From positions 2,487,953 through 2,551,952 of the forward strand of contig NZ_LK391969.1 in NCBI RefSeq assembly GCF_000939975.1: 64,000 bases of DNA, written 5' to 3'. This DNA comes from Pseudomonas saudimassiliensis. Lineage in GTDB: Bacteria; Pseudomonadota; Gammaproteobacteria; Pseudomonadales; Pseudomonadaceae. Under the pieces are notes generated by a model. That model was not told where the DNA came from and made no database searches. It worked only from the letters and a program-made list of their open reading frames with translations. Shown one piece after another: positions 1 through 64,000 of this stretch. The translations under genes and the position numbers were made by a program. Positions within the stretch are counted from its first letter, which is position 1. Every line of letters starts with the position of its first letter.

Positions 1-63
1 AAGCGGTTATTGGACCGAAACTTGCTGTCCATAATCGGACGTTCTAAGCTGCGAGCTCATCTT

Positions 64-145
64 GACGGGGTGCCGGCTTTTTTTGCCGGCTGAGACGACA
101 CCCGTTGAACCTGATCCGGTTAGTACCGGCGTAGGAATCGAGATG
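64..145 (+). ncRNA. TPP riboswitch (THI element) of thiC
   Basis: The leader carries the conserved thi-box elements: GGGGTGCC at about 67-74, GCTGAGA at 89-95, ACCCGTTGAACCTGATC at 100-116, and the closing CCGGTTAGTACCGGCGTAGG to about 135. The P3 insertion forms a small hairpin (GCCGGC with GCCGGC around a T run, 72-90). Downstream, a short perfect hairpin (CCCCG-TCC-CGGGG, 161-173) and the ribosome-binding site GGAG at 218-221 probably form the expression platform. Thiamine pyrophosphate binding would repress thiC, as is known for this RNA class. The fold is recognised by eye, not computed. Confidence 0.95.
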
Positions 146-213
146 CGCAGTCCTGCATTACCCCGTCCCGGGGTGGTGGCCCTGTGCCGCTTCGGTTCCC
201 TGTTTTTACCTGA

Positions 214-2112
<1,899 letters not shown>

Positions 2113-2150
2113 CGTCCGACGGCGCTCATCAACGCGTCCGTCCTCACCTG

Positions 2151-2176
2151 CCAGCGGTAGCCTGTGCTACCGCTGG
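2151..2176 (+). terminator. Strong hairpin after thiC
   Basis: A perfect 11-bp stem (CCAGCGGTAGC paired with GCTACCGCTGG) with a 4-base loop lies 39 bases after the thiC stop. It lacks a clear T run (it is followed by TCTAGAC), so intrinsic termination is plausible but not certain. It could instead stabilise the 3' end of the mRNA. Confidence 0.55.
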
Positions 2177-2294
2177 TCTAGACGGCACTCGCTTCGCCTC
2201 TGTCTGGGGGCTGACCCCTTGCCTCAGCCCGCTGGGTTATGCGAGGTTAAAGCTGTTACTCCGGTCTGCGGGGTGTTTTGTCAGGGGTTACCAT

Positions 2295-2912
2295 TTGAGT
2301 GATTTCAATCAGCAGGATGTAGAGATCCTGCAGCGCGAGCCGGGTTTCCGCGGGTTCTACCGACTGGATGTGCTGACCCTGCGCCACCGTCTGTTTGCCG
2401 GCGGCTGGGGGCCGGAGCTGCGTCGGGAGCTGTTCGTGCGCCCGGATGCGGTGTGCGTGCTGCCCTACGACCCCTGGCTGGATGCGGTGGTGCTGGTCGA
2501 GCAGATCCGTGTTGGCGCGCTGGGCAAGCGGGCCAACCCCTGGATGCTGGAATTGGTCGCCGGTCTGTTCGATGAGGGCGAGCAAGCCGAGCAGGTTGCC
2601 CATCGCGAAGCGCAGGAGGAAGCAGGGCTGACGCTGCTGGAGCTGACGCCAATCACCCGTTACTTCCCGTCGCCTGGCGGCAGTGATGAGCAGGTTTACC
2701 TGTACTGCGCCACGGTGGACAGCCGCGGCGCGGGCGGTCTGCACGGATTGGCCGAGGAGGGCGAGGATATTCGGGTCAGTGTCTGGCCACGCAGCGAGGC
2801 CATGGCCGCCCTGGCGGACGGTCGCATCGACAATGCCGCCAGCATCATCGCCCTGCAGTGGTTGGAACTGTATGGGCAGCGCCTGCGCGAGCAGGCGGGG
2901 CCACAACCATGA
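2295..2912 (+). CDS. nudF: ADP-ribose pyrophosphatase NudF
   Basis: This Nudix hydrolase cleaves ADP-ribose to AMP and ribose 5-phosphate. The full Nudix box GX5EX7REX2EEXG is visible at about residues 93-115 (GLFDEGE...REAQEEAG). The length of 205 residues is typical of NudF. The start is a TTG at 2295; an AGGGG ribosome-binding site lies about 8 bases upstream and no ATG is suitably placed. The stop overlaps the start of the next gene (ATGA), so it is translationally coupled to yqiB. The order nudF-yqiB-cpdA-parE is conserved in Pseudomonas and in enterobacteria. Confidence 0.95.
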   Translation: MSDFNQQDVEILQREPGFRGFYRLDVLTLRHRLFAGGWGPELRRELFVRPDAVCVLPYDPWLDAVVLVEQIRVGALGKRANPWMLELVAGLFDEGEQAEQVAHREAQEEAGLTLLELTPITRYFPSPGGSDEQVYLYCATVDSRGAGGLHGLAEEGEDIRVSVWPRSEAMAALADGRIDNAASIIALQWLELYGQRLREQAGPQP

Positions 2913-3361
2913 TGGCCCTGCGCAAGCCCCGCTACCGGGTGGATCTGTCGTCGCTGCAGGCGGTCTGTGAGGCCAACTTCTACCGTCTGCGCCAATTGAT
3001 GCCGGACATGGCGGAAACGGACGAGAGTCATATCGTGCTTGACGCTGCCGGCGAGCCGCAGCGCCTGGTGCTGCAGGTGCTTGAGCGTTGCCCTTACACC
3101 ACGACCCTGCGCCTGCGCCATGAAAAGCAGCATCAATGGCTGACGCCGCCGAGCATGGAGGTGCGCCTGTATCACGATGCGCGCATGGCCGAGGTGACCG
3201 TGGTGCATCAACGCCGCCGCTTTCGCAGCGTCTATCCCTATCCCAACGAGCAGATGTTGCAGCCGGACGAGAAATTCCAGCTCAATCAGTTTCTCGGTGA
3301 GTGGCTCGGCTATTGTCATCGTCATGGACAGAGCGCCCAACCGGTGTTGATCAACCGCTGA
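2909..3361 (+). CDS. yqiB: DUF1249 family protein (YqiB-like)
   Basis: This 150-residue soluble protein of unknown function belongs to DUF1249 (E. coli YqiB). The beginning, RYRVDLSSLQAVCEANFYRL, and the later block with RLYHDARMAEV and YPYPNEQM are characteristic. I chose the ATG at 2909, which overlaps the nudF stop as ATGA; an in-frame GTG at 2858 lies deep inside nudF and is unlikely. A second ATG follows directly at 2912. Its position between nudF and cpdA is conserved. No catalytic motif or membrane segment is visible. Confidence 0.88.
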   Translation: MMALRKPRYRVDLSSLQAVCEANFYRLRQLMPDMAETDESHIVLDAAGEPQRLVLQVLERCPYTTTLRLRHEKQHQWLTPPSMEVRLYHDARMAEVTVVHQRRRFRSVYPYPNEQMLQPDEKFQLNQFLGEWLGYCHRHGQSAQPVLINR

Positions 3362-3551
3362 GCCGGGCGTATCCCCGCATGGTATAAATCTCTGGTCCGA
3401 CCAGTTTTTATGTGTCCCAACGCATGTTTCTGCCTTCCGCGCCGGTGCAGCGCTGGATTGTCCGGCGGTCTGTTGCCATCATGGCGGGGGATCGCAGGGG
3501 CTTCGCTCGCTCTCTGCGAACGCGTAGTCCACCGATCAGAGAGCACCGCCG

Positions 3552-4367
3552 ATGCCGCCATCCGCCACGACCACCGCCACAGCTGCTATCCAGGTGGTTC
3601 AGCTGACTGACAGCCATCTTTATGCCAGTTCGGCCCAGCAGTTGCTGGGCCTGGACACCCTCGCTTCGTTGAATGCGGTAATTGATCAGCTGCTGGGCGA
3701 AGTTGCGCCAGTCGATCTGGTATTGGCGACCGGCGATATTACCCAGGATGGCGAGGAACCGGCGTACCAGCGCTTCATTGAGGCGGTGGCGCGGGTGCCG
3801 GCGCCCTGTTACTGGATACCGGGCAATCATGATGACGCCGCCCGTATGGGCGATATCGGCGAGCGCCACGGCCTCAATCGGGCCTGGGTGGATGTCGGCG
3901 CCTGGCGTATCGTCCTGCTGGACTCCAGTGTGCCCGGCTCGGTGGCCGGCCACCTGAACGATGATCAGTTGGCACGGCTGGATGAGGCGCTGGCCGGGGC
4001 GGGCGAGCGGTATGTGATGGTCTGCCTGCATCACCATCCGGTGCCCATCGGCAGCGCCTGGATGGAGCCGCTGGGGCTGGACAATCATGCCCAACTGTTC
4101 ACCCGGCTGGATGCCGACCCGCGGGTGCGGGTGGTGCTCTGGGGGCACATCCATCAGCCGTTGGATCAGCAGCGCGGCCATCTTCGGCTGCTGGCGTCGC
4201 CATCGACCTGCGTGCAGTTTGCGGTGGGCAGCGCCGATTTCGCCACCGACGCCCAACCGCCCGGCTATCGCTGGTTGCGGTTGCATGCCGACGGCACTGT
4301 GGAGACGGCGGTGTCGCGCTTGCCCGACGGCTGTTTTCTGCCCGCCGATGGCGCTTCCGGCTATTAG
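3552..4367 (+). CDS. cpdA: 3',5'-cyclic-AMP phosphodiesterase CpdA
   Basis: CpdA is a class III cyclic nucleotide phosphodiesterase of the calcineurin-like metallophosphoesterase fold. It lowers cAMP and so tunes CRP/Vfr signalling. Metal-binding motifs appear in order: TDSH, GD in ATGDITQDG, GNHD in IPGNHDD, HH in CLHHHP, and GHIH near residue 200. The length of 271 residues is normal. The ATG at 3552 follows GAGAGCACCGCC. A 190-base untranslated region separates it from yqiB, so it may have its own promoter; I saw no obvious CRP-type palindrome there. The esterase gene yqiA, which usually sits between cpdA and parE, is absent. Confidence 0.95.
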   Translation: MPPSATTTATAAIQVVQLTDSHLYASSAQQLLGLDTLASLNAVIDQLLGEVAPVDLVLATGDITQDGEEPAYQRFIEAVARVPAPCYWIPGNHDDAARMGDIGERHGLNRAWVDVGAWRIVLLDSSVPGSVAGHLNDDQLARLDEALAGAGERYVMVCLHHHPVPIGSAWMEPLGLDNHAQLFTRLDADPRVRVVLWGHIHQPLDQQRGHLRLLASPSTCVQFAVGSADFATDAQPPGYRWLRLHADGTVETAVSRLPDGCFLPADGASGY

Positions 4368-4488
4368 CCGCGGGGGCTTCACCGGCGTGCACTGGCTGCC
4401 TGCCCTCGGCACAGATAGGATACTATGCTGATCTGCCCCGGCGGGACGCCGTGCCCGCCCTGAATGACCAAGGAAACCCAGACACCCT

Positions 4489-6384
4489 ATGTCCCAATCG
4501 TCCTACAACGCCGATGATATTGAAGTTCTCAGCGGCCTGGACCCGGTGCGCCGCCGCCCGGGCATGTACACCGACACCACCCGCCCCAACCACCTCGCCC
4601 AGGAAGTTATCGACAACAGTGTCGACGAGGCCCTGGCCGGGCACGCCCGTACGGTCACGGTCATCCTGCACCAGGACAACGCGCTGGAAGTGATCGACGA
4701 TGGCCGCGGTATGCCGGTGGATATCCACCCCGAAGAAGGGGTATCCGGGGTCGAGCTGATTCTTACGCGGCTGCATGCCGGCGGCAAATTCTCCGGCAAG
4801 AACTACCAGTTTTCCGGCGGCCTGCACGGGGTGGGCATCTCCGTGGTCAACGCGCTGTCGCTGCGCCTGGAAGTACGGGTGCGCCGTGATGGCCAGGAAT
4901 ACGCCATTACCTTCGAGCATGGCGACAAGGTCAGCGAACTGGAGGTTGTCGGTACGGTCGGCAAGCGCAACACGGGTACTACGGTAAAATTCTGGCCCGA
5001 CGGCAAATACTTCGATACGCCCAAGTTCAATATCAATCGCCTGCTGCACCTGCTCAAGGCCAAGGCCGTGCTGTGCCCGGGCCTGCGGGTCGAATTCGAT
5101 GATCGCCAGTCTGGCGAGAAGACCAGCTGGTTCTATGAAGATGGCCTGCGCGATTACCTGGTGGACGCCTGCGCCCAGTGGCCGACGCTCCCCGAGGCGC
5201 CCTTCACTGGTGCGCTGGCGTCCAGCAAGGAAGCGGTCGATTGGGCCTTGTTCTGGCTGCCCGAAGGCGGCGAGCTGGTGCAGGAAAGCTACGTCAACCT
5301 GATCCCCACGGCCCAGGGCGGCACCCACGTCAACGGTCTGCGCTCCGGTTTGTTGGAGGCCATCCGCGAGTTCTGCGAATTCCGCAACCTTCTGCCCCGC
5401 GGGGTGAAGTTGGCGCCGGAGGATATCTGGGAGCGGGTCGGTTACGTGCTCTCGGTGAAGATGGCCGAGCCGCAGTTTTCCGGACAGACCAAGGAGCGGC
5501 TGTCGTCGCGCGAATCCGCCTCCTTTGTCTCCGGCGTCATCAAGGACGCCTTCAGCCTGTGGCTGAACCAGCACGCCGACATCGGCCAGCAGATCGCCGA
5601 GATGGCCATCGACCATGCCAGTCGTCGGCTCAAGGCCAGCAAGAAGATCGAGCGCAAGCGCATTACCCAGGGGCCGGCGCTGCCAGGCAAGCTGGCCGAT
5701 TGCGCCGGCCAGGACAGCCGTCGTTCGGAGCTGTTCCTGGTGGAAGGGGATTCGGCCGGTGGCAGTGCCAAGCAGGCCCGGGACAAGGAATTCCAGGCGA
5801 TCATGCCGCTGCGCGGCAAGATCCTGAACACCTGGGAGGTGGACTCCGGCCAGGTGCTGGCCTCCCAGGAAGTCCACAACATCGCCATTGCCATCGGTGT
5901 GGACCCGGGCTCGCCGGACCTGTCCCAACTGCGCTACGGCAAGATCTGCATCCTGGCCGACGCCGACTCCGATGGACTGCATATCGCCACGCTGCTGTGC
6001 GCGCTGTTCGTTCGGCATTTCCGCCCGCTGGTGGAGGCCGGCCACGTGTTCGTCGCCATGCCGCCGCTGTATCGCATCGATATCGGCAAGGAAGTGTTCT
6101 ACGCCCTGGATGATGCGGAGAAGAGCGGCATCATCGATCGCATCGAGGCCGAAGGCAAACGCGGCAAGGTGCAGGTGACCCGCTTCAAGGGCCTCGGTGA
6201 AATGAATCCGCTGCAATTGCGTGAAACCACCATGGCGCCGGATACCCGCCGTCTGGTGCAGCTCACCATCGACGATTTCCAGGGTACCGAAGCGCTGATG
6301 GACATGCTGCTGGCGAAGAAGCGCGCCGGTGACCGCAAGCAGTGGCTGGAAAGCAAGGGCAACCTGGCCGAGGTACTGATCTGA
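4489..6384 (+). CDS. parE: DNA topoisomerase IV subunit B (ParE)
   Basis: ParE is the ATPase subunit of topoisomerase IV, which decatenates daughter chromosomes. The GHKL ATPase motifs are present (EVIDNSVDEALAG with the catalytic Glu, DDGRGMPVDIH, GGLHGVGISVVNALS). So are the TOPRIM motifs EGDSAGGSAKQARD and DADSDGLHI. The length of 631 residues matches ParE rather than GyrB, which carries an additional insertion. Its partner parC follows after one small gene. AAGGAA lies upstream of the ATG at 4489. Confidence 0.98.
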   Translation: MSQSSYNADDIEVLSGLDPVRRRPGMYTDTTRPNHLAQEVIDNSVDEALAGHARTVTVILHQDNALEVIDDGRGMPVDIHPEEGVSGVELILTRLHAGGKFSGKNYQFSGGLHGVGISVVNALSLRLEVRVRRDGQEYAITFEHGDKVSELEVVGTVGKRNTGTTVKFWPDGKYFDTPKFNINRLLHLLKAKAVLCPGLRVEFDDRQSGEKTSWFYEDGLRDYLVDACAQWPTLPEAPFTGALASSKEAVDWALFWLPEGGELVQESYVNLIPTAQGGTHVNGLRSGLLEAIREFCEFRNLLPRGVKLAPEDIWERVGYVLSVKMAEPQFSGQTKERLSSRESASFVSGVIKDAFSLWLNQHADIGQQIAEMAIDHASRRLKASKKIERKRITQGPALPGKLADCAGQDSRRSELFLVEGDSAGGSAKQARDKEFQAIMPLRGKILNTWEVDSGQVLASQEVHNIAIAIGVDPGSPDLSQLRYGKICILADADSDGLHIATLLCALFVRHFRPLVEAGHVFVAMPPLYRIDIGKEVFYALDDAEKSGIIDRIEAEGKRGKVQVTRFKGLGEMNPLQLRETTMAPDTRRLVQLTIDDFQGTEALMDMLLAKKRAGDRKQWLESKGNLAEVLI

Positions 6385-6400
6385 TGGCAGGCGGTCGTCG

Positions 6401-6928
6401 ATGAACCCGCCCCCGGACCGCCGGCTCGGCACCATCATGATGGTGCTGGCCTGGGTCGCCGGGCTGGCGCTGGCGGCCCAGTGGTTTGCCGGCATGGAGG
6501 AGCGGCGGCGCAATCCAAACCAGGCGCCGGTGTCGCTGCATCGCGGCGATACCGTGGAAGTGCACCTGGAGCGCAACCGTCAGGGCCATTATCTGGCCGA
6601 GGGTCGTATCAACGGCCAGCCAGTGACCTTCCTGCTGGATACCGGGGCCACCTTCGTGGCGGTGCCTGCCACCCTTGCCGAGCGGCTGAACCTGCCCCGC
6701 GGCCGACCGATGATGGTCAATACCGCCAATGGCCTGACCGAGAGCTGGAGCACCCGTATCGACACCCTGCAGCTGGGCGATATCCAGCTGCGGGATGTCA
6801 GCGCCGGCATAGTACCGGGCATCCTCGGCGACGAGGTGTTACTGGGCATGAGCGCCCTGAAGCAGCTGGACTTCAGCCAGCAGGGCGGCGAACTGATTTT
6901 GCGTCAAACCCTGGGCGGCACCGAATAA
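6401..6928 (+). CDS. Retropepsin-like aspartic protease, membrane anchored (TIGR02281-like)
   Basis: This 175-residue protein has one N-terminal membrane segment (about residues 9-28, starting IMMVLAWVAG) followed by a periplasmic retropepsin-like domain. The catalytic signature is FLLDTGATFVAVP, with a single active-site Asp per chain, so a dimer is expected. A second conserved block, LLGMSALKQLDF, is typical of clan AA bacterial proteases. It lies 16 bases after parE and before parC, a position conserved in Pseudomonas. The substrate is unknown. Confidence 0.85.
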   Translation: MNPPPDRRLGTIMMVLAWVAGLALAAQWFAGMEERRRNPNQAPVSLHRGDTVEVHLERNRQGHYLAEGRINGQPVTFLLDTGATFVAVPATLAERLNLPRGRPMMVNTANGLTESWSTRIDTLQLGDIQLRDVSAGIVPGILGDEVLLGMSALKQLDFSQQGGELILRQTLGGTE

Positions 6929-6984
6929 AGACCTGACGGCCTCGTCAGCATCATTCGGTCCCCCTCACCAATTAGAGAGCAAGT

Positions 6985-9237
6985 ATGAGTGACAGTCTGG
7001 ATCTGAGCCTGGAAGGCGTTGAGCGCCGCTCACTGTCGTCGTTTACCGAAGAAGCCTATCTGAACTACTCCATGTACGTGATCATGGATCGCGCGCTGCC
7101 GCATATCGGCGACGGGCTCAAGCCGGTACAGCGGCGCATCGTCTACGCCATGAGCGAGCTGGGGCTGTCGGCCCTGTCCAAGCACAAGAAATCCGCGCGC
7201 ACCGTGGGCGACGTGCTGGGCAAATACCACCCCCATGGCGACTCGGCCTGTTACGAGGCCATGGTGCTGATGGCGCAGCCGTTCTCCTACCGCTACCCGC
7301 TGGTCGACGGCCAGGGCAACTGGGGCGCGCCGGATGATCCCAAGTCCTTTGCCGCCATGCGTTACACCGAAGCCCGGCTGGCCCGCTACAGCGAGGTGTT
7401 GCTGAGCGAGCTGGGGCAGGGCACCGTGGACTGGCAACCGAACTTCGACGGCACCATGGAAGAACCCATGGTGCTGCCGGCGCGCCTGCCGAACCTGCTG
7501 CTCAACGGCACCACCGGCATCGCCGTAGGCATGGCCACCGACATTCCGCCGCATAACCTGCGCGAAGTGGCGGCGGCCTGTGTGCGCCTGCTGGACGAGC
7601 CGGGCGCCGGTCTGGATGAATTGATGGAGCATATCCAGGGCCCGGACTTCCCGACCGAAGCGGAAATCATCACGCCGCGCCGGGAGCTGCTGAATCTCTA
7701 CGCCACCGGCCGCGGGTCGGTGCGTTGTCGCGCGGTCTGGACGCGGGAGGATGGCGATATCGTCATTACCGCGCTGCCGCACCAGGTCTCCGGCGCCCGG
7801 GTGATGGAGCAGATCGCCGCGCAGATGCAGGCCAAGAAGCTGCCGCTGGTGGCCGACCTGCGCGATGAATCCGACCATGAAAACCCCACCCGCATGGTCA
7901 TCGTGCCGCGCTCCAACCGGGTGGACGCCGATGAGCTGATGCAGCACCTGTTCGCCACCACGGACCTGGAGAACAGTTACCGGGTCAACATGAACGTGAT
8001 CGGCACCGACGGCCGCCCGGCGGTCAAGGATCTGCGCGGTCTGCTCGGCGAATGGCTGGGCTTCCGCATCACCACCGTGCGTCGCCGCCTGCAGTTCCGC
8101 CTGGACAAGGTACTGGCGCGACTGCACCTGTTGGACGGCCTGCTGGTGGCCTTCCTCAATCTGGATGAGGTGATCGAGATCATCCGTAATGAGGAACACC
8201 CGAAGGCCGAGCTCATGACCCGCTTTGCCCTGAGCGAGCTGCAGGCCGATTACATCCTCGACACCCGTCTGCGCCAGCTGGCGCGGCTGGAGGAAATGAA
8301 GATCCGCGGTGAGCAGGATGCTCTGGCCAAGGAGCGCGACCAGCTGCAGAAGGTGCTGGGTAGCGAGAAGCTGCTGCGCAAGACGGTACGGGGCGAGCTG
8401 ATTGCCGACGCCGAGACCTATGGTGACGATCGGCGCTCGCCGCTGGTCGAGCGCCAGGAAGCCCGGGCCCTGTCGGAAACCGACCTGGTGCCCTCCGAAG
8501 CGGTAACCGTGGTGTTGTCGGACAAGGGCTGGGTACGCTGCGCCAAGGGGCATGAGGTCGATGGCGCGGCGCTGTCCTACAGGGCCGGGGACAGCTTCCT
8601 GGCCCAGGCCAGTGGCCGCTCCAACCAGCAGGCGGTATTCCTCGATTCCAGCGGGCGCAGCTATTCCTTGATGGCGCACAGCCTGCCCTCGGCCCGGGGG
8701 CAGGGCGAGCCGCTGACCGGCCGCCTGAGCCCGCCGCCCGGCGCGGAATTTGTCGGCGTGCTGCTGCCGGAGGACCAGCAGCTCTACCTGCTGGCGTCCG
8801 ACGCCGGTTACGGCTTTGTGGTGCAGGGCGCCGATCTGCAGGCCAAGAACAAGAACGGCAAGGCGTTGCTGAGCCTGCCTGAAGGCAGCCGGGTGATTAC
8901 GCCGGTGCCGGTCAACCAGCGTGACAGCGATCAGGTGATCGCCATTTCCAACGAGGGGCGTTTGCTGGTGTTCCCGCTGAAGGACCTGCCCCAGCTGCCG
9001 AAGGGCAAGGGCAACAAGATCCTGTCGATCCCATCGGCACGGGTGAAGAGTCGGGAAGAGTACCTGCTGGCGCTGGCGCTGCTGCCCGAGGGGGCCAGTG
9101 CGGTGCTGACGGCCGGGAAGCGGACCCTGACCCTGAAACCGGCCGACCTGGAGCATTACCGCGGCGAGCGTGGCCGGCGCGGCAATAAATTGCCCCGGGG
9201 CTTCCAGAAGGTGGATGGATTGAAGATAGAGGGCTAA
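6985..9237 (+). CDS. parC: DNA topoisomerase IV subunit A (ParC)
   Basis: ParC is the DNA-cleaving subunit of topoisomerase IV. The catalytic tyrosine is Y127 in [10 protein letters not shown]. The quinolone-determining region reads [14 protein letters not shown], with Ser87 and Glu91, the susceptible residues at the numbering used for P. aeruginosa ParC. The C-terminal beta-pinwheel region is present, and the 750-residue length is standard. A GAGAG ribosome-binding site precedes the ATG. With parE it forms the complete enzyme. Confidence 0.98.
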
Positions 9238-9286
9238 GCGCCGAGCTGGCGGGGTTTGTCATCCCCGCCAGCGGCGCAGGGTAACT

Positions 9287-10897
9287 TCAGCGCGGCTGAT
9301 TACCCAGTGAATCCAGCTGTTGCTCCAGCTGGCCCTGGTAGGGCTCATGCAGACGTTCCACGCAGAAGATGCCCGGCGGGGTCGCCAGGCGGCGGACTAC
9401 CGCGCGCTCGCGGATAAGGTCAGCATTCGCCAACTCGGCATCCATCAGCACCAGGTTGCGGCTGTGCTGCAGACGGTCAAGCATCTGCGCGCAGTCCGGC
9501 GCCTGTTCGGTCAGGTCATCGGGTGCGATGTCCTGGCAGGGGGTATGGCACAGGGCGATCTGCAGATGCAGGGCAATGCCGGTGTCGGCAATCTGCACCT
9601 GCAGGTCATGACCCAATACCCGCATCAGTTCGCCGCAACACAGCGCCGCGCCAACCTGGTCGCCCTGCGCTGGGTGGAAGAACACCAGACTGGTGCCGTC
9701 CTGCAGGGTGTGCAGGTCGCCGCCACAGGCGCGGCTGGCCTGCTCCAGTTGTTCACGATAGCGTTCCAGCAGGCCCAGCAGACGCGGCCGGGGCAGGCGG
9801 TGCAGGGTGTGATGATTGCCCAGGCGGACCGCCAGCACGGTGCTGGCCGGTGCCGATGGCGCGACAGGCGTGGGGAGTTCATCAAGCTGTTCGCTCAGGC
9901 TGGCGGCGTCTGCGGCTGGCTCGGTTTCTCCCGGTTCGGCCAGAGTCGACAGCGCACTGTCCGCCGGGCTGTCAATCCGCTGCTCGGCCTGGGTATCGTC
10001 CGCCTCGTTGCTCTCCGTCAGCTTATCGTCCGTGGCCTCCAGCGTCAGTGCCGGCTGGTCATCTGCGGCCAGCGCCGGATCGACGTCGTCGGAGAGCTGC
10101 TCATCAAGGGTTTCCAACTCGACTTCCGGTTCAGGCAGCGGCTCAGGCTCCGGCTCCGGCGGCAGGTCGACGATACGGCGTTCGGCCAGGCGTCGGGCCA
10201 GGTCACCCAGCTCATCGGCGCGGCGCAGGCCCGCCGGGGGAACACCGGAATCCCCGTACCAGTTGCCCAGGCTCGCCAGTATCCGGCGCATGCCAACGCC
10301 CATCCGCCAGGCGATCAGGCTGATAATCACTGCCAGCAAGGCCAGGCTCCACAGCAACCGCTGCAGCAGGTTGGCCGCGGGGGTGACAAAGGGCCCCTTG
10401 GCCAGGCTCAGATGCAGTTGGCCGATGAGTTCGTCCTGGAAGTGCACGGCGGCGGAGAACTGTCCCTTGCCGGGGGCCAGGTTGCCGGCGGAGGGCCTGG
10501 GGCCGGCCTGGGCGATGACGCGGGCACCATCGGCAGCGGTCAGGCTGGCATGGGCAACCAGGGGGCTCTGGGCCCACTGCGCGAGGATGATGTTCAGGCT
10601 CAGGGTGTCATTGGCTGCCAGCGGGTCCGCCACCAGGGTGGCAATTTGCCGGGCCAGTTCGCCACCGGTGAGATCGGCCTGGCTGGCAATGTCACGCTGC
10701 AGCTGCAGCTTGCCAAACCAGAGCGTCAGCACCAGCATCAGCAGCAGGGGAACCAGGGCCAGCATTATCAGGGCGCCGGGCAGCTTCAGATGTTTGCTGC
10801 GCAGGGAGGCATGGCCGCGCAGGAACAGGTTGTCGGGTGAATGCGGTGTGTGTTTCAAAATGATCTCGATCGATAGGTTGGCGGCAGGAACGCGCAC
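9287..10897 (-). CDS. AhpA/YtjB-like bitopic membrane protein
   Basis: This 536-residue protein looks like the AhpA/YtjB (SMP) family found next to serB in gammaproteobacteria. A first membrane segment (ALIMLALVPLLLMLVLTLWF, about residues 42-61) and a second (LLWSLALLAVIISLIAW, about 181-197) enclose a periplasmic domain of about 120 residues. The cytoplasmic part has a very acidic, Glu/Pro-rich linker (about 240-330) and a C-terminal domain of about 190 residues. The GTG at 10897 is the longest start; a TTG about 14 codons later (LKHTPHSP) is an alternative. It is divergent from serB, as in other pseudomonads. Its molecular role is not established from the sequence. Confidence 0.75.
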   Translation of the reverse strand: MRVPAANLSIEIILKHTPHSPDNLFLRGHASLRSKHLKLPGALIMLALVPLLLMLVLTLWFGKLQLQRDIASQADLTGGELARQIATLVADPLAANDTLSLNIILAQWAQSPLVAHASLTAADGARVIAQAGPRPSAGNLAPGKGQFSAAVHFQDELIGQLHLSLAKGPFVTPAANLLQRLLWSLALLAVIISLIAWRMGVGMRRILASLGNWYGDSGVPPAGLRRADELGDLARRLAERRIVDLPPEPEPEPLPEPEVELETLDEQLSDDVDPALAADDQPALTLEATDDKLTESNEADDTQAEQRIDSPADSALSTLAEPGETEPAADAASLSEQLDELPTPVAPSAPASTVLAVRLGNHHTLHRLPRPRLLGLLERYREQLEQASRACGGDLHTLQDGTSLVFFHPAQGDQVGAALCCGELMRVLGHDLQVQIADTGIALHLQIALCHTPCQDIAPDDLTEQAPDCAQMLDRLQHSRNLVLMDAELANADLIRERAVVRRLATPPGIFCVERLHEPYQGQLEQQLDSLGNQPR

Positions 10898-11004
10898 GGG
10901 TGACAGTATAGCCAGTCGCCAGGGGTGGAAGAAGGCGGGCGCTGGGATGATCCGGGCATTTGCGGGTAGAATAGCGAACTTTGTTTTCTGACTGGAGCGG
11001 TGCC

Positions 11005-12216
11005 TTGAAGGAAATTGTCCTGATCAATATTACCGGTCCCGATCGCCCCGGCCTGACGGCAGCCATCACCGGCATCCTGGCGCGGGCGAACGTCAAGATT
11101 CTTGATATCGGACAGGCTGTTATTCATGACACTTTGTCGTTCGGTATTCTCGTTGAAATGGCGGGGGAGGACGGTCTTTCTGACGTACTCAAGGACGTTT
11201 TGTTCCGCGGCTACGAATTGGACCAGCAGGTACGCTTCACGCCAGTCAGCGCCGAAGAGTACAGCCGGTGGGTCACCGGGCAGGGCAAGCCGCGGCATAT
11301 CGTTACCCTGCTGGCGCGGCGGGTGACCGCTGAACATATCGCTCGGGTCAGTGAAATCACCGCCCGCTACGGCCTGAACATCGACCATATCGATCGGCTG
11401 TCCGAGCGCATCCCCGAGGGCATGCCTGCCGACCAGGGCAAGGGCTGCATCGAGTTTTCTGTGCGCGGCGAGCCAGCGGATCCGGCGGCGCTGCGGACCG
11501 AGTTCCTGGCCATCTCCCAGGAGCTGAACGTGGATATCGCCTTCCAGCAGGACAGCATCTTCCGCCGCAACCGGCGGCTGGTGGTGTTCGACATGGATTC
11601 AACCCTGATCGATGCCGAGGTGATCGACGAGCTGGCCAAGGCGGCCGGGGTCGGCGCCCAGGTAGCGGAGATTACCGAGCGGGCCATGCGTGGCGAATTG
11701 GACTTCAAGGCCAGCTTCCGTGAGCGCATGGCGTTGCTCAAGGGCTTGCCGGAAAGCGTGCTGGAAGAAATCGGCCAGTCCCTGCGCCTGACCGAGGGCG
11801 CCGAAACCCTGATCGCGCAGCTGCGCCGCCTGGGCTACAAGACCGCGATCCTCTCGGGCGGCTTCAGCTATTTTGCCGAAGGCCTGCAACAGCGCCTGGG
11901 CATCGACTACGTCTATGCCAATGCCCTGCCGACCGAGAATGGGCTGGTCACCGGTGAGGTGCGTGAGCCGATCGTTGATGGCCAGCGCAAGGCCGACCTG
12001 CTGCGGGAATTGGCGCAGCGTGAGGGCATCAGCCTGGAGCAGACCATTGCCGTCGGCGATGGCGCCAACGACCTGCCGATGCTGTCCATCGCCGGGCTGG
12101 GCGTGGCCTTCCGCGCCAAGCCGCTGGTCAAGCAGTCCGCCAAGCAGGCGATTTCCACCCTGGGCCTGGATGGCATCCTCTATCTGTTGGGATTCCGCGA
12201 CCGGGAAGGCTTCTAG
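11005..12216 (+). CDS. serB: Phosphoserine phosphatase SerB
   Basis: SerB carries out the last step of serine biosynthesis, hydrolysing O-phosphoserine. The N-terminal half holds ACT-type regulatory domains (beginning EIVLINITGPDRPGLTAAIT), followed by the HAD phosphatase domain. That domain shows the nucleophile motif DMDSTLID, then SGGFSYF, a lysine in DGQRKADLL, and GDGANDLPML. The likely start is the TTG at 11005, with GGAG 7 bases upstream, giving 403 residues that begin KEIVLIN as in relatives; an earlier in-frame TTG at 10981 lacks a site. It is divergent from the AhpA-like gene. Confidence 0.96.
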   Translation: MKEIVLINITGPDRPGLTAAITGILARANVKILDIGQAVIHDTLSFGILVEMAGEDGLSDVLKDVLFRGYELDQQVRFTPVSAEEYSRWVTGQGKPRHIVTLLARRVTAEHIARVSEITARYGLNIDHIDRLSERIPEGMPADQGKGCIEFSVRGEPADPAALRTEFLAISQELNVDIAFQQDSIFRRNRRLVVFDMDSTLIDAEVIDELAKAAGVGAQVAEITERAMRGELDFKASFRERMALLKGLPESVLEEIGQSLRLTEGAETLIAQLRRLGYKTAILSGGFSYFAEGLQQRLGIDYVYANALPTENGLVTGEVREPIVDGQRKADLLRELAQREGISLEQTIAVGDGANDLPMLSIAGLGVAFRAKPLVKQSAKQAISTLGLDGILYLLGFRDREGF

Positions 12217-12234
12217 CCTCCGGTTATTCTCGAC

Positions 12235-12269
12235 CCTGCGCTGGCGCGGCCTGGCCGTGCCAGCGCAGG
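12235..12269 (+). terminator. Hairpin after serB
   Basis: An 11-bp perfect stem (CCTGCGCTGGC with GCCAGCGCAGG) around a 13-base loop lies 18 bases after the serB stop. It is followed by a second small stem (TCCGTT with AACGGA). No long T run follows, so its strength as an intrinsic terminator is uncertain. Confidence 0.5.
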
Positions 12270-12342
12270 TCCGTTCGTCAAACGGACCGAACTGTCGCCG
12301 GGCTGGCACCTCCAAATTATGACCAATAGCCTGGAGGACACC

Positions 12343-13860
12343 ATGAACGACGAACAGAGAAAGCTCACCAACCGCCAGGGCCACCCGGTTCACAATAACC
12401 AGAGCCTGCGCAGTGTGGGCGAACGCGGCCCGGCTACGCTGGAAAACTACCAGTTCATCGAGAAGATCACCCATTTTGACCGGGAGCGTATTCCCGAGCG
12501 GGTGGTGCACGCCCGCGGCACCGCCGCCCACGGCTATTTCGAGCCCTATGGCAAGATCGGTGATGAGCCGGCCAGCAAATATACCCGGGCCAAGGTGCTG
12601 ACCAAGGCTGGCACCCGTACGCCGGTGTTCCTGCGGTTCTCCACCGTTATCGGTGCCAAGGAGTCCCCCGAAACCGCCCGCGACCCGCGCGGTTTCGCCA
12701 TCAAGTTCTATACCGAGGAAGGCAACTGGGACCTGGTGGGCAACAACCTGAAGATCTTTTTCATCCGGGACGCGATCAAGTTCCCCGACATGATCCATGC
12801 GTTCAAGCCCGACCCGATCAGCAATCGCCAGGAAGCTTGGCGCTTTTATGACTTCGTACAGCACCACCCCGAATCGCTGCACATGGTCACCTGGGTCAAG
12901 AGCCCCTGGGGTATTCCGGCAAACTATCGCCATATGCAGGGCTCCAGCGTCAACACCTACAAGCTGGTCAATGCCGAGGGTGAGGCGGTGCTGTGCAAGT
13001 TTTCCTTCGAGCCCAAGCAGGGGGTCAAGAACCTCACCAGCGAGCAGGCCGCGCAGATCCAGATGCACGACGTCGGCCATGCCACCCGCGACCTCTACGA
13101 TGCCATCGAGCGGGGCGACTTCCCGGAGTGGGAGATGTGCGTGCAGATCATGGCCGACGGCGAGCATCCGGAACTGGACTTCGATCCGCTGGATGACACC
13201 AAACGCTGGCCGGAAGACCAGTTCCCGCTGCTGCCGGTAGGGCGCCTGGTGCTGGACCGCAACCCGTCCAATTTCTTTGCCGAAGTGGAGCAGGCGGCGT
13301 TCGGCACCGGGGTACTGGTGGACGGCATCGATTTCTCCGATGACAAGATGCTGCAGGGGCGTACCCTGTCCTATTCGGATACCCAGCGCTACCGCGTCGG
13401 TCCGAACTATCTGCAACTACCGATCAACGCACCCAAGTGCCCCTTCGCCACCAACCAGCGGGATGGGCAGATGACCTACTTCGTGGATACCGGTGGCGAG
13501 AATCCGCACGTGAACTATGAACCCAGCTCCCAGGGCGGGTTGCACGAGACGCCGTACCCCGGCAAGGAGTACAAGCAATATATCGAAGGGCACCTGGGAC
13601 GCTATCAGACCACCAAGACCGACGCTGACTATACCCAGACCGGGGAGCGTTACCGTAGCTTCGAGGATTGGGAGCGCGATGACCTGATTGCCAACCTGGT
13701 GGCCGACATGAAGGAATGTCCGGAGGACATCCAGTTGCGCATGGTCTGGCATTTCAGCCAGTGCGATGAGGACTATGGCCGGCGCGTCGCCGAAGGGGCT
13801 GGGATTGATCTGGCGAAGGCGAAGGCGCTACCGCCGCTCAAGCCCCGTCCCTCCAGCTGA
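12343..13860 (+). CDS. Monofunctional heme catalase
   Basis: The protein dismutates hydrogen peroxide. Catalase hallmarks are clear: the distal His region [16 protein letters not shown], the distal Asn in [19 protein letters not shown], and the proximal heme Tyr region [12 protein letters not shown]. The length of about 505 residues and the late block [18 protein letters not shown] resemble clade 1 catalases more than the 482-residue P. aeruginosa KatA; this clade call is from memory. GGAGG ends 5 bases before the ATG at 12343, so I prefer it to the ATG at 12319. No signal peptide is seen, so it is cytoplasmic. It sits between serB and fimX, where P. aeruginosa has no catalase, and looks like a lineage-specific insertion. 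Confidence 0.95.
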
Positions 13861-13876
13861 AGCCTACCACGCCACC

Positions 13877-13905
13877 GACGCCGCATTGCTCTGCAGTGCG
13901 GCGTC
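13877..13905. terminator. Bidirectional terminator between catalase and fimX
   Basis: A 9-bp stem (GACGCCGCA with TGCGGCGTC) lies between the convergent catalase and fimX genes and overlaps the fimX stop codon. The symmetrical position suggests it ends transcripts from both sides. T runs are short. Confidence 0.55.
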
Positions 13906-15973
13906 ATTCCCCCGAAAAGTTGAAGTCCATGCTGTCTGCCGGCGGCTGCAGGTAGTCGCCCTGGATGTAATTGATCCCGGCCTGCCAGAGGGTGGGCATC
14001 ATGGTGGCACTGCTCACGTTCGACACTATGGTCAGTTTGCCCTGGTTGTGCAGCGTGGCGACCATTTCCCGGAGCTGTTCCACCGCCTCGGGGGTCGACA
14101 GGTCCTGGCTGAAGGCGTCGTCGATCTTCACGTAATCCACCGGCAGATGCCGGAGTATCGCGTAGGGATTGAGCGCGCCGCCGAAGTGACTGAGGGCGAT
14201 GCGCGCGTGGATCGAATGCAGTGCCTCCACCAGCACCTTGGCATGCTTGAGGTAGCTGTTGGCTTCGGCATCGTTGAACTGGAAAATCAGCACATCGGCG
14301 GATAGCCGATGTTCCTTCAGCAGGGCGGAGATCCACTGCACGATTTCCGGGTCTTGCAGGCTGGCGCTGCTCAAGCTGACCAGCAGTCGCGTATCGGCAC
14401 CCTTGCTGCTGCGGTGTTCGGCCAGCCGGGTTACCGCACGGGTGATCAGCCAGCGATCGATGTCGATGGCCAGGCCTGACTCCAGGGCGGCGGCCTGGAA
14501 TTCTGCATCGGGGATCTGCTCTCCCTGGCTGTTGAACAGCCGGAGAATGGTCTCGTAATGCTCGGAACTGTCGCCCCGCAGGCTGATGATGGGCTGGAAC
14601 TGCAGGCTGAAACCATCGGTTTTCAGGGTATGGCGGATCAGGGCAATAAGGTTGCCGCGGTTGGCCAACTGCTCCAGCTCCTCCAGCGGGTTGAATACCT
14701 TGATGGCATTGCCGCCGGCCTGGCTGACCTGTTCGGCCAGACGATGGGCGCGTTCGATCGCCAGGGTCGGTTCCGGATGGGTTTCGCTGATACAGGCGAC
14801 ACCGATGCTGGTGGTGATCTGGATGGTCCGGCCATTGGCCTCGAACAGGTGGCCTTCGATCTGTCGTAGCAGATTGCCGAGCGCCGCGGTGACCGCATCC
14901 GGCTCCTTGCCTTCGATCAGCACGCTGCAGGCGTCGTCACTGAACCGGGCCAGTAACGTGCCTTCGGGGAAGAACTGCCGCAGTATTTGCGCCAGATCAG
15001 CCAGGATCAGGTCGGCACCGCCGATGCCGATCTCGCTTTGCAGGCTGTTGAAGTTATCGATACTCAGGTAGGCCAGGGTGCTGGGCTGGCTGTTGTGCAC
15101 TGCCTGCTCGCTGATGCCGTCGAGCTGCTCCTGGAACCAGGAGCGGTTGAACAGCCCCGTGACCAGGTCATGGCTGGCCATGGCCTTGAGCTTTTCCTCG
15201 AACTCGGCGCTGGCGGTTTCGGCGCGGATAACCACCTGGGTGCAGGGCTCGCCGTCGTAATTGGCCGGCGAGAAGCTGAGCATGATCGGAAACTCCTTCC
15301 CCTCGCTGTCCCTGGCGGTGCAGCGCAATTCGCTCTGGTCGCCCCGGCTGGCGTAATGGCGGAGGAAGTCCTTGAACGTCTCCTGGTCCCTGGTAGCGAT
15401 CAGGCCAACCATGGGTTCGGCCGCCAGGTCGTCCGCGTCATCGTAACCGAACAGCTGGCTGTAGGCGCGGTTGGCATAGATGTGCATGCCGTCGAGCACA
15501 TAGGCTATGGCGTCCACCGAACTGTCCAGCAGCAGCTGGCAGCGCTTTTCCGTTTCGCGCAGGGCCTGCTCGGCGATGCGCCGCTGGCGGCGGGCAGACA
15601 GGTTGGTCAGTTCACGCTTGACCACCAGGGTAAGCAGGCTTTCGGCAGCCGCTGGCACAGTATCCTGCATGCCGGAACGCATCGCCAGAAGGCGAGCGTC
15701 GGTATCGACCTGCTCGGCGAGCATGATGAACGGGATATCGTGGGCCTGGCTGATGAGTTGGCAGGCTTCCTGCGCCGTTATGTAACTGGTTTCGGGGCAG
15801 GACAGGCACAGATCCCAGGTCTGCTGCAGGGATTCCTGCAGATCTTCCCGGGAGGTGACACGGTGCGCGCGGGTGGCGTGCCCGGCGTTGCGCAAAATGC
15901 TTACCAGCCGCTCCGCATGATTCTGCGAGTCGTCCAGTATCAGTAATCGTATGGCGTGTGCGTCGGTGCCCAT
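13904..15973 (-). CDS. fimX: FimX, c-di-GMP receptor for type IV pilus assembly
   Basis: FimX is a polar c-di-GMP-binding protein required for type IV pilus assembly and twitching. The order is receiver-like (about 8-125, starting IRLLILDDSQNHAERLV), PAS (about 145-255), GGDEF (about 265-425) and EAL (about 435-689). Both enzymatic signatures are degenerate, as expected for FimX: the GGDEF position reads SDDAC in ARFSDDACSVL, and the EAL position reads ETI in YETILRL. It should therefore bind c-di-GMP rather than make or cleave it. The length of 689 residues nearly equals that of P. aeruginosa FimX. It lies beside a PilZ protein gene, as in P. aeruginosa. Confidence 0.93.
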   Translation of the reverse strand: MGTDAHAIRLLILDDSQNHAERLVSILRNAGHATRAHRVTSREDLQESLQQTWDLCLSCPETSYITAQEACQLISQAHDIPFIMLAEQVDTDARLLAMRSGMQDTVPAAAESLLTLVVKRELTNLSARRQRRIAEQALRETEKRCQLLLDSSVDAIAYVLDGMHIYANRAYSQLFGYDDADDLAAEPMVGLIATRDQETFKDFLRHYASRGDQSELRCTARDSEGKEFPIMLSFSPANYDGEPCTQVVIRAETASAEFEEKLKAMASHDLVTGLFNRSWFQEQLDGISEQAVHNSQPSTLAYLSIDNFNSLQSEIGIGGADLILADLAQILRQFFPEGTLLARFSDDACSVLIEGKEPDAVTAALGNLLRQIEGHLFEANGRTIQITTSIGVACISETHPEPTLAIERAHRLAEQVSQAGGNAIKVFNPLEELEQLANRGNLIALIRHTLKTDGFSLQFQPIISLRGDSSEHYETILRLFNSQGEQIPDAEFQAAALESGLAIDIDRWLITRAVTRLAEHRSSKGADTRLLVSLSSASLQDPEIVQWISALLKEHRLSADVLIFQFNDAEANSYLKHAKVLVEALHSIHARIALSHFGGALNPYAILRHLPVDYVKIDDAFSQDLSTPEAVEQLREMVATLHNQGKLTIVSNVSSATMMPTLWQAGINYIQGDYLQPPADSMDFNFSGE

Positions 15974-16024
15974 GCTAATCCATCACGTCCCAAACGGCCG
16001 TCCTTGAGATCCAAGTAGCTGAAT

Positions 16025-17803
16025 CTACAGAGACTTCCATAGTGAGTCAAAGTCGTCGTCGGTGGCGATGGCAAAACTCGTGCTGTCCGTCTCGCTTTTG
16101 CCACCTGCCTTGTCAATCTGCCCGATCACCTGGTGGGTGAACTGGCTGAAGCTGCCGGTGGTCATGACTCGGTCGACCAGCAGGGCGCGCTGCTCCTGGC
16201 CGCCCAGGCACAGCATGACACGGCTGTTGACCTGGAACGGCAGGCGTGGGGTGATCAGGGTTGGCGGTCTGTCGAGGGCCGTCACTTCCGGTAGCAGCAG
16301 GGCTCGCAGGTAACGGCTCGGTTGCTCGGCCTTGCGCAGCAGCTTGATCGCGCAGGGGGAGCAGTGGGGTGCAATAAGCTCAATGCCCATCTGCGTGCCG
16401 CCGCCACGTACCTGACGGATCCAGCGCACCACTGCGAGGCTCCAGCCTTGGTCGCTCTGCTCCTGTACGCCAAGCAGTTCACCAGCTTGCAGCTGCTTGG
16501 GCACTTCCCGAGGCCAGGTCAGGCAGAAGCCCCCTGGGCTGTGGTTGACGATCCGCAGGCTGTGCACCGGGTAGTTCTCGGCGTTCTCTTCATCGCTGGG
16601 TTCGTTGGTGGTGTGGTAGTTGATCTTTTCCACATCCGGCGCCCACTCGATGTCTTTGTCGCCATCAAAGGCGTTGCTCCACCCCTCCTGGGCGGCCCGG
16701 CGGGCGGCATCGGAGAAGGGGTTGGTGTCCTCGGCGTTCATGAACTGCGAGAAGCTCTGGCCGGCGATCTGGAAATGCGTGGCGCTCATGCCGATGGTCA
16801 CCCGCAGTTCGCCCTGGCCGGGCATGCGATTGAAGGTGCGCTCGGCCAGGTCGCCCCAGGATTGGCTCAGATGCTGCAGCAGCTCCACACCCAGCCCTTC
16901 CGGTACCCGCAGGCGCTGGCGGGCGCCGTCATTATCCAGCAGGTAGTGCTTGATGGTCTCGACCAGTTGACGGGTATCCAGGCCGAGGCTGCCGGTCAGG
17001 TCTTCATCCAGCACCAGCGAGCGATAGCGCGGCGGGCAATCCATGTCCAGGTTGATGATGAACAGCCCATCCGGGGAGTCCGGCTCGACCAACTGGACCA
17101 GCCCGCTCCATTCCTCGAGAATCGCGAACAGCTTGGCCATGGCGCTCTGGCGAATCTGGTTCGGCCGCGCGGCGCCCATCAGCAGCACCGCAAGGTAGGC
17201 TCGCTCGATACTGAGTGCCTTGCCGTCCACAGTCTCAGGGTCCTTGATGGCATTCAGGTGCAGATTGCGGGTGCGGGCGGCCAGGTAGAGCTGGTGGATT
17301 TCCAGCCAGGTGCCGTCGGATACCGGGCAATACAGCTGGTAGGCACGCAGCAACGGACCGCTGAGGGCGCGGATGGCACGCTGGATTGCGAGCGACATCA
17401 GCTCGCCACGGTCACGTGACTTGATACTGTCCGCCTGGGCGACCACGATCTTGTACCCATTGGCGAGGTGGTTCTGCAGCGACTGGGACAGGTTGGCCAC
17501 CTTGCGTGGGCGGTCCTCCAGCACGATGGATTGACCCAAGTAGTAGCGCGCCAGCGCAGAACACACGTAATGCACGCCGGGGCGGATCCGCTCCAGCATG
17601 GCCAGACGCTTGTCCGGGGCAATCTGCAACTGATTGAGTTCGGTCAACCCGTGGTAGAGCTGCCGGGCGGTTTCGCCAATATTGGCCTTGGGCAGCTCGG
17701 CAATCCAGTCGATGATGCCCTTTTCGCTGCTCTCGGCAAACGACAAGGTGGTGAGGGTCTGCTCAGGCAGCCGCAGAGTCAGGGTACGCGCCGTGTTATC
17801 CAT
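16025..17803 (-). CDS. PilZ-domain c-di-GMP effector (FimW-like)
   Basis: This 592-residue cytoplasmic protein corresponds in position to P. aeruginosa PA4958, which I recall as the surface-responsive c-di-GMP effector FimW. A PilZ-type signature, NHSPGGFCLTW (the [D/N]xSxxG motif), follows the stretch VHSLRIV at about residue 430. The large N-terminal part is helical and of unknown fold. The chosen start is the ATG at 17803, preceded by GGAAGAA; a longer reading from 17878 lacks a site. The C-terminus is rich in Asp/Ser. Its placement beside fimX supports a joint role in c-di-GMP control of type IV pili. The FimW assignment is inference. Confidence 0.8.
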   Translation of the reverse strand: MDNTARTLTLRLPEQTLTTLSFAESSEKGIIDWIAELPKANIGETARQLYHGLTELNQLQIAPDKRLAMLERIRPGVHYVCSALARYYLGQSIVLEDRPRKVANLSQSLQNHLANGYKIVVAQADSIKSRDRGELMSLAIQRAIRALSGPLLRAYQLYCPVSDGTWLEIHQLYLAARTRNLHLNAIKDPETVDGKALSIERAYLAVLLMGAARPNQIRQSAMAKLFAILEEWSGLVQLVEPDSPDGLFIINLDMDCPPRYRSLVLDEDLTGSLGLDTRQLVETIKHYLLDNDGARQRLRVPEGLGVELLQHLSQSWGDLAERTFNRMPGQGELRVTIGMSATHFQIAGQSFSQFMNAEDTNPFSDAARRAAQEGWSNAFDGDKDIEWAPDVEKINYHTTNEPSDEENAENYPVHSLRIVNHSPGGFCLTWPREVPKQLQAGELLGVQEQSDQGWSLAVVRWIRQVRGGGTQMGIELIAPHCSPCAIKLLRKAEQPSRYLRALLLPEVTALDRPPTLITPRLPFQVNSRVMLCLGGQEQRALLVDRVMTTGSFSQFTHQVIGQIDKAGGKSETDSTSFAIATDDDFDSLWKSL

Positions 17804-17958
17804 AACGTTTTTCTTCCGTTGCAGCCCCTTGAGGCTAAATCGAGAACGAATCAATCTGGAGTCCCATACATGCGTCACACCCTGATGATTTTAGAGAATC
17901 TCTGACCACAATGTAGCAGTTGGCCCCGCCCCAAGCGAAGGGGCGGGCGGCGCGCCTG

Positions 17959-18984
17959 CTATTGATCGGTCAACGTGGCTGGCAGCGGTGTCTTGCTCGA
18001 CGCCCCGGCAATCTCCCTCACCAGACGCGGCACCAGGAAACCCGGCAGTCGCGCCAGCATCTCCCCGCACAAGCGTTTGGCAATCTCATCGTCCACATGG
18101 AAATGCTGCGCTCCCTGCACATGATCCAATACGTGGAGATAATAGGGCAAAACGCCATTGTCGCCTAGCGCTTCGCTGAGGGCGACCTGCGCCTCGATGC
18201 TGTCGTTGACGTCCTTGAGCAATACCGCCTGGTTGAGCAGTATGACCCCGGCGCGCCGCAGCGTCTGGATGGCGTCGCCCAGCGTACCATCGAGTTCGTT
18301 GGCGTGGTTGCAGTGCAGGACCATGGTCACCGGCAGCCGGGTACCGCACAGTGCATCGATCAGCTCGGCGGTGACCCGCTGGGGGATAACCACCGGCAGG
18401 CGGGTGTGCACCCGCAGTCGGCGTACGTGGCGGATATCGGCAATTTCCCGAGTCAGCCAGGCCAGGCGCTTGTCACTGGCAGCGAGGGGGTCACCGCCGC
18501 TGTAGATCACCTCGGCGATGCTGTCATCCTCACGGATATAATCCAGTGCCTGGCGCCACTGCGCGGTGCTCAGGTTGTTGTCCTCATAGGGGAAGTGCCG
18601 GCGGAAGCAGTACCGGCAATTGACCGCGCAGCCGCCGCTGACCACCAGCAACAGCCGTCCGTGGTACTTGTGGATGATGCCGGGGCGGGCATTGGTCTGC
18701 TGTTCACCGAGGGGGTCGAGAACGAAACCCGGCTGGGCCAGCAGTTCGTCGCCCACCGGCAGAACCTGGCGCAGCAGGGGATCTGTTGGGTCACCCCGGC
18801 GCATGCGGCTGAGGTAGGGTTCGGGTACGCGCAGGGTAAAGCTGGCACTGGCGGCGCGGGCCGGGCCGAGCAGGCCAGGATCCAGATCGAGGCGGCTGAG
18901 GAGTACCTGCGGGTCGGTAATGCTGCCAGCCAGCAGGCTTTGCCAGTTGACAGACTCAACAGGCGCTAAAGATCCATGTATCAT
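17959..18984 (-). CDS. epmB: EF-P (R)-beta-lysine 2,3-aminomutase EpmB
   Basis: EpmB is a radical-SAM, PLP-dependent aminomutase that converts L-alpha-lysine to (R)-beta-lysine, the donor for EF-P modification. The radical-SAM motif is CAVNCRYCFRRHF (CX3CX2C), followed by YSGGDPL. The PLP lysine is probably in the later NQAVLLKDVND block. The length of 341 residues is typical of EpmB and shorter than clostridial lysine 2,3-aminomutases. I chose the ATG at 18984 (MIHGSLAP); further extension upstream would run antisense through efp. It is divergent from efp with about 120 bases between them, the same head-to-head arrangement as in E. coli. Confidence 0.95.
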   Translation of the reverse strand: MIHGSLAPVESVNWQSLLAGSITDPQVLLSRLDLDPGLLGPARAASASFTLRVPEPYLSRMRRGDPTDPLLRQVLPVGDELLAQPGFVLDPLGEQQTNARPGIIHKYHGRLLLVVSGGCAVNCRYCFRRHFPYEDNNLSTAQWRQALDYIREDDSIAEVIYSGGDPLAASDKRLAWLTREIADIRHVRRLRVHTRLPVVIPQRVTAELIDALCGTRLPVTMVLHCNHANELDGTLGDAIQTLRRAGVILLNQAVLLKDVNDSIEAQVALSEALGDNGVLPYYLHVLDHVQGAQHFHVDDEIAKRLCGEMLARLPGFLVPRLVREIAGASSKTPLPATLTDQ

Positions 18985-19104
18985 TGGCGTTTTTCCGCGC
19001 ATGGGTGACAGGGGCATCCGTCGGGCGTTGCAGGCAACGTCAGGCAGCAACCATCGGTCGGCGCGATTTCGGATGTATCCGTTCAAACTGTAAGTGGGAA
19101 ATCT

Positions 19105-19671
19105 ATGGCCAACTATTCTACCAACGAATTCAAGCCGGGTCTTAAAGTGATGCTCGACGGTGATCCCTGTGCGATCCTCGAAAACGAGTACGTCAAGCCG
19201 GGCAAGGGACAGGCCTTCAACCGGGTCAAGGTGCGCAACCTGAAGACCGGCCGGGTCAACGAGCGGACCTTCAAGTCGGGTGATTCCCTGGAAGGCGCCG
19301 ATGTGATGGACCGGGAAATGGAGTACCTGTACGCCGACGGCGAATTCTGGCACTTCATGGCCACCGATGGCTCCTTCGAGCAGTACGGCGCCGACGAGAA
19401 GGCCGTGGGCGACACCGCCAATTGGCTGAAAGAGCAGGTCATCTACACCGTCACCCTGTACAACGGTGCGCCGATTGCCATCACCCCGCCGAACTTCGTC
19501 GAACTGGAAGTGGTCGAGACCGATCCGGGTGTGCGCGGTGATACCTCCGGCGGCGGCAACAAGCCGGCCAAACTGGTCACCGGTGCGGTGGTCAAGGTAC
19601 CGCTGTTCATCAACGTCGGCGACGTGCTCAAGGTCGATACCCGCACGGGTGACTACGTCGGTCGCGCCTGA
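19105..19671 (+). CDS. efp: Elongation factor P with a lysine modification site
   Basis: EF-P enters the ribosomal E site and relieves stalling at polyproline stretches. The modified loop reads [10 protein letters not shown], with Lys34 at the tip, the residue that EpmA/EpmB beta-lysylate in E. coli. P. aeruginosa EF-P has arginine here and is rhamnosylated by EarP. The 188-residue length and the order KOW-like, OB and C-terminal domains are standard. GTGGGAAATCT precedes the ATG at 19105. A strong terminator follows before epmA. Confidence 0.97.
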
Positions 19672-19693
19672 TTCCAGGCTGCAGCGGCAAGTG

Positions 19694-19718
19694 AAACCGG
19701 GGCCTGGCCCCGGTTTTT
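19694..19718 (+). terminator. Intrinsic terminator after efp
   Basis: A 10-bp stem (AAACCGGGGC with GCCCCGGTTT), a 3-base loop and a run of five T residues lie 22 bases after the efp stop and 20 bases before epmA. This would let efp be expressed far above epmA. Confidence 0.88.
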
Positions 19719-19737
19719 CGTTTCTACGGGAGACAAC

Positions 19738-20697
19738 ATGAGCGACTGGCAACCCACGGCGCCCCTGGACAATCTGCGCAAGCGGGCGGACATCATCAAT
19801 GGCATCCGCCGGTTCTTCACCGAGCGCGCGGTGCTCGAAGTCGAAACCCCGAGCCTGTCCAGCGCGGCGGTCAGCGACCCCCACCTCTTCCCCTTCGCTA
19901 CCGATTACGTGCCTGAAGGCGGCGGGGCGGCCCAGCGACTGTTCCTGCATACCTCCCCCGAATACCCCATGAAGCGCCTGCTGGCGGCGGGCAGCGGCTG
20001 CATCTGGCAGCTGTGCCGGGTTTACCGCAACGGCGAGACCGGCGGCCGGCACAACCCCGAATTCAGCATGCTGGAGTGGTACCGCATCGGCTTTGACCAT
20101 CACCAGTTGATGGATGAGGTCGATGACCTGGTCGTGTCACTGCTGGGCACCGAGCGGTCGCGGCGGGTGACCTATGCCGCGCTGTTCGAAGAGTATCTGC
20201 AGGTCGACATCCATACCGCGGCGCAGGCCGAGCTGGCGCGCCTGGGCCGGGAACGCTGTGATTTCCAGGGTGAGCTGGACCGGGACGGCTGGCTGAACCT
20301 GCTGTTCTCCCACTGCATCGAGCCGCAGCTGCAGCAGCCGACCATGGTCTATGCCTTCCCTGCCTCACAGGCGGCGCTGGCCCGAGTCGTCACGGGTGAT
20401 GATCGGGTGCCCAGTGCCGCGCGCTTCGAATTGTTCATCCACGGCATGGAGCTGGCCAACGGTTATTTCGAGCTGACTGACGCCGCTGAGCAGGCCCGCC
20501 GGTTTGCCGCGGACCAGCGGCAGCGTGAAGCCCTGGACCGGCCGGTATTGCCGATCGATACCCGGCTGCTGGACGGATTGCAGGAGGGCCTGCCGGAATG
20601 CGCGGGCGTTGCGCTGGGCGTCGACCGGCTGGTGATGCTGGCGGTGGGCGCCAGCCGGATCGACGAGGTCATCGCCTTTCCCTTTTCCCGTGCCTGA
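19738..20697 (+). CDS. epmA: EF-P--(R)-beta-lysine ligase EpmA (GenX/PoxA)
   Basis: EpmA is a paralogue of the lysyl-tRNA synthetase catalytic core that ligates (R)-beta-lysine onto Lys34 of EF-P. Class II synthetase motifs are visible: motif 2 as RVYRNGETGGRHNPEFSMLE and motif 3 as GVALGVDRLVML. The N-terminal anticodon-binding domain of LysRS is missing, as in all EpmA proteins, and the 319-residue length fits. GGGAGA precedes the ATG at 19738. It sits directly downstream of efp and near epmB, so the full lysine-type modification pathway is contained in 2.7 kb. Confidence 0.95.
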   Translation: MSDWQPTAPLDNLRKRADIINGIRRFFTERAVLEVETPSLSSAAVSDPHLFPFATDYVPEGGGAAQRLFLHTSPEYPMKRLLAAGSGCIWQLCRVYRNGETGGRHNPEFSMLEWYRIGFDHHQLMDEVDDLVVSLLGTERSRRVTYAALFEEYLQVDIHTAAQAELARLGRERCDFQGELDRDGWLNLLFSHCIEPQLQQPTMVYAFPASQAALARVVTGDDRVPSAARFELFIHGMELANGYFELTDAAEQARRFAADQRQREALDRPVLPIDTRLLDGLQEGLPECAGVALGVDRLVMLAVGASRIDEVIAFPFSRA

Positions 20698-20733
20698 CAG
20701 CACAGCGCCCCGACGGGACGGGGCGCTGTGCTG
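20698..20733. terminator. Bidirectional terminator between epmA and psd
   Basis: A perfect 15-bp stem (20698-20712 with 20719-20733) and a 6-base loop lie between the convergent epmA and psd genes. The high GC content and symmetrical position indicate termination in both directions. Confidence 0.8.
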
Positions 20734-20750
20734 GTATTCGGCAAGCCGAC

Positions 20751-21611
20751 TCAGACGCCGGTGTCGAGCTGCTCACCCATTTTCTGCCCCATCCGCACCA
20801 GGCTGCCGGCGGTCAGGTGTTCGTCCCAACGGGCGCGTCCGGGCGCGAACAGCACGATGGCCGTGGAGCCAAGTTTGAAGCGGCCCATTTCCGCGCCGCG
20901 CTCCAGGGTCGGGGCGCTGCGGCCGTAGGCTTCGCTGCGCAGTTCCCGTTGCGGCGGCGCGACCAATCCGGCCCAGACGGTTTCTACCGAGGCGACAATC
21001 ATGGCCCCGACCAGCACGACGGCCATGGGGCCGGCGTCGGTATCGAACAGGCAGACCACCCGCTCGTTACGGGCAAACAGCTCAGGCACGTTTTCCGCTG
21101 TGGTCTGGTTCACGGAAAACAGCTTGCCCGGTACGTAGATCATCTCGCGCAGGGTACCGCCCAGGGGCATGTGCACCCGGTGGTAGTCGCTGGGTGAGAG
21201 ATATACGGTGGCAAACTCGCCACCCTGGAATTGTTCGGCATGGGCGGGGTTGCCGCCAAGCAGTTCCAGCACGCTGAAGCTCTGGCCCTTGGCCTGGAAA
21301 ATGCGGCCGTGTTCGATGCGACCCAGCTGGCTGATGGCGCCATCCGCCGGACACAGGATGCTCTGCTCGCCGGGGTCCAGCGGCCGGGCATCGGGCAGCA
21401 GCGCGCGGGTAAAGAAATCATTGAAACAGCGGTAGGCGAGGGGATCGGACTCCACCGCCTGGCTCATATCCACCTGGTAGCGCTTTACGAACCAGGTGAT
21501 GAAGGGATTTTTTACCCAGTCCCAGGTGCAGTTGGCCAGCCCGCCAGCCAGGCGGGACAGCAGTTGTTGGGGGAGCAGGTATTGGGACAGGATGAACAGA
21601 CGATCGCGCAT
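20751..21611 (-). CDS. psd: Phosphatidylserine decarboxylase proenzyme
   Basis: Psd is a pyruvoyl-dependent inner-membrane enzyme that makes phosphatidylethanolamine from phosphatidylserine. The autocleavage site LGST is present in FKLGSTAIVLF near residue 251; the Ser becomes the pyruvoyl group. Other conserved blocks are FFTRAL, PADG and YLSPSDYHRVHMP. I chose the ATG at 21611 (MRDRLFILSQ), 10 bases after the rhdA stop; a TTG at 21632 would overlap rhdA. It is probably cotranscribed with rhdA, an arrangement shared with Pseudomonas. Confidence 0.96.
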   Translation of the reverse strand: MRDRLFILSQYLLPQQLLSRLAGGLANCTWDWVKNPFITWFVKRYQVDMSQAVESDPLAYRCFNDFFTRALLPDARPLDPGEQSILCPADGAISQLGRIEHGRIFQAKGQSFSVLELLGGNPAHAEQFQGGEFATVYLSPSDYHRVHMPLGGTLREMIYVPGKLFSVNQTTAENVPELFARNERVVCLFDTDAGPMAVVLVGAMIVASVETVWAGLVAPPQRELRSEAYGRSAPTLERGAEMGRFKLGSTAIVLFAPGRARWDEHLTAGSLVRMGQKMGEQLDTGV

Positions 21612-21621
21612 GCGGTGGGTC

Positions 21622-22437
21622 TCAGGAATCAATGGGTGTATCGGGATGGTTGCCCCACTCGGCCCAGGAGCCGGCGTAGGCCTTCACCCGGGGGTAGCCA
21701 AGAATCTTCGCCGCCAGGTAGGTAAAGCCGGAGCGGTGGTGGGTCTGGCAATGGGTGACCACATCCCGGTCAGGGGTGATACCCAGTGCCTGCAGTTGTT
21801 CGGCCAGGTCGCTACGCAGACGCAGTCCGCGTTGCGGGTCCATGCCGGCGGTCCATTCGAAATTGACGGCGCCGGGAATGTGCCCGCCGCGGGCGGTCAG
21901 CACCTTCTCCCCGCGGTGTTCAGCGGGTGAGCGGGCATCCCAGATCACCCGCTCGGGGTTGTGCAAGTCGGCCAGCAGCTCCTCCCGGGTAATGCTGTGC
22001 TCCGGGTTGACGGTCAGGCTCGGTAGGGTCGGCTCGGCCTGATTCACCTGCTGCTCCAGAGGACGCCCTTCGGCCTGCCAGGCCTTCAGGCCACCATTGA
22101 GATAGCTGTAGCGGTGATGGCCGATGCTGTCCAGGATCCAGATGAAGCGTCCCGCCCAGCCGCCGCCTTCATCATCGTAGACGATGTAGTGCAGGTCGCT
22201 GTGGTGGCCAAGCGCGCCGAAGATCTGCTGCAGGCTGGTCACATCGGGCAACAGTCCGGGTATCGGCGCGGGGCTGGTAATGCTGCCCGGGGGCAGGTGC
22301 ACGGCGCCGGGAATGTGGCCGGCCAGGTATTGGTCGGACTTGCTCAGGTCGACCAGGCGGAACGTCGCCTGATCAAGCGATTCCGGCAATTGGTCGGGCT
22401 CAAGCAGCAGTGGCAACGGGGATGTGGATAGGCTCAT
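21622..22437 (-). CDS. rhdA: Thiosulfate sulfurtransferase (rhodanese) RhdA
   Basis: RhdA is a two-domain rhodanese that transfers sulfane sulfur from thiosulfate to cyanide or other thiophilic acceptors. The C-terminal domain holds the active-site loop CQTHHRSG, the signature of the RhdA subgroup known from Azotobacter vinelandii and P. aeruginosa. The N-terminal domain lacks a catalytic Cys. The ending AYAGSWAEWGNHPDTPI is characteristic. The length is 271 residues. It is divergent from motA and followed closely by psd. Confidence 0.95.
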   Translation of the reverse strand: MSLSTSPLPLLLEPDQLPESLDQATFRLVDLSKSDQYLAGHIPGAVHLPPGSITSPAPIPGLLPDVTSLQQIFGALGHHSDLHYIVYDDEGGGWAGRFIWILDSIGHHRYSYLNGGLKAWQAEGRPLEQQVNQAEPTLPSLTVNPEHSITREELLADLHNPERVIWDARSPAEHRGEKVLTARGGHIPGAVNFEWTAGMDPQRGLRLRSDLAEQLQALGITPDRDVVTHCQTHHRSGFTYLAAKILGYPRVKAYAGSWAEWGNHPDTPIDS

Positions 22438-22642
22438 GGTGCGAATCTCTTCTCGTGGTTGAGGCCATTATACAGAGCATGGCCGGGAAAGCCGGATTCG
22501 GCTGGCCGCGCCGAGGCGATGAACGGCGGCAACCCGCGCGAATTGCCCTTCAGGATCCGCAGGCCGTTGCCGATATAGCCCGGTATGATGGTGGGTGTCG
22601 GTGCGCCGAGGCGCTGGGTCGAGTGTAGGGATTGCGGGGCAT

Positions 22643-23497
22643 ATGCTGAAAATTGCGGGTTATCTGGTTGTTATCCTCAGCGTGTTTGGTGGGTTCATGC
22701 TGTCGGGCGGGGCGCTGGCGGCGCTCTGGCATCCCTTCGAGATTGTCATAATTGGCGGTGCGGCCCTGGGTATCTTCCTGATTGCCAATAGCCTGTCGAC
22801 GGTCAAGAAGGTGTTCGGCAAGATCCCGGTCATTTTCTTCGGCCATCGTTTCAACAAGCCCTTCTATCTGGATGTGCTCGGGGTGCTCTATGAAATCCTC
22901 AACAAGAGCCGGCGTGAAGGCATGATGGCGATCGAGGGGGATATCGAGGAACCCCAGGAAAGTCCGATTTTCAGCAAGTACCCGGCGATCCTCAAGGATG
23001 CGCACATGACCGCGTTCATCTGCGACTACCTGCGAATCATGTCCACCGGCACCATGGCGCCCCATGAGCTGGAAGCGCTGTTCGATGTGGAGATTTCCAG
23101 CCTGACCGAAGAGTTGAGCGAGCCGGCCCATGCGCTGAACCGCATCGCCGATGCCCTGCCGGGCTTCGGTATCGTCGCCGCGGTACTGGGCATCGTCATT
23201 ACCATGAGCATCCTCGGTGAGGCCGATAACGCCATGATCGGCGAGAAGGTCGGCACCGCGCTGGTGGGCACCTTCCTGGGTATCCTGGCGGCGTACGGAT
23301 TCGTCGGGCCCTTCAGTACGGCGGTGCAGCATGACGCCAACGAGGAGGCCAATACCTACGAGGCAATCAAGATGTGCCTGGTTGCCAGCGCCCAGGGCCT
23401 GCCGCCGGCGCTGGCGGTGGAATTCGGCCGCAAGGCGCTGCTGCCGGATCAGCGGCCGAGCTTTGCGGAGCTGGAAGCCTCGGTCAAAGGGCGCTGA
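22643..23497 (+). CDS. motA: Flagellar motor stator protein MotA
   Basis: MotA forms the proton channel of the flagellar stator with MotB. Four membrane segments are seen: two near the N-terminus (about 2-20 and 30-50) and two at about 170-190 and 200-222, with a cytoplasmic loop between. The conserved stretch PGFGIVAAVLGIVITM holds the Pro near the third segment. The likely start is the ATG at 22643 (MLKIAGYLVVIL), giving 284 residues. motB follows after 3 bases, which confirms an operon. Confidence 0.96.
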   Translation: MLKIAGYLVVILSVFGGFMLSGGALAALWHPFEIVIIGGAALGIFLIANSLSTVKKVFGKIPVIFFGHRFNKPFYLDVLGVLYEILNKSRREGMMAIEGDIEEPQESPIFSKYPAILKDAHMTAFICDYLRIMSTGTMAPHELEALFDVEISSLTEELSEPAHALNRIADALPGFGIVAAVLGIVITMSILGEADNAMIGEKVGTALVGTFLGILAAYGFVGPFSTAVQHDANEEANTYEAIKMCLVASAQGLPPALAVEFGRKALLPDQRPSFAELEASVKGR

Positions 23498-23500
23498 GTC

Positions 23501-24553
23501 GTGAACAATACCCAGCCCATCATCGTCAAGCGCATCAGCCGCAAGGCTGAGGGCCACCACGGCGGTTCCTGGAAGATCGCCTTCGCCGACTTCGCCATTG
23601 CCATGATGGCGTTCTTTCTGGTGATGTGGCTGGTCACCGTGGCAACGCCGGAACAGCTGAAGCTGGTCTCTGCCTATTTCAAGGACCCGATCAACTTCGA
23701 TGGCGGCAGCCCGCACCCGATCGACCTGGGCGGCTCACCGACACCGGCCCCTCAACGCACGCTCAACGAGCTGGAGACCGGCCAGCAGCCATTGCCCGAA
23801 CCAGCGGAGCAGCCCGAGTCGATCGAGCAACTGGATCCAATGATGTCGACGCCGCCGGAAGTGGACGAGCCGCCGGACAAGATGGAGTTGCGGGAGCTGG
23901 ACCTGCTGTTGCAGGAACTGCAGAACAAGATCGATACCGAGCCGGTTCTCCAGCGCTTTCGTGACCAGATCCTCATGGAGTTTACCCTGGAGGGGTTGCG
24001 CATCCAGATCGTCGACGCGGAAAACCGACCCATGTTCGCCAGCGGCAGTCCTGAACTGCAGCCCTATTTCGAGGAAATCCTGCTGACCCTGACCGACACC
24101 ATCGCCAAGGTGCCGAAGAAGATCAGCATCAGCGGCCATACCGACGCCCGGCCCTACGTGGGGCGCCGCGATTATGGCAACTGGGAGCTGTCCACCCAGC
24201 GCGCCAATGCGGCGCGGCGCACGCTGCTCACCGCTGGCTACCCCGAGCAGCAGGTGGCCCGGGTAGTCGGTTATGCCGATGCGGCGTTGTTCGATGCCAG
24301 CGAGCCGCTCAACCCGATCAACCGGCGTATCGAAATCGTGGTGATGAACAAGCGCGCTGAGCAGGATGTCCTGCGCCAGGGCGGCGGCGAGCGCCAGCAG
24401 GGCGGGGCGGCTACCGAGCCGACCGTTACGCCGGCTGCTACCGCAACCGAAGCTGAGTTGCCGGAAGGGGAGTCAGCAATAGCACAGCCGGAGCCAGGGC
24501 TGGCGCCGGCCCGAGGCGCCAGCCGCCGCGCGCCCGCGCAACCTGTTCGATGA
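23501..24553 (+). CDS. motB: Flagellar motor stator protein MotB
   Basis: MotB anchors the stator to peptidoglycan. The single N-terminal membrane segment has the essential proton-carrying Asp in FADFAIAMMAFFLVMWL. The C-terminal OmpA-like domain has ISGHTDARPYVG and the RANAARRTL block. A Pro/Glu-rich plug and linker region lies between. The start is the GTG at 23501. The tail after about residue 295 is low-complexity Ala/Pro/Glu. A different reading frame past the stop encodes a plausible C-terminus ending at 24587, so a frameshift near the 3' end is possible (see findings). Confidence 0.93.
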   Translation: MNNTQPIIVKRISRKAEGHHGGSWKIAFADFAIAMMAFFLVMWLVTVATPEQLKLVSAYFKDPINFDGGSPHPIDLGGSPTPAPQRTLNELETGQQPLPEPAEQPESIEQLDPMMSTPPEVDEPPDKMELRELDLLLQELQNKIDTEPVLQRFRDQILMEFTLEGLRIQIVDAENRPMFASGSPELQPYFEEILLTLTDTIAKVPKKISISGHTDARPYVGRRDYGNWELSTQRANAARRTLLTAGYPEQQVARVVGYADAALFDASEPLNPINRRIEIVVMNKRAEQDVLRQGGGERQQGGAATEPTVTPAATATEAELPEGESAIAQPEPGLAPARGASRRAPAQPVR

Positions 24554-24557
24554 CAGC

Positions 24558-24595
24558 AGCCAGCCCCTGGAGTTGAATCTGCAGTAAGGCTGGCT
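24558..24595. terminator. Weak hairpin between motB and rsgA
   Basis: An 8-bp inverted repeat (AGCCAGCC with GGCTGGCT) around a 22-base loop lies between the convergent motB and rsgA genes. The long loop and the absence of a T run make it a weak candidate for a shared terminator. Confidence 0.35.
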
Positions 24596-25620
24596 CAGCT
24601 ACCGCCCAGGCTCGCGAGGATATGCCGGTAGCTGTTGATGCGGCTGGCGGTTATCTCGCCGCTGGCCACGGCTTCGAGCAGGGCGCAGCCCGGTTCGTGC
24701 TTGTGCTGGCAGTCGCGGAAGCGGCAGTGCCCGAGGAAGGGCCGGAATTCGATGAAGCCTTCCAGCAGTTCATCCGGGCTGATATGGGTCAGGCCGAATT
24801 CGCGGATGCCGGGGGAGTCGATCAGATCCCCGCCATCGGGAAAGTGGAACAGCCGGGCAGTGGTGGTGGTATGGGTGCCCTTGCCGGTCAGCTCCGAGAG
24901 CGCGCCGACGCGCAGGTCCACATCCGGCAGCAACGCATTGATCAGCGAGGACTTGCCGACCCCGGACTGGCCGACCAGCACGTTGACGTGGTCGCGCAGC
25001 TCGCGGCGCAGCCCGTCGAGGCCTTCTTCCGAGGCTGCCGACAGGCACAGGGTCCGGTATCCCAGCCGCGCATAGTCGTCCAGCCAGGCGCGGATGTGGC
25101 CGTAGTTACCCTGATTCAGCAGGTCCGCCTTGTTCAGCACCAGCAGCGGCTCCAGCCCCGACTGTTCGGCCGCCACCAGATAGCGGTCGATAAGATTGCT
25201 GTGGGGCGTGGGCAGGGGCGCGAAGACGATGACCAGGCGGTCGACGTTGGCTGCCACCGGCTTCAACTGGCCGCGATGATCGGGTCGGTAGAGTTCGGTG
25301 ATCCGCGGCTGCAGCGCCACGATGACGCCGCCTTGCTGGTTGTCGGCACGCCAGACGATGCGGTCGCCGGTGACCAGGGCCGGCAGGTTGGCGCGGCGGT
25401 GACAGCGTCGTACCTGGCCCTTTAGCGGGCCGGACGTCGCTTCGATGTCTACCTGCACCCCGAAGTGGGCGATGACCTGCCCTTCCTGTTCGGGGCCGAG
25501 CTCGCCACCGAGCAGGCTTTCTTCGGCCAGATCGGCGCGCCGGGTGGCGCGGGCGCTGCGTTCGTCCTGGATTTTCTGAATCCGCCAGCTCTGGCGTCGA
25601 GTGAGATGTCGCTTGGCCAT
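24595..25620 (-). CDS. rsgA: Small ribosomal subunit biogenesis GTPase RsgA
   Basis: RsgA is a circularly permuted GTPase that checks late 30S subunit maturation. The permuted order is visible: G4 NKAD comes before G1 GQSGVGKSS, then G3 DSPG. An OB fold precedes them, and a C-terminal zinc-binding cluster is present in [14 protein letters not shown]. The N-terminus is basic ([16 protein letters not shown]). I chose the ATG at 25620 (MAKRHL), giving 341 residues. It is divergent from orn with about 90 bases between, as in Pseudomonas and E. coli. Confidence 0.97.
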
Positions 25621-25709
25621 GTTGTATGCATCTTGAGAATCCGCCGCAGTGTAGCACGGGGCGCGTATACTGCTGCTATCTCGCGGCATCAACACGAATA
25701 GGAGCGAAT

Positions 25710-26252
25710 ATGAAACACCCCGATAACCTGATCTGGATCGATCTGGAAATGACTGGTCTGGATCCGGACAAGGATGTGATCATCGAAATTGCCACCATCG
25801 TTACCGATTCCCAGCTGAATGTGCTGGCCGAAGGGCCGGCGCTGGCGATCAAGCAACCCGACGCCATGCTCGACGGCATGGACGAGTGGAATACCCGCCA
25901 GCACGGCCAGTCCGGTCTGGTGCAGCGGGTGAAGGACAGTGTGGTCAGCCCGGCCGAGGCCGAGCAGATGACCCTGGAATTTCTCGTCAAGTGGGTGCCG
26001 GCGGGGCGCTCGCCCATGTGTGGCAACAGCATCTGCCAGGACCGCCGCTTCCTGTATCGGGGTATGCCGAACCTGGAGCAGTTCTTCCACTACCGCAACC
26101 TGGATGTCTCCACCCTCAAGGAACTGGCTGCGCGCTGGGCGCCGGCGGTGCGGGACGGCTTCAACAAGGAAAGCAGCCACCTGGCGCTGGATGATATCCG
26201 CGACTCGATTGCCGAGCTACGGCATTACCGGGAGCACTTCATCAAGTTCTGA
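25710..26252 (+). CDS. orn: Oligoribonuclease Orn
   Basis: Orn is a DEDDh 3'-5' exoribonuclease that degrades diribonucleotides, including pGpG, the product of c-di-GMP breakdown. This links it functionally to the FimX/PilZ signalling genes in the window. The DEDD residues appear in [11 protein letters not shown] (DE) and in [14 protein letters not shown] (late His and Asp). The length of 180 residues is normal. GGAG lies 5 bases before the ATG at 25710. Confidence 0.98.
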
Positions 26253-26281
26253 GGGGCGGTCGCGTAGGCCAGTTGGCGCCG

Positions 26282-27349
26282 TCAGGCGGCGATACCGTGT
26301 TGGGTCAGCGCCCAGCGCACATGTTCCTGCACCAGCTCCGAAGGGTGGTCGAGACGGCTGTTCAATGCGTCGATCACCGGGATGCTGGTGTGGGCGTTGC
26401 CCAGGCCGACGGCCAGATTGCGTAGCCAGCGCTCGTGGCCGATCCGGCGTAGCGGCGAGCCTTCGGTATTCTTCAGGTACTGCTCCTCATCCCAGCGAAA
26501 CAGGGTGATCAGGTCGGCCTGGTCCAACTGGTGGCGTGGGCTGAAGTCCTGCTCGCCGGTGGGCTTGGCGAACTTGTTCCACGGGCAGACCAACTGGCAG
26601 TCGTCGCAGCCAAACACCCGGTTGCCCATCCGCGGGCGCAGCTCCTCGGGAATCGCGCCCTTGAGTTCAATGGTCAGGTAGGAAATGCAGCGGCGGGCGT
26701 CCAGCACATGGGCGCCGATAAAGGCATCGGTCGGGCAGCGGCTCAGGCAGGCGGTGCAGCTGCCGCAATGCTCCTGTTCGTAGGGCGCATCGGTGGGCAG
26801 AGGCAGGTCGGTATAGAGCTCGCCGAGGAAGAAGAAACTGCCGGCCTTGCGATTCAACAGCATGGTGTTCTTGCCGATCCAGCCCAGGCCGGAGCGGGTC
26901 GCCAGGGCGCGCTCCATGACCGGCGCACTGTCGACAAAGGCGCGAAAGCCGAACGGCCCGATCAGTGCCTGGATGCGCTCGGCCAATTGCTGCAGGCGGC
27001 GACGGATCAGCTTGTGGTAGTCGCGGCCCAGGGCGTAGCGGGAAATATAGGCGGCATCCGGGTCGGCCAGGCGCTTGGTCATGGCGGTGTCGCCGGGCAG
27101 ATAGTCCATGCGCACCGAGATGACGCGGCGGGTGCCGGGCACCAGCTCCGCCGGCTGGGTGCGCTTGCTGCCATGGCTGGCCATCCATTCCATTTCCCCG
27201 TGGTAGCCGGCCGCCAGCCATTCCTGCAGTCGCTGCTCATGGGCACCGATATCCGGATCGCTGATGCCCACCTGCTGGAAGCCCAGCTCGGTGGCAATGT
27301 CGCGAATCTGCGCAGCAAGAAGCAGGTAATCGGGCGAGGTATCGGGCAT
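26282..27349 (-). CDS. queG: Epoxyqueuosine reductase QueG
   Basis: QueG is a cobalamin- and Fe-S-dependent enzyme that performs the last step of queuosine tRNA modification. Two [4Fe-4S] clusters are marked by CGSCTACLSRCP and CDDCQLVCPW. The N-terminal cobalamin-binding region contains RTQPAELVPGTRRVI. A C-terminal HEAT-like portion is present (NLAVGLGNAHT), so this is the longer form of 355 residues. It is convergent with orn and divergent from nnr. Confidence 0.96.
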   Translation of the reverse strand: MPDTSPDYLLLAAQIRDIATELGFQQVGISDPDIGAHEQRLQEWLAAGYHGEMEWMASHGSKRTQPAELVPGTRRVISVRMDYLPGDTAMTKRLADPDAAYISRYALGRDYHKLIRRRLQQLAERIQALIGPFGFRAFVDSAPVMERALATRSGLGWIGKNTMLLNRKAGSFFFLGELYTDLPLPTDAPYEQEHCGSCTACLSRCPTDAFIGAHVLDARRCISYLTIELKGAIPEELRPRMGNRVFGCDDCQLVCPWNKFAKPTGEQDFSPRHQLDQADLITLFRWDEEQYLKNTEGSPLRRIGHERWLRNLAVGLGNAHTSIPVIDALNSRLDHPSELVQEHVRWALTQHGIAA

Positions 27350-27408
27350 GGAGCTGGGGTCTGTGCGTGACTGGGCCTATAATTCTGCCAGATATCGCCC
27401 CAGGTAAC

Positions 27409-28947
27409 ATGTCCATGCGTCCTGATCTTCCGTCCTTTATCTACAGTGCCGCGGCTACCCGAGAGCTGGATGCCCAGATCATCGCCGCCGGCACGCCCGG
27501 ATTCGAGCTAATGCAGCGCGCCGCGGCGGCCGTCTGGCGCGAACTGCGCCGCCGCTGGCCGCATGCCGGTCGCCTCACGGTGTTCTGTGGAGGCGGCAAT
27601 AATGGCGGCGATGGCTATCTGGTGGCCCGGCTGGCGGAGCGTTCCGGCTGGCAGGTGCAGGTATGGGCGGTCGCTCCAGCGGAGCGTTTGCAGGGCGATG
27701 CGCACCGGGCGTGGCAGGCGGCGCGGGATGCCGGCGTCGATATCCGCTGCTGGACCGGTGAGCAGGTGCGCGAGGGCGTGATAGTGGATGCGCTGCTGGG
27801 CACCGGCTTGCGAGCGCCGGTGCGGGAACCCTTCCAGCGGGCGATCGCTGCGATTAACGCCAGCGGCCTGCCGGTGGTCGCGGTGGATCTGCCCAGCGGG
27901 TTGGACGCCGACCGCGGCGTAGCCGACTGCGCGGTGCGCGCCGACCTGACGGTCACTTTCATCGTTCTTAAGCCGGGCCTGCTGACCGGGCAAGGGCCGG
28001 ATCAGGCGGGCGAGCTGTGCTTTGCCGCGCTGGCCGACCTGCCCGCCTCCGGCGTGGCGCCGGTGCTGGAGCGGTTGACCCTGGCGCGATGCCGGGCATG
28101 GCTGCCAGCCCGACCGCGGGCGGCGCACAAGGGCATGTTCGGCCATCTGCTGGTAATCGGTGGTAACCGCGGCATGGGCGGGGCCATCATGTTGGCGGCC
28201 GAGACCGCGCTGCGTTGCGGCGCCGGCAAGGTCAGTGTGGCGACACGCAGCGACCATGTGCCATCGATACTGGCCCGTTGCCCGGAAGTGATGGCGCACG
28301 GGGTGGATGATCCGGCACAATTGGCAGCGCTGCTCAAGCCGGCAACGGCCGTGGTGCTAGGGCCGGGGTTGGGCACCGATTCCTGGGCGCAGCAGTTGCT
28401 CGATCAGGTATTGGCCCATGATGCGCCGCGGATTCTGGATGCCGATGCGCTCAATCTCATTGCCGCTGCGCCGCAGCCCAGGCCCCTGGGCCCAGGGACG
28501 GTCATGACGCCCCACCCCAGGCCCCTGGGCCCAGGGACGGTCATGACGCCCCACCCGGCGGAAGCAGCCCGGCTGCTGGGCTGTGCCACGGCAGCGGTCC
28601 AGGCTGATCGGTTGGCGGCGGCCAGGCGCCTGGTGGAACGCTTCGGCTGTACTGCGGTCCTCAAAGGAGTGGGTTCGCTGGTGGCCGACCCCGATCCCCG
28701 GGCGTTGCCGGCGCTATGCAGCGCGGGGAACCCGGGGATGGCCAGCGCCGGCATGGGCGATGTGTTGTCCGGGCTGGTTGGAGCACTGCTGGCCCAGCAT
28801 CTGGAGGCGGGCGCGGCCGCGCGTTACGCAGTACTGCTGCATGCGCTGGCGGGGGACCGCGCCGCGGAGCAGGGCGGTCAGCTGGGCCTTATCGCCAGTG
28901 ACCTGATTTCATCCATACGTTATTACCTCAACCTGCGGGATATTTGA
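27409..28947 (+). CDS. nnr: Bifunctional NAD(P)HX epimerase/dehydratase
   Basis: This enzyme repairs hydrated NADH and NADPH. The N-terminal YjeF epimerase domain (about 1-215) has the FCGGGNNGGDGYLVAR motif, and the C-terminal ADP-dependent dehydratase domain (about 225-512) has VLGPGLGTDSW, ILDADALN, TPHPAEAARLL and NPGMASAGMGDVLSG. An in-frame 39-bp tandem duplication repeats PRPLGPGTVMTPH twice just before PAEAARLL, adding 13 residues beside the active-site loop. The preferred start is the ATG at 27409 (AGG upstream); an ATG at 27415 is an alternative. The stop overlaps the tsaE start (TGATG). Confidence 0.95.
   Translation: MSMRPDLPSFIYSAAATRELDAQIIAAGTPGFELMQRAAAAVWRELRRRWPHAGRLTVFCGGGNNGGDGYLVARLAERSGWQVQVWAVAPAERLQGDAHRAWQAARDAGVDIRCWTGEQVREGVIVDALLGTGLRAPVREPFQRAIAAINASGLPVVAVDLPSGLDADRGVADCAVRADLTVTFIVLKPGLLTGQGPDQAGELCFAALADLPASGVAPVLERLTLARCRAWLPARPRAAHKGMFGHLLVIGGNRGMGGAIMLAAETALRCGAGKVSVATRSDHVPSILARCPEVMAHGVDDPAQLAALLKPATAVVLGPGLGTDSWAQQLLDQVLAHDAPRILDADALNLIAAAPQPRPLGPGTVMTPHPRPLGPGTVMTPHPAEAARLLGCATAAVQADRLAAARRLVERFGCTAVLKGVGSLVADPDPRALPALCSAGNPGMASAGMGDVLSGLVGALLAQHLEAGAAARYAVLLHALAGDRAAEQGGQLGLIASDLISSIRYYLNLRDI
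28477..28556 (+). repeat. In-frame 39-bp tandem duplication within nnr
   Basis: Two identical 39-base copies lie side by side (28477-28515 and 28516-28554), with two further matching bases. Each encodes PRPLGPGTVMTPH. Each copy contains the perfect 14-base palindrome CCCTGGGCCCAGGG (28484-28497 and 28523-28536). The duplication keeps the reading frame. Exact identity implies that it is recent, or that it arose at assembly. Confidence 0.95.
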
Positions 28948-29426
28948 TGACCCTGGAATTGCATGTACGAGGTGACCAGGCCATGGAGCGCCTGGGTGCA
29001 GCCATCGGCGAGGCGCTGGAATGGCGCGGTTGCGTCTGGCTCGAGGGCGACCTGGGCGCCGGCAAGACCACCCTGAGCCGCGGATTGATCCGCGCGGCCG
29101 GCCATGCCGGCGCGGTGAAAAGCCCGACCTTCACCCTGGTCGAGCCCTATGAGCTGGGCGAGCGCAGCATCTATCATTTCGACCTGTATCGCCTGGCCGA
29201 CCCCGAGGAATTGGAGTTTCTCGGCATTCGCGACTACTTTTCGGACAACAGTCTCTGTCTGATAGAATGGCCCGCCAAGGGCCGGGGTATCTTGCCCCAG
29301 CCGGATCTGGTCATCGTGATCACCGTGGATGGTGAGGGTCGAAGATTGCGGATCGAAGGGCATGGGGAACGCGGCCTGGCTGCTGGCCACCGGCTGCACA
29401 GCATAAGAGGCGAAGCGACGCCGTGA
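28947..29426 (+). CDS. tsaE: tRNA t6A biosynthesis ATPase TsaE
   Basis: TsaE is a P-loop ATPase that works with TsaB and TsaD to make threonylcarbamoyladenosine (t6A) at position 37 of ANN-decoding tRNAs. The Walker A motif is GDLGAGKTTLSRG (about residues 34-46). Conserved blocks SPTFTLVEPY, HFDLYRLADPEEL and LIEWPAKG follow. The length of 159 residues is typical. The ATG at 28947 overlaps the nnr stop, and its own stop overlaps the GTG start of amiB, so the three genes are translationally coupled. Confidence 0.96.
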   Translation: MTLELHVRGDQAMERLGAAIGEALEWRGCVWLEGDLGAGKTTLSRGLIRAAGHAGAVKSPTFTLVEPYELGERSIYHFDLYRLADPEELEFLGIRDYFSDNSLCLIEWPAKGRGILPQPDLVIVITVDGEGRRLRIEGHGERGLAAGHRLHSIRGEATP

Positions 29427-30835
29427 AGAACATCCGAACAATGACAATGCGCACCCTGGGGCTGCTCACACTGGCAGCCGGGCTGTTTTATGGCGGGCTT
29501 TTGCAAGCGGCGCAGATCGAGAGCGTGCGCCTGTGGCGGGCCCCGGATAATACCCGGCTGGTCTTCGACCTGACCGGCCCTGCCGAACACAAGCTGTTCA
29601 CCCTGTCCAACCCCGAGCGTATCGTCATCGATATCGCCGGTACGCGCTTCGAGGCCAGCACCAGCGGCCTGGACCTGGAGAACACCCCGTTGACCGGGGT
29701 GCGCTCGGCACCGCGGGATAACGAGTTGCGAGTAGTCCTCGACCTGTCCCGTGAGGTCAAGCCGAAGAGCTTCTCGCTGCCGCCGAACCAGCAGTACGGT
29801 CACCGGCTGGTGATCGACCTGTACGACAGCGAACCCCGTTCAGCCCTGCCGACTACCGCCGAGCCGAGTGCCGCACCGCTGCCGCAGACGCCGACCCGCT
29901 CGGTGACCGAGGCCGGCCAGCGGGATATCATCGTTGCCCTGGACGCCGGTCACGGCGGTGAGGATCCGGGCGCCATCGGCCATAACAAGGCGCTGGAAAA
30001 GGACGTGGTGCTGGCCATCGCCAAGGAAACCAAAAAGCTGATCGATGCCGAGCCGGGGTTCAAGGCGGTGTTGGTACGTACCGGCGACTACTTCATTCCC
30101 CTGCGCAAGCGCACCGAGATTGCCCGCAAGCATAATGCCGACCTGTTCGTGTCCATCCACGCCGATGCCTTCACGCGCGCCAGCGCCTTTGGTGCCTCGG
30201 TGTACGCGTTGTCCGATCGCGGCGCCACCTCGGAAACGGCCCGCCTGCTGGCGGACCGGGAAAACCGCTCGGACCTTATCGGTGGCGTCGGAGGGGTGAG
30301 CCTGGATAACAAGGACCAGATCCTGGCCAGCGTGTTGCTGGACCTGTCGATGACCGCCACGCTGTCCGCCAGCCTGGATGTAGGGCAGCAGGTGCTGAGT
30401 TCCATCGGCAAGCTCACGCCCCTGCACAAGCGCCGGGTTGAACAGGCCGGGTTCATGGTGCTCAAGTCGCCGGATATTCCGTCGATCCTGGTCGAGACCG
30501 GGTTCATTTCCAATCCGGGCGAGTCGCGCAAGCTGGTCACGCGCAGCCACCAGCAGGGGCTGGCGCGGGCCATGCACAGTGGCATTCGCAGCTACTTCCA
30601 CCGCAATCCGCCGCCCGGCACCCGTATTGCCGCGCTCAAGAGCAACGGTCAGTTGGCGCAGGGGCCGCGCGAGCATACCGTGACCCGGGGTGATACCCTG
30701 TCGATGATCGCTACCCGCTACGAGGTCAGCCTGGCCAGTCTGCGCCAGGCCAACGGCCTGGGTAACGATCAGATCCGCGTCGGCCAGGTGCTCAAGGTGC
30801 CGGCCGGCAACATGCTGGTCAAGAATGACCCCTGA
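29423..30835 (+). CDS. amiB: N-acetylmuramoyl-L-alanine amidase AmiB
   Basis: This periplasmic amidase splits septal peptidoglycan during daughter-cell separation. A signal peptide (about 1-29, ending LLQAA) is followed by an AMIN domain (about 30-130), a linker, an Amidase_3 zinc domain (about 170-395) and a C-terminal LysM repeat (about 415-465, [16 protein letters not shown]). Zinc ligands are visible in [12 protein letters not shown] and in SIHADAF. The GTG start at 29423 overlaps the tsaE stop. The mixture of AMIN and LysM matches the amidase found upstream of mutL in Pseudomonas. Confidence 0.95.
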
Positions 30836-30855
30836 TACTGCCAACGAAGTCTGAC

Positions 30856-32718
30856 ATGCCCCGAATCAAGTTGTTGAATCCGCGACTGGCCAACCAGATC
30901 GCGGCTGGCGAGGTGGTCGAACGACCCGCCTCGGTGATCAAGGAGCTGTTGGAAAACAGCCTCGATGCGGGCGCCACGCGCATCGATATCGATGTCGAGC
31001 AGGGCGGCGTCAAGTTGCTGCGGGTGCGCGACGATGGCTGCGGCATCGATGAGAGCGACCTGCCCCTGGCGCTCTCCCGCCATGCCACCAGCAAGATCAT
31101 GGATCTCGACGATCTGGAGCGGGTAGCCACCCTGGGCTTCCGGGGCGAGGCGCTGGCTTCGGTGGCCTCGGTGTCACGGCTGCTGCTGACCTCCTGTGCC
31201 GAGTCGGCCGACCAGGCCTGGCAGGTGGAAACCGAGGGGCGGGACATGAATCCGCGGGTACAGCCGGCGGCGCATCCCCGGGGCACCACGGTGGAAGTCC
31301 GCGACCTGTTCTTCAATACCCCGGCCCGGCGCAAGTTCCTGCGCACCGAGAAAACCGAATTCGGCCACCTGGAAGAGGTGGTCAAGCGTCTGGCCCTGTC
31401 GCGCTTCGATGTGGCCTTCAACCTGCGCCATAACGGCCGCTCGGTACTGAGCCTGCGCCCGGCCCAGACTGAGCAGGAGGCGCGCCGCCGGGTGGCCAGC
31501 ATCTGCGGCCCGGCCTTCGTCGAACAATCGGTGACCATCGATGAGGAACGCAGCGGTTTGCGCCTGTGGGGCTGGGTCGGTTTGCCGACCTTTTCCCGCA
31601 GCCAGGCCGACCTGCAGTACTTCTGCGTCAACGGCCGGATGATCCGCGACAAGCTGGTGGCCCACGCGGTACGCCAGGCCTACCGCGATGTGCTGTTCAA
31701 TGGCCGTCACCCCACCTTTGTGCTGTTTCTCGAAGTCGACCCTGCGGTAGTGGATGTCAACGTGCACCCGACAAAGCACGAAGTACGTTTCCGTGACGGC
31801 CGCATGGTGCACGACTTCCTGTTCAGTACCCTGTACCGGGCCCTGGCCGACCAACGGCCGGATTCCCAGGCGGGCGCCGCTGATGGGGCAGGCGAGGTGT
31901 TGCAGTCGGCCCCCATGCCCGCGGCGACCGGCCTGAGCGCCGGCGTGTTTTCCGGGCAGACCCATATGCCGTTGAGCGAGCCGGCAGCGGCCTGGACCGC
32001 AGCCCCAACCCCAGCAGTGGATCGGCCGTCGCCCCAGGCCCTGGCCGGGGCGACCCAAGCCTATGCCGGTCTCTATGGCGGCGCTGCCAATCCGGGCGCC
32101 GCGCCCATGCCGCCGGCGGGCGAGGCCGGGACCATTCCGCCGCTGGGGTACGCCCTGGCGCAGCTGCACGGTGTGTTCATCCTGGCGGAGAACGCCGAGG
32201 GGCTGGTAGTGGTGGATATGCATGCGGCCCATGAGCGCATCACCTATGAGCGCCTCAAACAGGCAATGGAACTGGAAGGGTTACGTAGCCAGCCGCTGCT
32301 GGTGCCCGAGACGCTGGCGGTGAGCGAGCGCCAGGCCGATTGTGCTGAAGAGCACGCCGACTGGTTCGCCCGGTTGGGCTTTGCCCTGCAACGCATGGGC
32401 CCGGAAACCCTGGCGATACGGGAAATCCCTGCGCTGCTGCGCCAGGCCGATGCCGCGCAGCTGGTGCAGGATGTATTGGCCGATCTCATGGAGTTCGGCA
32501 CCAGTGACCGCATCGAGGCCCACCGCAACGAGCTGCTGGCGACCATGGCCTGCCACGGCTCGGTACGCGCCAATCGGCGGCTGACCCTGGCGGAGATGAA
32601 CGGGCTGCTGCGCGACATGGAGCAGACCGAGCGCAGTGGCCAGTGCAACCACGGCCGGCCCACCTGGACGCGCATGAGCATGGGGGAGCTGGACAAGCTC
32701 TTCCTGCGGGGCCGCTAG
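30856..32718 (+). CDS. mutL: DNA mismatch repair protein MutL
   Basis: MutL couples mismatch recognition by MutS to strand incision. The N-terminal GHKL ATPase has [14 protein letters not shown] (catalytic Glu), DDGCGI, RHATSKI and FRGEAL. An Ala/Pro-rich linker spans about 335-435. The C-terminal domain carries [12 protein letters not shown], which matches the endonuclease metal-binding motif D-x-H-A-x2-E-x4-E, so this MutL may nick DNA itself. The length is 620 residues. The stop is immediately followed by the miaA start. Confidence 0.97.
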
Positions 32719-33693
32719 ATGGCCAGCGCTCCCGTGCCCACCGTGATCTGCCTGATGGGCCCGACCGCGGCGGGCAAGACCGATATGGCATTGCACCTGG
32801 CCGACCACCTGCCCTGCGAGTTGATCAGCGTGGATTCGGCGCTGGTCTACCGCGGCATGGACATAGGCACCGCCAAACCCGATGCCCAGACCCTGGCCCG
32901 CTATCCCCACCATCTGGTGGATATCCTCGACCCCGCCGAGGCGTATTCCGCGGCGCGCTTTCGCCAGGACGCCCTGCAACTGATCGAGGATATTCTCGGA
33001 CGCGGCCGTATCCCGCTGCTGGTCGGCGGTACCATGTTGTATTACAAGGCGCTGGCCGGCGGGCTCGCGCAGATGCCCGCGGCGGACCCGGCGGTGCGCC
33101 AGCGCATCGAAAGCCGGGCCGCCGAAGTGGGTTGGGAAGGCGTCCATCGGGAGCTGGCGCAAGTCGATCCGGTGGCCGCCGCACGCATTCATCCCAACGA
33201 TCCGCAGCGCATCCAGCGCGCCTATGAAGTCTTTCTGCTGAGCGGCATCTCGCTGACCGATTGGCATGCCCGTCAGGCAAGGGAAAATGCCGAAACCAGG
33301 GCGACTGGCGGGGCAAATATGTCCTATACTACGCGCTATGTGGCTGTGGCTCCCCGTGAGCGACATATCCTCCATGAACGCATTGCTCTGCGCTTTTCGC
33401 AGATGATGGCGCAAGGGTTTCTCGCCGAGGTGGAAGCCCTGTATGGGCGCGGTGATCTGGATGTGTCGATGCCGTCGGTTCGTGCAGTGGGATACCGGCA
33501 GGCTTGGGATTATCTCGAGGGGAAACTCTCCCTGGAAGAGATGGTCGAACGCGGTGTGATTGCCACCCGGCAGTTGGCGAAGCGGCAGTTTACCTGGCTG
33601 CGCGGTTGGCATGGGGATATCGAATGGTTCGACAGCCTGGATCCGGCACGGTCGGACAAGCTCTTGAAATACCTCGGGTCAATCGCCATATAG
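32719..33693 (+). CDS. miaA: tRNA dimethylallyltransferase MiaA
   Basis: MiaA adds the dimethylallyl group to A37 of tRNAs reading UNN codons. The P-loop [15 protein letters not shown] is near residue 13, followed by the conserved [29 protein letters not shown] and [11 protein letters not shown]. The ATG directly follows the mutL TAG with no gap. The length is 324 residues. About 120 bases separate it from hfq and could hold an hfq promoter. Confidence 0.97.
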
Positions 33694-33817
33694 CTCGTAT
33701 GTAGGCCGCAGGTGTCACGCAGTCATCTGGATACTGGCTGTCCGTCCTGATGGACTGGCCGGATAATGCATTTCAATTTAAGCGGTTCCCATAATGGTTT
33801 CCATAAGGAGTGAGTCA

Positions 33818-34069
33818 ATGTCAAAAGGGCATTCTCTACAAGACCCTTACCTGAACGTTCTGCGCAAGGAACGTGTTCCGGTATCCATCTATCTGGTTAA
33901 TGGCATCAAGCTGCAGGGCCAGATCGAATCTTTCGACCAGTTCGTCATTCTGCTGAAGAACACTGTCAGCCAGATGGTCTACAAGCATGCAATCTCCACC
34001 GTGGTCCCCGGTCGCCCGGTGCGTCTGCCGGTGCAGGGTGCCGATGAGGCCGAGGCGGGCAATCCTTGA
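33818..34069 (+). CDS. hfq: RNA chaperone Hfq
   Basis: Hfq is a hexameric Sm-like protein that binds A-rich mRNA and small RNAs and controls translation and RNA turnover. The Sm1 motif is [20 protein letters not shown] and the Sm2 motif is [10 protein letters not shown]. The length of 83 residues is that of Pseudomonas Hfq, with a short acidic C-terminal tail (EAEAGNP) rather than the long enterobacterial one. AAGGAG lies 8 bases before the ATG at 33818. It begins the hfq-hflX-hflK-hflC series. Confidence 0.98.
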
Positions 34070-34086
34070 CCGCACGGGAGGTCTGA

Positions 34087-35388
34087 TTGTTTTTTGAACG
34101 TCATGAGGGTGGTGAGCGGGCGGTGCTCGTTCATCTTGAAAGCCAGGATGAACAGAGCCGTGAAGACCCTCATGAGTTTCTGGAGCTGGTGCGTTCGGCC
34201 GGGGCGGAAATTGTCGATTTCCTGACCATTACCCGCTATCAGCCCAGTCCCCGTTTTCTTATCGGCACCGGCAAGGTGGAAGAGCTGCGGGCTTTGGTCA
34301 AGGCAGGCGAAGGTGACCTGGTCATCTTCAACCATGTGCTGACACCGAGCCAGGAGCGCAACCTCGAGCGTGAGCTGGAATGCCGCGTCATCGACCGTAC
34401 CGGTCTGATCCTGGATATTTTCGCCCAGCGCGCCCGTACCCATGAGGGCAAGCTGCAGGTCGAGCTGGCCCAGCTGGACCACCTGAGTACACGCCTGGTG
34501 CGCGGCTGGACTCACCTGGAGCGGCAGAAGGGTGGTATCGGCCTGCGTGGCCCAGGTGAAACCCAGCTGGAAACCGACCGCCGTCTGTTACGCGCGCGCA
34601 TCAAGCAGATCACCAAGCGTCTGGAAAAGGTCCGCAGTCAACGGGACCAGGCGCGCCGTGCCCGCCGTCGGGCGGAAATCCCCGTGGTCTCCCTGGTTGG
34701 CTATACCAACGCCGGAAAATCCACCCTGTTCAATACCCTGACCGAGTCCGCGGTTTATGCCGCCGACCAGTTGTTCGCCACCCTTGATCCGACCCTGCGG
34801 CGGATCGAGTTGGACGATGTCGGGCCGGCCATCATGGCCGACACGGTGGGCTTCATTCGCCATCTGCCGCACAAGCTGGTCGAGGCGTTCCGCGCCACGC
34901 TGGAGGAATCCAGCCAGGCCGACCTGCTGCTGCATGTGATCGACGCCGCCGATGCCGAGCGCACCTCCCATATCGAACAGGTGAACCTGGTGCTGGACGA
35001 GATTGGTGCCAGCGCGCTGCCGATACTGGAGATCTACAACAAGATCGATCTGCTGGAGAACTTCGAGCCGCAGATCCAGCGCGACGGCAATGGTGTGGCG
35101 GTACGCGTCTGGCTATCCGCCCGGGAAGGCCGCGGCCTCGATCTGGTTGCCCAGGCCATCGCCGAGCGACTGGGGGACGATATTGTCCAGCAGAGCATTG
35201 TGCTGGAGCATGACGAGGCGCGGTTACGGGCCCAGTTCTACGCCGCCGGTGCAGTGACCGCCGAGCGGATTGCTGCCGATGGCCGTCAGGAACTGGATCT
35301 GCGCCTGCAGCGCAGCGACTTCAACCGGTTGCTCAAGCGTGAAGGCTGGCAGCCGGACAAGTTTCTCGAACAACACACTTTGCAATAA
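34087..35388 (+). CDS. hflX: Ribosome-associated GTPase HflX
   Basis: HflX is a translational GTPase that binds the 50S subunit and splits stalled or heat-damaged ribosomes. The N-terminal HflX domain has IGTGKVEEL and RARTHEGKLQVELAQL, followed by a coiled stretch rich in Arg/Glu. The G domain has G1 GYTNAGKSTLFN, G3 DTVGF and G4 NKID. The length is 433 residues. The start is TTG at 34087, supported by GGGAGGT 5 bases upstream and by the conserved beginning FFERHEGG. It is 17 bases downstream of hfq. Confidence 0.97.
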   Translation: MFFERHEGGERAVLVHLESQDEQSREDPHEFLELVRSAGAEIVDFLTITRYQPSPRFLIGTGKVEELRALVKAGEGDLVIFNHVLTPSQERNLERELECRVIDRTGLILDIFAQRARTHEGKLQVELAQLDHLSTRLVRGWTHLERQKGGIGLRGPGETQLETDRRLLRARIKQITKRLEKVRSQRDQARRARRRAEIPVVSLVGYTNAGKSTLFNTLTESAVYAADQLFATLDPTLRRIELDDVGPAIMADTVGFIRHLPHKLVEAFRATLEESSQADLLLHVIDAADAERTSHIEQVNLVLDEIGASALPILEIYNKIDLLENFEPQIQRDGNGVAVRVWLSAREGRGLDLVAQAIAERLGDDIVQQSIVLEHDEARLRAQFYAAGAVTAERIAADGRQELDLRLQRSDFNRLLKREGWQPDKFLEQHTLQ

Positions 35389-35506
35389 TGGATGGCGGTA
35401 GCGGTTCGCTCTGCCGCCTGGATTTGCTGTAGGATTGCGGAAATGACTGCGCCGGCCATCCACGCCGGCAGATGCAGTTTCATGGTTTCAGATAACGGAG
35501 AACGCT

Positions 35507-36715
35507 ATGGCGTGGAATGAGCCTGGTGGTGGCAATAACTCGAACAACCAGGATCCCTGGGGGAGTGGTGGTAACCGCGGCGGGGGCAATCGTGGCGGCA
35601 AGCAGGGGCCACCGGATCTGGATGAGGCGCTGCGCAAGCTGCAGGACAGCCTGAACGGTATCTTCGGCAACAAGAAGCGCGGCGGTGCCGGCGATGACGG
35701 CAGCGGTCGTCGGGTCGGCGGCGGTCAGGGGATCCCCAAGGGGCTCTGGATCATCGGCGGTCTGATCATCTTCGTGTTCTGGCTGTTCAATGCCATCTAC
35801 AAGGTGGATGAGCAGGAGCAGGCAGTAGTGCTGCGTTTCGGTGAATACAACCGTACCGTCGAATCCGGCCTGCACATCTATTTCCCGCCGATCGAGAAGA
35901 AATTCCAGCGCAACGTCACCCAGGTGCGCTCCTATCGCCAACAGGGGCAGATGCTGACCGAGGACGAGAATATCGTCGAGGTACCGCTGGCGGTGCAATA
36001 TCGCATCTCCAACCTGGAAGACTTCGTGCTCAAGGTGGAAGACCCGGAAACCAGTCTGCGCCACGCCACTGAAAGTGCCCTGCGTCACGTGGTCGGTTCC
36101 ACGCCGATGCACCAGGTACTGACCGAAGGCCGTGAGCAGATGGGCGTCGAGACCACCGAGCGTCTGCAGCGTTATCTGGATGCCTACCAGACCGGTATTA
36201 CCGTGGTGCAGGTCAACATCGAGAGCGCCCAGGCCCCGGCCGAGGTGCAGGATGCCTTCGACGACGTGATCCGTGCCCGGGAAGACGAAGTGCGCGAGCG
36301 CAACCAGGCCGAATCCTACGCCAACGGCGTGATTCCGGAAGCCCGCGGTCAGGCCCAGCGTCTGCTGGAAGAGGCTGCCGGTTACCGTCAGGCGATGGTC
36401 GCCAGGGCCGAGGGTGAGGCCGAACGCTTCAACCTGCTGGTCGCTGAATACCAGCAGGCGCCAGAGGTGATGCGTGAGCGCATGTTCATCGAAACCATGC
36501 AGGAAGTACTGAGCAGTACCAGCAAGATCATGGTGTCGGGCGATGGCAGCAGCAATCTGCTGTACCTGCCGATCGACAAGCTGATGCAGCAGGGCGGTAG
36601 TTCGTCCTCGTCGTCATCCTCTGCGGCGGTCCCGTCCGCTACCGGAGCTGACGCCAGCACCCGTCTGCCGGTACAACTGCAACAGCGAGATCTGCGCTCA
36701 AGGGAGGCCCGCTGA
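35507..36715 (+). CDS. hflK: FtsH protease modulator HflK
   Basis: HflK pairs with HflC to form a large periplasmic SPFH cage that encloses and regulates the FtsH membrane protease. The first 30 residues are Gly/Asn-rich, as is usual for HflK. One membrane segment (about 83-101, containing LWIIGGLIIFVFWLF) is followed by the SPFH/band 7 domain and a long helical region. A Ser run and a short tail end the protein. The length is 402 residues. The stop codon overlaps the ATG of hflC (TGATG), so the pair is coupled. Confidence 0.96.
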   Translation: MAWNEPGGGNNSNNQDPWGSGGNRGGGNRGGKQGPPDLDEALRKLQDSLNGIFGNKKRGGAGDDGSGRRVGGGQGIPKGLWIIGGLIIFVFWLFNAIYKVDEQEQAVVLRFGEYNRTVESGLHIYFPPIEKKFQRNVTQVRSYRQQGQMLTEDENIVEVPLAVQYRISNLEDFVLKVEDPETSLRHATESALRHVVGSTPMHQVLTEGREQMGVETTERLQRYLDAYQTGITVVQVNIESAQAPAEVQDAFDDVIRAREDEVRERNQAESYANGVIPEARGQAQRLLEEAAGYRQAMVARAEGEAERFNLLVAEYQQAPEVMRERMFIETMQEVLSSTSKIMVSGDGSSNLLYLPIDKLMQQGGSSSSSSSSAAVPSATGADASTRLPVQLQQRDLRSREAR

Positions 36716-37587
36716 TGAGTAACAAGTCGATTTTCGGACTCATAATCGCCCTGGTGGTGATCGTGGTCGGTTGGAACAGCTTCTTCATCGTCGAGCAGAC
36801 CCAGCGTGGCCTGGTGCTGCAGTTCGGTAAGGTCGTGCGTGACGACGTCGAGCCGGGTCTGCACTTCAAGCTGCCCTTCGTGCAGGAAGCCAAGCTGTTC
36901 GACGGCCGGCTGCTGACCCTGGATACCACCACCCAGCGTTACCTGACGCTGGAAAAGAAAGCCTTGATGGTGGACTCCTTCGCCAAGTGGCGCATCGCCA
37001 ACGTGCAGCGCTACTACACCGCGACCTCCGGTCTGCGTTCGATCGCCGAAGAGCGGTTGTCCCGCCAGCTGGAGTCGGGCCTGCGTAACGAAGTGGCGCG
37101 CCGTACCCTGCACGAGGTGGTCGCCGGTGAACGCGATCAGTTGATGGCGGACATCACCGCTGGCCTCAACGACAGCGCGCGTCGCGAGCTGGGTATCGAG
37201 GTGGTGGACGTACGGGTCAAGGGCATGGACCTGCCCCGTGAGGTCAACCGCAGCGTGTTCGAGCGGATGAGCTCCGAGCGTGAGCGTGAAGCCCGGGAAC
37301 ACCGTGCTAAGGGCCGCGAGCTGGCCGAAGGTATTCGCGCTGATGCGGACCGGCAGCAGCGGGTGATCCTGGCGGAAGCCTTCCGCGAAGCCGAGGAAAT
37401 CCGCGGTCAGGGTGACGCCGAGGCGGCATCCATCTACGCCCAGGCCTACAACAAGGACCCGGAGTTCTACTCCTTCTACCGTAGCCTGCAGGCGTATCGG
37501 GAAAGCTTCGCCAACAAGTCCGACGTGTTGGTGCTGGACCCGAACAGCGAGTTCTTCCAGTTCTTCAAGGGCGCACAGCAACCTTGA
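36715..37587 (+). CDS. hflC: FtsH protease modulator HflC
   Basis: HflC is the partner of HflK in the FtsH-regulating complex. It has an N-terminal membrane anchor (FGLIIALVVIVVGWNSFFIV, about 6-25), an SPFH domain containing TQRGLVLQFGKVVRDDVEPG, and a helical C-terminal part ending near FFQFFKG. The length of 290 residues is typical. Its ATG overlaps the hflK stop. An intrinsic terminator-like hairpin lies 66 bases downstream. Confidence 0.97.
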   Translation: MSNKSIFGLIIALVVIVVGWNSFFIVEQTQRGLVLQFGKVVRDDVEPGLHFKLPFVQEAKLFDGRLLTLDTTTQRYLTLEKKALMVDSFAKWRIANVQRYYTATSGLRSIAEERLSRQLESGLRNEVARRTLHEVVAGERDQLMADITAGLNDSARRELGIEVVDVRVKGMDLPREVNRSVFERMSSEREREAREHRAKGRELAEGIRADADRQQRVILAEAFREAEEIRGQGDAEAASIYAQAYNKDPEFYSFYRSLQAYRESFANKSDVLVLDPNSEFFQFFKGAQQP

Positions 37588-37638
37588 TTCGGCGCAGGCC
37601 GCACTCATTCATTGAATGGGTGTGGCCCGCCAAAAACA

Positions 37639-37675
37639 TGCTACAATCGCGCAGCCGGGTCATCCCGGCTTTTTT
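37639..37675 (+). promoter_or_regulatory. Extended -10 promoter and terminator-like hairpin before DUF2065
   Basis: A hairpin (GCCGGG with CCCGGC, 4-base loop, 37654-37669) followed by six T residues ends the hflK-hflC transcript. Directly upstream is TGCTACAAT (37639-37647), a good extended -10 element, with no convincing -35. If it is used, transcription of the next operon would start close to the hairpin, which would then act as a leader structure or attenuator. The terminator reading is firm; the promoter reading is inference. Confidence 0.6.
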
Positions 37676-37709
37676 GTGACCGGCAGTTCCCGGGGAGAGG
37701 TTCGAGTTG

Positions 37710-37895
37710 ATGTGGCAGAGTCTGGCCGCGGCGCTGTGTCTGGTGCTGGTCCTCGAAGGCCTGATGCCCTTTCTGGCACCCCGTATGTGGAAGCGCATGC
37801 TGGTCGAAGTGAGCGGTATGAGCGACCGGCAACTACGGGTTGCGGGGTTGCTGAGCATGCTGGCGGGTACTGCCTGCTTATATCTGATCCGCTAG
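37710..37895 (+). CDS. Small membrane protein, DUF2065
   Basis: This 61-residue protein has two hydrophobic segments: [20 protein letters not shown] near the N-terminus and [18 protein letters not shown] at the C-terminus. The family (E. coli YjeT-like) is found next to hflC and purA in many gammaproteobacteria. I use the ATG at 37710, with GGGGAGAGG upstream; a TTG one codon earlier is possible. The function is unknown. It is probably cotranscribed with hisZ and purA. Confidence 0.85.
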
Positions 37896-37968
37896 GGTTG
37901 GTTGGTGTTTGACTGCTGCGAGCCCGGCGCTGGAACGTCACGACCCTTACGTAATAAAGGTTTTGAAA

Positions 37969-39174
37969 ATGCCTACTGTTGATCGCTGGCTGTTGCCTGA
38001 CGGGATCGAAGAAGTGCTGCCGGAAGAGGCCGCACGTACCGAAGCAGCCCGCCGGCAATTGCTGGATCTGTTCTCCCGCTGGGGGTATGACCTGGTCATC
38101 ACCCCGCATATCGAGTACCTCGAATCTCTCCTGACCGGCTCCGGTCATGATCTGGAATTGCAAACCTTCAAGATGATCGACCAGATGTCCGGGCGCATGC
38201 TCGGCCTGCGCGCCGACATCACACCCCAGGTGGCGCGCATCGATGCGCATACCCTGGGCGCGGAAGGTCCCAGTCGCCTATGCTATTGCGGTAGCGTGCT
38301 GCACACGCTGCCCCGGCCATTGTCCACCTCGCGCAGCCTGATTCAGTTGGGTGCGGAGCTCTACGGGGACGCCTCCAGTACCAGCGATATCGAAGTCATC
38401 TCGCTGATGCTGGAAACCCTGGCGGCATCACGGGTCGCCGGTGTGCACCTGGATATCGGCCATGTGGGCATCTACCGTGGTCTGGTCGAGGCGGCGGGGC
38501 TGGTCGGGCCTGAGGAGCGGGCGCTGTTCAATGCCCTGCAGCGCAAGGCCCTGGATGAAGTCCACGAGCTGACCTCGCGTATCGAACAGCCGGGCCTGGC
38601 GGCCATGTTGCGCAGCCTGGCCGAGTTGTCTGGTGGTGTCGAGGTGCTGGAGCGCGCCCATATCATGCTCGATGGTGCGCCTGAGGTGATTCTGGCGGCG
38701 CTGGATGAGCTGGCGGAAATTGCCCAGGTGATCGCCCGCCGCTACCCCGAGGTGCCGCTGTATTTCGATCTGGCGGAGCTGCGTGGCTACCACTATCACT
38801 CGGGTGTGACCTTCGCTGCGTTCGTCCCGGGCACGGGGCAAAGTATCGCCCAGGGTGGTCGCTACGATGATATCGGTCGGGATTTTGGTCGGGCGCGGCC
38901 GGCCACCGGTTTTTCCACGGATCTCCGTTTGCTGGTGGCCTGTGGGCAGATCGAAGGTGATAGTCGTGACCAGGGCATCTGGGCACCCCATGCGGACCAG
39001 CCTGGCCTGCACGACAAGGTCATGCAGCTGCGCGCCGCCGGCGAGCGGGTGATCGTTGCGTTGCCCGGTCAGCTTGATGCCGAAGCTGCCGCCTTTGGTT
39101 GCAATCGGATCCTGCAGTTCGAGAGTGCGGGTTGGCAGGTAAAAGAACTGACTAGGGACGCCGGAAACGCGTAG
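37969..39174 (+). CDS. hisZ: ATP phosphoribosyltransferase regulatory subunit HisZ
   Basis: HisZ is a catalytically inactive histidyl-tRNA synthetase paralogue that activates and regulates the short form of HisG in the first step of histidine synthesis. The class II synthetase-like core is recognisable ([45 protein letters not shown]). The anticodon-binding domain is absent. AAAGG lies 8 bases before the ATG at 37969, which gives 401 residues. Its position ahead of purA is conserved in Pseudomonas. hisG is not in the window. Confidence 0.95.
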
Positions 39175-39226
39175 CGTTTCACCGTCGTCCGGGTGTGATT
39201 CCATGGCCCAGTGGGCCGGTTCCTAA

Positions 39227-40537
<1,311 letters not shown>

Positions 40538-40553
40538 GCCGTATGCTGCACTG

Positions 40554-40581
40554 AAAAAGCGCCCCGCGGGGCGCTTTTTTT
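40554..40581 (+). terminator. Intrinsic terminator after purA
   Basis: The stem AAAAAGCGCCC pairs with GGGCGCTTTTT around a 4-base loop and is followed by further T residues. It begins 17 bases after the purA stop. This is a textbook rho-independent terminator. Confidence 0.93.
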
Positions 40582-40944
40582 GCTCATGGGAGGTGCTGGT
40601 GCCCGCCCTGGGCGGTTCGAGCACCAGCTCGTACCAAAATTCCCAGCACCGCCACTGTTGCCGGCAAACGCTATACCACCAGCCAGTACGTCCTCCGGAA
40701 GATCGAGCTCCTTCTAAACTGACCGCCTTGCCGCCAGCTCCGCAGTCATCTGTGCGGCACGCACGGCGTTAGACGGTGCCGGGCAGCTGCCCTTGGCGAA
40801 CACGCACCCGTGCCATCCGTGGCGCTCGTGTGCGGCCGTCCATGGCCGCACACGGTTCGCCAAGGGCAACCGCCCAGCACCGTCCTGTCGACTCATGAGT
40901 TGCTGAGGGCAGGTGAGCGCGGGGTGGAGGCAGGTTTGCCCGAG
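40582..40944. other. Intergenic region with two nested inverted repeats
   Basis: No convincing gene is seen between the purA terminator and the convergent aidB gene. The region contains a branched inverted repeat at 40595-40628 (8-bp outer stem, 5-bp inner hairpin) and a large one at 40772-40884, annotated separately. The remainder (about 40630-40770 and 40885-40944) shows no recognised signal. Confidence 0.6.
40772..40884. repeat. Large imperfect inverted repeat with inner perfect hairpin
   Basis: Two 30-base arms (40772-40801 and 40855-40884) are inverted copies with about three mismatches. Directly inside the right arm is a perfect 11-bp hairpin (CGTGTGCGGCC with GGCCGCACACG, 40827-40854, 6-base loop). 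The outer ends read GACGGTGC and GCACCGTC. The 113-base unit looks like a folded RNA or a small non-autonomous mobile repeat. It lies between convergent genes, so it might also act as a bidirectional terminator. Confidence 0.8.
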
Positions 40945-42594
40945 TCAAGTTATCTGCGGGCGCGCTCGCTCGATCAGCGCTTGCACATCCAGCCCGCGGG
41001 GCAGGGTGCCGTAGACGCGACCGGGCTGTTGCAGGCGGCTGGCGATAAAGGCGTCGGCTACGGTATTGTCGCCGGCTTCCAGCAGCAGCTTTGCCTGCAG
41101 TGCCACGGCCACATCTTCGGTCAGCTGGCGGGCGCGATACTGAATGTCATCCTTGTCGGCAAAGTGTTGCTGTAGCTGGCTGATATGCGCCCGCAGGCGC
41201 GGATCACCCGCGCCATCGCCCAGCTCGGCAAACAGCATCTCGACTATCCCCGGCTCCTTGGACAGCGCCCGCAGGACGTCCAGGCACTGCACGTTGCCGG
41301 AGCCTTCCCAGATCGAGTTTACCGGAGCTTCGCGATATAGCCGCGGCAGGATGCTGTCTTCCACGTAGCCGGCACCGCCGAGGCATTCCTGCGCTTCGTT
41401 GATCATCGCCGGGGCGCGTTTGCAAATCCAGTACTTGCCGATGGCGGTAACCAGTCGGGCAAAGCCGGCCTCGTGCGGATCATCGGCATGGTCCAGGGCG
41501 TGGGCCATGCGCATGGTCAGGGCCAGGGCGGCTTCGCTTTCCAGGGCGAGGTCGGCCAGCACGTTTTGCATCAGGGGCTGTTCGATCAGCGGGCGGCCGC
41601 CAACGTTGCGGTGGGCGCAGTGGTGACTGGCCTGGGCCAGGGCCTGGCGCATCAGCGAGCTGGAGCCGACCATGCAATCGAAGCGGGTCAGGGCGACCAT
41701 TTCAATGATGGTTGGCACGCCGCGACCTTCCTCGCCGATCATCCAGGCCAGGGCGCCGCGGAACTCGACTTCGCTCGAGGCGTTGGCCAGGTTGCCCAGT
41801 TTGTCCTTGAGTCGCTGAATATAGAACTGGTTGCGGTTGCCGTCGGGGCGATGGCGGGGCAGCAGGAAGCAGCTCAGTCCCTTGTCGGTCTGCGCCAGGG
41901 TGAGAAAGGCGTCGCACATGGGCGCCGAGCAGAACCATTTGTGGCCCAGCAGCTCGTAGGTCTGGCCGGGGCCGGGCTGGCCTATGGGCCAGGCCCGGGT
42001 GGTATTGGCCCGCACATCAGTGCCGCCCTGTTTCTCGGTCATGGCCATGCCGATGGTCAGGCCGGTCTTGTCTGCCATGGGTAGATTGCGTGGGTCGTAT
42101 TGGCGCGACAGGATCTTCGGCAACCACTGCTTAGCCAGGTCCGGCTGCAGGCGCAGTGCCGGCACGCAGGCGAAGGTCATGGTCATCGGGCAACTGGTGC
42201 CGGCTTCGGCCTGGTTGTGCAGGTACATGGTTGCCGCGCGGGCAACGTGGGCGCCGGGGCGCGGCGCCGTCCAGGGTGCGCTGGTGATGCCATGGGCGAT
42301 GCCGGCGCGCATCAGTTCATGATAGGCCGGGTGAAACTCCACCAGGTCGATCCGGTGGCCCTGGCGATCATGGCTATGGAAGACCGGCAGGTTGTCGTTG
42401 GCCTGGAAGCCAGCCTGCATCAGGGGGCCGCCGCCCAGCGCCCCGTAGGCGGCCAGTTCATCGTCTGCCCAGCCACCCTGGTAATGCCGCACCCAGTGTT
42501 GCAGCGCCAGGTCGCTGCGGTACAGGTTGATACCGTCCAGCGGCGGCACCTGGTTGGTGACTTCGTGGGTTTCCGCATACTGATGCAGGTTCAT
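40945..42594 (-). CDS. aidB: Acyl-CoA dehydrogenase family protein, AidB-like
   Basis: This 549-residue flavoprotein belongs to the AidB branch of the acyl-CoA dehydrogenases, which in E. coli is part of the adaptive response to alkylation and binds DNA. Conserved AidB blocks are MTEKQGGTDVRANTT, GHKWFCSAPMCDAFL, RLKDKLGNLANASSEVEF, LTRFDCMVGSS and NSIWEGSGNVQCLDVLR. The longer C-terminal part, relative to ordinary acyl-CoA dehydrogenases, is present. GGAG lies 9 bases before the ATG. No ada or alk genes are nearby, so the physiological role here is open. Confidence 0.9.
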   Translation of the reverse strand: MNLHQYAETHEVTNQVPPLDGINLYRSDLALQHWVRHYQGGWADDELAAYGALGGGPLMQAGFQANDNLPVFHSHDRQGHRIDLVEFHPAYHELMRAGIAHGITSAPWTAPRPGAHVARAATMYLHNQAEAGTSCPMTMTFACVPALRLQPDLAKQWLPKILSRQYDPRNLPMADKTGLTIGMAMTEKQGGTDVRANTTRAWPIGQPGPGQTYELLGHKWFCSAPMCDAFLTLAQTDKGLSCFLLPRHRPDGNRNQFYIQRLKDKLGNLANASSEVEFRGALAWMIGEEGRGVPTIIEMVALTRFDCMVGSSSLMRQALAQASHHCAHRNVGGRPLIEQPLMQNVLADLALESEAALALTMRMAHALDHADDPHEAGFARLVTAIGKYWICKRAPAMINEAQECLGGAGYVEDSILPRLYREAPVNSIWEGSGNVQCLDVLRALSKEPGIVEMLFAELGDGAGDPRLRAHISQLQQHFADKDDIQYRARQLTEDVAVALQAKLLLEAGDNTVADAFIASRLQQPGRVYGTLPRGLDVQALIERARPQIT

Positions 42595-42669
42595 GGCGCA
42601 ATACTCCGATGCTTGTTGTTATCGTCGGCGGAGATCGCTCATCCAGCAGCCCTGCGGTGGTGGTCGATC

Positions 42670-42870
42670 TCAGCCTTCCACACTACCAAGAATCACGGCC
42701 TTGATCACGAACCCCAGCACGCCGAGGCCAAGGGCGAAGAACAGCACCATGGTGCCGTAGCGGCCGGCCTTGGATTTCTTCGCCAGGTCCCAGACGATGA
42801 AGCCCATGAAGGCGACCAGGGCGAAAATACTCAGGGGCAGGGCGAGGGCTTCAAATTCTTCGTAGGACAC
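42670..42870 (-). CDS. DUF2788 small membrane protein
   Basis: This 66-residue protein has two predicted membrane segments (about residues 9-28 and 40-61) separated by the basic loop KKSKAGRYGT. The pattern FIVWDLAKKS and the ending GLGVLGFVIKAVI match DUF2788, common in Pseudomonas. The start is a GTG at 42870 with GGAG 8 bases upstream. The function is unknown. It lies between the Lrp regulator and aidB on the same strand. Confidence 0.82.
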   Translation of the reverse strand: MSYEEFEALALPLSIFALVAFMGFIVWDLAKKSKAGRYGTMVLFFALGLGVLGFVIKAVILGSVEG

Positions 42871-42898
42871 TATGGTCTCCTGTCAGGAAAAAGGGAGT

Positions 42899-43387
42899 CT
42901 ATTTTGTGACCAGATGGTTGAGCGGCAATTCCGTACTAGATACCACCTGGTTCAGGACAAAGCTGGAACGCACGCTGGACACGCCCTCGATGCGGGTCAG
43001 AGTGCCGAGCAGAAATTGCTGGTAATGATCCATATCCGGTACCACGACGCGCAGTTGATAATCGGCGTCCATGCCGGTGACCAGGCTGCAGTTCAACACT
43101 TCCGGGCATTTGCGGATAGTCTCCTCGAAGCCGGCGAAGCGGTCGGGCGTATGGCGGTCCATGCCGATCATCACGAAGGCGGTCAGGGTCAGGCCAAGTT
43201 TCTGCGGATCGAGAAGCGCTACCTGGCGGGTGATATAACCGGCTTCCTCCAGCTGTTTCACCCGTCGCGAGCAGGGCGAGGGTGACAGGCCGATGCGTTC
43301 GGCCAGTTCCTGGTTGCTGATGCGGGCGTCCTGCTGCAGGGCAGCCAGGATTTTCAGGTCATACCGGTCCAGATTGTTTTCATGCAT
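42899..43387 (-). CDS. Lrp/AsnC family transcriptional regulator
   Basis: This 162-residue regulator has an N-terminal winged helix-turn-helix (RISNQELAERIGLSPSPCSRRVKQLEEAGYI, read in segments) and a C-terminal RAM/ACT ligand-binding domain. The helix pattern QELAERIG...CSRRV is typical of Lrp. I favour the ATG at 43387, with AAAGGTGAG upstream; a GTG at 43399 would add four residues. Palindromes in its upstream region could be self-regulatory sites. The target and effector amino acid are unknown; neighbouring DUF2788 and aidB on the same strand may be cotranscribed. Confidence 0.9.
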   Translation of the reverse strand: MHENNLDRYDLKILAALQQDARISNQELAERIGLSPSPCSRRVKQLEEAGYITRQVALLDPQKLGLTLTAFVMIGMDRHTPDRFAGFEETIRKCPEVLNCSLVTGMDADYQLRVVVPDMDHYQQFLLGTLTRIEGVSSVRSSFVLNQVVSSTELPLNHLVTK

Positions 43388-43421
43388 GGTCTCGCTCACC
43401 TTTATTGCGTGGTTTTGTCAT

Positions 43422-43443
43422 ATATCGCGATATGGTTGCGCAA
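43422..43443. promoter_or_regulatory. Palindromes upstream of the Lrp-family gene
   Basis: Two adjacent palindromes, ATATCGCGATAT (43422-43433) and TTGCGCAA (43436-43443), lie 35-56 bases upstream of the Lrp-family ATG. A-T-rich dyads near an Lrp gene are often autoregulatory operators. The role is inference. Confidence 0.45.
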
Positions 43444-43660
43444 TACTGCATTGGGTGGGCAATAAAAGGCAAGAAATGGTGCGGCTGTGGCGTTACCATA
43501 ATCACAAGTTTCAAGCCCTGGCCGGCGAGTCCACACAGGCGCTCCACACGAGCAGCCCTGCGACGAACGATCCCATCGGATCGATTCGTCACCCGGCCAC
43601 CCCAGCCCACAAGGCACGGAGGACAGGCAGTATCCCATCCGGATACCTTACGGACCCCAG

Positions 43661-43691
43661 CGCCAACGGCCGACTCAGTCGGCCGTTGGCG
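43661..43691. terminator. Terminator hairpin at the end of fieF
   Basis: A 14-bp perfect stem (43661-43674 with 43678-43691) and a 3-base loop lie at the 3' end of fieF; the loop is exactly the fieF stop codon. It would terminate leftward transcription and shield the Lrp promoter region. Confidence 0.75.
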
Positions 43692-44598
43692 TTTGTGCAG
43701 CTGCAGTTTCGTGCACCGGATCCTTGTGCACCAGTACGTCGGCCTGGGGAAAGCGCCGGATGATGGCATGCCGGACCTGCTCACCCAGTTCATGGGCATC
43801 GGTCAGGGACAACTCACCCGGCAGTTCCAGATGCAGCTGCATGAACCATTGCTGACCCGATTCCCGGGTGCGCAGGTCATGCACGTCAATCACACCGGGT
43901 ACGGCACGGGCGAGTGCCAGGGCCTCCTTGCGCACTGCGTCGGGCAGTTCATGGTCCATCAGGATCTGCACCGCGTCGCGGCCGATCTGCAGGGCACTGA
44001 AGCCGATCAGCAGCGCAATGGCGATGCCGAACAGGGCATCAGCACCGGGCAGGCCGTAATAGGCCAGGATGAGTGCCACTATAATGCTGATGTTCATCAG
44101 CAGATCGGAGCGGTAGTGCAGGGCATCAGCGCGGATCGCCGTGGAGCCGGTATGCCGGATCACATGGCGCTGGAAGCCGAGCAGCCCCAGGGTAGCCAGG
44201 ATGGAGACCAGCATCACCGCCACCCCCACCCAGGCGGCCTCGACCGGCCGGGGATGGAGCAGGTGGTCGATGCCCTGCTGCAGCACCAGCAGCGCCGATG
44301 CGGCGATGAACACCGATTGGGCCAGGCCGGCCAGCGCCTCGGCCTTGCCGTGACCGAAGCGATGGCCCTTGTCGGCTGGGGTCAGGGCGTAGGCAATCGC
44401 GACCAGGTTGATCAACGAGGCCCCGGCGTCCATCAGCGAGTCGATTAGCGAGGCGAGCAGGCTCACCGAACCGGACATGTACCAGGCCGCCGCCTTGAGC
44501 ACGATCAGCGCCAGCGCTACCGAAATCGAGGCATAGGTGGCCAGCCGCAGCAGCCGGGCGTTGCGGGTGCCCAGCTGCCGGGCGTCAGCGCCGTCCAT
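43675..44598 (-). CDS. fieF: Cation diffusion facilitator FieF
   Basis: FieF is a proton-coupled CDF exporter of ferrous iron and zinc. Six membrane segments are expected, with the metal-site motif DSLMDAG in segment 2 and HYRSDLLMN (HxxxD) in segment 5. The blocks HRFGHGKAEALAGLAQS and the C-terminal cytoplasmic metal-sensing domain (about 215-295) are present. I use the ATG at 44598, which overlaps the stop of the upstream lipoprotein gene (TGATG); a TTG one codon earlier is possible. In P. aeruginosa the homologous pair lies next to parC; here it has moved. Confidence 0.92.
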   Translation of the reverse strand: MDGADARQLGTRNARLLRLATYASISVALALIVLKAAAWYMSGSVSLLASLIDSLMDAGASLINLVAIAYALTPADKGHRFGHGKAEALAGLAQSVFIAASALLVLQQGIDHLLHPRPVEAAWVGVAVMLVSILATLGLLGFQRHVIRHTGSTAIRADALHYRSDLLMNISIIVALILAYYGLPGADALFGIAIALLIGFSALQIGRDAVQILMDHELPDAVRKEALALARAVPGVIDVHDLRTRESGQQWFMQLHLELPGELSLTDAHELGEQVRHAIIRRFPQADVLVHKDPVHETAAAQTPTAD

Positions 44599-45008
44599 CA
44601 ACCCCGGGCCGGCAGACCGAGCATGGCCAGTTGGGTAGCATCAGGGCTGTTGAGCAGGCGCGCCTGCTGCATCGGGACCCGCAGACCCAGGTCCTGCTCG
44701 AGGATGGCTTCCAGCTTCAGCGGATCGATCTGCCCCTGGGCATCGACCGCCTGCTGCAGCCGCTCGGGCGCCAGGGTGTAGCGGTCATCCGGGAAGTAGA
44801 TAGCGCCGGTGGCGAAGTCCACGGCAAAGGCCATCAGGCCGGGGATGATATAGAACAACAGTCCCATGCCATTGAGAATCGCCACGCCGGGATCGATCTC
44901 GCCGCTGATCTGGCCACGACGTTCAGGGTAGAAAACCGTGCCGCACGCGGTCAGCTGGGTGATCAAGGTGGTGGACAGCATGATGCTGGCCAGAGCTTTC
45001 AAACGCAT
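44598..45008 (-). CDS. Small lipoprotein of unknown function
   Basis: This 136-residue protein begins with a lipoprotein signal ending LTAC-GTVFYPERRG, so Cys22 would be lipidated. A second hydrophobic stretch (ILNGMGLLFYIIPGLMAFAV) follows. Conserved features are the RRGQISGEIDPGVA segment and the FATGAIYFPDD block. GAGGAAT precedes the ATG at 45008. The stop overlaps the fieF start, which implies cotranslation with the metal exporter. The family is known from Pseudomonas but has no established role. Confidence 0.78.
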   Translation of the reverse strand: MRLKALASIMLSTTLITQLTACGTVFYPERRGQISGEIDPGVAILNGMGLLFYIIPGLMAFAVDFATGAIYFPDDRYTLAPERLQQAVDAQGQIDPLKLEAILEQDLGLRVPMQQARLLNSPDATQLAMLGLPARG

Positions 45009-45063
45009 GATATTCCTCGAAGATGGCAACTTAACCAGACGCGCTTACTATACGCCGCCGGGC

Positions 45064-45093
45064 TGACGGCTTGAAGCCGGGGGTGGCTATAAT
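45064..45093 (+). promoter_or_regulatory. Sigma70 promoter of hrpB
   Basis: A consensus -10 TATAAT (45088-45093) is preceded by TGACGG at 45064-45069 with 18-base spacing. The predicted transcription start is about 25 bases before the hrpB ATG. Confidence 0.6.
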
Positions 45094-45122
45094 GCCTCCC
45101 TTTGCGCCGGATACCCCTGAGT

Positions 45123-47663
45123 ATGACTGATCTGCCCGTACAAGCCGTGCTGACCGAACTGGATCAGCAGCTGGCCCGTTCGCCCGCCGTGGTGCTGCAG
45201 GCACCACCCGGTGCCGGCAAGACCACCCTGGTGCCGCTGGCGCTACTGCGCAGCGAATGGTTGGCCGGGCAGAAGATCATCCTGCTGGAACCGCGCCGGC
45301 TCGCGGCTCGGGCCGCCGCCGAACGGCTGGCCCAGATGCTGGGTGAGGCGGTGGGGCAGACGGTCGGCTATCGCATCCGCCTGGACAGCAAGGTCAGCGC
45401 CGCCACCCGCATCGAGGTGGTGACCGAGGGCATACTGCAGCGCCTGCTGCAGGCGGACCCGGAGTTGCCGGGTGTGGGACTGGTGATCTTCGATGAGTTC
45501 CATGAGCGCAGCCTGGACGCCGACCTCGGGTTGGCGCTGTGCCTGCAGACCCAGCAATACCTGCGCGATGATCCGCCGCTGCGGCTGCTGGTAATGTCGG
45601 CCACGCTGGATGCGGCTGCGGTCAGTCGGCTGCTGGATGATGCGCCGCTGGTCAGCAGTCTGGGCCGGCAGTACCCGGTGCAGATTCACCATGGGGCCCC
45701 GTTTTCCCCTGGCCAGCCGCTGGAGCCCCTGCTGGAACGTACCATCCTGGAAGCGCTGGCGACGGAAACCGGCAGCCTGCTGGTATTTCTGCCCGGGGCG
45801 GCGGAAATTCGCCGGCTGCAGCGCCGGCTGCAGGACGCCCTTGCGGATCATCCTGAAGTGGATATTACGCCGCTGTATGGCGACTTGGATTTCGCCGCCC
45901 AGCGCCAGGCGATCAGCCCGCCGGCGGCGGGGCGGCGCAAGATGGTGCTGGCCACGCCGATCGCCGAGACCAGCCTGACCATCGAGGGAGTGCGGGTGGT
46001 CATCGACTCCGGCTTGCGCCGCGAGCCAGCCTTTGACCCGGTCTCCGGCATGACCCGGCTGCATACCCGACGTATCTCCCGAGCCGCCGCCGAGCAACGG
46101 GCGGGCCGGGCCGGGCGCACCGAGCCGGGAGTTTGTTACCGCCTGTGGTCGGCGGGCCAGCACGATCAATTGGCGGCCCAGGGCCAGCCGGAAATTTTGC
46201 AGGCTGACCTGGCGCCATTGGCGTTGCAGTTGGCGCAATGGGGCGTGGATGATCCCACCGAGCTGCGCTGGCTGGACCGGCCGCCAGCGGCGGCGCTGCA
46301 GCAGGGCCGGGAGTTGCTCGAACAACTGGGGGCACTGGCGCGTACTGCCCGCGGCTGGCAATTGACCGACCATGGCAGCGCCATTGCCGCTCTACCCATG
46401 CACCCGCGCCTGGCCCACATGCTGTTGCGTGGTCAGCAGCTCGGGCTGGGTCGCCAGGCCTGCCGCTTGGCCGCGATTCTGGGTGAACGGGATCTCCTGC
46501 GCGGGGTGGATGATGCGGATATCGCTCGCCGACTGGCCCTGTTCGACCAGCCGGCGGGCGAACCAGCACTGGATCGCGGCGCGCTGCAGCGGGCGCGCCA
46601 GCTCGCCGGGCAGTGGCAGCGACTGATCGAACGACACGGCATCACGCAGCAGCTGCCGGAACCGGGCCACGAACGCTGGGCCGGCCTGCTGCTGGCGCTG
46701 GCCTACCCGGACCGCATTGCCCAGCGTCGGGGCGAGCAGGGCGCCGACTATCGGCTGGCCAATGGCCGCGCCGCCGCCTTCGCCCAGGTCGACAGCCTGC
46801 AGCAGCAACCCTGGCTGGTAGTCGCCAGCCTCGGTGGGCACGCTGACCAGCGCAACGCGCGCATCTTCCTGGCGGCGGCGCTGGATCCCGGCTGGTTGAC
46901 CCAATACCTGCCGGAGATGCTGCACCAGGAGCAGACCCTGGAATGGGACCCGCGCAGCGAAGCCCTGGTCGCCGAGCGCCAACAGCGTATCGGCACGCTG
47001 GTGCTGCGCCGCGAGCCGCTGGCCGATATCGATCCGGCCCAGCGCAGCCGCGCGCTCTGTAATGTGGTGCGCAAGCAGGGGCTCGCGCTGCTGCCCTGGA
47101 CGCCAGCGCTGCGGCAGTGGCAGGCGCGAGTATTGTTGCTCAGGCAGCTGCATATGGAGCAGGGCGCGGACAGCGCCTGGCCGGATGTGTCCGACCAGGC
47201 GCTGCTGGACAGTCTCGAAGACTGGCTGGCGCCCTGGCTGGACCGGGTCAGCCGCCTGGCCCATTTTGCCAACCTGGACCTGCCGGCCATTCTCACCGGG
47301 CTGTTGCCCTGGCCGCTCCCGCAGCAGCTGGATGAGCTGGCGCCGACCCATTGGACGGTGCCGACCGGGTCCCGCATCCGCATCGACTACAGCGAGCAGC
47401 CGCCGGTACTGGCGGTGCGTCTGCAGGAGCTGTTCGGTAGCCGTGATACCCCCCGCATCGCCCAGGGCCGGGTGGCATTGAAGTTGCACCTGTTGTCACC
47501 GGCCCGCCGGCCGGTGCAGGTGACCCAGGATCTGGCGGGGTTCTGGAGTGGCAGCTATGCGGAGGTCAAGAAGGACATGAAGGGCCGCTATCCCAAGCAC
47601 TACTGGCCAGACGATCCGCTCCAGGCCGAGCCGACTACCCGGGCCAAGCCGCGCAAGGGCTGA
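45123..47663 (+). CDS. hrpB: ATP-dependent helicase HrpB
   Basis: HrpB is a DEAH-type RNA helicase of the DExH/D superfamily. Motif I is APPGAGKTTLVPL (about residue 30), motif II is DEFHERSLDADLG (a DEFH box), motif III is SATLD, and motif VI is QRAGRAGRTEPG. The HA2 domain and a C-terminal HrpB-specific domain, ending GRYPKHYWPDDP, complete the 846 residues. In other bacteria its physiological role is poorly known. It is followed by rsmC after about 80 bases. Confidence 0.96.
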   Translation: MTDLPVQAVLTELDQQLARSPAVVLQAPPGAGKTTLVPLALLRSEWLAGQKIILLEPRRLAARAAAERLAQMLGEAVGQTVGYRIRLDSKVSAATRIEVVTEGILQRLLQADPELPGVGLVIFDEFHERSLDADLGLALCLQTQQYLRDDPPLRLLVMSATLDAAAVSRLLDDAPLVSSLGRQYPVQIHHGAPFSPGQPLEPLLERTILEALATETGSLLVFLPGAAEIRRLQRRLQDALADHPEVDITPLYGDLDFAAQRQAISPPAAGRRKMVLATPIAETSLTIEGVRVVIDSGLRREPAFDPVSGMTRLHTRRISRAAAEQRAGRAGRTEPGVCYRLWSAGQHDQLAAQGQPEILQADLAPLALQLAQWGVDDPTELRWLDRPPAAALQQGRELLEQLGALARTARGWQLTDHGSAIAALPMHPRLAHMLLRGQQLGLGRQACRLAAILGERDLLRGVDDADIARRLALFDQPAGEPALDRGALQRARQLAGQWQRLIERHGITQQLPEPGHERWAGLLLALAYPDRIAQRRGEQGADYRLANGRAAAFAQVDSLQQQPWLVVASLGGHADQRNARIFLAAALDPGWLTQYLPEMLHQEQTLEWDPRSEALVAERQQRIGTLVLRREPLADIDPAQRSRALCNVVRKQGLALLPWTPALRQWQARVLLLRQLHMEQGADSAWPDVSDQALLDSLEDWLAPWLDRVSRLAHFANLDLPAILTGLLPWPLPQQLDELAPTHWTVPTGSRIRIDYSEQPPVLAVRLQELFGSRDTPRIAQGRVALKLHLLSPARRPVQVTQDLAGFWSGSYAEVKKDMKGRYPKHYWPDDPLQAEPTTRAKPRKG

Positions 47664-47742
47664 AACCAGCAAGCCGATCGCCTTTAAGCCAGTGCCTCGC
47701 GCGCGTACAATGCCCGGCCCGGTTCACCTACGGAGCACAGCC

Positions 47743-48762
47743 ATGGACAACACCAGTCAGATACTCGAACGCAGCGCCGAGCTGTTTGCCGGCCAGCGCC
47801 TGCTGCTGGTCAATCCTCCGGTGGATGGCCTGACCCGGCAGCTCCCGGCCGACTGGCATGTCTGGACCTGGGATTACTTCGTGCAGCAAGGCCTGAGCGG
47901 CAGCCTGGACGAGGAGCATCTGCGCTTCTCCCATCTGTGCCCGGCCGTGACCGAGCTGGATGCCGCGATCCTGATGATGCCCAAGGCCATCGAACGGGCC
48001 GAGTTTGCCCTGGCCCAGATAGTCCCGCTGCTGCGGGCCGGCTGTCCGCTATATCTGGTCGGCGAGAAGAAGGGCGGGATCAGCCGGGCGGAGAAACTGC
48101 TCGCCGCCCATGGCACCGCGATCGAGAAGCTTGACTCCGCTCGCCATTGCCAGCTGTGGCGCTGCGTGGTCCAGGAGGGGGCCAAGCCGTTCCAGCTGGC
48201 GGATTGGCAGCGCTCCGTGCAATTGGCCTTTCCGGACCAGACGGTAGAGCTGGTCAGCCTGCCGGGTGTGTTCAGCCATGGGCGGCTGGACGAGGGCAGC
48301 CAGTTGCTGCTGGAAGAACTGGCACCGCTGCCAGCGGGCCGGGTGCTGGATTTCGGTTGCGGGGCCGGTGTGCTGGCCACAGTGCTGGCCCGGCGCAACC
48401 CCGACAGCCGCTTCGACCTGGTGGACGTTGATGCCCTGGCGCTGTACTGCGCCGAGCAGACCCTGCGGGCCAATGGGGTAGAAGGGCAGGTCTATCCATC
48501 CGATGGCTTGAGTGATGTGCATGGCCGCTTTGCCGGGGTGGTGAGCAATCCGCCGTTCCATACCGGCATCCGCCACGACACCAGCATTGCCGAGGAATTT
48601 TTCAACAAGGTGACGCGCAATCTACTGCCCGGCGGCGAATTGCGCATCGTCGCCAACGGATTTCTCAAGTACCCACCGCTTATCGAAGATCACATCGGAC
48701 CCTGCACGGTCCTGCGCGAGACCAGCCGGTTCAAGGTGTACTCGGCCGTTGCGCCGGGTTGA
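47743..48762 (+). CDS. rsmC: 16S rRNA (guanine1207-N2)-methyltransferase RsmC
   Basis: RsmC methylates G1207 of 16S rRNA. The protein has two methyltransferase-like halves. The C-terminal one is active, with the SAM loop DFGCGAGVLATVLA and the catalytic NPPF in VVSNPPFHTG. The N-terminal half lacks these motifs. The length is 339 residues. CGGAG lies about 8 bases before the ATG at 47743, which is preferred over an upstream ATG at 47692. Confidence 0.95.
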   Translation: MDNTSQILERSAELFAGQRLLLVNPPVDGLTRQLPADWHVWTWDYFVQQGLSGSLDEEHLRFSHLCPAVTELDAAILMMPKAIERAEFALAQIVPLLRAGCPLYLVGEKKGGISRAEKLLAAHGTAIEKLDSARHCQLWRCVVQEGAKPFQLADWQRSVQLAFPDQTVELVSLPGVFSHGRLDEGSQLLLEELAPLPAGRVLDFGCGAGVLATVLARRNPDSRFDLVDVDALALYCAEQTLRANGVEGQVYPSDGLSDVHGRFAGVVSNPPFHTGIRHDTSIAEEFFNKVTRNLLPGGELRIVANGFLKYPPLIEDHIGPCTVLRETSRFKVYSAVAPG

Positions 48763-48797
48763 TTCGACCGGCGGGCCTTGCTACAGTGGCCGCCGTC

Positions 48798-48922
48798 TTA
48801 GGGGAGTAGTCTCTCCGGAAGCCAGCCTTCCACGGCAAACGTCAACACGATCGGCCCGCAGGCCGTGGCGTTTGCGGCCCTGCCGTCACCCCAGGTGACC
48901 CGGGTCTGACGAGACCTTTGAC
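48798..48922 (+). ncRNA. Manganese riboswitch (yybP-ykoY)
   Basis: The leader contains the two conserved halves of the yybP-ykoY element: GGGGAGTAG at 48801-48809 and GACGAGACCTTTG at 48908-48920. Between them are paired segments, including GCAAACGTC with GGCGTTTGC. These elements bind Mn(II) and usually switch on Mn exporters, which fits the gene immediately downstream. A further hairpin between 48926 and 48953 (GTGCACC with GGGTGCGC) may be the expression platform. Confidence 0.93.
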
Positions 48923-48966
48923 ATAGGTGCACCAGCCGAGGGCGGGGGTGCGCATATGTCATTGGA

Positions 48967-49563
48967 ATGCTCGACCCGCCCTCTTTCGGAATATCCTTGG
49001 AAGCCTTTTTCGTTTCAACCGGAGTGGTGACGCTGGCGGAGATCGGCGACAAGACCCAGTTGCTGGCGTTGCTGCTGGCGGCGCGTTTTCGTCGACCCTG
49101 GCCGATCATCTGGGGCATCCTGTTTGCCACCATTGCCAACCATGCGTTGGCCGGTGCGGTAGGTCAGCTGATCGCAGGCCTGCTGAGCGATACCTGGCTC
49201 TACATCCTGCTCGCCATCAGCTTCCTGGCCGTGGCCGCCTGGACCCTGGTGCCGGACAAGCTCGATGAAGACGATACTCCACCGATCAGCCGCTACGGCG
49301 CTTTCATGGCGGCATTGGTCGCCTTCTTTCTCGCCGAGATGGGTGACAAGACCCAGGTGGCGACCGTGGTCCTGGCCGCACAATTCGATGCCTATCTGTG
49401 GGTGGTGCTGGGTACTACGCTGGGCATGATGCTGGCGAACGTGCCCGTGGTATTTCTGGGCCACGCCGTGGCCGGAAAATTACCGCTGGGCCTGATCCGC
49501 GGTATTACCGCCGTTATCTTCTTGCTGCTTGGTGTCTATGCCGGCTGGTTAGCCTGGAGCTAG
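48967..49563 (+). CDS. TMEM165/GDT1 (UPF0016) family manganese exporter
   Basis: This 198-residue membrane protein carries the two family signatures, EIGDKTQLL near residue 25 and EMGDKTQVA near residue 123, each within a pair of hydrophobic helices (E-x-G-D-K-[T/S] motif). The inverted repeat of three helices each is typical of the family. Bacterial members such as V. cholerae MneA export Mn(II). The Mn riboswitch directly upstream strongly supports that role here. The ATG at 48967 has only a weak ribosome site, which may be under riboswitch control. The TOBE-domain gene follows with no gap. Confidence 0.92.
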   Translation: MLDPPSFGISLEAFFVSTGVVTLAEIGDKTQLLALLLAARFRRPWPIIWGILFATIANHALAGAVGQLIAGLLSDTWLYILLAISFLAVAAWTLVPDKLDEDDTPPISRYGAFMAALVAFFLAEMGDKTQVATVVLAAQFDAYLWVVLGTTLGMMLANVPVVFLGHAVAGKLPLGLIRGITAVIFLLLGVYAGWLAWS

Positions 49564-49869
49564 ATGCTTCCTTCCCAGGAGGACCCCCAAGGACCCGCGC
49601 CCGGGGTGGGAGGCGCTCGAGTCGGTGGTTGTAATGAGGTGTCGAGCCAGGGTAGCGATGATGCGCTGCACGCGCGCATTGATCTGGTCTCGGTGGTCGG
49701 CCCGAGGGTGCGGCTGGAGCTGCGTACCGACCATAGCGAAACCCTGGTCCAGGCGGAACTGAGCAAACACCGGTTCCGCGAGCTAGGCCTGCTGCAGGGC
49801 GGCGATGCCTGGATCAGGCCGGTCAGCAGTCGGGTGTTCCTCGACGACAGCGAGCTGCAAGCGATCTGA
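49564..49869 (+). CDS. Orphan TOBE-like domain protein, possible CysA remnant
   Basis: This 101-residue reading frame begins directly after the Mn exporter stop. The last 70 residues (from about ALHARIDLVSVVGPRVRLEL to SSRVFLDDSEL) look like the C-terminal TOBE domain of sulfate ABC transporter ATPases such as CysA, with the pattern AELSKHRFRELGL. No ATPase domain is present. The first 25 residues are low-complexity Gly/Pro and may be untranslated; a GTG at 49639 is an alternative start. It could be a small stand-alone ligand-binding protein or the tail of a deleted cysA. Confidence 0.65.
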   Translation: MLPSQEDPQGPAPGVGGARVGGCNEVSSQGSDDALHARIDLVSVVGPRVRLELRTDHSETLVQAELSKHRFRELGLLQGGDAWIRPVSSRVFLDDSELQAI

Positions 49870-49874
49870 GCCGG

Positions 49875-49908
49875 CCCTGGCGGCGGTGGCCTGCGCCACC
49901 GGCCAGGG
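49875..49908 (+). terminator. Terminator hairpin after the TOBE gene
   Basis: A 7-bp outer stem (CCCTGGC with GCCAGGG) and a 7-bp inner stem (CGGTGGC with GCCACCG) form a long hairpin just after the stop. The T run is short. It probably ends the transcript that starts at the Mn riboswitch. Confidence 0.6.
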
Positions 49909-49971
49909 TTACTATCCTTACCTGCACTGTTTGCCGGTCGATACCCGACCGGCCACCGATGGGAGGATCAG

Positions 49972-50814
49972 ATGAGCCATTCAGCCTACGTGCCACCGAG
50001 GGTCTGGACCTGGGATAAGGACAACGGCGGCAAGTTCGCCAATATCAACCGGCCCGTCGCCGGCCCCACCCACGAGCGTGAACTGCCCCGCGGCGAGCAC
50101 CCCCTGCAACTCTATTCGCTGGCGACCCCCAACGGCGTCAAGGTCATCATCATGCTCGAGGAGCTGCTGGAACTGGGCATCGGCGAGGCCGAGTACGACG
50201 CCTGGTTGATCCGCATCCAGGAAGGCGACCAATTCGGCAGCGGCTTTGTCGGGATCAACCCCAACTCGAAGATCCCGGCACTGCTGGACACCAGCGTCAA
50301 CCCGCCGCTGCGGGTGTTCGAATCCGGCTCAATCCTGGTCTACCTGGCGGAGAAGTACGGCCACTTCCTGCCCCACGACCTGGCCGGACGCACCGAGTGC
50401 CTGAACTGGCTGTTCTGGCAGATGGGTAGCGCACCCCTGTTGGGCGGCGGCTTCGGGCACTTCTACGCCTACGCCCCGGAAAAGTTCGAGTACCCGATCA
50501 ACCGCTACACCATGGAGGTCAAGCGCCAGCTCGACGTGCTGAACCGGCAGTTGGCGGATAACCGCTACATTGCGGGTGATCAGTACAGTATTGCCGATAT
50601 GGCGATCTGGCCGTGGTACGGCGGGGTGGCGACCAACCAGGTGTACGAGGCCGCGGAATTCCTCGAAGCCCACAGCTATACCCATGTGCTGCGCTGGGCC
50701 GAGGAGATCGGCCAGCGCCCGGCGGTGCAGCGCGGCCGCAAGGTCAACCGCACCTGGGGTGAACTGGGCGAGCAGGTGCCGGAGCGGCATTCGGCCAGTG
50801 ATTTCGATCAGTGA
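49972..50814 (+). CDS. yghU: Glutathione-dependent disulfide-bond oxidoreductase YghU
   Basis: This protein is a glutathione S-transferase superfamily member with disulfide-bond reductase activity toward organic disulfides. The N-terminal thioredoxin-like domain contains LYSLATPNGVKVIIMLEEL and GINPNSKIPALLD, with the FESGSILVYLAEKYG glutathione-binding block. The helical C-terminal domain has YSIADMAIWPWYG. The N-terminal extension PRVWTWDKDNGGKFANINRP is specific to YghU. The length is 280 residues. GGGAGGATC precedes the ATG. Confidence 0.95.
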   Translation: MSHSAYVPPRVWTWDKDNGGKFANINRPVAGPTHERELPRGEHPLQLYSLATPNGVKVIIMLEELLELGIGEAEYDAWLIRIQEGDQFGSGFVGINPNSKIPALLDTSVNPPLRVFESGSILVYLAEKYGHFLPHDLAGRTECLNWLFWQMGSAPLLGGGFGHFYAYAPEKFEYPINRYTMEVKRQLDVLNRQLADNRYIAGDQYSIADMAIWPWYGGVATNQVYEAAEFLEAHSYTHVLRWAEEIGQRPAVQRGRKVNRTWGELGEQVPERHSASDFDQ

Positions 50815-50823
50815 GCAGCGGAG

Positions 50824-50852
50824 TTGCCATAACGGTAAAACCTGTCTAGAAT
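50824..50852 (+). promoter_or_regulatory. Sigma70 promoter of the tRNA operon
   Basis: A -35 element TTGCCA (50824-50829) and a -10 element TAGAAT (50847-50852) are separated by 17 bases and lie 23 bases upstream of tRNA-Val. A GC-rich discriminator (GCGCCCC) follows, as in stringently controlled stable-RNA promoters. Confidence 0.8.
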
Positions 50853-50874
50853 GCGCCCCACTTCGAGAGCAAAT

Positions 50875-50950
50875 GGGTGATTAGCTCAGCTGGGAGAGCA
50901 TCTGCCTTACAAGCAGAGGGTCGGCGGTTCGATCCCGTCATCACCCACCA
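50875..50950 (+). tRNA. tRNA-Val (UAC)
   Basis: A 76-base cloverleaf includes the encoded CCA. The acceptor stem is GGGTGAT paired with ATCACCC. The D arm has AGCTCAGCTGGGAGAGC, the T arm has GGTTCGATCC, and the anticodon loop CTTACAA gives anticodon TAC. Confidence 0.97.
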
Positions 50951-50963
50951 CTCGAGGTAACGC

Positions 50964-51040
50964 GCAGCGGTAGTTCAGTTGGTTAGAATACCGGCCTGTC
51001 ACGCCGGGGGTCGCGGGTTCGAGTCCCGTCCGCTGCGCCA
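50964..51040 (+). tRNA. tRNA-Asp (GUC)
   Basis: A 77-base cloverleaf includes the encoded CCA. The acceptor stem is GCAGCGG paired with CCGCTGC, with discriminator G73 as required for aspartate identity. The anticodon loop CTGTCAC gives anticodon GTC. It is 13 bases after tRNA-Val and shares its promoter. Confidence 0.97.
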
Positions 51041-51046
51041 TATCCG

Positions 51047-51078
51047 AAACCCTCGCATCGAGAGATGCGAGGGTTTTT
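51047..51078 (+). terminator. Intrinsic terminator of the tRNA operon
   Basis: A 13-bp stem (AAACCCTCGCATC with GATGCGAGGGTTT), a GAGA tetraloop and five T residues begin 7 bases after tRNA-Asp. It may also stop the convergent zapE transcript. Confidence 0.93.
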
Positions 51079-51082
51079 CGTT

Positions 51083-52186
51083 TCAGAAGCGCGCCAGCTG
51101 CATTTCCTGCAGACGGCTGAGGGTGCGGCGGAACGGGAAGGTGAGGGCGCCTTGGGTGTATAGCTCGGTCAAGGGCACTGCCGCTTCGATATACAGCGGT
51201 ATGCGGCGGTCATAGCATTCATCCACCAGGGCGATCAGCCGGCGGACGCTGTCGTCCTGTTTCGACAGCGCCGGCAGGGCACGGTCGCCAGCCTTCACTT
51301 GCTCCACCGCATCCTCGGTACCCCGCGCAATCCTCGCTTCCCGCTCGGCGCCGCTGAGCGCCGGGACCTCTCCCAACAAGATCACCGGATAACTGTCGCA
51401 CAGGGTCATGAAGTCCGTGGCGGCCAACGGCCGTTCGCAGAGTTCGGCAAAGGTGAACCAGATGGCCTCGGTGCAGTGCCGCAGTGGGTGCAGTTGCTGG
51501 TGGTTCAGCATCACTGGGGCGCTGGATACGGCACCGGCGGGGCACAGCCGGGTGAAAACGTCAACCAGGGCTGTCGGGTTGTTCACCCAGTAACGTGGGT
51601 GCGCCTGGCCGGGGTGCAGGCGGTGGTCCTGGCCGCCATCCACGTCTACCACCTGCATGTGCTGTTCAATGGCGGCGAGTGCGGGTAGCAGGCGTTCACG
51701 GTTGTGCCCGTGCTCGTATAACTGATGCGGCGGCTGGTTCGAGGTAGCCACCAGCACCACGCCTTCATCGAACAGCGTCAGGAACAGCCGGCCAAGGAGG
51801 GTGGCATCGCCGATATCACTGATGAAGAGTTCATCGAAACACAGCACCCGTACTTCCGCCGCCAACTCCCGGGCGATGGTACTGAGCGGGTCGGCGGTGC
51901 CAGTCAGCTGGAATAGCCGCCGATGCACCCACTGCATGAAGTGGTGAAAATGCTGGCGCCGACTGGGCACCTGCAAGCTGTTGTGGAAACTGTCCATCAG
52001 CCAGGTCTTGCCGCGGCCTACCGGGCCCCACAAGTAGACGCCCCGGGGTGCGGGCGCGCCGGGCTCGTGCAGCGCCTCGAAGCAGTGCTGCAGATGGTCA
52101 ATGGCGTGCTGTTGGGCAGGATCGGGAATAAAGCCCTGATGGGCGATGGCCTGCTGGTACGCGGCCAGGGGTGATTGCATAGTCAT
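51083..52186 (-). CDS. zapE: ZapE-like AFG1 family ATPase
   Basis: ZapE is an AFG1-type ATPase that associates with the division ring in E. coli. Walker A is GPVGRGKTWLMDSF, Walker B is CFDELFISD, and sensor 1 is ATSNQPP. The ending RRTLSRLQEMQ is a family hallmark. Compared with the usual form, a stretch of roughly 30 residues (about SGAEREARIARG to ALPALSKQ) is inserted between the conserved E-V-P and D-D-x-x-R-R-x-I-A-L-V-D-E. The gene is not in its common place next to petA/rplM, so it may be a second copy. The ATG at 52186 or 52180 is the likely start. Confidence 0.82.
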   Translation of the reverse strand: MTMQSPLAAYQQAIAHQGFIPDPAQQHAIDHLQHCFEALHEPGAPAPRGVYLWGPVGRGKTWLMDSFHNSLQVPSRRQHFHHFMQWVHRRLFQLTGTADPLSTIARELAAEVRVLCFDELFISDIGDATLLGRLFLTLFDEGVVLVATSNQPPHQLYEHGHNRERLLPALAAIEQHMQVVDVDGGQDHRLHPGQAHPRYWVNNPTALVDVFTRLCPAGAVSSAPVMLNHQQLHPLRHCTEAIWFTFAELCERPLAATDFMTLCDSYPVILLGEVPALSGAEREARIARGTEDAVEQVKAGDRALPALSKQDDSVRRLIALVDECYDRRIPLYIEAAVPLTELYTQGALTFPFRRTLSRLQEMQLARF

Positions 52187-52224
52187 GGCGTGCAGTTTAC
52201 CAGCAACGGCCATGGGGCTGCTGG

Positions 52225-53121
52225 TCAGGGGGTGTGTTGCGGTAGCCAGATGGTCGGCGCGCAGCATTGGTGTCCCACGCCTGGAACAATATGCAGCTGT
52301 GCATGGGGGATCTGTTTGGCCGACCCAATGAACAGCGGCGGGGGCACCTGGGTGTCGTTGGCACCGAAATACAGATAACGCTGACGGTCCGCTCGCCAGA
52401 GCCTGATCGCTGCGGGATTAAGGGAGGCAAACAGCCGACCGTAACGGTGATGATCGGACCAGATATCGGTATCCACCGGGCTGGACAGGGTGATCACCTG
52501 CGTGACCGGTAGATCCCGTTCGCCCAGCAGCAAGGCCAGTACGCCGCCGCCGGAATAGCCCACCAGCGTAATGGTTTCGATATCTGGATGTTGATCAAGC
52601 CAGTCGCCTAGCCCGAGGACCATGCTGTCTACCACCGCTGTGGAATAGCGGCCGTAGGTCCAGAGCAGGGGATCGCAGCCGGGCGCCGCCTGCACCCCAT
52701 AGCAGGGGCGTCCCAGATAAAGAGCCGGACCCGATGTCTGGCCCATCCAGATCAGGGCCTGTGGCCTGGCGGGGGTTGGATCCGGGGATACAACCCGGCC
52801 GCCGGCGCGCCAGGGGCGGCCGTCGCCCTCGATAAACACGAGGGCATGGCGCCCGGCGACTTCTCGTTGATAGGAATGCAGCAGATAGTCACCGCCTGCT
52901 AGAGACACGGGTTGGAGGCCAGCCTGGTTGGCTATTTCCTTGAGCGAGGGCGAAGAAAGGGGAGCGCAGCCGGATGCCAACCAAAGCAGCACCCAGCCGA
53001 TGAATAGGCGGGCCGACAGCGAAGCTGTCGGCCCGGTGAAACCGCTGCGATCACCATGCGTGACCGCAGCGCCGGATAGGTCAGAAATTCTGCCGGAAGC
53101 GTATCTCAACGGAGTGCTCAT
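52225..53121 (-). CDS. Alpha/beta hydrolase fold lipoprotein, start uncertain
   Basis: The protein has a serine-hydrolase nucleophile elbow, GYSGGG (near residue 189), and a late His in PGVGHQCC. A lipoprotein signal is clear: FIGWVLLWLASGC-APLSS. The only ATG that gives the whole signal (53121) starts inside the upstream autotransporter gene and places 34 residues before the signal. A CTG at 53019 would give an ideal signal (SARLFIGWVLLWLASGC), and a GTG at 52992 cuts into it. A terminator-like hairpin at 53011-53033 lies within the extended reading, which favours a short start. The substrate is unknown. Confidence 0.68.
   Translation of the reverse strand: MSTPLRYASGRISDLSGAAVTHGDRSGFTGPTASLSARLFIGWVLLWLASGCAPLSSPSLKEIANQAGLQPVSLAGGDYLLHSYQREVAGRHALVFIEGDGRPWRAGGRVVSPDPTPARPQALIWMGQTSGPALYLGRPCYGVQAAPGCDPLLWTYGRYSTAVVDSMVLGLGDWLDQHPDIETITLVGYSGGGVLALLLGERDLPVTQVITLSSPVDTDIWSDHHRYGRLFASLNPAAIRLWRADRQRYLYFGANDTQVPPPLFIGSAKQIPHAQLHIVPGVGHQCCAPTIWLPQHTP
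53011..53033 (-). terminator. Terminator hairpin after the vWA autotransporter gene
   Basis: A perfect 10-bp stem (GGCCGACAGC with GCTGTCGGCC) and a 3-base loop lie 48 bases past the autotransporter stop. It also overlaps the possible CTG start of the downstream hydrolase, so read-through or start masking may couple the two genes. Confidence 0.65.
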
Positions 53122-55141
53122 CGTAGTTGTTATGGCCGACCAGGGTTTCCGCCCGCAGCGCGAGACTACGATTGACACCCATGTCCTTGGTCAGCCCCAC
53201 CCCAACGCGGCCATAGTCCGACGACTGCGACGGCGTGCGGCTATCGAATACGTTACCGGGGGCAGCCACAAAGGCGGTACGCACCGAGGTGCCATCGTCC
53301 TCGAACTCATGTTCCCAGGCCAGGCGCAGGTCGCCGGTCAGGGTGTCGGAGAACTGCACCGCGGTGGTGAAACCGAGTTCGGACACCAGCGACTGGATAT
53401 CGCTGCTGCCGACCCGCAGCGCAGCGGCGCCGCCACTCTCTGTGAAGCCATCGATCTCGACGTCGGTGTAATGCAGGTAGGCGAAGGGCTGAATCGCCAG
53501 GTTGCGCACCAGCATGGATTTCACCACGCCCACCGACAGGTTCCAGATATCCCCATCGGTATCACCTTCGAGCACGCCGAAGCCGCTGTCGCGACGTGTA
53601 TCGAAGTTGGCGCGGCTGTAGCTCAGGTTGCTCTCCAGATACAGCTCCGGGCCCAGCTCCAGTGAGCCATACAGGATTCCACCCCAGGTGTCGGCCTCGG
53701 TACCGCCACCCACCCCGGAAAAGTCCGAGTCAGTGGTTGAATAGTGCAGAGCCGCACCCAGTTGCAGGGCGTCGCTGACGTAACGGTCGGCACCCGCCAC
53801 CAGGGTGTAGGTCGTGCTGTCATAGCCCGGGGCCGCTGAGGTGTCGTCATAATCACCGCGCGTGTAGATGCCGCGAATGAAGTAACCCACGTCACCCTGA
53901 TCGCCCGAGGCCGCGCCACCCCGGACCAACCGCATCGAGTCGACCATATCCGGCGACAGGTTGACGTTGGCATTGCTGTAGTTCATCAAGTGGATGTCGT
54001 TGCTGGCCATGCCGGTGCGGCGCAGGTCGGACAGCCGGTCCAGCACCACGCGGCGCACGTGGCGGCTGTTGGCCGCAGCGGTGCGCAGCATCTGGCTGAC
54101 CTGGTACTGATTGAGTTGACGGTATTGCCTGGGGTTATTTATTTGCTGACCGATCTGCTGCAATCCTGTGTTGTTGGAAGCGGCAATGGCGCTGCAGATT
54201 TGCGCGGCGACGCCGCTGGCAGCGTTACAGTCGATGCCGACAACCGGGGTCTGCCCGGCGGAGATTTCGGCTACCAGTTTGGCCAGCTCGCCGCTCAGCG
54301 CCGCCAGGGCGTCAGCGTCGGTATATACGCTGCGTAGGCCATCGATATCCATCGCCGTGCCGCCACTGGTCAGCGCCAGCTCGGTGTAATCGGCTTGGGT
54401 AGTGCCGTCGGCTGATTGCAGGATGTAGCCCTGCACCTTGGTGATCACGCCCGACGCGTCCTTCACATAGGCGTAGCCGGTGGCCGGGTCGGCGCCTACC
54501 ACGGCGATGGCGGGGTTACCGTCCAGATCGGTGAAACGCTGACTGACGACAGCGTGGACAACAGTGTTGTACTGCGCCAACTGGGCCTGGATGTAGGCCT
54601 TGTCGATTTCGGTCATGCCGCTGGGCAGGTGCGAGGTGTCAAGGTTGGTACGGTCGTTGTCCCGATCCTCATCAGTGATCAGCATGATCGAGGCGCCGGC
54701 GGTGGGTCGGAAGTCGAAATTGCGGAAGGTGTAATCGATGGCCCGGTAACCGTCTTCTGTCCCACCGGTGGTCACCAGTTCCGAGGTGATGGCGTGAAAG
54801 TCGTCCGCCGTGCCCCATACGTTGTCAGGATCGAGTGACAGGTTGAAATGGCGGTAGAAATCCGCGCCCTGTTCGCGGCCTGCTTCGTGGGCGGAAGGCG
54901 GGGTATAGGTTGCGCCGCCGAAGCCCACCAGACCGTACTGGTTCAAGGTGACGTTCTGCTCTTTGAGCATGCTGTCGAGGTTGCGCACATAGGTGCCGAT
55001 GAAGGCGTTGTGTTCACCGGACATGGAGCCGGATTCGTCGATGACGATAGCCATGTCCAGCGTGGTGGCGGCATGCAGTACGCCGCTCATCAGGGTCGAA
55101 CTGATGATGCTCGCGAGCAGGGTAGGTTTGTTGAGGTTCAT
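53081..55141 (-). CDS. Autotransporter with a von Willebrand A passenger domain
   Basis: This 686-residue protein has a signal peptide (about 1-24, ending VLHA). A vWA domain follows (about 27-290) with the MIDAS motif DESGS (Asp35, Ser37, Ser39), the TTGGTEDG loop near 124-131 and LITDEDRDND near 154. A linker contains Cys305 and Cys316, possibly a disulfide, and the repeat-like helices RHVRRVVLDRLSDLRR. The last 270 residues form a beta-barrel translocator (strands such as VGYFIRGIYTRGDYD) ending in the outer-membrane signature VEIRFRQNF. A metal-dependent adhesion function is likely by analogy to vWA adhesins. A vWA-autotransporter fusion is unusual. Confidence 0.85.
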   Translation of the reverse strand: MNLNKPTLLASIISSTLMSGVLHAATTLDMAIVIDESGSMSGEHNAFIGTYVRNLDSMLKEQNVTLNQYGLVGFGGATYTPPSAHEAGREQGADFYRHFNLSLDPDNVWGTADDFHAITSELVTTGGTEDGYRAIDYTFRNFDFRPTAGASIMLITDEDRDNDRTNLDTSHLPSGMTEIDKAYIQAQLAQYNTVVHAVVSQRFTDLDGNPAIAVVGADPATGYAYVKDASGVITKVQGYILQSADGTTQADYTELALTSGGTAMDIDGLRSVYTDADALAALSGELAKLVAEISAGQTPVVGIDCNAASGVAAQICSAIAASNNTGLQQIGQQINNPRQYRQLNQYQVSQMLRTAAANSRHVRRVVLDRLSDLRRTGMASNDIHLMNYSNANVNLSPDMVDSMRLVRGGAASGDQGDVGYFIRGIYTRGDYDDTSAAPGYDSTTYTLVAGADRYVSDALQLGAALHYSTTDSDFSGVGGGTEADTWGGILYGSLELGPELYLESNLSYSRANFDTRRDSGFGVLEGDTDGDIWNLSVGVVKSMLVRNLAIQPFAYLHYTDVEIDGFTESGGAAALRVGSSDIQSLVSELGFTTAVQFSDTLTGDLRLAWEHEFEDDGTSVRTAFVAAPGNVFDSRTPSQSSDYGRVGVGLTKDMGVNRSLALRAETLVGHNNYDEHSVEIRFRQNF

Positions 55142-55385
55142 GTGAAGCTCCGTAGCTACGCCCGGCAGGAGGACGCAGATTTTTGTTACGGAAGCACTTC
55201 AACAACGCCAGCATTGATTGGGCGACAGCTTGTCGAGAAAGCAGATTCCAGATTCAGGTGGGCCGGTCTGTCCTTTTCCGGTTCAACTGGCGCCGGCGCC
55301 GATTCTGGCTCTGTTTGCATATATTTTCAACTGTATGGACGCGCAGATGCCGGACCACAGGGGCCCGGCACAGGGGAGGCAGGAA

Positions 55386-56714
55386 TCAGTCCTCTTGGTT
55401 GGCGAGGAAGTTGACTGCCATCATCGCCATGGCGCGACTCCCCACAACCAGCGCGCTTTCATCGACGAAGAATTCCGGGTTGTGGTTAGGCGCGGCGGTG
55501 GCCGGGTCCTGGCCCTCCGGGGTGATCCCGAGAAAAACGTACAGGCCGGGCGCTTCCTGGGCAAAGAAGGAGAAGTCTTCAGCAGCGCCGGGCAACTCGG
55601 CAGTGGCGACCTTGCCGTCAGCGGCGCGCTCCAGTACCGGCGCCATCTTCTCGGTCAGCTCGGCATCGTTGATGGTGGTGCTGTACATCGGCTCGATGGA
55701 CACCTTGGCGGTGGCACCGGCGCTTTCGGCGATCTTCTCGGCGCTCAGCGTCAGATCGTCGCGCAGCTTGTCGCGCACACCCTGGTCGTAGGTGCGGATG
55801 GTGCCGGCCATTTCTACTGTCTCGGGAACAATGTTCGGACCGCTGCCGCCATGGATGCTGCCAATGGTCACCACGGCGGGGGAGCGGGTCAGGTTGGCCT
55901 TGCGGCTGACCACGGTTTGCACGCCGTTGATTACCTGGGCTGAAGCGACAACCGGGTCGATGGTGTTCCACGGCATGCCGCCATGGCCCTGGTGGCCGGT
56001 CACGGTGATGTTCAGCATGTCGCTGGCCGCCGTGGTAGCACCGCTGCGCCAGCTGATCTCACCGGTGGGGCCAGGCATGACATGCATGGCAAAGATGGCA
56101 TCGGGTTTGACCGACTTGAACAGGCCGTCTTCAAGCATCAGCTTGGCACCCCAGCTGGCATCCGGGCCGGGTTGCACCAGGCTGGAACCCTCCTCGGCGG
56201 GCTGGAAGATGAACATGACGGTGCCTTCGATCTGGTCGCGCACGCCCGCCAGCACCTCGGCGGTGGCCATCAACATGGCGGTGTGGGCGTCATGCCCGCA
56301 GGCATGCATCACGTCGACTTCGGTGCCATGGTAGATGCCGGTCGCCTGGGAGGCGAAGGGCAGGCCTGCCGGTTCCTTCACCGGCAGGGCGTCCATATCG
56401 GCACGCAGGGCCACCGTGCGGCCGGGCTTGGCGCCCTTGAGAATACCGACCACGCCGGTGCGGCCGACTTCGGTCTGCACTTCCAGGCCAAGCTCCTTGA
56501 GGTGCTCGGCCACCAGGCGGGCGGTGCGGGTTTCCTGCTCACCCAGCTCCGGGTGCTGGTGAATGTCCCGGCGCCATGCGATGAGCTGTTCTTCGATGGC
56601 GGCGGTATCCTTGCGGATTTGCTGTTCCAGGTCGGTGACCGGTGTCTGGGCGTAGGCACCGAGGCTGAACAGGAGGCCGGCGGTCAAGCCGGGGAGAAGG
56701 GAATGACGAAGCAT
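55386..56714 (-). CDS. Exported M20-family amidohydrolase/peptidase
   Basis: This 442-residue metal-dependent amidohydrolase of the M20D type cleaves amide bonds, for example in N-acyl amino acids or small peptides. A signal peptide (MLRHSLLPGLTAGLLFSLGA, cut near AYAQ) sends it to the periplasm. Metal-binding motifs are DMDALPV, HACGHDAHTAML and EEGSSL, and a dimerisation domain (HQGHGGMPWNTIDPV) follows. The ending LAMMAVNFL-like block is typical. It is upstream of the autotransporter gene on the same strand but separated by 244 bases. The natural substrate is unknown. Confidence 0.9.
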   Translation of the reverse strand: MLRHSLLPGLTAGLLFSLGAYAQTPVTDLEQQIRKDTAAIEEQLIAWRRDIHQHPELGEQETRTARLVAEHLKELGLEVQTEVGRTGVVGILKGAKPGRTVALRADMDALPVKEPAGLPFASQATGIYHGTEVDVMHACGHDAHTAMLMATAEVLAGVRDQIEGTVMFIFQPAEEGSSLVQPGPDASWGAKLMLEDGLFKSVKPDAIFAMHVMPGPTGEISWRSGATTAASDMLNITVTGHQGHGGMPWNTIDPVVASAQVINGVQTVVSRKANLTRSPAVVTIGSIHGGSGPNIVPETVEMAGTIRTYDQGVRDKLRDDLTLSAEKIAESAGATAKVSIEPMYSTTINDAELTEKMAPVLERAADGKVATAELPGAAEDFSFFAQEAPGLYVFLGITPEGQDPATAAPNHNPEFFVDESALVVGSRAMAMMAVNFLANQED

Positions 56715-56819
56715 GATGATGGGTCTGCCCTGTTGAGGTTCATGGGAGTTGAGACCCCATATACGCTACCATGTTCAACCAGAGTGACTTGCCGCGGTGG
56801 GGTAGTAGAGTGAAACCAA

Positions 56820-57599
56820 ATGTGTGAATTGATGGGCATGAGTGCCAACGTACCGACGGATATCTGTTTCAGCTTTTCCGGGCTGATGCAGCGTGGCGGC
56901 CGCACCGGACCCCACTGCGACGGCTGGGGTGTGGCCTTCTATGAGGGCAAGGGCGTACGCTGCTTCCATGACCCTGCGCCCTGCCACAGCTCCGCCATCG
57001 CACAGTTGATCGAGCGCTACCCGATCAAGTCGGAGAATGTCATCTGTCACATTCGCCAGGCCAACGTCGGGCGGGTCAGTCTGGCCAATACCCACCCGTT
57101 TACCCGTGAGCTGTGGGGGCAGTACTGGACCTTTGCCCATAATGGCCAGATCAATGACTTCACCGCCGGCCCGGGGCCGTTCCAGCCCGTCGGCAGCACC
57201 GACAGCGAAGCCATTTTCTGCGAGTTGCTCAACCGGCTGCGCAGTCGATATGCCCAGCAGCCGGATCAGCAGGATATCCTCGCCTGCCTGACCGAGGCCT
57301 GTGCCGAATTCGCGGCCCGCGGGGTCTGCAATATCCTGTTGAGCAATGGCCAGTGGCTGTTCACGCTCTGCACCACCAAGCTGTCCTGGATCACCCGGCG
57401 TGCGCCTTTCGGGCCGGCCCAGCTCAGCGATGTGGAGCTGGTGGTGGATTTCCAGGAGCACACCACCCCGAACGACGTGGTTACCGTGGTCGCGACCGAA
57501 CCATTGACCAGCAATGAGCAGTGGCAGCCTTATGCGCCGGGCGAGTGGCGCCTGTGGCAGGGCGGTGAAACCCTGCAGCAGGGCAACGTGCTCGCCTGA
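56820..57599 (+). CDS. Class II glutamine amidotransferase, YafJ-like
   Basis: This 259-residue protein begins Met-Cys-Glu-Leu, so Cys2 becomes the N-terminal nucleophile after Met removal, as in Ntn amidotransferases. Conserved blocks are HCDGWGVAFY, CHIRQANVG, NTHPFTRELWG, FAHNGQI and GSTDSEAIF. The YafJ family has glutamine amidotransferase architecture, but its acceptor is not known. GAGTGAAACCAA precedes the ATG. It is convergent with the serine acetyltransferase gene. Confidence 0.9.
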   Translation: MCELMGMSANVPTDICFSFSGLMQRGGRTGPHCDGWGVAFYEGKGVRCFHDPAPCHSSAIAQLIERYPIKSENVICHIRQANVGRVSLANTHPFTRELWGQYWTFAHNGQINDFTAGPGPFQPVGSTDSEAIFCELLNRLRSRYAQQPDQQDILACLTEACAEFAARGVCNILLSNGQWLFTLCTTKLSWITRRAPFGPAQLSDVELVVDFQEHTTPNDVVTVVATEPLTSNEQWQPYAPGEWRLWQGGETLQQGNVLA

Positions 57600-57605
57600 G
57601 CGGCA

Positions 57606-58532
57606 TCAGTCCGTGCAGCGGCGGTTCTTCAGGCTGGCCTGGGACACGTTGCTGCCGGCTGGCAAGCTCTGGGTGACCCAGACATTGCCGCCAATGATCG
57701 AGCCGGCGCCGATGGTGATGCGGCCGAGAATGGTGGCGCCGGCGTAGATCACCACATCATCCTCGACAATCGGATGGCGCGGCTGGCCCTTCAGCAACTT
57801 GCCCTGGTCGTCCGACTCGAAGCGCTTGGCGCCCAACGTCACCGCCTGATAAATGCGCACCCGCTCGCCAATGATGGCGGTTTCGCCGATAACCACGCCG
57901 GTGCCGTGGTCGATAAAGAAGCTCGGGCCGATCTGGGCGCCCGGGTGGATATCGATGCCGGTGTCCGAATGGGCCAGCTCGCTGATGATCCGGGCCAGCA
58001 GGGTGAGACCCTCGCGGTACAGCAGATGGGCGATGCGGTGGTGGATAACCGCCATCACCCCGGGGTAGCAGAGCAGCACTTCGTCGACCGACTTGGCGGC
58101 GGGGTCGCCGTGGTAGGCGGCCATCACGTCGGTATCCAGGATACGCCGCAGCGCTGGCAGGCCTGCGGCGAAGCGGCGGACAATGCCCTCCGCCTGCTTC
58201 AACAGCTCATCGGTATCCTGCGGGTTATGGCGGTGGGTATGGCGCAGTTCGAGCAAGGCTTGTTGTAGCAGTGAATTCAGCGTCACATCCAGCGTGTGGC
58301 CAACATAGAAGTCCTCGTTGGCCTTGCGCAGATCGGCCGGCCCCAGGCGCATGGGGAACAGCGCACCGGCCAATGATTCGACAATGGTCTGCATGGCCGT
58401 GCGCGAGGGCAACTCCCGGTCGCCGGGTTCGTGGGTCCGCCCCTGGGCTGTGCGCCATTCGGAGCGGGCTTCCCGCAGTTGTTCGACAATGCTATCGAGT
58501 TGCCAGCTTTGGTCGTAGGTCATGGTCAACAC
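57606..58532 (-). CDS. epsC: Serine O-acetyltransferase, EpsC/SrpH type
   Basis: This enzyme makes O-acetylserine, the precursor of cysteine. The C-terminal left-handed beta-helix has hexapeptide repeats (IDIHPGAQIG, GVVIGETAIIG) with the catalytic His in FFIDHGTGVVIGE and DVVIYAGATILG. The N-terminal helical domain is long, so the protein belongs to the EpsC branch with 308 residues rather than the shorter CysE. The GTG at 58532 has GGAA 5 bases upstream; an ATG at 58523 is an alternative. It is convergent with the YafJ gene. Confidence 0.92.
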   Translation of the reverse strand: MLTMTYDQSWQLDSIVEQLREARSEWRTAQGRTHEPGDRELPSRTAMQTIVESLAGALFPMRLGPADLRKANEDFYVGHTLDVTLNSLLQQALLELRHTHRHNPQDTDELLKQAEGIVRRFAAGLPALRRILDTDVMAAYHGDPAAKSVDEVLLCYPGVMAVIHHRIAHLLYREGLTLLARIISELAHSDTGIDIHPGAQIGPSFFIDHGTGVVIGETAIIGERVRIYQAVTLGAKRFESDDQGKLLKGQPRHPIVEDDVVIYAGATILGRITIGAGSIIGGNVWVTQSLPAGSNVSQASLKNRRCTD

Positions 58533-58739
58533 TTATGTTCCGGAAAGGCCCCATGGTAGACACTCCTGGCCGCGGCGCAAAGCCCTGGCGCGCAACCGAT
58601 TCAGCATGGATACAGCCGCAGAGGGTGCCCGCGAACTGCAATCCGCAGCTGGGGGAGGGCAGGCTATCGGTCTGTCTGAACTCGCAGCGAGCAACCCCGT
58701 CGTAATCAGGGAGAGGCTCCACGATCGAGGTGACCATCT

Positions 58740-59912
58740 ATGTACCAACACATTACCCGAGCAGCACTGACTGAATTGCTTAAACTCCAGGGCCAGACCT
58801 TCGTGTCCCTTTACATGCCCATGGAGCGGACCTTCCCCGAACGCGAGCAGAACAAGGTCCGTTACAAGAACCTCATGCGTCAGCTACGCGACCATCTGGA
58901 GGGCGGCAAGGGGGCAGGGGGAACGGCGCTCCTGCAGCAATTCGAGGCGCTGCTCAACGACGACGAACTCTGGACGAACCCGCGTAACGGCCTGGCAGTA
59001 CTGGCCAGCGATGACTTTTTCAAGGTGTTCTCACTGCATCAGACCGTCGAGGAACGGGTGCGGGTAGATCGCCAACCCTATCTCCAACCCCTGCTGCGCA
59101 TAAACCAGTTCGCGGAAAGCTTCCAGATCCTTTGCGTTACCCGCGATGCGGTAAGGATGTGCGAGGGCGATCGCCATGTTACCCATGAAGTGGAGCTGCA
59201 TCCCTCGGTACCCCGCAACCTGGAAGATGCCTTGGGTACCGAATTGACCGAGAAGAACCAGTCCGGTTACCCGGAAGGTTTCAGCCGGGCCGCGGAACGT
59301 GCCGGCGGCATGACCATGCACGAGGCCGGCGGTGGCGGTAAGCAGGACGAGATCGACAATGACCGTGAGCGGTATTTCCGTGCGATCGACAAGGCCATCA
59401 CCGAACACCACTCCCGCCCGGGTCTACCCTTGATCCTCGCCGCCTTGCCGCGTAACCAGGCGGCCTTTCGCGAGATCAGCCACAACCCGCAGTTGCTGGA
59501 GGAGGGTATTCCCCTGGATCCGTCATTGCTCGATGCCAGCGAGCTGCGCCGCCACGCAGCGGAGATCATGACCCGCCGTCACAGCGCCTGGTTGAACAGC
59601 GTCATGGAGCGCTATGGCGCGGCCAAGGGCAAGCAGCTGACCTGCGAGGATCTGCCGGAAATTGGCGAGGCAGTCTACGCCGGACGGGTAGCCATGCTGT
59701 TGGTGGAATCCGGGCGCAGTGTGCCGGGGGTGGTCAATCCCCAGAGCGGCGAGGTGGACCTGTATGAAGCCGAAGACGACACCGCTGACAGTGGCGCGGA
59801 CGTGCTCGATCAGCTGATCCCCCGGGCGGTGCAGAATGGGGCCGAAGTGGTCGTGGTGCCCAAGGGCATGATGGAAGGCGGCAGCGGGGCCGCCGCGGTG
59901 TTCCGGTTCTGA
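58740..59912 (+). CDS. Bacterial eRF1-like (baeRF) family protein
   Basis: The protein of 390 residues resembles the bacterial archaeo-eukaryotic release factor families. The beginning, LKLQGQTFVSLYMPMERTFPE, and the blocks RNGLAVLASDDFFKVF and QPYLQPLL are characteristic. No true GGQ peptide-release motif is seen; the glycine-rich loop at about 197-200 (GGGGKQDE) may be a counterpart but lacks the motif. The final third (from about 290) is L7Ae-like in pattern (QLIPRAVQNGAEVVVVPKGM). GAGGTGA lies before the ATG. It has been proposed that this family acts on stalled or inactive ribosomes; the exact role is unknown. Confidence 0.75.
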   Translation: MYQHITRAALTELLKLQGQTFVSLYMPMERTFPEREQNKVRYKNLMRQLRDHLEGGKGAGGTALLQQFEALLNDDELWTNPRNGLAVLASDDFFKVFSLHQTVEERVRVDRQPYLQPLLRINQFAESFQILCVTRDAVRMCEGDRHVTHEVELHPSVPRNLEDALGTELTEKNQSGYPEGFSRAAERAGGMTMHEAGGGGKQDEIDNDRERYFRAIDKAITEHHSRPGLPLILAALPRNQAAFREISHNPQLLEEGIPLDPSLLDASELRRHAAEIMTRRHSAWLNSVMERYGAAKGKQLTCEDLPEIGEAVYAGRVAMLLVESGRSVPGVVNPQSGEVDLYEAEDDTADSGADVLDQLIPRAVQNGAEVVVVPKGMMEGGSGAAAVFRF

Positions 59913-59920
59913 AGTGCCGG

Positions 59921-59947
59921 ACCGGCAGCCCGTGCCGGGCTGCCGGT
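59921..59947. terminator. Bidirectional terminator between the baeRF and DUF1232 genes
   Basis: A perfect 12-bp stem (ACCGGCAGCCCG with CGGGCTGCCGGT) and a 3-base loop lie between the two convergent genes and are followed by ATTGTT. Confidence 0.8.
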
Positions 59948-59951
59948 ATTG

Positions 59952-60344
59952 TTACTCCTTTTCGGCATCGATAACGATGCCGCTTTCCTCCGGTATCGCC
60001 GGCCCGAACCAGCGCTCCATCTTGCGACTGGCCTGGGCCTTTACGTCATCGGTGATATAGGCCGACACCGTGGCCAGGGCTGCCAGCAGCACGCCCAGAT
60101 CGTCGGTATAGCCCAGCAGGACGGCGAAGTCCGGGATGGCATCCAGCGGGAAGATGAAATAGCCGAGGGCGCCGTAGATGGCGGTTTTAGCCCAGCGCGG
60201 GGTCTGCGGATCCTGGGCGGCGTAGTACAGCCAGAGGACCTTTTCCACCACTTCCTTGCCTGCCACCTTGGCGTAGCGGGTCAATTTGTTCCATAAACCG
60301 CTTTCGCTGAATTTTTTCTCGAAACTCTGAAACTTGATGGCCAT
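59952..60344 (-). CDS. DUF1232 (YkvA-like) membrane protein
   Basis: This 130-residue protein contains the DUF1232 core, KTAIYGALGYFIFPLDAIPDF, with the conserved pattern P-x-D-x-I-P-D and the GYTDDLGVL stretch. One or two hydrophobic helices are present (about 54-72 and 80-100). AGGGGGCG precedes the ATG. The function is unknown, although relatives are often linked to envelope or stress genes. Confidence 0.85.
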   Translation of the reverse strand: MAIKFQSFEKKFSESGLWNKLTRYAKVAGKEVVEKVLWLYYAAQDPQTPRWAKTAIYGALGYFIFPLDAIPDFAVLLGYTDDLGVLLAALATVSAYITDDVKAQASRKMERWFGPAIPEESGIVIDAEKE

Positions 60345-60465
60345 GGTCGCCCCCTGGGAAATGCAATGCGTGAACCTGATAGTCAGGTGCTCAGACTACA
60401 GACCACAGCGGTGGGGTGAAAGTGCGGTGCGGGGAGGGTGTGAAGAAGGGATGGAGCCAGTGGAA

Positions 60466-60489
60466 GATGCCCCGGCGTACCGGGGCATC
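60466..60489 (-). terminator. Terminator after the OprD-family porin gene
   Basis: A 10-bp stem (GATGCCCCGG with CCGGGGCATC) and a 4-base loop (CGTA) lie 9 bases past the porin stop. T residues are few, so intrinsic termination is moderately supported. Confidence 0.65.
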
Positions 60490-60497
60490 GTTTCGAC

Positions 60498-61793
60498 TTA
60501 GAGCAGAACGAAGTTGTACGTCAGGTAGACGCGCAGCTGGTCCTGGTCGCGGCCGCTGTTGCCCTCAGCGGCGCCGGAGCGCAGGCTGGCATGACGCACG
60601 GATACACCCAGGTCTTTCAGGAAGCCCTGTTGCACGGTGTAGTCCAGGCGCAGGTTACGTTCCCATTCCTCGTCCCTTTCGCCGGGATTGACGTCGAAGT
60701 CACTACCGCGCAGGTACTTGGCAGTGAATTTCAGACCGGGCGCCAGATCGGCAAAGTCGTAGCTGTACTGGCCAACCCAGGTCTTCTCGCCGGCACGCTC
60801 GAACTTGTTGATCTGCGAGTCGGTGATCAGGTACGCAGTGGAGCCGCCGCCGTTATCCAGGTAGACGAAGTTGCTGTCGCCGCTCATCTTCTGGTAGCCC
60901 AGGCCCAGGCCGTGGTTGCTCAGCTTGTAGGTGAACATGGCGCTCATGGCGCGGTTGTCCACTTCGCCATCGTTGTAGATGCCACGGGCTGTGTAACCAG
61001 CTGCGCCACTATCGTTGGCACCAGTGGAGCCGCTGTCGAAGTAACGCAGGTCAGTGATCAACTGGCCGGCACCCAGGTCCAGGGTGTGGACCGCGCCCAG
61101 GTAGTGCTGCTTGTAGTAGTCCTTGAGCTTGGCGAAGTAGTAGCTGGCTACCAGGTTGTCGCCCAGCTGGGCATCACCGCCGGCGTACTGGAACTTGTTC
61201 ACCAGTTCGCTGCTGCCACCGATGCGCAGATTTTCATGGGAGGTGGAGTTACGACCGCTGGACTCATCCATCTGGCCCAGGCGCAGGGTCAGATTGTCGA
61301 TTTCCTTGGAGGTCAAGGTGGCGCCGCTGTAGGTTTGCGGCAGCAGGCGACCGTCGTTGCGCATCAGCACCGGCAGGCTGGGCTGCAGGCCGCGGCCGAC
61401 CTTCAGCTCGGTCTCGGAGACCTTGGCCTTGGCAGCGAAGTCGATCTGGCTGAACTCGGGTACCGCGCCGCCGTCGTCATCTTCGGGGAACATGCTCTGG
61501 CTGCCCTGATAATCCAGGCGAATGCCCGCACGGGCAAACACGTCCAGACCAAAGCCGACGGGGCCCTGGGTGTAGCCGGACTGGAAGTCGAGCATGAAGC
61601 CCTGGCCCCAGGCCTTGTCGTCCTCAACATCACCTTCACGGTAATCACCGTTGAAATACAGGTTACGCAGGCCCAGGGTAGCCTTGGCGTCGTCGACGAA
61701 GCTGAAACCGTTATTCGGGGCCTGGGCCATGGACAGAGTTGGCAGAGCCAGCACAGCGGCGGCGACGCTGCTGGCGATCAGTGTTTTTCTCAT
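60498..61793 (-). CDS. OprD-family outer membrane porin
   Basis: The 431-residue protein has a signal peptide (MRKTLIASSVAAAVLALP, cut near SMAQA) and beta-strand-rich sequence ending in the membrane-type LRVYLTYNFVLL. Blocks such as ATLGLRNLYFNGDYRE, ETELKVGRGLQPSLPVL and NLTLRLGQMDE match the OprD/Occ family of substrate-specific channels, which take up basic amino acids or aromatic and other carboxylates. Which substrate is used cannot be told here. GAGGAAC precedes the ATG. Confidence 0.92.
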   Translation of the reverse strand: MRKTLIASSVAAAVLALPTLSMAQAPNNGFSFVDDAKATLGLRNLYFNGDYREGDVEDDKAWGQGFMLDFQSGYTQGPVGFGLDVFARAGIRLDYQGSQSMFPEDDDGGAVPEFSQIDFAAKAKVSETELKVGRGLQPSLPVLMRNDGRLLPQTYSGATLTSKEIDNLTLRLGQMDESSGRNSTSHENLRIGGSSELVNKFQYAGGDAQLGDNLVASYYFAKLKDYYKQHYLGAVHTLDLGAGQLITDLRYFDSGSTGANDSGAAGYTARGIYNDGEVDNRAMSAMFTYKLSNHGLGLGYQKMSGDSNFVYLDNGGGSTAYLITDSQINKFERAGEKTWVGQYSYDFADLAPGLKFTAKYLRGSDFDVNPGERDEEWERNLRLDYTVQQGFLKDLGVSVRHASLRSGAAEGNSGRDQDQLRVYLTYNFVLL

Positions 61794-61945
61794 TATGTTG
61801 TTCCTCGAGTATTACATCTCAGGGGTTGCCCGTCGGGCGGTCATTTTTATAACCGCTGTAACATAGATGAATCTGCCAACAAATCAAGCAATTGACGTGT
61901 CGATCTAGACCTAAGTATGAGGAACCCCTGCGTTGTCGGTCGGTC

Positions 61946-62752
61946 TTATCGCGCCGCCTCATACAGGGGGCGTACCTTGGGAATATTGTTCTGCAGGTTC
62001 TGGATGCGCCCGGAGGAGGAAGGGTGAGTGCTCAGGAAGGCGGGCGGCTGGCCCTGGGAGGCGGCGGCCATCTTCTGCCACAGAGTGACCGCCGCGTCCG
62101 GCTTGTAGCCGGCCCGCGCGGCCAGTTCCAGGCCGATCAGGTCTGCTTCGGTTTCGTTGGAGCGACTGTTGGGCAGCTCGAGGCCGTACTGTACCGCCAT
62201 GTCCGCCGCCTGGCGGGCGCCTTCGCCCAGGCCCAGCAGCGAACCAATCACCTGGGTGCCCATCTGCGTGGTATAGGCGCGGGAAATGGCCTCGCGACCG
62301 TGTTCGCGCAGAGCGTGGGCAATTTCATGGCCCATGATCTGGGCAATCTCGTCGTCGCTCAGCTGCAGCTTATCGACAATGCCGGTATAGAAGATGATCT
62401 TGCCGCCGGGCATGCAGCTGGCGTTCAACTGGTCGCTCTTGATGAGGTTCACTTCCCACTTCCAGTTGGCCGCATCGGGGCGGAAATGATCGACCTCCTT
62501 GACCAGCTTGTCAGCGATGCGGTGCAGTCGCTTGAGCATGGCAGCATCGGTGTTGAGCACCTTTTTTGCTTTCGCCTCGGCGAGCATTTCGTTGTAGGAC
62601 TCGGCCGCCATCTGGTCGACCTCGGCGCTGGACAGTGCGCTGAACATGTATTGGCTGCGATCGACGCCGACCGCTCCGCCCTGGGTGGTATTGACGGTTT
62701 CGCAGCTCGCAAGGAGCATGAATGGCAGACAGCAAAGTAGACGGGTGCGCAT
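61946..62752 (-). CDS. M48-family lipoprotein metallopeptidase
   Basis: A lipoprotein signal ends LLAS-C (Cys17), so it is membrane-anchored in the periplasm. The zinc-binding HEIAH is in MGHEIAHALREHGRE (about 140-154), and the third ligand Glu is in NETEADLIGL. The length is 268 residues. It resembles LoiP/YggG, which act in outer-membrane protein quality control. AAGGAAG lies close before the ATG. It is separated from the porin gene by about 150 bases. Confidence 0.92.
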   Translation of the reverse strand: MRTRLLCCLPFMLLASCETVNTTQGGAVGVDRSQYMFSALSSAEVDQMAAESYNEMLAEAKAKKVLNTDAAMLKRLHRIADKLVKEVDHFRPDAANWKWEVNLIKSDQLNASCMPGGKIIFYTGIVDKLQLSDDEIAQIMGHEIAHALREHGREAISRAYTTQMGTQVIGSLLGLGEGARQAADMAVQYGLELPNSRSNETEADLIGLELAARAGYKPDAAVTLWQKMAAASQGQPPAFLSTHPSSSGRIQNLQNNIPKVRPLYEAAR

Positions 62753-62869
62753 GACGGACTTCCTTCGCGATTTCGATACCGGGGGCAGCGTGGCGTGCGC
62801 TCGGTAGCAGATCAGATTTAACTAGCTTGGACCGCTGCGGTTTATAAAGCGTTCCGGATCAGTTGGCAA

Positions 62870-63538
62870 TCATTCCGCTGCGGCGGGGCTGTCGAGCCGC
62901 ACCGCATGACCGATCGGGTTGCAGCAGTGCGGGCCCTGGGTGGCCGGGCTGCTGACCGCAGGGTTGACCGGATACATCAGTTGCACCTGGGAGTCGGCAT
63001 TGAGCAGTAGCGGTTGCAGCGCCCCCGGCGCCGTGGCGCTGGCCAGCCAGATCGCCTGCTCGGCCCGGTTCAGCGTCACCGGCATGCGCTCGCCCAGGCG
63101 CGCCGGCAGGCCTTTGGCCGGGGCCGTGATCAATGCGCAGCTGTCCCAGTAAGTGCCATCGTCAAGGGCATAGCGATCCCAGAGTGCCGCCAGCGCCAGG
63201 CCGCCGTTCTCACGCCGCAGGTACCAGGGCTGTTTGCGCTGGCCCTGCGGCTGCCAGACATAGAAGCCATCGACGGGAATCAGGCAGCGGCGCTGCACCA
63301 GGGGCTCGCGGAACATCGGCTTGTCATGGAGGAACTCGGCCTGGGCGGAAAAGGGCGCGCGGCTCAGGTCGCGCAGCCAGCCAGGGGTGAGATTCCACAG
63401 CACCTCGGTGCATTCGAGGCGGCTGTCGGTCTTGCGCAGGATCAGGATGCGATTGCCGGGGCTAAGGTTCCAATTGGGCCGCCAGCCTGCGGGCAGGTCC
63501 GGCGCCGGCGCATTGAACTGGGCGATGCGGCCGGTCAT
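62870..63538 (-). CDS. SRAP (YedK/HMCES) family protein with degenerate active site
   Basis: SRAP proteins shield abasic sites in single-stranded DNA by bonding through Cys2. Here the protein starts Met-Thr-Gly-Arg, so Cys2 is replaced by Thr. Compared with E. coli YedK from memory, the Asn-Ala-Arg loop reads SAQ (Ser64, Gln66), the catalytic Glu in the F-x-E-W pattern is Val94 (GFYVWQ), and the His before D/E-R-x-P is Gly149 (LGERMPV). The fold is otherwise recognisable (RRCLIPVDGFY, KQPWYL). The length is 222 residues. Its start overlaps the CPXCG gene stop (ATGA). It should not form the normal crosslink. Confidence 0.85.
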   Translation of the reverse strand: MTGRIAQFNAPAPDLPAGWRPNWNLSPGNRILILRKTDSRLECTEVLWNLTPGWLRDLSRAPFSAQAEFLHDKPMFREPLVQRRCLIPVDGFYVWQPQGQRKQPWYLRRENGGLALAALWDRYALDDGTYWDSCALITAPAKGLPARLGERMPVTLNRAEQAIWLASATAPGALQPLLLNADSQVQLMYPVNPAVSSPATQGPHCCNPIGHAVRLDSPAAAE

Positions 63539-63735
63539 AGCGGATCTTCCTCACGGCGCAGGTCGAGCTGGTAACCCTCCAGGTCATTGTCTACCCAGAG
63601 GTTGACGAGGATCGGTTGGCAGCAGACGGAGCAGTCCTCCACATAACTCTGCGAGCCGCCGCTGAGGTCGACCAGCAAGCGGATGGGCTCGCCGCAGTGC
63701 GGGCAATGGCGTGCGCATTCATCCAGCAGGGGCAT
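63535..63735 (-). CDS. CPXCG motif cysteine-rich protein
   Basis: This 66-residue protein has two Cys pairs, CPHCGEP at about residues 11-17 and CSVCCQPI at about 35-42, likely forming one zinc-ribbon-like site. The C-terminal half is acidic. It matches the CPXCG small cysteine-rich family seen in Pseudomonas. GAGAGAA is upstream of the ATG at 63735. The stop overlaps the SRAP-like start, so both are made from one message. Nothing is known of a joint role. Confidence 0.85.
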   Translation of the reverse strand: MPLLDECARHCPHCGEPIRLLVDLSGGSQSYVEDCSVCCQPILVNLWVDNDLEGYQLDLRREEDPL

Positions 63736-63862
63736 GGGATTCTCTCGAAACGGGGTAGTAGGGCAGTCTAGCAGACCCGGGGGTGAACTACCCAGGCGGC
63801 GGATGTGGCGGGAATTTGCCGGTACGCTTCAGGCATGATCCGACAAAACCGGCACAGGGGAA

Positions 63863-63891
63863 TTGTGAGTCCCCTCGCTGCGCCGCATAAT
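63863..63891 (+). promoter_or_regulatory. Sigma70 promoter of the acyltransferase gene
   Basis: A -35 TTGTGA (63863-63868) and a -10 CATAAT (63886-63891) with 17-base spacing lie 33 bases before the ATG. The spacing and sequences are good. Confidence 0.6.
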
Positions 63892-63923
63892 GCGCGCTTT
63901 CTACCCAAGGTAATGAGGAATGC

Positions 63924-64000
63924 ATGGGCGAGTTTGATGCCATCCGGCCCTATGGAGATGACGAAGTACCTGTCGTCCTGCAGCGGTTGCTGCAGGATCG
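63924..64000 (+). CDS. Acyltransferase family protein, 5' end only
   Basis: Only the first 25 codons are within the window. The start GEFDAIRPYGDDEVPVVLQR resembles the beginning of Pseudomonas 1-acyl-sn-glycerol-3-phosphate acyltransferase-like proteins. GAGG lies 5 bases before the ATG. The assignment is from the N-terminus alone and is tentative. Confidence 0.55.
   Translation, partial: MGEFDAIRPYGDDEVPVVLQRLLQD

Follow-up and report, generated by a model that had tools for sequence, protein, structure and literature searches.

The SRAP proteins form a sequence family that is usually labelled as peptidases or abasic-site crosslinkers, and the closest described relatives of the locus reported here are the crosslinkers YedK and HMCES (PF02586). 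In the accessible part of one study (PMC9436759), Glu105 of YedK is described as needed, His160 as important for ring opening, and Asn75 as of little importance when the abasic site is internal. Once the Cys2 thiol is removed, according to the same source, YedK can no longer crosslink, but a Schiff base still arises at its N-terminal amine and the enzyme turns into an AP lyase. A role as autopeptidase in the SOS network has also been proposed for SRAP, in the accessible part of PMC3765255.

A SRAP protein with a substituted active site

The window, which is the whole 64,000-nucleotide stretch of Pseudomonas saudimassiliensis DNA that was analyzed, carries near its end a minus-strand SRAP-like gene (62870 to 63538) whose 222-amino-acid product matched the SRAP profile PF02586 in Pfam with an E value of 4.1e-42 and 144.6 bits (curated cut-off, 27.1). 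A structure model predicted the SRAP fold, and by its sequence and predicted fold the protein is a member of the SRAP superfamily. In a structural alignment of this model with YedK (6kcq), residue 2 was the first aligned residue in both proteins, and a residue alignment to a YedK reference sequence checked against the PDB placed Thr2, Ser64, Gln66, Val94, and Gly149 opposite Cys2, Asn75, Arg77, Glu105, and His160. The corresponding minus-strand codons lie at 63533 to 63535 (codon 2), 63341 to 63349 (codons 64 to 66, Ser-Ala-Gln for Asn75-Ala-Arg77), 63257 to 63259 (codon 94), and 63092 to 63094 (codon 149). Each of the four residues that mark a YedK/HMCES-type crosslinker (Cys2, Asn75, Glu105, and His160) is substituted, and, judged on these residues, the protein is not such a crosslinker. 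An initial annotation, made from the window alone, had named the same five positions as lost catalytic residues of a SRAP protein, and the alignments to YedK bear this out.

That annotation also paired the gene with a small cysteine-rich one, and the two open reading frames do overlap by an ATGA of 4 nucleotides (63535 to 63538, minus strand) that joins the stop codon of the first gene to the start codon of the SRAP-like gene. The first gene of the pair (63535 to 63735, minus strand) encodes a protein that matched Cys_rich_CPXG (PF14255) in Pfam with an E value of 1.8e-21 and 76.2 bits (cut-off, 25.2), hereafter CPXCG. Its length is the 66 residues first given, but it has six cysteines (positions 7, 11, 14, 35, 38, and 39) rather than four. 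A strict search pattern for CPxC...CxxCC picked up 103 of 105 CPXCG copies, and the motif is visible on inspection in the remaining 2. Scanning positions 61800 to 64000 for promoters and terminators revealed nothing promoter-like on the minus strand ahead of the pair, an uninformative result.

An M48 metallopeptidase gene identified with Pfam (61946 to 62752, minus strand) is the downstream neighbor and lies outside the operon claimed here. In two relatives (L321 and L324, with Pfam checked for L321) a chemotaxis-receptor-type gene stands between the SRAP-like and M48 genes; it is missing from the window (61946 to 62870), where M48 follows the SRAP-like gene directly. On the other side, a divergent gene starts at 63924 on the plus strand and exits the window at 64000; it serves as a synteny marker, and its relatives at this locus (L322, L324, and L325) are PF01553 acyltransferases.

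Genus-wide loss of catalytic residues under purifying selection

SRAP matches were found in 36 of 37 Halopseudomonas genomes, the exception (G026) being 81% complete, and all 36 carried a degenerate copy, with one distinct protein each. Position 2 (YedK numbering) was Ser in 23, Thr in 9, and Ala in 4 of these copies and Cys in none. Position 105 was Leu in 19, Val in 7, Ile in 4, Met in 3, and Ala, Gly, or Ser in 1 each, and never Glu; position 160 was Gly in 24, Ala in 7, Ser in 4, and Thr in 1, and never His. Position 75 was Ser in 30, Asn in 5, and Thr in 1, and position 77 was Arg in 13, Gln in 12, Asn in 6, and Lys in 5. The earlier statement that every catalytic residue is lost thus extends to the whole genus for Cys2, Glu105, and His160 but not for Asn75, which 5 of the 36 copies keep.

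The loss is confined to the active site. Among the 21 columns with at least 95% conservation across 28 canonical proteins (a set that includes L160, with Tyr at 160, and L161, with Phe at 75), the genus fell below 75% only at columns 2, 75, 105, and 160 and at none of the other 17 (Fisher 1.7e-4), where the 75% cut-off was our choice and column 76, at exactly 75% in the genus, was counted as kept. The dN/dS of the SRAP-like gene was 0.033 to 0.126 in eight genus pairs, and in the Pseudomonadaceae one pair gave 0.263 and one pair was identical; these ratios are rough, as several dS values were about 0.8 or higher. None of the 36 genus copies had an internal stop codon. Mean net charge, a weak indicator, was +5.6 in the genus versus −4.2. 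Only the four catalytic columns are degraded, dN/dS is low, and Cys, Glu, and His are lost throughout the genus: the chemistry has been selectively removed from a retained scaffold. The initial view of a conserved, catalytically degenerate SRAP protein is upheld by this genus-wide loss under purifying selection, and we regard the protein as very probably a conserved pseudoenzyme.

The degenerate gene is core and the canonical gene accessory

A canonical SRAP protein with Cys2, Glu105, and His160 was additionally found in at least 12 of the 36 genus genomes, counted where read and leaving out a second, partial match in G035. When about 700 bases upstream were scanned, 6 of 27 canonical genes had a LexA-type palindrome with 0 or 1 mismatches at −64 to −79, and all six belong to the 12 canonical genes of the genus; those of L002, L006, and L009 are preceded by perfect palindromes, 64 to 79 bases upstream. 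At the degenerate genes of the genus the best LexA-type site had at least three mismatches in 36 of 36 copies, and a site with fewer than three mismatches was found in 0 of 89 genes of the family SRAP-like class (which also included L160 and L124). Site absence is by itself a weak criterion, given that 20 of the 27 canonical genes have no LexA-type site at two or fewer mismatches. Since 6 of the 12 canonical genes have LexA-type sites and such genes occur in 12 of 36 genomes, half of the canonical genes of the genus look SOS controlled and all of them accessory. The degenerate SRAP gene is core in the genus and has no LexA-type site; the canonical gene is accessory.

An operon with two small proteins

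A DUF2007 (PF09413) gene lies between the CPXCG and SRAP-like genes in 23 of the 36 genus copies, and its junction with the SRAP-like gene is a 4-base overlap in 16, a 1-base overlap in 5, and abutting in 2. Nine copies have CPXCG only; in six of these the CPXCG and SRAP-like genes overlap by 4 bases, with ATGA in the window and a GTG start in the five others. Neither small gene is adjacent in the remaining 4 copies, and a search of those four whole genomes found CPXCG in none and DUF2007 missing from three. Outside the genus, 73 of 87 Pseudomonadaceae loci read had CPXCG, 79 had DUF2007, and 70 had both within 1.2 kb upstream; a whole-genome search of 11 family genomes without an adjacent CPXCG gene gave no CPXCG in 9. 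Neither gene occurred within 1.2 kb upstream on the same strand of any of 28 canonical SRAP genes.

DUF2007 sits between the two genes in most of the genus, so the window pair is a three-gene operon in reduced form. The co-encoding of SRAP with the zinc-ribbon-like CPXCG protein, first noted in the window, holds (32 of 36 genus copies), but CPXCG is not an obligate partner, being missing in 4 of 36 genus and 14 of 87 family copies, and the pair is not the full unit. The SRAP-like gene is kept in genomes where both small genes were searched for and neither was found (G005, G028, and G015 in the genus; G077, G041, G057, G080, and G038 in the family). Sequence searches for solved-structure relatives of CPXCG or DUF2007 returned none that was convincing.

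Three other arrangements were seen. In G060 (contig C37, near 40813 to 41174) CPXCG and DUF2007 lie side by side in a genome without a SRAP-like match. In L199 (G148) the DUF2007 and SRAP-like genes are some 1.1 kb apart, as though the operon had received an insertion, and in L130 and L132 (family f20) a canonical SRAP gene has an opposite-strand DUF2007 gene at a distance of about 1 kb.

A graded series of active sites in related bacteria

The 87 family proteins comprise 60 loci drawn from the best-scoring matches listed, some of them picked to represent genera, and loci of two further searches; they are not a random draw from the 204 genomes of the family, genus excluded, that gave a match, and identical proteins were counted once. 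All 87 lack the His160 segment and all 87 keep Glu105. Position 75 is His in 61 and Gln in 26, and position 2 is Cys in 39, Ser in 38, and Thr in 10, so that 48 combine Ser or Thr2 with Glu105. Retention of Cys2 by relatives had been raised as a sign that the change was a local mutation; Cys2 is retained in part of the family, but the change is a graded process along the lineage and not a local mutation. On a quick tree of the 87 family and five f8 proteins, with the N terminus left out, Cys2 presence required at least seven changes, a count that does not distinguish gain from loss.

In family f8 (five loci), DUF2007 precedes a SRAP gene that keeps Cys2 and Asn75, with Asp (three) or Gln (two) at position 105 and Thr, Gly, or Ala at position 160. 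The divergent acyltransferase lies beside the locus in the genus (L324), in the family (L325), and in f8 (L322, with one additional gene between), which supports orthology of the locus. Family f36 (six loci, L118 to L123) is fully degenerate, with Ala or Thr2, Cys75, Val, Leu, or Ile105, and Ser, Thr, or Gly160. None of the six f36 loci had a CPXCG or DUF2007 neighbor within reach, and one (L122) has a LexA-type site with two mismatches; four of these genomes do carry CPXCG on the same contig, at a distance of about 48 to 97 kb. The residues at one f37 locus are Ala2, Thr75, Asp105, and Ser160. The non-canonical proteins fell on one side of a branch with support of 93/90 and, in a second tree, 90, short of the starred level. 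Halopseudomonas grouped with f36 and not with its own family, weakly (82/44) and against synteny, and long branches may be the cause.

A scan of the order matched 71 of 194 genomes, and the 30 best-scoring loci read were 8 from the family, 12 non-canonical, and 10 canonical. In the class, a match at E 1e-30 was obtained for 69 of 274 genomes, and the 27 best-scoring loci read, one per genome (27 of the 66 matched genomes outside the order), all had Cys2, Asn75, Glu105, and His160, with no degenerate lineage seen among them. Two further SRAP-like proteins (L055 and L056, both in G021), which begin CSHYEAP, carry a NAR motif, and show IYEPDW where the EW motif would usually stand, represent another SRAP branch and were left out of the counts because their start codon was not located. 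A phage or mobile origin was considered and rejected: the degenerate profile hit 4 viral loci, and the two read (L286 and L287) were both canonical. A viral scan with the canonical alignment gave 80 loci, 16 of which were used to deepen the structure alignment, and in searches of plasmid and phage proteins all matches were below 60% identity (31 to 40% among the matches listed).

Possible roles of the degenerate protein

We hypothesize that these genes belong to a distinct, vertically kept SRAP lineage (pseudo-SRAP) that selection would have moved away from capturing abasic sites covalently. The SRAP DNA groove may still bind single-stranded DNA or an abasic-site or 3'-junction structure without forming the thiazolidine crosslink; binding would be reversible and constitutive rather than one-shot and SOS induced, and CPXCG and DUF2007 would act as accessory regulators or adaptors. 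Reversible binding is favored because the other near-invariant columns and a net positive charge are kept. Columns 4, 67, 106, and 162, which we take to be DNA contacts in YedK structures, may be retained for folding instead, and Arg77, presumably also a DNA contact, is variable in the genus, which counts against DNA binding. We put the probability of this explanation as a whole at roughly 0.5, and the non-covalent DNA-binding role, taken by itself, is an even bet.

The SRAP fold might instead be a protein-protein module with no role on DNA, acting in regulation or signaling as the scaffold of CPXCG and/or DUF2007. The close or overlapping small genes, which canonical SRAP genes do not have, and the lack of LexA-type sites at degenerate genes are consistent with this. 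However, the SRAP-like gene persists where both small genes were not found, and in f36 without such a neighbor, and the near-invariant canonical columns are kept except for the catalytic ones, so we consider a pure scaffold rather unlikely.

Residual chemistry is an unlikely alternative. A small residue at position 2 makes removal of the initiator Met probable, and the amine thereby exposed at the N terminus could form a Schiff base at abasic sites, giving a weak AP lyase; residue 2 is Cys, Ser, Thr, or Ala in all 163 distinct proteins. In the accessible part of PMC9436759, borohydride traps a Schiff base formed by YedK C2A and C2S, C2A is active as a lyase, and the Schiff-base rate constant is upheld in H160Q (1.8 against 1.7, no unit given) but falls to 0.2 with E105Q. 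The same part of that source attributes ring opening to catalysis by Glu and His and reports that E105Q lowers the C2A lyase rate constant from 0.05 to 0.002, and it is Glu105 that every Halopseudomonas copy has lost. Such chemistry is likeliest in the Pseudomonas-type members with Ser or Thr2 and Glu105 and least likely in the window protein. By the yardstick of these partly accessible YedK-variant data, members with Cys2 and Glu105 may crosslink slowly, lyase activity may be present in those with Ser or Thr2 and Glu105, and the window protein should be neither a crosslinker nor a lyase at a useful rate.

A relocated Cys/Glu/His set performing the same reaction is highly improbable: Cys85, Cys134, Cys205, and Glu68 are invariant in the genus, but no His reaches 90% among its 36 proteins, and an intact triad elsewhere, which the initial annotation had named as an alternative, was rejected on this ground. 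Cys205 was also dropped as a candidate nucleophile, since the canonical proteins L128, L129, and L135 carry Cys at this C-terminal position, as presumably does human HMCES. That the gene is a decaying, functionless remnant is still less credible, since the loss of catalytic residues and the dispensability of canonical SRAP in the genus are outweighed by the purifying selection, the intact reading frames, and the 17 kept non-catalytic columns.

Returning to the pseudo-SRAP lineage as a whole, we offer tentatively, at odds below even, that SRAP active sites form a natural gradation at one syntenic Pseudomonadales locus. It would run from f8 (Cys2, Asn75, and Asp or Gln105 without His), through the Pseudomonadaceae (Cys, Ser, or Thr2 with Glu105 and the His loop deleted, predicted crosslinkers or AP lyases according to residue 2), to a fully stripped reader in Halopseudomonas. 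The lineage would then act constitutively as a reader of abasic sites or single-stranded DNA, or as a lyase module, together with two small regulators encoded beside it, replacing an SOS-induced suicide crosslinker.

Comparison with known systems

The usual peptidase or crosslinker label is likely wrong for the pseudo-SRAP lineage, because the His loop is gone in all 87 family proteins read, Cys in 48 of them, and all of the catalytic residues in Halopseudomonas, under strong selection. Covalent capture is probably not the only function of SRAP, and the job of the Halopseudomonas copy probably differs from that of the enzyme it resembles. The natural active-site series would allow non-covalent function to be separated from chemistry by simple in vitro assays, and two unstudied small families gain a testable context. 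Among the matches listed in a literature search that covered few subscription papers, neither a degenerate SRAP lineage nor a CPXCG-DUF2007-SRAP operon was found; the operon partners match PF14255 and PF09413, and no study among the matches listed ties either family to SRAP.

In comparison with YedK and HMCES, the window protein has Cys2, Asn75, Glu105, and His160 all substituted, and its gene has no LexA-type site and stands in an operon with CPXCG, which in most relatives also includes DUF2007. A further likeness is to the laboratory variants YedK C2A and C2S as described in the accessible part of PMC9436759, in which the Cys2 thiol is gone and the fold intact, the Halopseudomonas genes having Ser, Thr, or Ala at position 2. 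Those variants keep both Glu105 and His160, whereas the Pseudomonas-type relatives keep Glu105 only and the window protein keeps neither.
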